Source: Oscillospiraceae bacterium
GTDB taxonomy: Bacteria; Bacillota; Clostridia; Saccharofermentanales; Saccharofermentanaceae
DNA length: 32,058 nt
Reading direction: 5' to 3'
Assembly (NCBI GenBank): GCA_902794115.1
Contig: CADBGD010000066.1
Span: forward strand, 1 to 32,058
This document shows positions 1-32,058 of this stretch, piece after piece. Numbering within the stretch: the first letter of the stretch is position 1; each line of letters opens with the position of its first letter. The notes beneath the pieces were generated by a model, which saw only the letters and a list, made by a program, of their open reading frames with translations, was not told where the DNA came from and did no database searches. A program made the position numbers and the translations under genes.

Positions 1-138
1 AAGTTAGGAAGTCTTAAGCACAACGAAGCGTTTTTCTTTGTCCCTGCACTTGTTCTGGGTGGTGGCGAAGATATTAAATATGTGAAGAAGGGCGATGCCA
101 GCACCCATCAGCACGTGCTGCTTGAATTCGTTGAGTGA
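1..138 (+). CDS. Partial Tdi1/DUF1851-like immunity protein, C-terminal end
   Basis: The window opens inside a reading frame that runs to a TGA at 136-138, leaving 45 residues. The peptide has the pattern 'LKHNEAFFFVPALVLGGG' followed by a short polar tail, which I recognise as resembling the C-terminal segment of the DUF1851 / T6SS immunity protein Tdi1 domain (the 'GxLKxdExyGFVPALalGG' block). Such domains are found next to GAD-like domains in immunity proteins against polymorphic or T6SS toxins, including orphan copies in Firmicutes. The 5' part is outside the window, so neither start nor toxin partner can be seen. The identification rests on one motif from memory. Confidence 0.55.
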   Translation, partial: KLGSLKHNEAFFFVPALVLGGGEDIKYVKKGDASTHQHVLLEFVE

Positions 139-340
139 ATAAGTAATATTTCATTCGCGTATAGTCGAGGCATAATACAGCTTAAACTGGAGCGCTTTTC
201 TGATGAAACCAGGACAAAACTGTGTATAATTTCAAGTGATTAGTTGTTTTTTCACGAAAACAAGGCATACATAATTTACTTGATTATAGCCTGAAAGCAC
301 CTGTTTTCAACATATTGGGCAGAACGGGAGATTATGATAC
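139..340. other. Non-coding stretch between the immunity tail and the tRNA remnant
   Basis: About 200 AT-rich bases with no convincing gene on either strand. A weak hairpin is visible (TTGTTTT at 244-250 with AAAACAA at 257-263) and a TATAAT-like hexamer at 225-230 has no good -35 partner. If 343-366 is an attachment site, this stretch would be the edge of an integrated or formerly integrated element, but no integrase is visible here. Confidence 0.4.
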
Positions 341-342
341 TA

Positions 343-366
343 GTTCGAATCCCACCGGCTCTGCCA
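343..366 (+). tRNA. Orphan tRNA 3' end (T-loop, T-stem 3' strand, acceptor strand, CCA)
   Basis: The sequence contains a canonical T-loop TTCGAAT followed by CCCAC, CGGCTCT, G and CCA, exactly the layout of a tRNA 3' end (T-stem strand, seven-base acceptor strand, discriminator G, encoded CCA). The bases 5' of the T-loop (actag) do not pair with CCCAC, and no D-arm, anticodon arm or matching acceptor strand (AGAGCCG-like) lies upstream. It is therefore a remnant, not a functional tRNA. The T-stem and discriminator G would fit a tRNA-Ser, but the isotype is a guess. A six-base pairing GGCAGA/TCTGCC brackets the region and may be chance. Tyrosine-recombinase integrations leave just such 3' ends. 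Confidence 0.55.
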
Positions 367-397
367 TAATAGGGTTCAATCTTTACTGGATTTCCCG

Positions 398-436
398 AAA
401 AGGACAGGAATATCGTATTTCCTGTCCTTTTTTTGT
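398..436 (+). terminator. Rho-independent terminator behind the tRNA remnant
   Basis: A 13-bp perfect stem (398-410 with 419-431, core AAGGACAGGAA/TTCCTGTCCTT), an 8-base loop and a run of T form a strong intrinsic terminator. It lies about 30 bases after the tRNA 3' end, the usual place for the terminator of a tRNA transcription unit, which supports the reading that the tRNA remnant marks the original chromosomal side of the junction. Confidence 0.85.
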
Positions 437-495
437 CCGGTAATACATAGTGTAATCTCAGTCAGATGCTGGTTTCAAAGCAGATCCACTTTATC

Positions 496-524
496 TTGAC
501 ACGGTGTCAGAATGGAATTATAAT
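496..524 (+). promoter_or_regulatory. Consensus sigma-A promoter of the tetR redox cassette
   Basis: TTGACA at 496-501 and TATAAT at 519-524 are separated by exactly 17 bases: both hexamers are perfect consensus. Transcription would start near 531, about 50 bases before the TetR start codon. The -35 hexamer lies in a short palindrome GACAC-G-GTGTC (498-508) and the start site lies in the large palindrome at 525-549, so repression by the TetR product is likely. Confidence 0.85.
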
Positions 525-549
525 GTGTTCTGACACGAAGTCAGAACAC
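525..549. promoter_or_regulatory. Perfect 25-bp palindrome, likely TetR operator
   Basis: Two perfect 10-bp arms, GTGTTCTGAC and GTCAGAACAC, flank a 5-base centre. The palindrome starts directly after the -10 box and covers the expected transcription start. A related, shorter palindrome overlaps the -35 box, centred 34 bp upstream (about three helical turns), sharing the TGAC/GTCAGAA half-site. This arrangement is typical of autoregulating TetR repressors; that the 581 gene product binds here is inferred from position. Confidence 0.8.
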
Positions 550-580
550 AAACAATCCTTAATGAAATGGAGATAATGAT

Positions 581-1204
581 ATGCCGAAGGGATCACCGGA
601 ATTAACGGCTGCAAGGAAAGAAGAAATCATAAATGCCTGTGAGCAGCTTTATCAGACAATGAGTTTTAAGGATATCACACTGAAAGAGATCGGAGCAGTG
701 ACATCTTTTACCAGAACATCCATCTACAATTATTTCCAAACAAAGGAAGAAATCTTTCTTGCTCTTTATGAGCGTGAGTATGACAGATGGAATGAGGAGC
801 TTGTGGTCATCAGGAAGAATAAGAGTTTGAGCAGACGAAAGCTGGCGGAAAAGATCGCTTCCTCTATTGCAAACAGAAAGCAGTTATTAAAACTTCTCTC
901 CATGAATAATTATGACATGGAAGCCAACAGCAGGCCGGAACTTCTTGTGTCGTTCAAGAAAGCATATGGAGAATCAATGAGAAATATATGCCGGCTGCTT
1001 GAAAAGTTCTGCCCGGAGATGACAGTTGAGGATATTCAAAACTTTATATATATTTTCTTCCCGTTCATGTTCGGGATTTATCCCTATACCGAGGTTACAG
1101 ACAAACAGAGGGAAGCAATGAAACAGGCAGATATAGATTTTGCTTATCAGTCAATACAGGAGATTACCTATGCATGCCTTATCAGGCTGCTGGGAGAAAA
1201 ATAA
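581..1204 (+). CDS. TetR/AcrR family transcriptional regulator
   Basis: A 207-residue protein of normal TetR length. The N-terminal helix-turn-helix (about residues 13-58) contains the 'ITLKEIGAVTSFTRTSIYNYF' type block with the conserved recognition-helix and Y-x-F-x-x-K-E-E pattern; the remainder is an all-helical ligand/dimer domain, typical of the family but too diverged to name a ligand. The start ATG follows a GGAG-type ribosome site. It is the first gene behind a consensus promoter overlapped by two palindromes and lies ahead of quinone/redox-type genes on the same strand, so the likely role is a repressor of this cassette that responds to an electrophile, quinone or other small toxic compound. 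Confidence 0.88.
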   Translation: MPKGSPELTAARKEEIINACEQLYQTMSFKDITLKEIGAVTSFTRTSIYNYFQTKEEIFLALYEREYDRWNEELVVIRKNKSLSRRKLAEKIASSIANRKQLLKLLSMNNYDMEANSRPELLVSFKKAYGESMRNICRLLEKFCPEMTVEDIQNFIYIFFPFMFGIYPYTEVTDKQREAMKQADIDFAYQSIQEITYACLIRLLGEK

Positions 1205-1228
1205 AAAGCACAATAAAAGGGGGAAATC

Positions 1229-1303
1229 ATGATGGCGAAGAAGGTTTTAGTGGCTTGCCGAAGTATTGTGAGCTATTGCCAAATGAAAGGGGCTAACCTA
1301 TGA
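1229..1303 (+). pseudogene. Fossil start of a flavodoxin, or coupling leader peptide
   Basis: A 24-codon frame starts after a strong GGGGGA ribosome site. Its first residues, M-A-K-K-V-L-V-A, are the usual opening beta-strand of a Flavodoxin_4-type protein, but the expected Y-F-S-x-T/S-G phosphate-binding loop is gone and the frame ends after a few unrelated residues. Its TGA overlaps the ATG of the next gene (ATGA at 1300-1303), so translation of the remnant could still feed the ABM gene. Most likely an internally deleted flavodoxin gene; a short leader peptide is the alternative. Confidence 0.5.
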
Positions 1304-1629
1304 GTATTACTGTTAATATCCGGTACAAAGGTAAAAGTGGCGCTGCGAAGAAATTTGCAGAAGAAATGATATCCCGAGGAACAGTGGCTGATATTAGAAA
1401 TGAGGCCGGAAATCTGAAGTATGAATACTTTCAGTCACTTGATGATCCTGAAACCATACTGCTTATTGACAGCTGGGAAGATCAGAAGGCTATCGATATT
1501 CATCACGGCTCTCCTATGATGAAAACAATCATTGAACTTAGAAAAAAGTATGATCTTCATATGACAGTAGAAAGATATAAGTCTGATGACACTATGCCTG
1601 AATCAGATAAAAGTTTTATCAGAGAATAG
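1300..1629 (+). CDS. Antibiotic biosynthesis monooxygenase (ABM) domain protein, putative quinol monooxygenase
   Basis: A 109-residue single-domain protein with the dimeric alpha/beta-barrel ABM pattern: an N-terminal strand 'SITVNIRYKG', a helix beginning with the K-F-A-E-E-M segment, the strand 'LKYEYFQSLDDPETILLIDSWED' (conserved E..W), and the H-H-G-S-P-M-M motif. Small ABM proteins of this sort (for example YgiN-type) act on quinols or other aromatics without cofactors, or on haem-like substrates; the substrate here is not evident. The start overlaps the stop of the upstream remnant, and the CMD-family gene follows after 17 bases, so it sits in one transcription unit with tetR and the lipoprotein flavodoxin. 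Confidence 0.8.
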   Translation: MSITVNIRYKGKSGAAKKFAEEMISRGTVADIRNEAGNLKYEYFQSLDDPETILLIDSWEDQKAIDIHHGSPMMKTIIELRKKYDLHMTVERYKSDDTMPESDKSFIRE

Positions 1630-1646
1630 AAAGGAAGGGACGGAGC

Positions 1647-1976
1647 ATGGGTAAGAAAATCGTACAGACAGCGGGAAGAAACCAGCTTGGTGAATTTGCA
1701 CCGATGTTTGCGCATCTGAATGATGATGTACTGTTCGGTGAGGTGTGGAATGACGAAGCCATTGATGTGAAGACAAAATGCATCATCACAGTGGTAAGCC
1801 TTATGGCGTCAGGTATTACGGATTCTTCCCTGCAGTATCACCTGCAGAACGCAAAAGACCACGGTGTGACGAAGGAAGAGATCGCAGCAATCATTACCCA
1901 CGCAACGATGTATGTAGGCTGGCCAAAAGGGTGGGCAGTGTTCAGACTGGCAAAAGAAGTGTGGAATGAAGAGTGA
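1647..1976 (+). CDS. Carboxymuconolactone decarboxylase (CMD/AhpD-fold) family protein
   Basis: A 109-residue all-helical CMD-fold protein. Recognisable blocks are 'VWNDEAIDVKTKCIITVVSLM', the H65-containing helix 'LQYHLQNAKDHGVTKEEI' and the end 'MYVGWPKGWAVFRLAKEV'. The Cys-x-x-Cys of peroxidase-type (AhpD) members is replaced by T58...S61, so it is not an AhpD-like disulfide reductase; H65 and E78/E79-type residues remain. Members without cysteines act as decarboxylases/isomerases or are uncharacterised. It follows the ABM gene by 17 bases with an AGGAAGGGACGGAG ribosome site. Together with ABM and flavodoxin genes this is a common quinone/electrophile-handling set, which is inference from context. 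Confidence 0.85.
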   Translation: MGKKIVQTAGRNQLGEFAPMFAHLNDDVLFGEVWNDEAIDVKTKCIITVVSLMASGITDSSLQYHLQNAKDHGVTKEEIAAIITHATMYVGWPKGWAVFRLAKEVWNEE

Positions 1977-2028
1977 ACCGGTATCTAATGAAGATTTCGG
2001 TAGTATGAAATAAAGGAGACGACACAGA

Positions 2029-2742
2029 ATGAGAAAAATTAAAACAGCGGCTGCATTATTACTGGTGTTTTGCATGTGCTTTGCTCTTTCTGCCTGCGGA
2101 AGCAGTGCGGATCATACACGAGCCGAAAATGCAGATAACACTACTATAGAGAGCACACAGACGCAAGCGGATACAGAAGAGAGTGCTGAGACGACAGTCC
2201 AAAGCACAACCGAGACTACAACAGAAACTGAAGAAAGTACTCAGCCCAAACAGGAGGAAACGGAGTCGGAAACTGATGTCCTCGTAGTTGTTTTTTCAGC
2301 AACCGGTACAACAAAAGGAGTTGCGGAAAAGATCGCTGCTATCGAAAATGCAGATCTGTATGAAATAGTTGCTGCAGAGCCTTATTCTGACGAGGACCTG
2401 AATTATAATGATAATAACAGCCGAACATCAAAAGAGCAGAACGATGCTTCTGTAAGACCCGGTATTGCAAGTGAAAGCATTGATATTACAAAATATTCCA
2501 AAATCTATATAGGCTATCCAATCTGGTGGGGACAGGAACCACGCATTATGGATACCTTTGTTGAGAGTTATGATTTTGGAGATATTATAATGATCCCATT
2601 CTGTACCTCAGGAAGCAGCGGTATTGGAAAAAGCGGATCTACTCTTGCTGATCTTTCCGGAAACGGAAATTGGATCGAAGGAAAAAGATTTGATGGCGGG
2701 GTTTCCGAAGATGCTCTGAGAGAATGGATTAATGGATTGTGA
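2029..2742 (+). CDS. Lipid-anchored flavodoxin (Flavodoxin_4-like lipoprotein)
   Basis: 237 residues. Residues 1-22 form a lipoprotein signal peptide with lipobox L-S-A-C (C23). Residues 24-82 are a linker very rich in Thr, Glu and Ser. A flavodoxin domain follows from about residue 83: 'VLVVVFSATGTTKGVAEKI' carries the FMN phosphate loop S90-A-T-G-T-T, and Y-P-I-W-W-G (163-168) is the typical flavin-stacking loop of the flavodoxin family found in clostridia. It should sit on the outer face of the membrane, where it could pass electrons to quinone-like compounds. RBS AAAGGAG lies ahead. It is last in the TetR cassette, and the damaged flavodoxin at 1229 suggests it may replace a cytoplasmic version. 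Confidence 0.87.
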   Translation: MRKIKTAAALLLVFCMCFALSACGSSADHTRAENADNTTIESTQTQADTEESAETTVQSTTETTTETEESTQPKQEETESETDVLVVVFSATGTTKGVAEKIAAIENADLYEIVAAEPYSDEDLNYNDNNSRTSKEQNDASVRPGIASESIDITKYSKIYIGYPIWWGQEPRIMDTFVESYDFGDIIMIPFCTSGSSGIGKSGSTLADLSGNGNWIEGKRFDGGVSEDALREWINGL

Positions 2743-3138
2743 TAAGATCAGAAAGAGCGCGTGTTCGTTCAAAACTTACGATTCCGACTAATATCCTAAA
2801 TGTCCTGACTACACAAAACTAAAAAGCGTGTCTTGAAACCCCTGCAAATTAAGGGTTTGTGAGAAATTGTTAAACCAAAAAACGGGATTTAACAAGAGTT
2901 TAACAAAAGTTAAAATAGTAACGCGAAAGATGCGCCCATAGAACGACGATTGGATATTAAGCGATCCGATCGTCGTTTTCATTCCATGTCCCTCAATTAC
3001 GAACTTTTTTGGTGATATAATGATCATGTAACGAGGAAAATCCTTAGTTTAGAAAATAAACAGGATGATGAACAAAAAATCGTGCATGAACGTTGTTCGG
3101 AGAAATAGATATATGTGGTGCGTGAAGAAGGCTTAACT
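2743..3138. other. Intergenic region with hairpins and a candidate -10 box
   Basis: Nearly 400 bases without a supported gene. It contains a small inverted repeat AAACCC (2836-2841) / GGGTTT (2853-2858), AT-rich sequence with repeated TTTAACAA words (about 2888-2910), a terminator-like hairpin at 2943-2980, and a TATAAT hexamer at 3016-3021 in front of the zinc-ribbon gene, whose -35 is weak. A 23-codon frame at 3065-3136 overlaps the next gene's ribosome site but has no recognisable content. Confidence 0.5.
2943..2981 (+). terminator. Terminator-like hairpin
   Basis: ACGACGAT-T-GGAT (2943-2955) pairs with ATCC-G-ATCGTCGT (2964-2976) apart from one G.T wobble, with a loop of about 8 bases followed by TTTC. 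It is placed about 200 bases after the flavodoxin gene and ahead of the next promoter-like sequence. The short T-run makes it a moderate rather than strong intrinsic terminator. Confidence 0.55.
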
Positions 3139-3765
3139 ATGAGAGAATTGATTCTTATTTCGCCCAGATGCAATGAGGAAAAGAATATAATTGGCCAGTG
3201 GAAACACAAATCTATTTTTTGCGATGTTGTTTCTGATGGAAGGATAACACTGGAAACAAAACAGGGACTAATCTTCATCGATTTTGGGGATAGTGAAAGT
3301 ATGTATCCATTTTATGATGAAGAGGGAAATGACTTTGATATCCGCAATTATTTTCTGTATTGTATCTCATTCAGTGATTTGGCTTTTGTGAAGGATTTCC
3401 TAAATCAAACGAAGTTTGATTTAGGCTGTAAACTCGATAATGATCATGGGATGATTATCGATTACAAAGACTTGAAATATACAAAAGGGTTCTTCGATTG
3501 CTATTCATGGGGGCTGGATTCAAATGATGTCGAAAAAGCACATCGATATTGTACTGCAAATGAAGGCTTATTGTCAGAAAGCACGGTGTGTGGTTGCTTT
3601 TATTGTCTGAAAGTATTTGCTCCAAGTGAAATAGAGAATTGGATAAATGATAGAGATGGTAAGACGGCAATCTGTCCATATTGTTCAATTGATTCGGTTC
3701 TTCCCGGAAACCGCGTTGATCTGTCTAAGAATTTTCTTAATCAAATGCATAAAGCATGGTTCTAG
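3139..3765 (+). CDS. Zinc-ribbon cytoplasmic protein with an extra N-terminal domain
   Basis: 208 residues from the ATG at 3139, chosen because an AGAAGG ribosome site lies 7 bases upstream; an in-frame GTG at 3115 is less well placed. The last ~75 residues ('AHRYC...', then C-G-C-F-Y-C, a W-I-N-D segment, C-P-Y-C-x-I-D-S-V and a final F-L-N-Q-M-H-K-A-W-F) match a small, widespread 'cytoplasmic protein' family of about 75-90 residues with a four-cysteine zinc site. The first ~135 residues are an additional, unrecognised alpha/beta domain rich in acidic and aromatic residues, similar in character to polymorphic-toxin immunity proteins. The family has no firm function that I know; regulation or immunity is speculation. 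Confidence 0.75.
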   Translation: MRELILISPRCNEEKNIIGQWKHKSIFCDVVSDGRITLETKQGLIFIDFGDSESMYPFYDEEGNDFDIRNYFLYCISFSDLAFVKDFLNQTKFDLGCKLDNDHGMIIDYKDLKYTKGFFDCYSWGLDSNDVEKAHRYCTANEGLLSESTVCGCFYCLKVFAPSEIENWINDRDGKTAICPYCSIDSVLPGNRVDLSKNFLNQMHKAWF

Positions 3766-3823
3766 ACTGGAAGATACTGAAGTTAATGAACTAAGAATTA
3801 TATTGTATAGAGGATAGTTTACA

Positions 3824-4675
3824 ATGATTAAGAAAAAGCTTTGCTTGCCGGTACTTATACTTCTGACGATCTGTATGTTGAGCGGATGCCTGTTCAGCAT
3901 GCCAACGGGACATATGAGTAAGATCGAAGGTGATATTACCTGTGATTTCCGTGCAGGATATAATGCAACGAATTTGACAGCGACCGTTAATACCGATGTT
4001 GTCTTTGATAAAGACAGATTTGTCGAGCTCTATAATGAGGCTAATAAATACGATCCCTCTTATTACCAATATCATCTTAATAAGCTTGACTTGAGGATCG
4101 TTCGTGAGGAACAGCCTGAAGAGTATGAGAAGATCGGTGATTCCGAGGTAAATTTCAGGGCATATTTCACCGATAAAAACGGAAACGATATAAACAGACA
4201 CGTATCATTATTCCGCTACGATTCAAAGATGTATTTCTTTATAGTGTGCATGGGCGGAGCCAGCAAGCCGGATGAGATCGGCTACTACTACAAAGAGGTT
4301 CCTGCGAAAATGGCTGAATACTGGGCACCAATATACGAGAAGGTCCTGGCAGACAAGGAGGCTGACCGTCTGGAGAAGTACGGAAGTTTTACGATAGAGA
4401 AGACCTACAGCTTCGACCGAAAATATAATGCCAGGAGCAGGCCTTTAAGCACTGAAATGATGGAGATACAGATCTTCGACGACAGCGGGATCATAGCCGA
4501 ATTTCAACCCTGCTGGGAGAGTAATTTCCAGGGCATATGCTGGGAGAAAGACAACTATAACATTTGGGTGCAGACGCGTGGTTTCGGATACATCTGCTAC
4601 AGTCTGAGAGGCACTGAATGGGTGGAAAACAAAGACGCGATCAAACCTGATTATATAATCGGAAGATACGGCTGA
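3824..4675 (+). CDS. Predicted lipoprotein of unknown function
   Basis: 283 residues with a clear lipoprotein signal: K-K-K at the N-terminus, a hydrophobic core and lipobox L-S-G-C (C22). The mature part is mixed alpha/beta, rich in Tyr, Asp and Glu; repeated aromatic segments such as 'DPSYYQYHLNKLDLRIV' and 'VPAKMAEYWAPIYEKV' do not match a family I can name. Ribosome site GAGG precedes the ATG. It stands alone between the zinc-ribbon gene and an immunity-like gene with gaps of about 50 bases on each side. Likely exported and tethered to the membrane; no function proposed. Confidence 0.75.
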   Translation: MIKKKLCLPVLILLTICMLSGCLFSMPTGHMSKIEGDITCDFRAGYNATNLTATVNTDVVFDKDRFVELYNEANKYDPSYYQYHLNKLDLRIVREEQPEEYEKIGDSEVNFRAYFTDKNGNDINRHVSLFRYDSKMYFFIVCMGGASKPDEIGYYYKEVPAKMAEYWAPIYEKVLADKEADRLEKYGSFTIEKTYSFDRKYNARSRPLSTEMMEIQIFDDSGIIAEFQPCWESNFQGICWEKDNYNIWVQTRGFGYICYSLRGTEWVENKDAIKPDYIIGRYG

Positions 4676-4724
4676 AAGAAAATCATATTGAATTAGATTA
4701 GAAAATCACGAATAAATCAGACTA

Positions 4725-5186
4725 ATGGATATACAACTAAATGAGTTATCAAAGAAGGAATTTGATACGGCTCTGATCGATAAGACTGCACCGGATACCG
4801 GCTATCCGATCTGGATGAAGAGAGATGCGTTTGGAAGAGAGTATTTCGGCGTAGGAAACTTTTGCGGATTGGAGCGAACAATAAAGGGAAATACAGATCT
4901 CTCCTGGCTGGAATGGGATGGAAATGAGGTTTTTGTTTCGGGTACTGACAAGGTGCTTCTTTTCAAAAAAGCAATTGGAATAATGAAAGGCTGGATAGAT
5001 CAATTAACCGAGGAATTTCCGGATGACAGATTTGTAGTATTTGCTTCTTTTGATGATGGTAGTGCCATGGTCGAAGAATGCGAAATAAGTATGTCTTTTA
5101 CACTTCGTTTTTGGAAAAAACGTGAGGGTCAGGGACTTGATGAGAACACGAATTTTAATCAGCCCGTAATCATGTGGTGCAATTAA
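4725..5186 (+). CDS. Small hypothetical protein, immunity-like
   Basis: A 153-residue acidic cytoplasmic protein without signal peptide or TM segment. It is rich in Trp and Phe (W-L-E-W-D-G, M-K-G-W-I-D, R-F-W-K-K) and in the 'DDRFVVFASFDDGSAMVEECEISMSF' segment shows alternating strands. This composition is typical of immunity or SMI1-like accessory proteins, but no family motif is certain. No good Shine-Dalgarno sequence is seen before the ATG, and the previous gene ends only 49 bases upstream, so translation may depend on upstream transcription. Function unknown. Confidence 0.65.
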   Translation: MDIQLNELSKKEFDTALIDKTAPDTGYPIWMKRDAFGREYFGVGNFCGLERTIKGNTDLSWLEWDGNEVFVSGTDKVLLFKKAIGIMKGWIDQLTEEFPDDRFVVFASFDDGSAMVEECEISMSFTLRFWKKREGQGLDENTNFNQPVIMWCN

Positions 5187-5262
5187 TAAACAGCAAAATG
5201 TGATTCAGTATGTCAATGAGAAGGGAAGCTTGAGAGTGAATGAAGAAAGACGAGGAAGAAAA

Positions 5263-5598
5263 ATGAGTTTTCCGGATTTTATGTTTAGAGAGTCCAATCT
5301 GATACCTGCTTCGCAGCAGAATACTCCTGATATCGAAGGGTATTATTATACTGCTAATGATGGGAGCCAGATGGCTTTCTGGATCTATAAAGCAGATCGG
5401 ATCTCGAAGGAGCATGTGCATGATTACGATGAATATATGCTATGTGTCGAAGGGGAGTTTGTCGTCACGATAAATGGAGAAGAACATGTTCTTCATGGCG
5501 GGGATGAATTGTTTATCCCTAAAGGAAGTCTTCAAGGCGGGAGAGTGAAAGCAGGAACGCGATCCATCCATGCATTTGGAGGGAGAAGGGTCGTCTAG
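5263..5598 (+). CDS. Small cupin-domain protein
   Basis: 111 residues from the ATG at 5263, chosen because GAGGAAG lies just upstream and the cupin family begins here; an in-frame ATG at 5200 would add 21 residues without homology. Motif 1 is H51-x-H53-x3-E57-x6-G64 ('HVHDYDEYMLCVEG') and motif 2 is the G-D-E-L-F-I-P-K-G block with a later H103, giving a plausible metal site of two to three His plus Glu. Single-domain cupins of this length act as small-molecule isomerases, dioxygenases or sensors; the substrate cannot be told. The next gene is about 110 bases downstream. Confidence 0.85.
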   Translation: MSFPDFMFRESNLIPASQQNTPDIEGYYYTANDGSQMAFWIYKADRISKEHVHDYDEYMLCVEGEFVVTINGEEHVLHGGDELFIPKGSLQGGRVKAGTRSIHAFGGRRVV

Positions 5599-5723
5599 GA
5601 AACCCCAGAAAAGGAAATTTTGCTCTTGAGTTTACATTGATTGCATTGATGTAGTAGTGAGATAGTAGAAATATAGTATTACAATCATGTGGTAAGAGGC
5701 AGAAGTAAATGGGAGAAACGAAA

Positions 5724-5954
5724 ATGAGCATTCTGATTAAAGATACGACAAGAGAAGAGCGCGAGAGAATCGTTAAGGAGTCTCTGGGAAACCTCGATGG
5801 TGCGTGTGACGGTTGCATGGCCGGACTTGCCGAGATGTATCAGGATTATATAGACGGAAAGAAAGAGATCCGTGAGATCAACATGGAGTTCAATGCACGT
5901 TATGTATCCGGAAATGACGGACCGGAAAGATCCGGATGCAGTTATGCTGACTGA
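5724..5954 (+). CDS. Small conserved acidic protein, VbhA-antitoxin-like helical pattern
   Basis: 76 residues from ATG 5724 (GGAG 8 bases upstream); a second ATG at 5709 would add five residues and also has a GAGG site. The protein is mostly helical: 'TREERERIVKESLGNL', a C-D-G-C-M pair, then 'YQDYIDGKKEIREINMEF' and R-Y. The spacing 'E-x-Y-I-x-G-K-x-E-I' resembles the small VbhA-type antitoxins that inhibit Fic enzymes, but no Fic gene is in the window and the match is by eye only. I recall similar short proteins in Lachnospiraceae annotated as hypothetical. The C-D-G-C pair could bind metal. Confidence 0.6.
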   Translation: MSILIKDTTREERERIVKESLGNLDGACDGCMAGLAEMYQDYIDGKKEIREINMEFNARYVSGNDGPERSGCSYAD

Positions 5955-6092
5955 TCAAGACGAAAGAAAATTAGATCATCTTGTGGATAAATCTGAGCCA
6001 GAGTAATTATATTTTCAGGTTCTTGTGCTATTCGGAGTTGCGCAGTTCAATATAATTAAAGAGGCAGGTATCTATTGTGGAGGTGATGAGTC

Positions 6093-6854
6093 ATGATCAC
6101 GGATTCGTTTGATAACAAAACAGAGGAGATCATTAAGGTCTGTAAGAACGAAGATGCCAAGAAAGTGGATGCGTGTATCCTGACTTTTTCAAATGAGATC
6201 TTCCAGTATGTACTGGAAGCATTTGACTGCGCAAAAATAGGAGATCTGTACTCCTCGAATGGTCCCAAACCGATATATGGATTTGCCTATAAGGGGAAGG
6301 AATTTGCCGTGTACATGTCCTTCATCGGAGGACCCGGTTGTGTAGGCGATATGGAAGATACCATGTCTATCATCAACACGGATAAATACATCGTGTTCGG
6401 TGGTAGCGGATGTCTGAATAAAGAGATCGCGAGAGGCAAAGTCATGGTTCCGACCGCTGCCTATCGCGATGAAGGAACTTCGTATCATTTCGCACCGGCA
6501 TCGGATTATATTGATGTGAAAAACAGCGATATAGTGGCCGCCTTCATGGAAGAGGCAGGTCTTCCATATATTCAGGGAAAGACATGGACAACGGATGCGC
6601 CGCACCGTGAAACCAGAGGAAATTTTGAAAAGAGAAAGAGTGAAGGTTGTATCTCTGTTGAGATGGAGTGTGCCGCGGTGCAGGCCATGTGTGATTTCAG
6701 AGGATTGAACGTTTACTATTTTCTTACCTGTGGAGATCTTCTCGATGCACCCAAGTGGGATGCACGAATGGAGAAAGATCAGAAGAAACATACACAACAC
6801 GATCCGGGACATTTTGATATCGCTTTGGAGCTTGCATGCTATGTAACGGATTGA
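6093..6854 (+). CDS. Nucleoside phosphorylase (purine/uridine phosphorylase family)
   Basis: 253 residues, normal for the PNP/UDP phosphorylase family (type I). Phosphorolysis of a nucleoside to base plus ribose-1-phosphate is the expected reaction. Visible landmarks: 'FIGGPGCVGDMED' (phosphate-loop region), 'VFGGSGCLNKEIARGKVMVP', 'DEGTSYHF' and the signature S-V-E-M-E-C-A-A-V at about 187-195, containing the Met-Glu pair that binds ribose. The sequence G-T-S-Y-H-F and the C-terminal region look more like uridine-phosphorylase-type than hexameric PNP, but base specificity is uncertain. GGAGG lies 8 bases before the ATG, and TATAAT at 6051-6056 is a possible -10. It heads the long enzyme run that follows; the next gene is 36 bases away. 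Confidence 0.88.
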   Translation: MITDSFDNKTEEIIKVCKNEDAKKVDACILTFSNEIFQYVLEAFDCAKIGDLYSSNGPKPIYGFAYKGKEFAVYMSFIGGPGCVGDMEDTMSIINTDKYIVFGGSGCLNKEIARGKVMVPTAAYRDEGTSYHFAPASDYIDVKNSDIVAAFMEEAGLPYIQGKTWTTDAPHRETRGNFEKRKSEGCISVEMECAAVQAMCDFRGLNVYYFLTCGDLLDAPKWDARMEKDQKKHTQHDPGHFDIALELACYVTD

Positions 6855-6890
6855 TTTCGTCGGAGAAAGCAAGGATGAAGAACAACGATC

Positions 6891-7805
6891 ATGGACGAAA
6901 GAACACTACAAGAGATACTGACGGATAAATATGGAATCGAGTCCCCTTCTCTGGAATTTCTGCGAGAAGGAGGCACCCATACCTATGTTGTGAATGGGAA
7001 GGTGAAATTTCTCCTTAAGGTTATTGGTTCTGCTTTTTCCGATACCGCAATGCAGTCGGTTTCTATTATGAGATATTTGGAAGGCTGTGGATTCCCGGTT
7101 CCCAAGACGATACTGACGAAAGACGGGGACGCGATCTTTTCTGCGGATGTCGATGGGGAGAAAGTTCTGATTGTTCTTATGGAATACATCGAGGGCGACG
7201 AACCGGATCTGAAAGAATGTGCAGCCGAAGTCGGCACTCTGGTGGGAAGACTTCATGAACTGATGGAAAAGTGTCCGGTAGAACCGATCGAGCATGGAAA
7301 AGAGTTTTTCATCGAACGTTATCTGAAGCTTCTTCGCCAAAAGAACTATCCGCGGATCGCCGCCTACGAAGAAATAGCAGAGCGTTCATGGGAGAAGGTG
7401 AAGGATCTTCCTAGCGGGAACTGTCACGGGGATCTGCATAGAGGAAATCTTCTTCAAAGTCCGGATGGAAAGATCTACCTTATCGACTTTGATACGGTCT
7501 GCCGTGCGCCCATCATGTTTGATATCATGGTGATGTGCGATATGACGGACTATTTCATGTTGAAACCGGAAGACATCGAGCTTACCAAAGAAGTGTATCG
7601 GAAGTTTCTTTCCGGGTATTCGAAATACCATGCACTCAGCCGTGAAGAAGTGCTTTCTTTTCCGGATTGGGTAGCAATCCGGCATTTCCAGCTTCAGGCC
7701 ACGATACTTGAAGTACATGGAATAGACTGCATCGATGAACAGTTTATCGACTATCAGCTGTACTGGCTGAATAAATGGCAGGAGAGTGCGAAAGGACTAA
7801 TATGA
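6891..7805 (+). CDS. Aminoglycoside phosphotransferase-like (APH/choline kinase) small-molecule kinase
   Basis: 304 residues with the APH fold. The N-lobe carries 'EGGTHTYVV' and the lysine strand 'KFLLKVIG' (K43); the hinge is 'VLMEYIEGDE'. The catalytic loop C-H-G-D-L-H-R-G-N-L-L (178-188; D181 base, N186) and the metal-binding I-D-F-D (198-201) are intact, so an ATP-dependent kinase of a hydroxylated small molecule is expected: homoserine, choline, a sugar or an aminoglycoside-like compound. Resistance cannot be assumed from sequence. Its TGA overlaps the ATG of the downstream GNAT gene (ATGA), implying translational coupling. Confidence 0.88.
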   Translation: MDERTLQEILTDKYGIESPSLEFLREGGTHTYVVNGKVKFLLKVIGSAFSDTAMQSVSIMRYLEGCGFPVPKTILTKDGDAIFSADVDGEKVLIVLMEYIEGDEPDLKECAAEVGTLVGRLHELMEKCPVEPIEHGKEFFIERYLKLLRQKNYPRIAAYEEIAERSWEKVKDLPSGNCHGDLHRGNLLQSPDGKIYLIDFDTVCRAPIMFDIMVMCDMTDYFMLKPEDIELTKEVYRKFLSGYSKYHALSREEVLSFPDWVAIRHFQLQATILEVHGIDCIDEQFIDYQLYWLNKWQESAKGLI

Positions 7806-8359
7806 TCTATCTTCAAACAGACAGACTAATATTGAGAGATTATTCTGAAGATGATTTTGACGCTTACTACCGTCTGAAGACGGACGAGCCGACGATGTAT
7901 TATATGCAGGATATCAAGTGTACTTCGATCGAGCAGGCGAAAGATGAGTTTACGGAAGTGCTGTCAGACATGGCAAAAGAAGACCGCAAATTCTACTTTC
8001 TCCATATGGAGTTGAAAGATACACATGAACAGGTCGGAAGCATCGGCTACACCGTTGTGGACCGCACACCGGTCGGGAAGATCGTGCATCTGGGCTACTT
8101 TACTTACCCTAAATTCTGGGGAAACGGATACACTTCCGAAGCGTTAAAACGTGTGCTTGAGTATGCATTCACAAAGGATGATGTGTATCGGGTGACGACC
8201 GGTTGCCTGGCGGAAAACAAAGGCTCGGAGCGCGTTATGCAGAAGAACGGCTTGATCAAAGAAGCCGAGCACAAAGACTACGAGTGGCACGACGGGAAAA
8301 TGAAGGATCGTCTGGAATACAGATTGCTTAAAGCTGAGTGGGAGAATAGCGGAGTATGA
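7802..8359 (+). CDS. GNAT N-acetyltransferase, RimJ/RimL type
   Basis: 185 residues. It opens with 'LQTDRLILRDYSEDDFDAYY', the hallmark of Acetyltransf_3 (RimJ/RimL) proteins. Acetyl-CoA motif A is 'YFTYPKFWGNGYTSEALKRV' (about 99-118) and motif B is 'ENKGSERVMQKNGL'. The start at 7802 is chosen because AAAGGA is 5 bases upstream and the family begins here; it overlaps the kinase stop as ATGA. RimJ/L-like enzymes acetylate protein N-termini or small amines; within this cluster a small-molecule substrate is plausible. Its own stop overlaps the HAD start (ATGA). Confidence 0.9.
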   Translation: MIYLQTDRLILRDYSEDDFDAYYRLKTDEPTMYYMQDIKCTSIEQAKDEFTEVLSDMAKEDRKFYFLHMELKDTHEQVGSIGYTVVDRTPVGKIVHLGYFTYPKFWGNGYTSEALKRVLEYAFTKDDVYRVTTGCLAENKGSERVMQKNGLIKEAEHKDYEWHDGKMKDRLEYRLLKAEWENSGV

Positions 8360-9069
8360 TTCTGATCTTTGACTATTTTGAAACTCTCCTTAACACAAAG
8401 AGCATGGATTTTAACCGTTGTCTTTATGAGTTCTGGAAAGACTACTACCAGGACAAATGTCCGTTCGAGGCCATGAAGAAATACGGCGAGGATCTGTTTC
8501 AGGTGCTGATGGAGAAACACAAAAACGGAGAAGAGTATCCTTTCGTGAAAGAAGAACTGCCTCTTTATGCGCAGAAGTTCGGTGGGGATAAGGTCGATAT
8601 GAATGCGGAGGAAGAAGCCGATTTCCTGATGCAGTGTAATGAATTCGAACTGGATCCGGAGATTGAAAGATTCCTTCAGCAATGCAGTGAACGGAATATC
8701 CCGATGTATGTGCTATCGAACAGTGGTTTTCGTGCGGAAGCGCTCATGGTGATCTTGAACCGATTCGGGATCGAGAAGTACTTCAAGTACCTCTGGTCCA
8801 GCGCAGATTTCGGCCGGATAAAACCCTGCAGGGAATTCTTCGAACTTGCGATAGAAACGGCGCTGGAAGAAAACCCGGAGGAGATTCGGGAGAACATAGT
8901 CTTTATCGGAGACATTTATGAGACCGATGTAGTCGGAGCGCAACAGGCTGGAATTAAGTCGGCGTGGCTCAATAAGAAGGATAGAAGCGATGAGAATGGC
9001 TGGGCAACGTACAACTGTACATCTGCGAGTCAGCTGTCCAAAATCCTTGAGGGCGAGTATGAAAATTGA
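8356..9069 (+). CDS. HAD superfamily hydrolase, haloacid-dehalogenase-like subgroup
   Basis: 237 residues with a helical cap after motif I. Motif I is D6-Y-F-E-T, so the nucleophile Asp is present but the second Asp of phosphatases (D-x-D) is Phe. Motif II is 'YVLSNSG', motif III K in 'GRIKPCREFF' and motif IV 'FIGDIYETDVVGAQQAG'. Loss of the second Asp occurs in dehalogenase-type members (D-x-Y) and in some phosphatases, so hydrolysis of a phosphate ester is possible but not assured. Start and stop overlap neighbouring genes (ATGA upstream, 11 bases downstream), so it is translated as part of the cluster. Confidence 0.85.
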   Translation: MILIFDYFETLLNTKSMDFNRCLYEFWKDYYQDKCPFEAMKKYGEDLFQVLMEKHKNGEEYPFVKEELPLYAQKFGGDKVDMNAEEEADFLMQCNEFELDPEIERFLQQCSERNIPMYVLSNSGFRAEALMVILNRFGIEKYFKYLWSSADFGRIKPCREFFELAIETALEENPEEIRENIVFIGDIYETDVVGAQQAGIKSAWLNKKDRSDENGWATYNCTSASQLSKILEGEYEN

Positions 9070-9511
9070 GCTGATACCTTTAAATGATGCGAATAAAGAG
9101 GACTGTTTTCGGCTGAAGGTGTCGGAAGCACAGGCGGAGAATATCGCTACGAATGCAAGTTCTTTTGAAGCAGCGAAAGAGCACCCGGATGTCGCCAGAC
9201 CTTTTGTGATCTATGCAGACGGGATAGCGGTCGGGTTCACGATGTTTGCTTTTGACCTAGCGTGCGAGGATCCGAATGACCGCTACTGGTTATGGAGATT
9301 CATGATCGATGAGAAGTATCAGGGACGCGGATATGGGAAAGAAGCGCTGAATAACATTGTTACATACTTTAGAGAGAACGGGGCTACAAATATCCGGCTG
9401 TCGACTAAGGAGAGCAATGTCAATGCGATCCGATTATACAAGTCCGTCGGTTTCAGACCGACCGGCGAGGTGATCGATGGCGAGACGGTGTTTGAATTGA
9501 AAACGATATAA
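9059..9511 (+). CDS. GNAT N-acetyltransferase, possibly polyamine type (BltD/PaiA-like)
   Basis: 150 residues from the ATG at 9059, inside the end of the HAD gene; GAGG sits 6 bases upstream. Motif A 'WRFMIDEKYQGRGYGKEAL' has the pyrophosphate-binding Q88-G-R-G-Y-G; motif B is 'ESNVNAIRLYKSVGF' with the conserved Tyr. The length, the 'LWRFMID' strand and the N-x-x-A-I-R-L-Y-K-x-x-G-F tail are like the spermine/spermidine acetyltransferases BltD and PaiA of Bacillus. Polyamine acetylation is therefore a reasonable guess, but GNAT substrates are hard to call from sequence. Confidence 0.85.
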   Translation: MKIELIPLNDANKEDCFRLKVSEAQAENIATNASSFEAAKEHPDVARPFVIYADGIAVGFTMFAFDLACEDPNDRYWLWRFMIDEKYQGRGYGKEALNNIVTYFRENGATNIRLSTKESNVNAIRLYKSVGFRPTGEVIDGETVFELKTI

Positions 9512-9528
9512 GGAGATGAGGCCAAAAT

Positions 9529-10053
9529 ATGAATGAGTTATGTAAGATCATCAAGGATATGGTGAAGCCGAATTTCCTCAACATAAGAACATCTATCCAG
9601 GCATATGACAGAGATGCTATGTGCTGTGGTGCACCCTGTTGGAGATGGGCTTTTCATGCACTTCATTCCGCAGATAAATGGTTTATCAATCCGTGTGTTT
9701 TTGAAGAGCCGGAGTTTTACGAGGAAGGTATGGATAATCCGGATAACCCGACATCTGTGGTATTGACCGATGAGCAGCTGCTGGAATATCTGGATCGGAT
9801 CGAAAAGAAGACGAATGAGTACCTCGACTCACTGACGGATGAGATGCTTTATGAATGTCCGGAGAATTGTGAGCACACACGAATGGAACTCGTACTTCGA
9901 CAGTTCAGACATATTTCCTTTCATACCGGAATGCTTAACGGACAAACTGCGTTGGCTACGGGAAAGTTCCCTATGTGGGTCTCCCAGGCGGACAAGTATG
10001 TAGATGATGGTATTTTGTTTGGCAGATATCGTAAAGGCAGGGTAATGAAATAA
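9529..10053 (+). CDS. DinB/YfiT-like putative metal-dependent protein
   Basis: 174 residues, mainly helical. H46 ('HALHSADKW') together with H128 and H132 ('FRHISFHTGMLNG') gives the three-histidine metal site of the DinB/YfiT four-helix-bundle superfamily, members of which include thiol transferases using bacillithiol or mycothiol. The ribosome site AAGGAG precedes the ATG after an 17-base gap. Its TAA overlaps the ATG of the next GNAT gene (TAATG). Role here unknown; detoxification fits the context. Confidence 0.75.
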   Translation: MNELCKIIKDMVKPNFLNIRTSIQAYDRDAMCCGAPCWRWAFHALHSADKWFINPCVFEEPEFYEEGMDNPDNPTSVVLTDEQLLEYLDRIEKKTNEYLDSLTDEMLYECPENCEHTRMELVLRQFRHISFHTGMLNGQTALATGKFPMWVSQADKYVDDGILFGRYRKGRVMK

Positions 10054-10766
10054 TGGAAATGCAAAGCATCTATGAGATATGGGATAAGGATGGAAGCGGG
10101 GTTCTTTCCGTGGAACCGCTGATTCTTACTGCGTGTAAAGAAGGAAAGATCGGAAAGGTATTTTCGTATCCGGACGGCGCGATCTACAAGACGATATTTA
10201 CGTATTTATGCGGCAAACCGGATGAAACATTTCTCGTGGAGAATCCGGACCTGATCTATAACTCCAGGCTGGTGTGTATGAGTTCGGAATGGGAAGAGTA
10301 TATCCGGAAACTTCCCATCAAGTTTATCCTGCGAAGAGAACTGATGGCTCCACTTCATGCTGTATCTGATAAGAAACTGCGGCCACTTCCGGATGGTTAC
10401 AGCCTCAGTGCATTTACAGAAGAAATATTTGAAGCACACCCCTTCGACCACGGACGGGCCTATGCGGATTACCAGGACTTTTCGGAAAGAGGAACCGGTG
10501 CGGTGGTGCTTTTTGACGGGAAGGTCGTGTCTGCATCGTCGAGCTTTCTGACTTTTGAAGATCACGTGGAACTGGATGTGTTCACGGATGAGGAACACAG
10601 GGGTAAGGGGCTGGCCGATCACTGTGTCTATGAGATGATCCGGCAAAGTCATGCTAAGGGATTGATCGTGCACTGGGATGCGCAGAATCCGATGTCGTCG
10701 AAAATGGCGATCGGACATGGTTTTGTTCCTGAGGCGGAATACGCGGTATACTGGTTGGAGAAGTAA
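10053..10766 (+). CDS. GNAT acetyltransferase (PF12746-like, two-part)
   Basis: 237 residues. The C-terminal half holds the acetyl-CoA site: 'VELDVFTDEEHRGKGLADH' with R183-G-K-G-L-A, and 'WDAQNPMSSKMAIGHGFV', the usual W-x-x-x-N-x-x-S-x-x-x-A-x-x-x-G-F ending of the GNAT_acetyltran group. The N-terminal ~100 residues are a helical extension typical of that group rather than of RimJ types. Its start overlaps the DinB-like stop by one base, so it is probably translated by reinitiation. Substrate unknown. Confidence 0.85.
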   Translation: MEMQSIYEIWDKDGSGVLSVEPLILTACKEGKIGKVFSYPDGAIYKTIFTYLCGKPDETFLVENPDLIYNSRLVCMSSEWEEYIRKLPIKFILRRELMAPLHAVSDKKLRPLPDGYSLSAFTEEIFEAHPFDHGRAYADYQDFSERGTGAVVLFDGKVVSASSSFLTFEDHVELDVFTDEEHRGKGLADHCVYEMIRQSHAKGLIVHWDAQNPMSSKMAIGHGFVPEAEYAVYWLEK

Positions 10767-10769
10767 TGA

Positions 10770-10862
10770 TCAGGCGATAGTGCTTTTACAGGAGAAAAGT
10801 ACCTGACAAATCTTCGCAAACGAGGAAATGTGCCCTTTACGGATCTCGTCCATAATGGACGT
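10770..10862 (+). pseudogene. Possible remnant of a coding segment between GNAT and AraC genes
   Basis: Directly after the GNAT stop, the same frame stays open and reads 'GDSAFTGEKYLTNLRKRGNVPF' in part, followed by T-D-L-V-H-N-G, before running into the AraC ribosome site. The residue mix looks coding-like and resembles the tail of some small globular protein, but there is no start codon and I cannot name the family. It may be the 3' end of a deleted gene, or chance. Confidence 0.25.
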
Positions 10863-10882
10863 GTAAGAAGGAGGACGAAAGC

Positions 10883-11773
10883 ATGGAATGGATCGAAGCA
10901 TTACAAAAGGCCATCACGTATATGGAAGAGCATCTTCTCGAGGAGATCAACTATGAGGACGTAGCCAGGCAGGTGCACACGTCGAGCTACGAGTTTCACA
11001 GAGCTTTCAGTTTCGTGACGGGCATAACGGCCAACACATATATCAGAAACCGCCGGTTGTCTCTGGCGGGAAAAGAACTGGTGGAGACCGATGCGAAGAT
11101 CACGGATCTGGCGATGAAGTACGGCTATGAGACACCGGAAAGCTTTACCAAAGCATTCACGAGGTTTCACGGTATCGCACCGAAGACAGCCAGAGAAGAA
11201 GCCGGAAAACTGGTGCTTTTTAATCCGCTTACGATTACTTTATCTGTGAAAGGTGGTAAGAGTATGGATTACCGTATCGTTCAAACAAAAGAAAAGAAGT
11301 TTATCGCACTGGTCAGAGAGTTCAGTAACGGGATCATTAATGATGAGGCCAACCACGATGTGGCGGACTTCTGGGGCGAGGTCAACAGCAATCAGATGCT
11401 GTCTCCGATCTGGATGCTGCGTGAAGACGGAAAGCGCGACCTCTATGGTCTTTGCTCTCCGACAACAGAAGGAAAAGATACCTTCGATTACGGCATCGGC
11501 ATCATCATCGACGAGGACACGAAAGAGTTCGATCAGGCGGATCTGGAGAAGAAGGGCTTCCGTATCTGGGACGTCGAACCGGGCACATATGTGGTCTTTG
11601 ACTGCGTAGGCGAAGATGGCGACTGCATCGCGAAGACATGGGTGAAGTTCTATAAGGAATTCCTGCCGCAGATGGGCTATGAAGCTTCGGAACAGACAGA
11701 CTACGAGCTCTACTTCGACGGAACACGTCCGGAGGTCTTCTGCGAACTGTGGATCCCGATCAAGAAGAAGTAA
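10883..11773 (+). CDS. AraC-type regulator with GyrI-like effector domain
   Basis: 296 residues. Residues ~5-108 are a complete AraC DNA-binding domain placed at the N-terminus ('INYEDVARQVHTSSYEFHRAF' first HTH; 'ITDLAMKYGYETPESFTKAF' second HTH, ending 'FHGIAPKTAR'). Residues ~128-295 are a GyrI-like/Cass2 small-molecule-binding domain ('YRIVQTKEKKFIALVREF', 'YGIGIIIDED', 'GTYVVFDC', 'YELYFDG', 'CELWIPIKK'). This order is that of Rob/BltR-style integron-associated effectors sensing cationic or lipophilic drugs. GGAGG precedes the ATG. It probably controls part of this enzyme run or its own gene with GrpB, 14 bases downstream. Confidence 0.92.
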   Translation: MEWIEALQKAITYMEEHLLEEINYEDVARQVHTSSYEFHRAFSFVTGITANTYIRNRRLSLAGKELVETDAKITDLAMKYGYETPESFTKAFTRFHGIAPKTAREEAGKLVLFNPLTITLSVKGGKSMDYRIVQTKEKKFIALVREFSNGIINDEANHDVADFWGEVNSNQMLSPIWMLREDGKRDLYGLCSPTTEGKDTFDYGIGIIIDEDTKEFDQADLEKKGFRIWDVEPGTYVVFDCVGEDGDCIAKTWVKFYKEFLPQMGYEASEQTDYELYFDGTRPEVFCELWIPIKKK

Positions 11774-11787
11774 GGAAGGAAAGAAAA

Positions 11788-12192
11788 ATGGCAGTTAGAA
11801 CGATAAAAGTGGTTCCCTATGATGAAGCATGGGAGCAGGATTTTCTGAAGATAAAGTCGGAGCTTGAAGAGGCTCTCGGGGATCTGGCGCTTCGGATCGA
11901 GCATGTGGGAAGTACTTCGGTAAAAGGACTTTCTGCCAAACCCATCATCGATATCGATGTGGTGATCGAGGATGAATCCGTGTTTCCTTCGGTGGTGGAG
12001 GCTCTTTCGAAGATCGGGTATTACCACGAAGGAAACAAGGATATCCCCGGACGGGAGGTGTTCGGATACGAAGGGAAAGAGCACCTTCGGAATCATCACA
12101 TGTATGTCTGCTGTAAGGATGCATCGGAACTGAAGCGGCATGTTTCTTTCCGGGATTATAAGAGAAGAGCGGGAGCACTTTCTTCTCGATGA
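11788..12192 (+). CDS. GrpB/UPF0157 family nucleotidyltransferase-like protein, C-terminally truncated
   Basis: 134 residues against a usual length of about 170. The family landmarks are intact up to residue ~125: 'VVPYDEAWEQDF', 'RIEHVGSTSVKGLSAKPIID' with G-S-T-S (41-44), D55 and D57 of the nucleotidyltransferase fold, 'NHHMYVC' and 'LKRHVSFRDY'. After F-R-D-Y the expected helical tail (Y/L-x-x-H-P-x-x-A-x-x-Y) is replaced by ten unrelated residues and a stop, exactly where the convergent serine hydrolase gene begins to look genuine on the other strand. It is therefore a 3'-deleted gene. The start at 11788 has an AGGAAGG ribosome site. Confidence 0.8.
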   Translation: MAVRTIKVVPYDEAWEQDFLKIKSELEEALGDLALRIEHVGSTSVKGLSAKPIIDIDVVIEDESVFPSVVEALSKIGYYHEGNKDIPGREVFGYEGKEHLRNHHMYVCCKDASELKRHVSFRDYKRRAGALSSR

Positions 12193-13147
12193 ACTCCACG
12201 CGGTCAAAGATACGAGGTTTGAACGTGCCTGTCATGCCGACAGACACGTTTTTCTCTTTATTGACGTAGATGATGTTTCCACTGTCTCCGATGGCGGCGT
12301 GGATCTTCTTTCCGTCATAGGGGGTGTACCATAAGTAGCCGTAGTTCATGTTGCCGAAGCGCTCGCCGAGCTTGAGGTGGGAGGCGGTCATGTCCTGAAG
12401 ATATTTCTTCGAGATGATCCGTTTTCCTTCGTATTCTCCGTCGTTGGCCACAAGCTGACCGATCCGTGCCAGGTCTTTTGCCGAGGCGCAGAGGCCCCAG
12501 CCGGCAGTCACCGCGCCCGTCGGGTCAGAGTACCATTCATACTTTCTCGGATTCTTATTCATGAAAAAGTCGAACTGGTCTTCTTTTGAAGAATCGCCGT
12601 GTGCGATGCGCGCGGGAAGACCGAGGGGAAGAAAGAGGTTTGCATTTGCAAAGTCGATGCATTTTTCGCCTGTGGCATTTTCGATGATCCCTCCAAGGAT
12701 CTGGATGCCCAGCGTAGCGTACTTAAACTCACCTGTGATGCCTTTCCTCCCTCCGAGAAAATCCAGTACGGTCAGCGTCCAGTCTTCGGACGTGCAGACT
12801 TTCTTCCAGGGCTCCGACTGGTACTTATAGGGAGCGGTCATGGTAAGAAGATGGCGGACCGTGACTTCGTAGATCGTCTTCTCTCCGCGCTTGACGGTGT
12901 AGCCGGGGAAGAAGTCCAGGACCTTCTGGTCCACGTTCTTTATATATCCCTGGTCGATGGCGATCCCGGCAAGAAGCGCCATGATGCCCTTGGTCACGGA
13001 ATTGACGTTCATGGCGTCCTCCGTCGTAAAGCCTCGCCAGTTGTCTTCGTAGACGGTCTTCCCGTCCTTTATGGCATAGATCTGGCAGATGTTACTCTCG
13101 TTGCCTGTGCTTGTTTCTATGAAGCTGTGAAGCTGTTTCTGGTTCAT
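11945..13147 (-). CDS. Beta-lactamase-fold serine hydrolase with an abnormal read-through tail
   Basis: The first ~330 residues form a class C beta-lactamase/esterase-type domain: S50-V-T-K53 (nucleophile and base), F-K-Y143-A-T145 in place of Y-x-N, 'GWGLCASAKDLARIGQLVAN', 'YGYLWY' and 'AIGDSGNIIYVN' near the third motif. No signal peptide is seen, so it is likely cytoplasmic. The hydrolase homology ends at 'FIEKKVLPLF' (about 12160-12170); beyond it the frame has no stop and runs ~70 codons through the antisense of grpB, giving a Pro/Arg/Ser-rich nonsense tail. The ribosome site GCGAGG fits the ATG at 13147. The enzyme domain may still be functional, the tail is a deletion by-product. Confidence 0.72.
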   Translation of the reverse strand: MNQKQLHSFIETSTGNESNICQIYAIKDGKTVYEDNWRGFTTEDAMNVNSVTKGIMALLAGIAIDQGYIKNVDQKVLDFFPGYTVKRGEKTIYEVTVRHLLTMTAPYKYQSEPWKKVCTSEDWTLTVLDFLGGRKGITGEFKYATLGIQILGGIIENATGEKCIDFANANLFLPLGLPARIAHGDSSKEDQFDFFMNKNPRKYEWYSDPTGAVTAGWGLCASAKDLARIGQLVANDGEYEGKRIISKKYLQDMTASHLKLGERFGNMNYGYLWYTPYDGKKIHAAIGDSGNIIYVNKEKNVSVGMTGTFKPRIFDRVEFIEKKVLPLFSYNPGKKHAASVPMHPYSRHTCDDSEGALSLRIRTPPVRGYPCFLRGNTRSSKEPPPPKETRIHPRSPHRYR

Positions 13148-13226
13148 TCTGATTGCCTCGCTTGTTGTAGGATTTGGACGTCCTGATAAAGAGGCTAATA
13201 TGATTAAAAATTGTTTTCAAGTACTA

Positions 13227-13258
13227 TTTTCGGAAAACTTCTATGCATTTTCCAGAAA
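13227..13258. promoter_or_regulatory. Twin TTTTC(N)GAAA palindromes upstream of the serine hydrolase
   Basis: TTTTC-G-GAAAA at 13227-13237 and TTTTC-CA-GAAA at 13248-13258 are two short palindromes centred about 21 bp apart (two helical turns). They lie 80-110 bases upstream of the minus-strand hydrolase start. Two equal sites on one helix face suggest an operator for a dimeric regulator, but the low complexity means chance cannot be excluded. Confidence 0.3.
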
Positions 13259-13326
13259 GGATTCAACTGTTGATATAATCACTTCATTTGTGTCACTTTA
13301 TCTGTGATAGATGCTATATAGAGGTC

Positions 13327-13476
13327 AGAAAGCAGTCCGAAGCCCTTATCCCGGAGGGTAGACTCGGCCAGCCGGAGGATATCTCCAATGTCGTGATGTT
13401 CCTTCTGTCGGAGCTTTCGGACTACATGACCGGCACGAATGTCTATGCGGATGGCGGATACCATATCCAGAAGTGA
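13327..13476 (+). pseudogene. Fragment of a short-chain dehydrogenase/reductase (SDR), C-terminal end
   Basis: About 49 codons ending in TGA read as the classical SDR C-terminus: 'PEGRLGQPEDISNVVMFLL', then S-x-x-x-x-Y-M-T-G-T-N-V-Y-A-D-G-G-Y, the pattern that ends FabG-like enzymes. The Rossmann fold, Ser-Tyr-Lys catalytic centre and start codon are all missing, so this is a gene remnant. Upstream there is a TATAAT (13274-13279) without a -35, and then the divergent hydrolase. The missing part was probably lost in the same kind of deletion that shortened grpB nearby. Confidence 0.85.
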
Positions 13477-13522
13477 GTCGATAAGCAGAAAATGACTCTG
13501 GAAATAGTGCGGACCCCGAGGG

Positions 13523-14116
13523 TCATTTCCGAAAAATGACCAGCTGGGCGTACTTATCTTTCCGGGTACCGATGTAGGTGAATCCCTGCTTTTCAAATCT
13601 TTCTCGGAATTCCTTATCTGAGAAGAACTCTCCGTTGATGTTCCGGCAGAGAAAATTCACGAGTTTCCTGACCGGATGCGGAAGATTCGGATCGGCAATA
13701 TAGAGGCGTCCTCCGGGTTTTAAGATCCGGAGGGCTTCTTTTTCGAAAGCCTCTTTATCCGGGAAGTGGTGATAGGCCATGCAGGCTGTGAGGGTGTCGA
13801 AATATTCATCCTCATAGGGAGTGCTTTCGCAGGAGCATTCGAGGATATCCATGTCGGGGCATTTTCTTCGTGCAACTTCCAGCATATTCGGTTCGACATC
13901 GATGCCGTGCCCGTCGATCCTTTGAAAGTCCCGGAAAGTCTTCAGGATCGTTCCGGTACCACAGCCTACATCCAGCACTCTGTCCCCATCGGAAAGACCG
14001 GTAAAGCGGTAAAGAAGGGAATAGAATCGCCTCGACAATTTACCCTCGAAGTGGTCGTCGTATTTGTCGGCGCGCTTGTCGAATTTGAAGTCTCTTTTTT
14101 CTGTGTTCTTTTTCAT
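13523..14116 (-). CDS. Class I SAM-dependent methyltransferase
   Basis: 197 residues, Methyltransf_11 type. Motif I is V-L-D-V-G-C-G-T-G-T-I, the acidic ribose-binding residue is in 'GIDVEPNML', and 'FDTLTACMAYHHFPD' and 'LRILKPGGRLYIADP' are the post-motifs. The substrate is unknown. The ATG overlaps the stop of the transporter gene (ATGA on the minus strand) and has GAGGAAAC ahead, so the two are co-expressed. A small GACCC-CGA-GGGTC hairpin lies directly after the stop (13513-13525), possibly ending transcription although a T-run is lacking. Confidence 0.88.
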   Translation of the reverse strand: MKKNTEKRDFKFDKRADKYDDHFEGKLSRRFYSLLYRFTGLSDGDRVLDVGCGTGTILKTFRDFQRIDGHGIDVEPNMLEVARRKCPDMDILECSCESTPYEDEYFDTLTACMAYHHFPDKEAFEKEALRILKPGGRLYIADPNLPHPVRKLVNFLCRNINGEFFSDKEFRERFEKQGFTYIGTRKDKYAQLVIFRK

Positions 14117-14985
14117 GTTTGTTTCCTCTCTTTCTCGGCGGCGAGATAAGCACCTGCCGCCATGATCATGAATGAAATAACAAATAGTACGGAAGGGATC
14201 TTCGGGAAGATCGCGATGGATAGAAAGGCACCGATGAAAGGCGCCAGTGCGTAGAAAGCAGATGTCCTGGCCGCACCGATGTAGCGCTGGGCATAGACGT
14301 AGGTATAGACGCTCAACCCGTATGCGATGAACCCCAGAAGCAGCGCCAGGGGAATAAAGGGGGACAGCGTGAGATGCTCTCCACAGATCAGGGAAACAAT
14401 GACTGATCCGGTACCGGATCCGAATCCCTTAATGATGACGATATTCGAAGGCGCACTCTTTGAAAGCATGCGTGTGCAGTTGTTTTCCAGTCCCCAGCAG
14501 CAACATGCCAGGATCGCAAGAAGTGAGTATGTGGAGAAGGATAAAGAAGAGATGTCACTGAGCGAAAGAAGTAGACTGGCGACCGTGATCAGAAAGATAG
14601 CGAAGCCTAACCTTGGAGAGATTTTCTCCTTAAAGAGAAAAAGAGCGATCAGAGAGGTGGCGACAATCTCGAAGTTGTTGAGAAGTGACACCGATTCTGC
14701 CGAAGATCTCGAAATGGCGATCATGAGAAATACAGGGGCGAGGATATCGAGCACGACCATCCCGATGAGGTACGGAAAATCTTTATGAGTAAATGGTTTT
14801 CCTTCTTCTTTCTTCCCTCTTGAAAAACACTTGAGAAGGCACATTCCGATCGCGGCTCCGAGGTAGAGAAGCCCCGCCATGAAGACCGGCGGGATCTCCT
14901 CTAGAAGCACCTTCGAAAAGGGCGTGCTGATGGCATAAAGAAGTGCAGCATATATGGCATATCGAATGGCTTTTCTATTCGTCAT
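14113..14985 (-). CDS. EamA/DMT superfamily membrane transporter
   Basis: About 290 residues with ten hydrophobic segments and the duplicated EamA layout. Recognisable parts are the first helix pair 'YAIYAALLYAISTPFSKVLL', the 'SRSSAESVSLLNNFEIVATSLIA' region, typical of DMT repeat 1, and 'AQRYIGAARTSAFYALAPFIG', typical of repeat 2. Such proteins export amino acids, metabolites or drugs. I use the ATG at 14985; an in-frame GTG at 14994 adds three residues and neither has a strong ribosome site. It is coupled to the methyltransferase and divergent from a TetR gene, so substrate modification plus export under TetR control is a fair guess. Confidence 0.88.
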   Translation of the reverse strand: MTNRKAIRYAIYAALLYAISTPFSKVLLEEIPPVFMAGLLYLGAAIGMCLLKCFSRGKKEEGKPFTHKDFPYLIGMVVLDILAPVFLMIAISRSSAESVSLLNNFEIVATSLIALFLFKEKISPRLGFAIFLITVASLLLSLSDISSLSFSTYSLLAILACCCWGLENNCTRMLSKSAPSNIVIIKGFGSGTGSVIVSLICGEHLTLSPFIPLALLLGFIAYGLSVYTYVYAQRYIGAARTSAFYALAPFIGAFLSIAIFPKIPSVLFVISFMIMAAGAYLAAEKERKQT

Positions 14986-15002
14986 AGGTATCACTTTCTA
15001 AT

Positions 15003-15042
15003 CAGAAGTTTCTGAACACTCTGTTCGATAAAATGATATAAT
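15003..15042 (+). promoter_or_regulatory. tetR promoter with overlapping operator palindromes
   Basis: TATAAT at 15037-15042 pairs with TGAACA at 15013-15018 over an 18-base spacer, reading toward the TetR gene. The -35 area holds two adjoining inverted repeats: CAGAA-GT-TTCTG (15003-15014) and GAACA-CTC-TGTTC (15014-15026). Being in the divergent gap between the EamA transporter and tetR, they are good candidates for the TetR operator controlling both directions. Confidence 0.6.
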
Positions 15043-15123
15043 CTACGTGAAACCGAAAACAGAATCAGAATCCGCGATATGTCCTTTACTGAACAGAATC
15101 GCGAAATTGTACGGGAATGAAAT

Positions 15124-15678
15124 ATGGACAGACGACAGATCAAAACCAGGACAGCCATCTACGATGCATTGACGGGACTTCTTCGGAAATACCGTTTCGA
15201 AGAGATCACGGTACAGCAGATCATCGATGAAGCGAATATCGGAAGAAGCACTTTTTACTCGCATTTTGAGACGAAGGACCAGCTTCTGGAACAGATGTGT
15301 AAGGAAATGTTTTCGCATGTTTTCTCCGATACTCTGGCGCCGGAAAAGAGCCACGATTATTCGAAGAATCACGAAGATATGCGGGCACTTCTGGAGCATA
15401 TCCTGTACCACATTCTGGACCACAAAGAGAATATCCGGTCCATTTTGAACGGTGAGTCGGAGAAGGTATTCACAAGATACTTCACCGAATATCTGGAAAG
15501 TGCTTTTGGCGAGGTAATCGTGCATATGGATGTGGATGTACCGGATGCTTTTAAGAAACAATTCGTCATCGGAAGCTTCATCCATACGGTCAAATGGTGG
15601 ATCGGAAAAGGCCTGAAAGAAAAGCCGGAAAAGATCATCGATTCGTATATGAAGTGTTTGCCTGGGAAGAATGAGTAA
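15124..15678 (+). CDS. TetR/AcrR family regulator (TetR_C_7-like)
   Basis: 184 residues. The HTH region is 'RTAIYDALTGLLRKYRFEEI' followed by 'TVQQIIDEANIGRSTFYSHF', the pattern of the DhaS/TetR_C_7 subgroup; the C-terminal half has 'HILYHILDHKENIRSIL' and the conserved 'GSFIHTVKWWIGKGLKEKPE' block of that subgroup. Expressed from its own promoter, divergent to the EamA-methyltransferase pair, which it probably represses. A 52-codon frame overlaps its last 8 bases downstream. Confidence 0.9.
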   Translation: MDRRQIKTRTAIYDALTGLLRKYRFEEITVQQIIDEANIGRSTFYSHFETKDQLLEQMCKEMFSHVFSDTLAPEKSHDYSKNHEDMRALLEHILYHILDHKENIRSILNGESEKVFTRYFTEYLESAFGEVIVHMDVDVPDAFKKQFVIGSFIHTVKWWIGKGLKEKPEKIIDSYMKCLPGKNE

Positions 15679-15829
15679 AAAGGCACTTTCGATACGGAAT
15701 GAACAGTTGAGTAAAGAGGTACAGGATATGCCGGAAACATCGGATAGAGAAAAAGAGAATCTCTTGAGAAAAAGAGGCCTTCTTGCGGGCATGCTGGTGA
15801 TAAAGGACGGGGAACTGGTATTTCATTGA
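15671..15829 (+). CDS. Small 52-residue ORF overlapping the tetR stop
   Basis: The ATG lies 8 bases inside the end of tetR, with GGGAAG upstream, and the frame runs 52 codons to a TGA. The product starts with a charged helix-prone segment and ends 'GLLAGMLVIKDGELVFH', which looks like the beginning of a beta-strand-rich domain cut short. I do not recognise a family. It may be a coupled small protein or the start of a gene cut off by the convergent oxidoreductase, whose stop lies 10 bases away. Confidence 0.4.
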   Translation: MSKKALSIRNEQLSKEVQDMPETSDREKENLLRKRGLLAGMLVIKDGELVFH

Positions 15830-15838
15830 TAGCTGTAT

Positions 15839-16435
15839 TTACGCCAAATTTATCGCCAGTTCATATGCTTTTTTCGTAAACTCTTCTATCCTTTTCTCCC
15901 TGGTTTCTCCATTGCCGTATCCTCTGGTCATTTCGTCAAAAGCATACATCTCACATGATTTTGCTCTGTTCCTGATTCGATCCCCAATCATAACGGTTTT
16001 TATCGCCTCTAACTGAGTCTTGCGAATCTCATCCTTCAATGAACCGCCCATTGTCATCAAGAACAGGGCCTTCTCCAATGGCTTCATTTTCGGCTCATTT
16101 CCATATGCATATCCATATGTCCATACTCGCTGGAACCACCCTTCCAGCATAGCAGGAGAGGCTGTCCAGAAGTCCGGATAGATAAATGCAATCATATCAG
16201 CACGATCTATCTTCTTCTGCTCTGACAAAATATCTTCAGAAATTGCGGCATCTTCTCTGTAAAAACCTTCTCTTAAATATTCAGCCTCTGACATTACAGG
16301 GTTAAATCCCATGTCGTACAAGTCCGAAATCTCATATGTATGTCCTGCGTCCTGAAGGCCTTTTATGAATGATTCTTTAATCTTACAGGTAAAACTGTTT
16401 TTGCTTGGATGACAATACACTACAAATACGTTCAT
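15839..16435 (-). CDS. NAD(P)H-dependent oxidoreductase, flavodoxin-2 (quinone reductase-like)
   Basis: 198 residues with the Flavodoxin_2 layout: 'MNVFVVYCHPSKNSFTCKI' (FMN-phosphate loop H-P-S-x-x-S-F), 'SDLYDMGFNPVMS', 'ADMIAFIYPDFWTASPAMLEGWFQRV' (the P-x-W/F-W...P-A-x-x-x-x-W-x-x-R-V motif) and 'YAYG'. Enzymes of this family (KefF, MdaB, NQO-like) reduce quinones or azo compounds with two electrons. GGGGAG precedes the ATG by 6 bases. It lies 66 bases downstream of the alpha/beta hydrolase on the same strand and may be co-transcribed with TetR and the hydrolase. Confidence 0.9.
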   Translation of the reverse strand: MNVFVVYCHPSKNSFTCKIKESFIKGLQDAGHTYEISDLYDMGFNPVMSEAEYLREGFYREDAAISEDILSEQKKIDRADMIAFIYPDFWTASPAMLEGWFQRVWTYGYAYGNEPKMKPLEKALFLMTMGGSLKDEIRKTQLEAIKTVMIGDRIRNRAKSCEMYAFDEMTRGYGNGETREKRIEEFTKKAYELAINLA

Positions 16436-16501
16436 ACTTTTCTCCCCGAAGTATTCTTTTCAAATTATTTGTCAGGTAAATATATCATAATTTCGACCAT
16501 T

Positions 16502-17431
16502 TTACAGCAAATCTTTCACACACTCTTTCACGCCGAAAAACTCTATGATCAGAGCATCCACTTCATGTGCTTTTTCATGATTGATCCCGTGCCCGGCATC
16601 TTCCATGAATTCGACACGCAGAGGATATCGCTTCAGTTCTTCTTCCAGCTGTGCGCCGCCGAGCATGATAAACGGATCTTTCTTTCCCACGATACAGAGC
16701 AGCCGGTCAGAAAGAGAGAAGATCTCTTCTTCGGTGAACCCAAGCACCTTGTGATTCATCATGGCACTTCTCCGGAACCCGGTCATGAGCTGCTTGAAAT
16801 GCTGAAACACGACCCTGTTTTCCGTAAAAGCACTGTAATGGCTGCCTGTCATCTTGCGAATCAGTTTCATCACATTTTTGTCATTCGGAAACAACGCTTC
16901 CGGAAGGAAGACTTTCATCATCGCCTTCATGGCCGCCTTCTTGCCGCTGCCGGATGTTTTCACGGGAACACCGGCCATGCTGATGCCCTTGATCACGCGC
17001 TCGGGATGCTGGATCATATACATCTGTGTCAGATACGCGCCATTGGAGACCCCGGCCATATAGACCTTATCCAGTCCCAGCTTATCCAGGATCTCACTGA
17101 TCCAGACGGCATCATCAAATGTTTTATCGTACCCTTCTCCGGGCACACTTTTGCCGGGTCCGCCGATCGTATCCACGGCATATATATGGAAGTGCCGTCC
17201 CAGCTCCTCTGCATTATAGACCCACATAAGTGCGGCATCATCTCCCACACCGTGAAAAAGCACCAACGGAGGCTTACTTTCATCTCCCGCTTCGATCACA
17301 TGCGTGACGCCGTAACGCCCGGAAATATCCCGTTCTTCGATATCGGTTCCCCACATCTTGAGAAGCGCATCGTAGCTCTCCCGGATCGCTTTTTCCGCTT
17401 TGGCGTTTTTATACACTTTCGTCTGACTCAT
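16502..17431 (-). CDS. Alpha/beta hydrolase
   Basis: 309 residues with a full catalytic set: oxyanion 'LVLFHGVGDDAALMW' (H60-G61), nucleophile G-V-S129-N-G, an acid in 'VGKKDPFIM' and the His in 'DAGHGINHE'. The 'HIYAVDTIGGPGKSVP' strand-turn is typical of carboxyl-ester hydrolases of the Abhydrolase_1/6 type. No signal peptide. A long frame on the opposite strand over the same bases is only the shadow of this gene. AAAGGA precedes the ATG; the TetR gene ends 18 bases upstream, so both share a transcript. Confidence 0.9.
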   Translation of the reverse strand: MSQTKVYKNAKAEKAIRESYDALLKMWGTDIEERDISGRYGVTHVIEAGDESKPPLVLFHGVGDDAALMWVYNAEELGRHFHIYAVDTIGGPGKSVPGEGYDKTFDDAVWISEILDKLGLDKVYMAGVSNGAYLTQMYMIQHPERVIKGISMAGVPVKTSGSGKKAAMKAMMKVFLPEALFPNDKNVMKLIRKMTGSHYSAFTENRVVFQHFKQLMTGFRRSAMMNHKVLGFTEEEIFSLSDRLLCIVGKKDPFIMLGGAQLEEELKRYPLRVEFMEDAGHGINHEKAHEVDALIIEFFGVKECVKDLL

Positions 17432-17449
17432 ATTCTGTTTTCCTTTGCC

Positions 17450-18052
17450 TTATACTCGGATTTCCTTGTAAAAAGCACTGACATTCCGGGCGATTTCCTC
17501 GCATCCGGCGAGGATCCCCTGATCCACGTCGGTGCTTCCAAGAATATGTCTGTCAAAGGCCGTCGTAATGATTCCCAGATATTCTTGTGCCAGAAGATCC
17601 GCCGGCATATCTTTTATCAGTTTGCGATCTGCCATCTGTCGGAATACCTTATTGCATTGTTCCATGGGCATCTCGTACATGAGCTTCAGGTACTTATCAT
17701 TGGCGATCGGATCCGACATGCGCTCGATACTTAACATGCAGATCAGTCTGCGGATATTCTTGTCGCAATAATAATGCGCGAAGAATCCCTGTGCTACGCC
17801 AGCCATCTCTTTCGTGGAGACTTTCTTGGCTATGGAAAAAGCCGAATCAAAGCGTGCACGCATGCCATCGACCAGCTCATCTACCTGCTGATAGAGATAC
17901 GTCAGGATCGCTTCCTTGTTCTTGAAATGGTAGTAGAGCGCGCTCTCTTTCAGGTTCAGTGAGCCACAGATGTCTCTTACGGACACAGCCGAGAAGCCGC
18001 GCTTCGAGAAGAGATCCAGGGATACATCGATCAGGTTTTCTTTGTTGTTCAT
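17450..18052 (-). CDS. TetR/AcrR family regulator
   Basis: 200 residues from the ATG at 18052; an in-frame TTG at 18067 is the less likely start. The HTH is classic: 'LFSKRGFSAVSVRDICGSLN' then 'LKESALYYHFKNKEAIL'. The C-terminal domain is helical and includes 'HILGSTDVDQGI' near its end. A perfect 22-bp palindrome lies 16 bases upstream of the ATG, so it likely represses its own operon including the alpha/beta hydrolase and perhaps the quinone reductase. The inducer may be an ester or quinone. Confidence 0.9.
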   Translation of the reverse strand: MNNKENLIDVSLDLFSKRGFSAVSVRDICGSLNLKESALYYHFKNKEAILTYLYQQVDELVDGMRARFDSAFSIAKKVSTKEMAGVAQGFFAHYYCDKNIRRLICMLSIERMSDPIANDKYLKLMYEMPMEQCNKVFRQMADRKLIKDMPADLLAQEYLGIITTAFDRHILGSTDVDQGILAGCEEIARNVSAFYKEIRV

Positions 18053-18067
18053 GTCCGTTCCATCCAA

Positions 18068-18089
18068 TTACTTAACGATCGTTAAGTAA
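18068..18089. promoter_or_regulatory. Perfect 22-bp palindrome, TetR operator
   Basis: TTACTTAACGA and TCGTTAAGTAA are exact reverse complements with no spacer. The site lies 16 bases upstream of the minus-strand tetR start codon, where it would overlap or follow the promoter. An unspaced 11-bp inverted repeat with ATCG-type centre is typical for TetR dimers. A clear -35/-10 pair is not evident around it. Confidence 0.8.
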
Positions 18090-18173
18090 AGAATAGCACA
18101 TATACATCAGCGTTGCAATGGTGTGGTTGGCGGAAGAAGATGGAAGCAAAGTGTATCAAGGATCAGAGCCGGT

Positions 18174-18719
18174 TCAGGCTAACCGTTTCAGATATGCATC
18201 GATGGTGTTCCGGATATCTTCCAGCGAGTCTTTCATGCCGCGGTCGACCCATTTGAAGATCACATTCCAGATGGCGCCGATATTAAATGCGATCAGGTAG
18301 TCGGAATCTAATCCGGTCATTAGCTTGGCAAAAGGATTCCGGCTCATGTCTGACTTTCTACTGTGTTCAGGAAGGACCTCGTTCAGTTTCAGAAGAAGAA
18401 GGTACAGCATATTATTCTTGTGTAGAAGTTTCAGAAGATCCTTATTCTTTTTACAGAAGTTGAAAATGATGGCGATCGGTTCGTCATCGGAAGAAGAAAG
18501 GGCCTGCACATAGTCTCCTATGACTTGGTTCATAAGGGCGTCCAGGACGTCATCTTTCGAGCTGTAGTTGAGATAGAATGTTTTCCTCGCAAGATCTGTT
18601 TCCAGGACGATCTGCTTGACGGTGATTTCCGGATACGGGTATTTCCGCATCAGTTTTAGTAGTGCATCTGTGATCTCCTGCTTCGACCGGATGGCAGATG
18701 GATTAGTGGATTCTTTCAT
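18174..18719 (-). CDS. TetR/AcrR family regulator (TetR_C_7-like)
   Basis: 181 residues from the ATG at 18719, which has AAGGGGA upstream; eight extra residues from an earlier ATG are possible. HTH: 'ITDALLKLMRKYPYPEITVK' and 'QIVLETDLARKTFYLNYSSK' with the K-T-F-Y-L-N-Y pattern. The C-terminal part carries 'YLIAFNIGAIWNVIFKWVDR' and 'RGMKDSLEDI', the same subgroup as the 15124 regulator. It faces the flavoprotein gene across a gap with two identical 11-bp sites, so it likely controls that pair. Confidence 0.88.
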   Translation of the reverse strand: MKESTNPSAIRSKQEITDALLKLMRKYPYPEITVKQIVLETDLARKTFYLNYSSKDDVLDALMNQVIGDYVQALSSSDDEPIAIIFNFCKKNKDLLKLLHKNNMLYLLLLKLNEVLPEHSRKSDMSRNPFAKLMTGLDSDYLIAFNIGAIWNVIFKWVDRGMKDSLEDIRNTIDAYLKRLA

Positions 18720-18744
18720 AGTATTCCCCTTCAAAAAGTACACA

Positions 18745-18834
18745 TAATCACGAGATTGTGTATCTTACTGAAAATCTGTTTACGAACTTTCTTTTCCATC
18801 GTATCCTCTTTTTCAAAGATACACAAGTGTGTAG
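18745..18834. promoter_or_regulatory. Paired operator half-sites between tetR and the flavoprotein
   Basis: TTGTGTATCTT at 18756-18766 and its exact reverse complement AAGATACACAA at 18816-18826 are centred 60 bp apart. Each lies within a local dyad: TACACA...TGTGTA around 18738-18762 (wide, imperfect) and TACACA-AG-TGTGTA at 18819-18832. The sites flank the middle of a divergent promoter region, as expected if one TetR represses both genes, possibly with looping. Confidence 0.6.
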
Positions 18835-18848
18835 TTTGGAGAGAAAAG

Positions 18849-19517
18849 ATGAAAGTACTGATCTTTAACGGAAGTCCCAGAAGTAAAGGGGCCACTTCGA
18901 CGGTTCTTCACAGGATCGAAACGGAGTTGAAAAAAGGTGATGTGGAAGTGGATTTCTATAACCTCGGAAACATCGATATGTCGCACTGCACCGGCTGCTG
19001 TTCCTGCTATCGAACCGGTGCCTGCTGCCTTTCCGATGATGCGGAGATCCTTTCTCAAAAGATAGGTGAAGCGGACGGGATCGTAATGGGTTCACCGACA
19101 TATGCAAGTAATGTTTCCGGACTCATGAAGGACTTCATCGACCGAGGGCATTTTGTCATCGAACAGCTTCTTACCGGAAAGCCATGTATCACTGTGGTGA
19201 CCGGAGAAAACTATGGAAACAGATCTGCGCTGAAAGTTCTGAATGATCTGGTCCTGTATTCCGGCGGAAAACTTTGTGACCGCATTTTACTGAAGATCCC
19301 GTTTAATGGTATTTCCGGCATGGAAAAAGAAGTGTCGGGAAAAACCCGAAAAGCCTCAGTGAGGATGATTCGGGAGCTCAGGGGAAAGAAGAAGCATCCC
19401 GTTCAGTGCATTTTCCATAGCATCATATATCATCTCGGCATCCGTCCTTTTGTGATGAAAAAAGGAGAAGTATATTCGGGTGTGATCCTCAAATGGAAAG
19501 AGAGGGGAATCGTATGA
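18849..19517 (+). CDS. Flavodoxin-fold reductase with iron-sulfur-flavoprotein (Isf) cysteine motif
   Basis: 222 residues from the ATG at 18849 (GGAGAG site 7 bases upstream). It opens 'MKVLIFNGSPRSKGATSTVL', the FMN-binding loop of the NADPH-dependent FMN reductase/Isf family. The cysteines C47-x2-C50-x2-C53-x5-C59 form the compact C-x2-C-x2-C-x(4-7)-C motif that holds a 4Fe-4S cluster in Isf proteins. 'ADGIVMGSPTYASNVSGLMKDFIDR' follows, as in the family. The C-terminal third ('HPVQCIFHSIIYHLGIRPFV') is longer than in simple FMN reductases. Likely a soluble redox enzyme for quinones or oxygen stress. It is coupled by ATGA to the next gene. Confidence 0.88.
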   Translation: MKVLIFNGSPRSKGATSTVLHRIETELKKGDVEVDFYNLGNIDMSHCTGCCSCYRTGACCLSDDAEILSQKIGEADGIVMGSPTYASNVSGLMKDFIDRGHFVIEQLLTGKPCITVVTGENYGNRSALKVLNDLVLYSGGKLCDRILLKIPFNGISGMEKEVSGKTRKASVRMIRELRGKKKHPVQCIFHSIIYHLGIRPFVMKKGEVYSGVILKWKERGIV

Positions 19518-20047
19518 GAGAATACTTTTTGCTTCTTCCGATTATGTTCATCGTTCATGATATGGAGGAGATCATCGGCTTTGGACAGTTTTTCCGGAAC
19601 AATCCGCAGCTTTTCGAAAGGTTCCCCAAGATTACGAAGGCTTATCGGCAGTTCACGACGGAAGGAATGGCTCTCGCCGTATATGAGGAATTTATCCCGT
19701 TTTTCGGCATCAGTCTTCTGGTGTATTACTTTCCCGGTTATATACTGGAAACGATTTGGTTCGGGTTATTGATTGCGCTTACTGCGCATTTTGTGATTCA
19801 CATCGGACAGTGCATTTACATCAGAAAATATATTCCTTCGCTTATCACCAGTGTGATTCTTCTGCCGGGAAGTCTTCTCATCCTCGTCCGAAGTGCAGGG
19901 TATATCACATTTGATCTTATGACGGTCATGATCATCATGGGAAGCATCGTGCTGATGATGGCAAACCTCAGATTCGCGCACTATCTCATGCACCGGCACT
20001 ATGGAAAAAGTGTGGGCAGGGGAGAAAGCGGGGAGGGGCAGAGATGA
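19514..20047 (+). CDS. HXXEE-motif membrane protein
   Basis: 177 residues with about four to five TM helices. The family signature H15-D-M-E18-E19 lies near the end of TM1; 'HFVIHIGQCIYIRKYIPSLI' is the second conserved block (H-x-x-x-H...Y-x-P). HXXEE proteins are thought to be membrane enzymes of unknown reaction, with the His/Glu residues binding metal. The start overlaps the flavoprotein stop as ATGA, and AGAGGGG serves as ribosome site. The pairing suggests a membrane partner or target for the flavoprotein, which is inference. Confidence 0.85.
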   Translation: MREYFLLLPIMFIVHDMEEIIGFGQFFRNNPQLFERFPKITKAYRQFTTEGMALAVYEEFIPFFGISLLVYYFPGYILETIWFGLLIALTAHFVIHIGQCIYIRKYIPSLITSVILLPGSLLILVRSAGYITFDLMTVMIIMGSIVLMMANLRFAHYLMHRHYGKSVGRGESGEGQR

Positions 20048-20158
20048 AATCTTTTGAACCGGTAGTGTAATTTCCTATGTTGAGATGACTCTTTTTTGTA
20101 TAATCGTAGTGAGAAATGTAAGAATCGGAAACCGCTTTGCGAAAAAGAGGAGTGAGCC

Positions 20159-20767
20159 ATGAAACATATCATTACGGTACAGCATACGCAGTCGGTCCAT
20201 CATACGAACGGTATGGTCGGTTCCTGGACGGACTGGGATCTGACGGAGCTCGGGCGGCAGCAGGCGGAGAATATCGGAAAGAAGCTGAAGGAAGAACTTC
20301 AGGGAAAGAAATTCGTGATGTATTCTTCGGATCTCAAGCGTGCGGCGCAGACGGCGGAAGAGATCTCGAAATCTCTTGGTGTGGAAGCGACCCTTCGAAA
20401 AGAACTTCGCGAGAGAAACCTGGGGAAATGCTGCGGGAAATCCGTGCAGTGGCTCCGTGAAAATATCGAGACACCCGAGAACACCGTCGACGACTGTCTG
20501 TTCTCTGACGGAGAGAGCCGCAGGGCATGCTGGAACCGCCTTCTTCCTTTCTACGAAGAAGTGATGGCAAGTGAAGAGGAGACGATCATCATCGTTTCCC
20601 ATGGCGATCTTCTGAGTTTATGGAATCTCATGTATCTGGGCCTTCCTGTGGAAGCCTATTATGACGTCGATATCCACGGGCCGGCCGGAGGCGTATCCCA
20701 CATGATCGTCGGCGATGACGGGAAGCACCGCGTGCGGCACATTAATGATATGTCTTATATCGCATGA
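20159..20767 (+). CDS. Histidine phosphatase family protein with a variant QHT motif
   Basis: 202 residues of the phosphoglycerate-mutase/histidine phosphatase fold. The usual R-H-G is Q8-H9-T10: the phospho-accepting His remains but the phosphate-binding Arg is Gln. The rest is normal: 'GSWTDWDLTELGRQQAENI', S-S-D-L-K-R61, the acid in L-R-E84-R-N-L-G, and 'IIIVSHGD' with H148. The C-terminal part is 'PAGGVSHMIV'. I recall related clostridial proteins with Q-H-C/T-Q-S, so this is likely a subfamily with altered substrate binding rather than a damaged gene. AGAGGAG lies 7 bases ahead of the ATG, with a TATAAT at 20099-20104. Confidence 0.85.
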   Translation: MKHIITVQHTQSVHHTNGMVGSWTDWDLTELGRQQAENIGKKLKEELQGKKFVMYSSDLKRAAQTAEEISKSLGVEATLRKELRERNLGKCCGKSVQWLRENIETPENTVDDCLFSDGESRRACWNRLLPFYEEVMASEEETIIIVSHGDLLSLWNLMYLGLPVEAYYDVDIHGPAGGVSHMIVGDDGKHRVRHINDMSYIA

Positions 20768-20787
20768 AAGAACTGAAGGATGGCTTT

Positions 20788-21492
20788 ATGAGTAGAGCGG
20801 GTATCGAACAATGGAATCAGGCGGCAGGGGCTTTTGCCAAAGAGCAGGAGCAGTCGGCTTTTTCCGATATGAACAAAGCCATCGTGAAGGCAAGATTTCC
20901 GAAACTGTCCGGCGAGAGAGTTCTCGATCTCGGATGCGGGTATGGCTATTACTCGGACTATTTCCGGTCGATCGGCGGAGACGTGACCGGCGTGGACGGA
21001 TCTCCCGCGATGATCGAGCTCGCGAAGGAAAAATACCCGGATAGTGCTTTTGCCGTAGCAGATATAACCGGAAGACTCCCTTTCGAAGATGGGGCATTCG
21101 ACATCGTGTTCTGCAACCAGGTACTGATGGATATCGATCCGGTGGGGCCTGTTTTTTCTGAGTGCAGGCGCGTGCTGAAACCAGGCGGGATCTTCTATTA
21201 TTCGATCGTGCACCCGGCTTTCTTTACCGGCGAATGGATGACGGACGAGAAGACCGGACGGGCCGGAAAGATGGTGACATCGTACATTACGCCATCCGTC
21301 TGCGAGAACCGGTTCTGGGGAGAAACGAAACACTATCATAGGCCGCTGTCTGATTACCTGAACGGCGCTGCGGAAGCGGGCCTGATGCTAGTTCATGCCG
21401 ACGAGCCGAAGTCTTACGAAGAGCTGGGGAAGAACGAAGAAATACCGCTGTTCTTCTTCGCGGAATATAGAAAAGTGGGAGAAGTGTTTTAG
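20788..21492 (+). CDS. Class I SAM-dependent methyltransferase
   Basis: 234 residues from the ATG at 20788, chosen for the GAAGGA ribosome site; an in-frame ATG at 20764 overlaps the phosphatase stop (ATGA) and may also be used. Motifs: V-L-D-L-G-C-G-Y-G-Y-Y, 'GVDGSPAMIELAKEKYP', 'FDIVFCNQVLMDI', 'CRRVLKPGGIFYYSIVHPAF'. The C-terminal part includes 'FWGETKHYHRPLSDYLNGAA', typical of Methyltransf_11/25 enzymes acting on small molecules. Its TAG stop is part of a 15-bp hairpin. Substrate unknown. Confidence 0.9.
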   Translation: MSRAGIEQWNQAAGAFAKEQEQSAFSDMNKAIVKARFPKLSGERVLDLGCGYGYYSDYFRSIGGDVTGVDGSPAMIELAKEKYPDSAFAVADITGRLPFEDGAFDIVFCNQVLMDIDPVGPVFSECRRVLKPGGIFYYSIVHPAFFTGEWMTDEKTGRAGKMVTSYITPSVCENRFWGETKHYHRPLSDYLNGAAEAGLMLVHADEPKSYEELGKNEEIPLFFFAEYRKVGEVF

Positions 21493-21533
21493 GGAACTTT
21501 TGAGGGTAGAATTACAAGAAAAGTTCCCTAAAA
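21487..21533. terminator. 15-bp perfect stem-loop including the methyltransferase stop codon
   Basis: TTTTAGGGAACTTTT (21487-21501) and AAAAGTTCCCTAAAA (21519-21533) are exact reverse complements around a 17-base loop. The left arm includes the last Phe codon and the TAG. There is no T-run after the right arm, so it is not a textbook terminator in either direction; RNA processing, mRNA protection or a protein-binding palindrome are alternatives. Confidence 0.5.
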
Positions 21534-21560
21534 CTGTATGATAGGAGCAGGATACGAAAC

Positions 21561-22325
21561 ATGGTGAGAATGGTTTTAACAGATCTGGATCATACACTTC
21601 TGAGGCAGGATGGGAGTATATCCGAGGCGTCTTTGGATGTGATTGCTGCGTGCAGAAGTAAGGGGATCAAGCTGGCGATTGCGACGGCGAGATACTGGAT
21701 CGGTGCGGAGCGGTATATCCGTCTTCTGAAACCGGACTATGAGATCACCACGGATGGTACACTGATCCATGCGGAAGATGGGTGTATCTACTCAAAAGCA
21801 TTCTCGATCGAGGATACGAACCGGATCGTACGAAGTGTGAAGGCACGGATTCCGGATACGGAGATCTCCGTCGCACATGGGAAAACAGTCTTCTGGAACA
21901 GTAAGCATATCGCGGAATCGGAAAGACTTCATAAAGCAATTTACAACGATTATTCTCGTGACCTGGAGGTAGGCGCGAATAAGATCGCGGCTGTGCTCCC
22001 GGATGAACAGATGGCGAAGGAGATCGCGGACGAAATCGGATGTAAACTACAGTGTTATCGCGGGGAGAATATGTATGCATTTCTTCCGGCGGGTTCGGGG
22101 AAGATCCAGGCGATCGAAGCTCTCTCGAAACAGAGCGGGATCGCGATTTCGGATATTGTGGCTTTCGGAGATGATAAGAACGATATCGATATGCTGACGA
22201 TGTGCGGGAAGGGCGTTGCCGTGAAAAATGCGATCCCGGAAGTTCTGGCCGTCGCGGATGAGCTCACTGCTTCCAATGACGAAGATGGCGTGGCGGAATG
22301 GATGAGAAAGAACTGCCTTTCATAG
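21561..22325 (+). CDS. Cof-type HAD-IIB family phosphatase
   Basis: 254 residues. Motif I is D8-L-D10-H-T, both aspartates present; motif II T in 'LAIATARYW'; the IIB cap lies between about 85 and 180; motif III K in 'GSGKIQAIEAL' and motif IV 'FGDDKNDIDML' followed by 'GKGVAVKNAIPEV'. This is the standard Cof/YidA pattern: a magnesium-dependent phosphatase for sugar phosphates or similar metabolites. The ATG follows a weak AGGAGC site behind the hairpin, and the serine hydrolase begins 47 bases after the stop. Confidence 0.92.
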   Translation: MVRMVLTDLDHTLLRQDGSISEASLDVIAACRSKGIKLAIATARYWIGAERYIRLLKPDYEITTDGTLIHAEDGCIYSKAFSIEDTNRIVRSVKARIPDTEISVAHGKTVFWNSKHIAESERLHKAIYNDYSRDLEVGANKIAAVLPDEQMAKEIADEIGCKLQCYRGENMYAFLPAGSGKIQAIEALSKQSGIAISDIVAFGDDKNDIDMLTMCGKGVAVKNAIPEVLAVADELTASNDEDGVAEWMRKNCLS

Positions 22326-22372
22326 TGTAGAATAGTTGCAGGAAAAAGTGCATTTCGAGGAGAAAAAAGAAG

Positions 22373-23455
22373 ATGAAATTCGATCAGTTCGTAAAAGATA
22401 TTCAGGACAATAACTGGAATGTATTCGGCGCGGAAGTGTATGAAAACGGCGAGCTGACGCACAGTTTCGGAGACACGTCGGGCCTTCACGAGATCTACTC
22501 GGCGACGAAGACGGTGCTGTCGGTTGCGGTCGGGATCCTCTTTGATGAGGGTCGCATCGATCTGGACAACTCGATCCTGGAATATCTTCCCCGCGAAAAG
22601 CACTTGTCTCTTTCGGAAAAGCAGAAGGCGCAGTGGGAAAAGATCAGTCTCCGCCGGCTCCTGACCATGTCCGTTTCCGATCTTCCGTTCCGGGCGGAAG
22701 GAGAGAACTGGCTGGATTTCTCACTGGCGTGCGAGATAGAAGATCCGGAAAAGAGTACATTTAACTATAGTAATATCTCGGCGTACCTGATCGGTGTGGC
22801 GCTGACGGAAGCACTCGGTAGCGACCTGGGTGCATTTATCGAGGAGAGGATCTTTCAGCCCCTGGAGATCACTTCTTTCGAATACGGCAGATCTCCGGAG
22901 GGGTATTTCTACGGCGCTTCGATGATGCGCCTTTCCGTTCATGACTTAAGTAAGATCGGGCTGCTCCTTTATAACGGGGGCGTGTATAACGGCGTCCGTA
23001 TCCTTTCCGAAGAATATGTGGATATGGCCACTTCCGTGCAGCAGATGAATAGAGAAGGCGGGTACGGTTTCTTTATCTGGAAGTATAGAGGCGGCTTCAG
23101 CATTAACGGCAAGTGGAAGCAGAAATGCTATGTCCTGCCGAAGAAAGGTGTTATCGTGACCTATCTTTCGCACATCGAAGATGATTCCCACGATCTTCTG
23201 GAAAGCATGGAGAAGAATATTCTCGGCATCGGACCTAAGGAGAGAAATGCCTTTCAGCGGATCGCGGAAATGGAAGAGATCTTCGAAAGAGTCACATCCG
23301 GGAAGGGATCTTCTGAGGATCTGAAAGTACTGGAAAAATATTACACCAGTGCGGATTGGAAGAAGGACTTTGCCCTTGACGAAGCAGGATTACTTCCTGC
23401 AGGTCTGAAACGCGGCGTCCTGTCCGAAGATGGGATCTACAATCTTCTTTCGTAG
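22373..23455 (+). CDS. Beta-lactamase-fold serine hydrolase fused to a DUF4298 domain
   Basis: 360 residues. Residues ~1-285 are a class C beta-lactamase/esterase domain with S43-A-T-K46 and Y132-S-N134, 'MRLSVHDLSKIGLLLYNGG', and 'GGYGFFIWK'; the third K/H-x-G motif is not clear (around 'INGKWKQK'). Residues ~290-360 match DUF4298: 'RIAEMEEIFERV', then 'LEKYYTSADWKKDFALDEAG' and L-P-A-G-L-K-R-G-V-L-S-E-D-G-I-Y-N-L-L. DUF4298 is usually a separate ~90-residue protein. No signal peptide is present, so a cytoplasmic esterase or amidase is more likely than a lactamase. GAGGAG precedes the ATG and a terminator follows. Confidence 0.85.
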   Translation: MKFDQFVKDIQDNNWNVFGAEVYENGELTHSFGDTSGLHEIYSATKTVLSVAVGILFDEGRIDLDNSILEYLPREKHLSLSEKQKAQWEKISLRRLLTMSVSDLPFRAEGENWLDFSLACEIEDPEKSTFNYSNISAYLIGVALTEALGSDLGAFIEERIFQPLEITSFEYGRSPEGYFYGASMMRLSVHDLSKIGLLLYNGGVYNGVRILSEEYVDMATSVQQMNREGGYGFFIWKYRGGFSINGKWKQKCYVLPKKGVIVTYLSHIEDDSHDLLESMEKNILGIGPKERNAFQRIAEMEEIFERVTSGKGSSEDLKVLEKYYTSADWKKDFALDEAGLLPAGLKRGVLSEDGIYNLLS

Positions 23456-23468
23456 TGAATAGAATCCT

Positions 23469-23514
23469 GAAAGAAAAAGGCAAATAGTTTATTTCGTTGG
23501 CCTCTTTCTTTTTC
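23469..23514 (+). terminator. Rho-independent terminator after the serine hydrolase
   Basis: AAAGAAAAAGGC (about 23470-23481) pairs with GCCTCTTTCTTT (about 23500-23511) with one mismatch; a loop of about 18 bases separates them and T's follow. It lies 15 bases after the stop codon at 23455, which is the expected position. Confidence 0.65.
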
Positions 23515-23729
23515 GTATTCTTTTCCGCTTCTTAAGTAACTACCTCGCGCATAAGGCGGCATGGTACCTGGTGGGGGATCTGCGCACACGCACATACGAC
23601 AAACTTGAGCGGATGCATATCGGATATTTTCACGATAAACAGACCGGCGATCTCATGAGCCGAATCGTTAATGACACGAGAGATTTCGAGCTTCTTTATG
23701 CGCATATGAACAATCTGTCAGAGGAGTAA
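23511..23729 (+). pseudogene. Fragment of an ABC exporter transmembrane domain
   Basis: An open stretch of 72 codons without a start reads as the middle of an ABC_membrane domain: 'WYLVGDLRTRTYDKLERMHI', then G-Y-F-H-D-K-Q-T-G-D-L-M-S-R-I-V-N-D-T-R and 'FELLYAHM', ending soon after in a TAA. This is the coupling-helix region of type IV (MsbA-like) exporters. The first helices and the ATPase domain are absent, so the gene is a remnant. It begins within the terminator of the preceding gene, which points to a deletion joining the two. Confidence 0.88.
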
Positions 23730-23739
23730 AGAGAAAAGA

Positions 23740-24300
23740 TCAAGTGGCGTTTTCCTTTTTCGGGAGTCCTCTTACATGCTGAAAAAAGTGTCGGGGAATT
23801 TCTTTCCAAAAGATCAGCAGAGCGCCAAGTCCGGTGAGAAGAAGTGCGAATACGCTTATGATCCGGGGATCCTGATACATGAAGAAAATCTTCGTGAATT
23901 TAAAAGCATCTTCTCCTGCATCCATATATCCGTTCATGTATAGCAGCGGGACGACTGCCCAAACGAGAAACGAACAGGTGTTTATAGTACAGAAAAGAAA
24001 GCAAAAAGCCCGATAGAAGAAGTTCTGAATTTCTTTTTTGTATGTGATTGCGACGATATACGATACGAAAAGAGGAAGCAAAGAACCATTGGCATGAAGC
24101 CATAGAGTACTAAAAAGAGTGTAGTTTCCTCCTTTGTAATTCATATGCGGTCTTGTTGAAAAAAGATCGAATTCAGTGATTTTTGAACCAGAAGCGAGTG
24201 CTACGATGGTGTGTCCGGATTCGTGCAGAAATACATAGAAAAACAGCACGAAAATGACGACAGGAACCATACGCAGTCCTGTCTTGATCCTGCGTTCCAT
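23740..24300 (-). CDS. M50-like membrane protein with HExxH motif
   Basis: 186 residues from the ATG at 24300, chosen because TTTGGAGG lies directly upstream; an earlier frame extension of 21 codons is not supported. TM1 (about 11-29) runs into H26-E27-S-G-H30, the zinc-binding motif of the M50B-like peptidases, followed by 'TIVALASGSKITEF'. 'HANGSLLPLF' resembles the usual G/N-x-x-x-N/L-P region, and two to four more TM helices follow. A site-2-type intramembrane protease or a catalytically silent relative is likely. It is the last gene of an operon with lytTR and a five-TM protein, starting 50 bases after the end of the latter's coding region. Confidence 0.75.
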   Translation of the reverse strand: MERRIKTGLRMVPVVIFVLFFYVFLHESGHTIVALASGSKITEFDLFSTRPHMNYKGGNYTLFSTLWLHANGSLLPLFVSYIVAITYKKEIQNFFYRAFCFLFCTINTCSFLVWAVVPLLYMNGYMDAGEDAFKFTKIFFMYQDPRIISVFALLLTGLGALLIFWKEIPRHFFQHVRGLPKKENAT

Positions 24301-24349
24301 ATTTACCTCCAAAAGAGTGAATTTGTTAAACCGGTGAAATACGAAATTT

Positions 24350-25243
24350 TTACTCTGATGCAACCATTTTTACATCGATATTCTGCTCCCAGCTTCCATC
24401 TTCACCGGTGAAAACGAAGGGGCTGCCTTCGATCGTAAAGTTAGGATCTAAACTCCGGCAGGCTTCTTCAAATTCTTCTTCTGTGCAGTAGTATTCGCTA
24501 TAGATCGTATAGGTGCCTGTTTCCGAAAGCTCGAAATTCATTTCGCATTCTCCGTAGTCACCGGAAGTCCATGCTTCTGCTTTTCCGCTGGGGGCGACGA
24601 TCTTGGTCATGGTAAGGAAACTGTACTTTTCCGAACTGTTTCCCCATTTTATTGTCACATTATAAGATGTGCCTGCCTCGTTATAAAACTCCACACTTGA
24701 ACGGGTGGAATCAAGTTTCCCTTCTTTCATTTCGATTTTGTCCGTATAGGTCAGCCGGGAACGGTCTTTTACGGTTTTTCCATGTAAGCCTAAATAGCCG
24801 GACATTACGGTCAGACCAATGATCAGAACGATACCTCCGCCAAATAATACACTTTTCATAGTCTTATTCATTTTGATCGTTGAAGCGAGAAAATAGACAG
24901 CTCCGAAAACGGCAACGATGAATATCAGATTTGTTCTGTATCTGCTCTCAAGACAAACCAGACTCCTGAAACCGATCACGGCAGTTCCTAAATAGAAGGG
25001 AAGCGCGATCAGTCTTTTGATCCAGTATGGTATTCTTCCGATCTTCTTTGTTTCTTCCAAAGAAAGATACAGCGTGCGGATGATCGTTATGCACAGAAAC
25101 ATCCACGTCAGGACAAAAATATTTCCGGGAGAGAGAGGTCTATTAGTCCTATGCGAAATAAAGGCCATAATAACGATGCACAATGAGAATGCCAAAACAC
25201 AGACGGAAAAGGCTTTTCGGAATGAATTTATAATTCTATCCAT
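24350..25243 (-). CDS. Five-TM membrane protein with large extracellular C-terminal domain, LytTR partner
   Basis: 297 residues. Hydrophobic helices at about 11-29, 41-60, 77-95, 105-122 and 131-150; the positive loops at 61-77 and 123-130 predict N-in/C-out topology. Residues ~155-297 form an acidic, strand-rich outer domain ('SSVEFYNEAGTSYNVTIKWG', 'GKAEAWTSGDYGECEMNFEL', 'TGTYTIYSEYYC'). The N-terminal part is broadly like DUF3021-type proteins that accompany LytTR regulators, but the outer domain is unusual. Its ATG overlaps the lytTR stop by one base (TAATG), so the two are made together. Probably senses an external signal and controls the LytTR protein; inferred. Confidence 0.75.
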   Translation of the reverse strand: MDRIINSFRKAFSVCVLAFSLCIVIMAFISHRTNRPLSPGNIFVLTWMFLCITIIRTLYLSLEETKKIGRIPYWIKRLIALPFYLGTAVIGFRSLVCLESRYRTNLIFIVAVFGAVYFLASTIKMNKTMKSVLFGGGIVLIIGLTVMSGYLGLHGKTVKDRSRLTYTDKIEMKEGKLDSTRSSVEFYNEAGTSYNVTIKWGNSSEKYSFLTMTKIVAPSGKAEAWTSGDYGECEMNFELSETGTYTIYSEYYCTEEEFEEACRSLDPNFTIEGSPFVFTGEDGSWEQNIDVKMVASE

Positions 25244-25695
25244 TATTTGCCCTCCTTCATACCTAAGGCCTTTTTCAGGTTGCTGACGTAGTTTTTCGAA
25301 ACGATAAGATACTCCTGGTTCTTCATTTCGATCCGTACACGTCGCCCTTCTTCCGGCCGGATGTTCGTGATCATTCTCAGGTTTACGACTACTGACTTAG
25401 AGATCCGCACGAAATGATTGCTTTGATAAGTGCTTTCCACTTCATATAGAGTGCTTCTGATCTTAATAAGATCTTTTTCGAGATAGGCAAATACCTTTCC
25501 CTCGATCGCCTCAAAATAAAAGATCCTGGCGACAGGTACCTGACAAAGATCGCCATTTTCTTTCTCACCGACGAGGAAGCTTGCTGCATTTTTGATTCCG
25601 GCGATCAGAGCGTCGACTTCTCTGTCGCGGGTCCGGCAGCGGATCTCCACTTCGGTTTCTTTTACTTCACACTTTTCTTTCACAAACAGCTTCAT
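25243..25695 (-). CDS. Stand-alone LytTR-family DNA-binding regulator
   Basis: 150 residues without a receiver domain. Residues ~50-147 are the LytTR domain: 'QVPVARIFYFEAIEGKVFAY', 'IRSTLYEVESTY', 'FVRISKSVVVNLRMITNIRP' (the signature R-I-x-K-S-x-x-V-N), and 'EYLIVSKNYVSNLKKALGM'. The N-terminal ~45 residues ('VEIRCRTRDREVDALIAGI') are a short regulatory segment as found in LytTR-DUF3021 pairs. GGAG lies 8 bases before the ATG. It heads an operon with a membrane protein and an M50-like protein, and probably autoregulates. Confidence 0.92.
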   Translation of the reverse strand: MKLFVKEKCEVKETEVEIRCRTRDREVDALIAGIKNAASFLVGEKENGDLCQVPVARIFYFEAIEGKVFAYLEKDLIKIRSTLYEVESTYQSNHFVRISKSVVVNLRMITNIRPEEGRRVRIEMKNQEYLIVSKNYVSNLKKALGMKEGK

Positions 25696-25767
25696 GCTTT
25701 TTCTCCATCGGGTAGAGACTAACGATTTTTCTGTCCGGGCTCAACAAAAACGGAACAAGACGGACAT

Positions 25768-25799
25768 TTTGGCGGATAAGAGGTACATCTTCCGCCAAA
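25768..25799. promoter_or_regulatory. 9-bp inverted repeat in the lytTR leader
   Basis: TTTGGCGGA (25768-25776) and TCCGCCAAA (25791-25799) are perfect reverse complements around a 14-base centre. The site lies 73-105 bases upstream of the lytTR start. Without a T-run it is more probably an operator or leader hairpin than a terminator. Confidence 0.45.
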
Positions 25800-25945
25800 T
25801 CACCTTCATTATACTATTTTCCTATAACGGTTCTGATAACGAAAAAAGGAGAGAATATTGGCCAGAACAGGGAAGTGAATGGAAGAAAAACCGAATATGA
25901 ATAAGGAGAATCTGTGAATTTTTATCGAAATAAAGTAAACAAATG

Positions 25946-25984
25946 GTGAACCCTCTTGACAAACGTGTTATACTGTGAATGTAG
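25946..25984 (+). promoter_or_regulatory. Candidate promoter of the surface-protein gene
   Basis: Two overlapping readings are possible. A perfect TTGACA lies at 25956-25961 but the hexamer 17 bases on is only ATGTAG. Alternatively TATACT at 25969-25974 pairs with GTGAAC at 25946-25951 over 17 bases. Either would give a leader of about 145-155 bases before the ATG at 26131. Confidence 0.45.
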
Positions 25985-26130
25985 GCGCAGTCATACATTC
26001 TGGCAAGAGAACTAGTGACATCAATCTACATACCGAACCCAAATTCGAGCGAAGTATGTGCGTAATGTGGACGAGAAGTACAAAGCATCAAAGAGACAGA
26101 CATTTAAGTAGTAGGAAAGGGTAAGAATGT

Positions 26131-28725
26131 ATGAGAAAACTGAATAAGCTGCTTGCTGCCACTGTCACTGCGGCAAGTATTTTCCAGTGCGTGGGTAGTG
26201 TTCCCGTAGTGCTGGCGGCCGATGGCGTACCGATCGACAAATCACATTTTCCGGACGATAATTTCAGAGCAGTCATTTCCAGCACATACGATCTGGATGG
26301 AAATGGCTTTATCAGTGATTACGAGGTATCTCGTATCTATAACATCGTCGCGGAAAATAAAGGCATCAGCAGTATCCAAGGTATTGAGTACTTTACAGAG
26401 ATTCGGGGACTCTGGATCAGACAAAACAATATCGCTACTATGGATATCAGCAAGAATAAGAAACTGACCGGTGTCTGGTGTTCTGAAAACAAATTCACTT
26501 CTTTGGATTTCACACCGAACCCGGATATGGTCTGGGTGTATTGCTTTGATTGCCAGCTGACCAGTCTGAATGTCCGCAATAACGAACACATGGCGTATAT
26601 TGAGGCCAGCACCAATGAGAACCTGGGCTCGATCGATGTCTCCCAAAATCCTGAACTGGAACACCTTCTGGTATCTTCCTGCGGTCTGTCCGAACTGGAT
26701 GTCACGCACAACCCGGAACTGGCGCAGCTGGACTGTCAGAAAAACCATCTGAATTCATTGGATCTTTCGAAAAACTATAAGATGAAGCGCCTGGATGTCT
26801 GGGATAATCCGAAGCTTGGAAATACCGTAAAGATCAGCCACATGAAAGATCTGGAATATTATTGCTGCATGAATAATAATGTGACTCAACTGGATGTTAG
26901 CAATAATACTCACCTGATGAAGCTGAACTGCGGACATAACAAGCTCAAGTCTCTGGATCTTTCTCACAATCCGGATCTGGCCTGGCTGCAGTGTGGTGTA
27001 AATGAGATCTCTTCTCTGGACCTTTCGAATAACCCGAAGCTCTATTATTGTCTTTGCTATACAAACCCCTTCACGACCTTGAATATCGGTAATAACAGCC
27101 GCCTTCAGAAGGTATATAAGGATGGTGTCTATGCAGATGAGCCGACAGTATGTCAGGGTTATTCCATGACACTGGATTACGGCGGAAGCCATGAGTATTT
27201 CGATGAGCTCGAGTACTGCCTCTGCGTTGACTATAAGTGCAAAGTCGATACCACTCACGTAAAGGGAAGTGAGTCCTACGACAGCTATCTCGATACCAAT
27301 GACGGTCTTTCCGATTCCGCGGATATGGTGACCAGAAAAGTGGCCATCGCCACATTGTATGAAATGGCCGGAAAGCCGGGTGTCGGCGGATTGAAGACAC
27401 GTTTTACCGATGTCGGCAGCAGCGAGTGGTATGCCGATGCGGTCAAGTGGGGCGAAGCGAACGATATCTGCTTTGGTTACCCGAACATCTGCTCCGATAC
27501 ATTTAAACCCGACGAGTATATCACTCGTGAGGATCTTGCCCTCATGATCCACAGATTCGCCGAGTATAAGGGCTACTCCAGTGCTTATGACTACGGAAGA
27601 ACGGATAATTTTGCAGACTTTACAAAGATCGACTACTACGCGTGGGGTGCCTTTACCTTTGCGATCCAGTGGGAGATATTGAGATCAAATGGTGACTATA
27701 CTTTCCCGCACGGACGAGTGGAATGTGAAGAATTTGAAATGGGTCTGGATACCCTGTTTGAACTCAATGGTGCCCCCAAGACTGCCTATGTAGTTAAGGG
27801 CCCGGGATCCTCTTCCGGTTCCGGCTCGACCACGCCATCTGTGCCGCGTGTTTCCACTGACTATTGTGCTCATGTTCAGAACATTGGCTGGCAGGGCTAT
27901 GTGTACGATGGTGTCACAGCCGGAACAGTCGGTCTGGGACTTCGGGTCGAGGCCTTTACACTCTATCTGGAGACCAGCGGCCAGAACCTTGGTGTCCGCT
28001 ATCGTTCCCATGTTCAGGGTATCGGCTGGCAGAGCTGGGTATCGGACAAGCAGGTTTCCGGTACGACCGGTCAGGGACGCCGTATTGAAGCGGTCCAGAT
28101 CGAACTTACAGGCTCGGCTGCTTCCAACTACGATATCTATTACCGTGTACAGGTGCAGAACAAAGGCTGGATGGGCTGGGTCAAAAACGGTGCCACAGCC
28201 GGTACAACAGGTCAGAGTCTTCGAATGGAAGCCATGCAGATCAAGGTGGTGCCGAAGGGAAGTAAACCGAACTATGTCACCTATAATGCACATGTTCAGA
28301 AAATCGGCTGGCAGTCTAATGTAGCCGATGGTCTCCCGGCAGGTTCGACCGGTCTGGGACTGCGTCTGGAAGCCGTGCATATCAACATCGAAGGACTGGA
28401 GAATGTAAATGTCGAGTACAGGACTCACATCCAGAACTACGGATGGGAGAAGACATGGGTGAAAAACGGCGCCATGTCGGGTACTACAGGAAAGGGATTG
28501 CGGCTTGAGGCCATCGAGATCCGTCTCAGTGGTAAGAATGCGGATAAATACGATATCTACTATCGCACGCACATCCAGAATATCGGATGGACAGACTGGG
28601 CGAAAAATGGTGAATCCTGCGGAAGCGCGGGCTATGGTTACAGAATGGAAGCCATGGAGATCATCATCCTCCCGAAGGCCAACCCGGCTCCGGGAAAAAC
28701 GGCGAAGCCGTTCTATCAAAGGTAA
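26131..28725 (+). CDS. Secreted LRR - SLH - ChW repeat surface protein
   Basis: 864 residues. 1-30: signal peptide ending V-L-A-A. ~34-70: 'PIDKSHFPDDNFRAVIS' and an EF-hand-like D-L-D-G-N-G-F-I-S-D-Y-E loop, the usual cap before clostridial LRRs. ~78-335: about twelve 21-residue leucine-rich repeats of the 'LxxLxCxxNxLxSLDLSxNPx' type. ~395-550: S-layer-homology-like units ('FTDVGSSEWYADAVKWGEAN' with I-T-R-E-D-L-A; 'FADFTKIDYYAWGAFTFAIQ'). ~551-573: Gly/Ser/Pro linker. ~575-850: six ChW repeats (H-V/I-Q-x-x-G-W ... G-T-T-G-x-G-x-R-x-E-A). SLH and ChW modules may bind the wall; LRRs may bind ligands. AAAGGG ribosome site; terminator follows. Confidence 0.92.
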   Translation: MRKLNKLLAATVTAASIFQCVGSVPVVLAADGVPIDKSHFPDDNFRAVISSTYDLDGNGFISDYEVSRIYNIVAENKGISSIQGIEYFTEIRGLWIRQNNIATMDISKNKKLTGVWCSENKFTSLDFTPNPDMVWVYCFDCQLTSLNVRNNEHMAYIEASTNENLGSIDVSQNPELEHLLVSSCGLSELDVTHNPELAQLDCQKNHLNSLDLSKNYKMKRLDVWDNPKLGNTVKISHMKDLEYYCCMNNNVTQLDVSNNTHLMKLNCGHNKLKSLDLSHNPDLAWLQCGVNEISSLDLSNNPKLYYCLCYTNPFTTLNIGNNSRLQKVYKDGVYADEPTVCQGYSMTLDYGGSHEYFDELEYCLCVDYKCKVDTTHVKGSESYDSYLDTNDGLSDSADMVTRKVAIATLYEMAGKPGVGGLKTRFTDVGSSEWYADAVKWGEANDICFGYPNICSDTFKPDEYITREDLALMIHRFAEYKGYSSAYDYGRTDNFADFTKIDYYAWGAFTFAIQWEILRSNGDYTFPHGRVECEEFEMGLDTLFELNGAPKTAYVVKGPGSSSGSGSTTPSVPRVSTDYCAHVQNIGWQGYVYDGVTAGTVGLGLRVEAFTLYLETSGQNLGVRYRSHVQGIGWQSWVSDKQVSGTTGQGRRIEAVQIELTGSAASNYDIYYRVQVQNKGWMGWVKNGATAGTTGQSLRMEAMQIKVVPKGSKPNYVTYNAHVQKIGWQSNVADGLPAGSTGLGLRLEAVHINIEGLENVNVEYRTHIQNYGWEKTWVKNGAMSGTTGKGLRLEAIEIRLSGKNADKYDIYYRTHIQNIGWTDWAKNGESCGSAGYGYRMEAMEIIILPKANPAPGKTAKPFYQR

Positions 28726-28760
28726 AGGGTATTGTAACCTGATATAACGTAGAAAGAAGG

Positions 28761-28800
28761 GCCTTGAAAGCGAGGGAGAGCGTTTTCAGGGCTTTTTCTT
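28761..28800 (+). terminator. Rho-independent terminator after the surface protein
   Basis: GCCTTGAAAGCG (28761-28772) pairs with CGTTTTCAGGGC (28781-28792), including two G.T wobbles, with an 8-base loop and a following TTTTTCTT. It is 35 bases after the stop codon and ends the single-gene transcript. Confidence 0.85.
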
Positions 28801-28843
28801 ATGTTATGATAGATATGTATTTTTACATGATTGAGGAGAATCG

Positions 28844-29479
28844 ATGCAAATGAAAAAAGGCATTATTTTTGATATGGACGGTACGGTCTGGGATTCGTCT
28901 GAAAACGTGGCGGCTGCCTGGACGACCCGGGAAGATATCCAGAGTGTCATGGGAAAACCTATGGATGTGATCGCCGATACCCTTTTTACCTATACGGAAA
29001 AAGGTCCGGAGCGGGATGCACTCCGTTATTCCTGCGAGAACTATGAGAATGAGTATTTAAGTGAACACGGCGGCATTCTTTACGAGGGCGTGATCGAGAC
29101 CTGGAAGAAACTTAAGAAAGCAGGATATCACATCTATATCGTCAGTAACTGTCAGGCAGGCTATATCGAGGCCTTCTTAGGTTACTACGGCATTTCCTAC
29201 GGTACGGAAAAGGATCTGGTAGAAGATATCGAGTGCTACGGAAACAACTTCCTGCAGAAGGATGAGAATATTAAGCTTATGGCGGAGCGAAATGCACTGT
29301 CCGAGGCCTGTTACGTGGGAGATATCCAGAGTGATTACGATGCCACCATGAAGGCGGGACTTCCGTTTATCCATGCAAAATACGGATTTGGCACCATCGA
29401 TGCCGAGGTACCGGTGATCGACAAGTTTTCCGATCTTGTGAAGGTGGTTCCGGAAGTCATCGGAAAAGGAAGAAAGTGA
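28844..29479 (+). CDS. HAD family phosphatase, phosphoglycolate-phosphatase-like
   Basis: 211 residues. Motif I is D10-M-D12-G-T-V-W-D; both aspartates are present. The cap is helical ('AWTTREDIQSVMGKPMDVIA'), motif II is 'YIVSNCQAGYI', the Lys of motif III lies in 'FLQKDENIKLM' and motif IV is 'CYVGDIQSDYDATMKAGL'. A subclass I (PGP/beta-PGM-like) phosphatase of a small phosphorylated metabolite. GAGGAGA lies ahead of the ATG, and TATGAT at 28804-28809 may be the -10. The next gene begins 11 bases after the stop, so the two form an operon with a glycerol-1-phosphate dehydrogenase homologue. Confidence 0.9.
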   Translation: MQMKKGIIFDMDGTVWDSSENVAAAWTTREDIQSVMGKPMDVIADTLFTYTEKGPERDALRYSCENYENEYLSEHGGILYEGVIETWKKLKKAGYHIYIVSNCQAGYIEAFLGYYGISYGTEKDLVEDIECYGNNFLQKDENIKLMAERNALSEACYVGDIQSDYDATMKAGLPFIHAKYGFGTIDAEVPVIDKFSDLVKVVPEVIGKGRK

Positions 29480-29490
29480 GGAAGTGACTT

Positions 29491-30546
29491 ATGTCGAAAG
29501 AAGAGATTGCGATCCCCGTTATTTTGAAGATCGAACGCGGCGTCACAGCGCACATCGGAGACTATCTGAAAGACGAAGACCTTACCCAGGTCACGATCCT
29601 TTTCGGAAACGGGCTGACGGACATGTTCGGTGAAACGGTCCTTTCCTCCTGCAAAAAAGCCGGAGTGGAAGTACTGCATCACCAGGAAATGGACACGGTG
29701 GATTTTAAAGATATTACGGATCTGGCTTTTCAGATCCCCAATAAGACCCGGGCGATCATCGGCATGGGCGGAGGAAAAGTCATCGATGCGGCCAAGTATA
29801 TCGGCTATATTCTCCGGATCCCGTTTATCAGTGTACCGACAAGCTCTTCTTCTGACGGGTTTTCCAGTTCGTCGGCCTCACTGATCGTCAACGGACACAG
29901 AAAATCCCTTCCGGCCAAGATGGCTTACGGCATCCTGGTGGATACCGATGTCATTAAAAGCGCACCGGTGCGTTTCCTGTATTCCGGCGTCGGCGACATG
30001 GTCGCAAAGATCTCATCGACGTATGACTGGCAGCATGAAGAAGATAAGGGCTATGATGAGGTCAATGACTTTGCTTTCATGATCGCGAAAAAAGCCGTCA
30101 ATTCCTTCGTGCGCACTCCCTTTGAATCCATGAACGAAGATCTTTTCCTGAAAGAGCTTCTGGACTCTCTGGCCATGAGCGGTGTGGCCAATGAGATCGC
30201 CGGTTCCAGTGCGCCCACAAGCGGCAGCGAGCATCTGATCTCCCATGCGCTGGACCAGCTTCTGGAGCATCCGCAGCTGCATGGTATCCAGGTCGGCATT
30301 GCCACCTACATCATGTGCAAGATCTGCGACCACCGCTGGAAGAGGATCGATACCGTCTTTACGAAAACAGGCTTCTGGGAATACTGCGAGACGCTGGATC
30401 TGAAGGTGGAAGACTTTAAAAACGCCATCGATATGGCGCCGCAGATCAAGCCTTTCCGCCATACCTATCTTCACGAGGAAGAATACCGGGAGAAGGCCAA
30501 AGCCCTCCTGACCACAGACGAGCACCTGATCAAAATCCTGAAATAA
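29491..30546 (+). CDS. Glycerol-1-phosphate dehydrogenase family protein (AraM/EgsA-like)
   Basis: 351 residues of the iron-containing alcohol dehydrogenase superfamily, G1PDH branch. NAD(P)-binding: 'AIIGMGGGKVIDAAKYIGY'. Signature 'FISVPTSSSSDGFSSSSASL' is typical for G1PDH (rather than glycerol dehydrogenase). Metal ligands fit D in 'SGVGDMVAK', H in 'SGSEHLISHAL' and H in 'LHGIQVG'. It would reduce dihydroxyacetone phosphate to sn-glycerol-1-phosphate, or act on a related phosphorylated ketone. Bacterial AraM-type enzymes feed archaeal-type glycerol-phosphate chemistry. It follows the HAD gene by 11 bases, the same order as AraL-AraM in Bacillus. Confidence 0.88.
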   Translation: MSKEEIAIPVILKIERGVTAHIGDYLKDEDLTQVTILFGNGLTDMFGETVLSSCKKAGVEVLHHQEMDTVDFKDITDLAFQIPNKTRAIIGMGGGKVIDAAKYIGYILRIPFISVPTSSSSDGFSSSSASLIVNGHRKSLPAKMAYGILVDTDVIKSAPVRFLYSGVGDMVAKISSTYDWQHEEDKGYDEVNDFAFMIAKKAVNSFVRTPFESMNEDLFLKELLDSLAMSGVANEIAGSSAPTSGSEHLISHALDQLLEHPQLHGIQVGIATYIMCKICDHRWKRIDTVFTKTGFWEYCETLDLKVEDFKNAIDMAPQIKPFRHTYLHEEEYREKAKALLTTDEHLIKILK

Positions 30547-30548
30547 GC

Positions 30549-30595
30549 GTGATTTCCGTATCCCTCCCGCAAGGGCGCAGAGAGGCGATACGAAA
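30549..30595 (+). other. Imperfect hairpin after the G1P dehydrogenase gene
   Basis: CGTATC-CCTC (about 30557-30566) can pair with GAGG-C-GATACG (about 30580-30591) with one bulged base. No T-run follows, so termination is doubtful. The rest of the gap to 30708 shows only a weak TAAAAT hexamer. Confidence 0.35.
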
Positions 30596-30708
30596 GTGGT
30601 ATATTTCGGCAGATACCTGAAAGTATAGAGAAAACCTGCGTGGTAAAATGAGAATAAACGATCAGAAAGTGGCTTTTTGGGGCCCGTAGAAAGGAATCAA
30701 CGACATAT

Positions 30709-31548
30709 ATGGAGATCATCAAAAGAGGCTTTTTAGAAGGGGAACGCGCGCTGTTTCAGGGAAAGGATCTGCGGATCGAAGAGACGGTCTTCGATAACGG
30801 AGAGTCGCCGCTGAAGCATAGCAGCAATATAGAGCTGTATCACTCCTCCTTCCGCTGGAAATATCCGCTTTGGTATTCCAGCCACATCCGCCTTACGGAC
30901 TGCGTGCTTACTGATACGGCCCGGGCCGGCATCTGGTACACTTCGGATCTTTCGATGGAAAATGTCATGATCGAAGCGCCGAAGACATTTCGAAGAAGCA
31001 GCAATATTACGCTGAAGAATGTGAATTTCTACCACGCCCAGGAGACGATGTGGTCCTGTAGCGACATCCGGATGAAGAAGGTGATCGTCTGCGGCGATTA
31101 CTTTGCCATGAATTCCCGGAACATGAAGATCCAGGATCTGGAGCTTTCCGGCAACTACGGATTCGACGGATGCGAAAATATCGAGATTTTGAACTCGAGA
31201 CTACTTACCAAAGACGCCTTCTGGAACTGTAACAATGTTACTGTGCGCGATTCTTATATCTGCGGCGAGTATATCGGATGGAATTCGGAAAATATCACTT
31301 TTGAGAACTGTACCATCGAGAGTCTGCAGGGATTATGCTATATTTCCGGGCTGAAAATGATCAACTGCAAGCTTCTGAATACCACGCTGTCCTTCGAGTA
31401 TTCGGAGGTCGATGCCGAGATCGAAGGGCATATCGACAGCGTCAAGAACCCTTCTTCGGGAAGGATCCATGCCGGCAGTATCGGTGAACTGATCATGGAA
31501 GAAGACAGGGTGGATATCACGGCAACAAAGATAGAAACGGAAGAATAA
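30709..31548 (+). CDS. DUF3737 family protein, beta-helix-like repeats
   Basis: 279 residues matching DUF3737: N-terminal 'GFLEGERALFQGKDLRIEET', then many ~20-residue repeats with N-x-x-I/L turns ('SSNIELYHSSFRWKYPLWYS', 'SSNITLKNVNFYHAQETMWS', 'CENIEILNSRLLTKDAFWNC', 'SENITFENCTIESLQGLCYI'), which implies a right-handed beta-helix. The repeats are rich in W, Y and C. The family is widespread in Firmicutes and is commonly placed next to MalY/PatB-type aminotransferases, as here (1 base apart). Enzymatic activity is not established. Confidence 0.9.
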   Translation: MEIIKRGFLEGERALFQGKDLRIEETVFDNGESPLKHSSNIELYHSSFRWKYPLWYSSHIRLTDCVLTDTARAGIWYTSDLSMENVMIEAPKTFRRSSNITLKNVNFYHAQETMWSCSDIRMKKVIVCGDYFAMNSRNMKIQDLELSGNYGFDGCENIEILNSRLLTKDAFWNCNNVTVRDSYICGEYIGWNSENITFENCTIESLQGLCYISGLKMINCKLLNTTLSFEYSEVDAEIEGHIDSVKNPSSGRIHAGSIGELIMEEDRVDITATKIETEE

Positions 31549-31549
31549 T

Positions 31550-32058
31550 ATGCAGTACGATTTCGATAGAATCATCGACCGGAAAGGCACCGGAAGTTTT
31601 AAGTGGAAGAACGGAGATGCCATGCTCCCTATGTGGGTGGCGGACATGGAATTCGAGACGTGCCCTTCTGTGAAGGCCGCTATCGAAAAGCGCGCGGCTC
31701 ACGGCATTTTCGGCTACACCATTTTAAGTGACGGATGGTATCAGGCATATATGTCCTGGTGGAAAAACCGTCATCACTTTGAGATCGAAAAGGACTGGCT
31801 GGTCTTCGTAACCGGCGTGATCCCGGCGATCTCTTCGGCGGTGAGAAAGCTGACTACCCCGGGCGAGAACGTGGTCCTTCAGACACCGGTCTATCCTATC
31901 TTTTTCAACAGTATTTTGAATAATGGCCGAAATGCACTGGAAAACAGACTTTCCTACGATCCGGCGACTACCTCGTATCAGATCGACTGGGAAGATCTGG
32001 AGGCAAAACTTCGGGATCCGCAGACGTCTCTCATGATCCTTTGTAACCCCCAGAATCC
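31550..32058 (+). CDS. MalY/PatB family aminotransferase (cystathionine beta-lyase), partial
   Basis: The first ~169 residues are in the window; the gene runs off the right edge. 'YDFDRIIDRKGTGSFKWKNG' and 'MLPMWVADMEFETCPSVKAA' are the classic PatB opening, followed by 'FGYTILSDGWYQAYMSWWKN', 'WLVFVTGVIPAISSAVRKLT', 'VVLQTPVYPIFFNSILNNGR' and the final N-P-Q-N-P. The PLP lysine is beyond the window. The enzyme would cleave C-S bonds of cystathionine or cysteine, giving pyruvate, ammonia and a thiol or sulfide. It begins one base after the DUF3737 stop, in the same transcript. Confidence 0.92.
   Translation, partial: MQYDFDRIIDRKGTGSFKWKNGDAMLPMWVADMEFETCPSVKAAIEKRAAHGIFGYTILSDGWYQAYMSWWKNRHHFEIEKDWLVFVTGVIPAISSAVRKLTTPGENVVLQTPVYPIFFNSILNNGRNALENRLSYDPATTSYQIDWEDLEAKLRDPQTSLMILCNPQN

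Follow-up and report, generated by a model that had tools for sequence, protein, structure and literature searches.

The operon described here most closely resembles the LytTR Regulatory Systems (LRS) of Streptococcus mutans (HdrRM, BrsRM, and SMU_433/434), in which a receiver-less LytTR regulator is followed by a membrane partner, in some cases a DUF3021 protein (PMC6193735). LRS promoters carry 9-bp direct repeats, usually 12 bp apart (11-13) and in many cases lying 10 bp ahead of the -35 element, and deleting the membrane protein of a characterized LRS induces the operon from less than 20-fold to more than 500-fold (PMC6193735). LRS operons can hold further genes, for example ABC transporters, and bacteriocin genes are under HdrR and BrsR control (PMC6193735). 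As of a 2018 survey, LRS were widespread, they had been characterized in one species only, and their signals were not known (PMC6193735).

Membrane proteases are tied to LytTR-type quorum circuits in other systems: the CPBP protease MroQ of agr serves the AgrA (LytTR) circuit by processing AgrD, SkkI acts in immunity (PMC10482373), and the CPBP protease SilX is needed for SilCR signalling in sil (PMC9298176). The partners of MroQ and SilX, however, are histidine kinases and processed peptides, and these systems are neither LRS nor M50. The operon described here adds a membrane protease module to the LRS layout as presented in PMC6193735, which mentions no protease. The literature that we searched, with many subscription papers outside its scope, describes no LRS with an M50 or CPBP protease, nor does it describe the LytTR, DUF3021-like, and CPBP operons that we report below from a sister genus.

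Organization of the operon

The window is a stretch of 32,058 nucleotides, a contig (CADBGD010000066.1) of a fragmented genome of an Oscillospiraceae bacterium (GCA_902794115.1; 210 contigs, 89.6% complete), from a bacterial family represented largely by metagenome assemblies. Among named relatives of this genome, the nearest is RUG14762 (G113), 'Ruminococcaceae bacterium', itself metagenome-assembled. Three minus-strand open reading frames at 23740-25695, singled out earlier in a sequence-only reading of the window, are real: a LytTR regulator, a 297-aa ORF at 24350-25243, and, downstream, a membrane protein with an HESGH motif and a stop at 23740. The regulator (25243-25695, 150 aa, PF04397 E=4.6e-22) has no receiver domain, PF04397 being the only regulator-type Pfam family in its 150 aa, and its end overlaps the start of the 297-aa ORF, as had been read from the sequence. 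The 297-aa ORF consists of five hydrophobic segments followed by 145 acidic residues (27 D/E vs 14 K/R), and a Pfam profile search found no family in it. For the HESGH gene, the most likely start is an ATG at 24300 behind GGAGG, giving 186 aa, and the apparent overlap of its ORF with the one upstream is an effect of a TTG at 24363. The coding features, all on the minus strand, are the following:

25243..25695, minus strand: LytTR DNA-binding regulator, receiver-less, 150 aa (PF04397 E=4.6e-22)
24872..25243, minus strand: 4TM, a DUF3021-like membrane protein, shortened, residues 1-124 of the 297-aa ORF (homologous to separate 151-aa genes in G113, G100, G102, and G091)
24874..24875, minus strand: junction of a 76-bp deletion, giving an in-frame 4TM-ext fusion with loss of the ext ribosome-binding site (DNA alignment of five loci)
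24350..24871, minus strand: ext, a single TM and an external domain of ~145 residues, 173 aa, own ATG kept (separate gene in four relatives, 51-97% identical)
23740..24300, minus strand: M50B-like putative membrane metalloprotease, 186 aa (PF13398 3e-5, below cut-off; homologues above cut-off)
24211..24225, minus strand: HESGH codons, residues 26-30, putative zinc site (invariant HExxH)
23908..23910, minus strand: D131, candidate third zinc ligand ((E/D)D motif in 14/14 homologues)

Judging from the comparison with relatives, the native, ancestral operon is one of four genes, LytTR, 4TM, ext, and the M50B-like putative protease, and the four are packed into a single tight operon, preceded by a promoter-like region that has the LRS repeats. 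The four-gene operon is present in four relatives (G113, G100, G102, and G091) and in more than one chromosomal setting. Across the five operons, LytTR is 75-98% identical (omega 0.09-0.22) and M50B 44-83% identical, and omega is well below 1 for all four genes, indicating purifying selection. Synonymous divergence between the window and G113 is a mosaic (0.04 for LytTR, 0.27 for 4TM, 0.035 for ext, and 0.36 for M50B), which suggests recombination between lineages. Relatives of the operon were not found in viral and plasmid collections, and an antiphage library gave nothing convincing.

Fusion of the 4TM and ext genes

In a search of the family, the 297-aa query splits in two in every close relative, with residues 1-125 and 124-297 falling in two reading frames. 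G113, G100, G102, and G091 each have a 151-aa gene with four TM segments and a 173-179-aa gene with a single TM, overlapping by 8 nt. In the DNA alignment of the five loci, the window is without exactly 76 bp between ACGATC and AAAATGAATAAG; the loss takes the last ~27 codons of 4TM together with the AGGAGAT ahead of the second gene, and the two frames are joined. By this alignment, the 297-aa 'five-TM sensor' consists of two genes that are otherwise separate and that a deletion has joined. The sequence-only reading of a five-TM protein with an external domain describes the ORF of the window correctly, with its five hydrophobic segments and 145 acidic residues, and does not hold for a single ancestral protein, there being two genes in 4/4 relatives.

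The fusion is seen only in the window genome. Its shortened 4TM is without the conserved C-terminal tail TDxMNDAL..KE, which is kept with minor substitutions in all other complete 4TM copies and lies on the cytoplasmic side in the expected topology. Relaxed selection on the shortened 4TM was not supported by an omega analysis. LRS partners are DUF3021 or DUF2154 proteins. The 4TM proteins of the relatives match DUF3021 at 6.6e-5 to 1.6e-3, under the 24.7-bit Pfam cut-off, in which the partner here differs from that of the Streptococcus mutans LRS; the window protein gave no match.

The ext gene occurs in 5/188 genomes of the order with M50B following it in 5/5, a sixth match among the 188 being weak and partial and lying in an unrelated protein of G010. 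Elsewhere in the family, ext is related to ectodomains that other multi-TM proteins carry (G052 and G010, z mostly 7-9). These multi-TM proteins (L039 5391-6473 and L038 4470-5447), which have a C-terminal membrane domain (DUF6773-like in G052), are unrelated to LytTR loci. A PDB profile search with ext gave no significant match, and alignments of two rows, the window and one relative, gave AlphaFold models of ext and M50B that were too poor for use (pLDDT 36 and 47).

The M50B-like protein

The window protein stays below the Pfam cut-offs, with 24.2 bits for PF13398 (cut-off 26) and 21.5 for PF02163 (cut-off 27.2), but two homologues exceed that of PF13398 (G555 at 30.8 and G724 at 28.1), and the best PDB match of the M50B profile is the site-2 protease 3b4r (residues 11-91, E=0.0042). 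The HExxH sits in an N-terminal membrane segment. H26, E27, H30, and D131 are invariant in nine homologues, and HExxH with (E/D)D 98-105 residues after the first His is found in 14/14 M50B homologues, distant Firmicutes included. The histidines and glutamate, whose variation among orthologues had been named in advance as counting against the sequence-only reading, are conserved in all 14. The canonical LDG motif was not found in the translated window protein, and we therefore name it M50B-like, not a canonical site-2 protease. The M50-like assignment of the sequence-only reading, weak on the window protein alone, gains from the homologues that pass PF13398 and from the profile match to 3b4r, and is left without LDG.

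SpoIVFA/SpoIVFB of Bacillus subtilis likewise pairs a single-TM protein that has an outside domain with an M50 intramembrane protease. The likeness to ext and M50B is an anatomical resemblance only: there is no LytTR in that pair, and SpoIVFB has the canonical LDG, whereas the M50B-like protein is without it. Three distant M50B homologues (G555, G942, and G724) have their own C-terminal TM and hydrophilic domain, in a layout like that of ext and M50B, which points to protease plus ectodomain as a recurring unit. No homology was detectable between ext and the C-terminal domains in these distant fusions (z<1.6).

Strong M50B matches occur in 6 genomes of the 188 of the order, the sixth being G039. 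That genome shares the chromosomal neighborhood of G091 and has kept M50B alone (L072 4318-5107), with LytTR, 4TM, and ext lost in a deletion that has one edge at a HEPN-like gene and the other where ext ends. Given this orphan gene, M50B may serve outside the LytTR switch.

Promoter repeats

Upstream of the LytTR gene, the following elements were recognized:

25776..25784, minus strand: LytTR direct repeat 1, ACCTCTTAT
25755..25763, minus strand: LytTR direct repeat 2, CCGTCTTGT, at a distance of 12 bp from repeat 1 (29/29 family loci share this spacing)
25739..25744, minus strand: putative -35, TTGAGC, at a distance of 10 bp from repeat 2 (sequence; position conserved in the alignment of five loci)
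25716..25721, minus strand: putative -10, TAGTCT, 17-bp spacer, weak (sequence and alignment; alternative GTTAGT at 15 bp)

Written out, the window has ACCTCTTAT-12-CCGTCTTGT-10-TTGAGC at 25739-25784 on the minus strand. Across these elements the five operons can be aligned, and DNA farther upstream does not align. A generic promoter scan did not report the -10. When repeat pairs were scored against NCNNCTTRT, 29/29 family loci had two repeats separated by 12 bp that together matched at 11 or more of 12 positions, other spacings within 8-16 bp seldom scored 11, and a score of 12 of 12 was reached by 0 of 4000 shuffled stretches. Repeats of 9 bp with a 12-bp spacer just upstream of the -35 are also the layout of the LRS of Streptococcus mutans (PMC6193735), and this layout is the strongest evidence, at the level of sequence, for an autoregulated LRS. 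Together with the gene order and the DUF3021-like partner, the repeats fit the comparison drawn earlier with LytTR and membrane inhibitor pairs of the HdrRM/BrsRM type.

An exact scan for the repeat pattern in five genomes returned the operon promoters of three relatives and matches at about the control rate; the window's own repeat site has one mismatch to the exact scan pattern, and a degenerate regulon could escape such a scan. An inverted repeat, TTTGGCGGA...TCCGCCAAA, lies around the upstream LytTR repeat (window 25768-25799, minus strand). It is present in the window and G113 only and was therefore not counted as functional.

Census of operons with a membrane protease

A profile search of the bacterial family with the 4TM subfamily gave a census of 29 loci, the strongest result of the analysis, with LytTR directly upstream of an overlapping 4TM gene in 29/29 and a membrane protease downstream in 29/29 (24 CPBP/Rce1-like, directly after 4TM, and 5 ext plus M50B). 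No copy of the 4TM subfamily without a membrane protease was found among the 29 family loci. By comparison, such a protease accompanies none of the remaining LytTR-DUF3021 pairs of this bacterial family (0/10) and none of the 30 top-ranking DUF3021 loci from the class (0/30), which have LytTR upstream in 30/30. Fisher's test within the family gives 1.6e-9 for loci that are related to one another, and in the LytTR tree the M50B and CPBP types fall on two sides of one branch (100/100), so that the census is safely counted as two lineages, each with a protease unrelated to that of the other, and not as 29 independent events. The combination of LytTR, membrane partner, and membrane protease to which the sequence-only reading drew attention is real and not a product of chance, with M50B after ext in 5/5 and a protease in 29/29. 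In the neighborhood survey proposed there, which was to count how often an HExxH membrane protein follows, the outcome named in advance as refuting did not arise: no copy of the 4TM subfamily among the 29 loci is protease-free, although 24/29 carry CPBP, not M50B.

The CPBP operons were first found by aligning 4TM proteins with weak matches from the sister genus, which had LytTR before and CPBP/Rce1 after them. They share with the operon of the window a homologous LytTR and 4TM, the same promoter repeats, and a membrane protease downstream, and differ in that the protease belongs to PF02517, unrelated to M50B, and in having no ext gene. The four CPBP proteases tested score 77.9-84.1 bits for PF02517 (cut-off 22.4), and the CPBP copies keep EExxxR, FxxxH, and HxxxN (by pattern search, plus inspection by eye of four copies that escaped it). 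The LytTR, DUF3021-like, and CPBP/Rce1 operons of the sister genus (L034-L037, L040-L042, and L135-L159) have LRS-type repeats in all cases. The constant presence of a membrane protease in this operon type across the family, of one or the other of two unrelated kinds, suggests a working role for the protease in the system. An LRS branch with such a protease in every copy points to a functional link between membrane proteolysis and these switches.

Proposed mechanism

We put a probability of about 0.5 on a protease-carrying LRS, in which 4TM would restrain LytTR, release would lead to positive autoregulation, and the protease module would be a co-induced output. By analogy with characterized LRS, 4TM would keep LytTR inactive at the membrane until an envelope signal frees it, upon which LytTR would bind the repeats and turn on its own operon. 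The main output would be the membrane protease module: for M50B, ext could act as an outside partner or as a recruiting subunit, and M50B with ext would clear or process an envelope substrate, a job that the CPBP protease would do in the sister operons. We favor a co-induced output over a part of the switch since the core LRS works without a protease and other LRS operons hold extra genes. In the window, the 76-bp deletion deprives 4TM of its conserved cytoplasmic tail and tethers it to ext, so that LytTR would be poorly restrained, and the allele may be partly derepressed, or leaky. From the conservation of the tail, its cytoplasmic side in the expected topology, and its loss in the window, we predict that it contacts or restrains LytTR; a natural deletion would thus indicate which part of a DUF3021-like protein restrains the regulator, and the operon offers a compact, testable system.

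The protease could instead be part of the switch, with M50B (or CPBP) cutting the 4TM inhibitor or ext upon an outside signal and freeing LytTR by regulated intramembrane proteolysis, in line with the mechanism suggested in the sequence-only reading. The co-occurrence of the 4TM subfamily and a membrane protease in 29/29 loci, and the two unrelated protease classes that end the same operon, are in keeping with this idea. S2P-type proteases commonly cut single-pass substrates, and ext, a single-pass protein, is of this substrate class. However, the cytoplasmic stub of ext, at ~6 residues, is too short for a cytoplasmic signal, a swap from M50B to the unrelated CPBP on a shared substrate needs a changed cleavage site, and known LRS switch without a protease (PMC6193735), as presumably do the 40 protease-less LytTR-DUF3021 pairs. 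We consider such cleavage unlikely, and are doubtful also of an LRS branch gated by intramembrane proteolysis to which M50B and CPBP were recruited independently at the same LytTR-4TM switch; a proteolysis-gated branch would, if true, be the first protease-gated LRS. A role in maturing or degrading a small peptide (pheromone or bacteriocin) sensed by 4TM/LytTR, or in immunity like that of SkkI, has precedents in MroQ/AgrD and SkkI (PMC10482373), in SilX (PMC9298176), and in the bacteriocin control by HdrR and BrsR (PMC6193735). We think it quite improbable: no peptide precursor gene was recognized in the operons, where small ORFs were not covered systematically, and, apart from the operon promoters, the exact repeat scan of five genomes returned few matches, roughly as many as the control.

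It is very hard to see LytTR-4TM and ext-M50B as unrelated modules that are neighbors by chance. The persistence of M50B alone in G039 and the absence of LytTR near most distant M50B homologues would agree with that view, but the genes overlap, the arrangement is conserved in several chromosomal settings, and the CPBP operons provide an independent parallel (29/29 vs 0/40). The fused 297-aa protein of the window is a separate matter, and it is possible, if on balance somewhat unlikely, that it has no biological meaning, being either a recent, pseudogene-like deletion in one strain or an assembly error in a MAG, with the operon of the species in the ordinary four-gene form. Its restriction to a single genome, one in 210 contigs and 89.6% complete, fits this account, as does the removal of a nearly invariant 4TM tail along with the ext ribosome-binding site. 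Against it, the frame is preserved (a 1 in 3 chance), as is the ext start codon, and no direct repeat that could cause an assembly collapse flanks the missing 76 bp in the sequence of the relatives, which favors a true deletion over an assembly error. The N-terminal part is also under purifying selection versus all relatives (omega 0.24-0.33), although a very recent deletion would show the same.

Neighboring genes

Next to the operon, the window has a remnant of an ABC transporter gene (23532-23729, plus strand), in which 58 residues are 100% identical to residues 79-136 of an intact 575-aa protein in G100 (L030 8815-10542), and after them come a short tail and a stop. At 22373-23455 (plus strand), a DUF4298 domain is fused to a beta-lactamase-fold hydrolase; RUG14762 has a shorter copy (L029 7598-8467), which stops ahead of the DUF4298 domain. 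The divergent gene at 26131-28725 (plus strand) encodes a secreted protein of 864 aa in which LRR and SLH occur together with several ChW repeats, and it adjoins the LytTR operon in the window and G113, not in G100.
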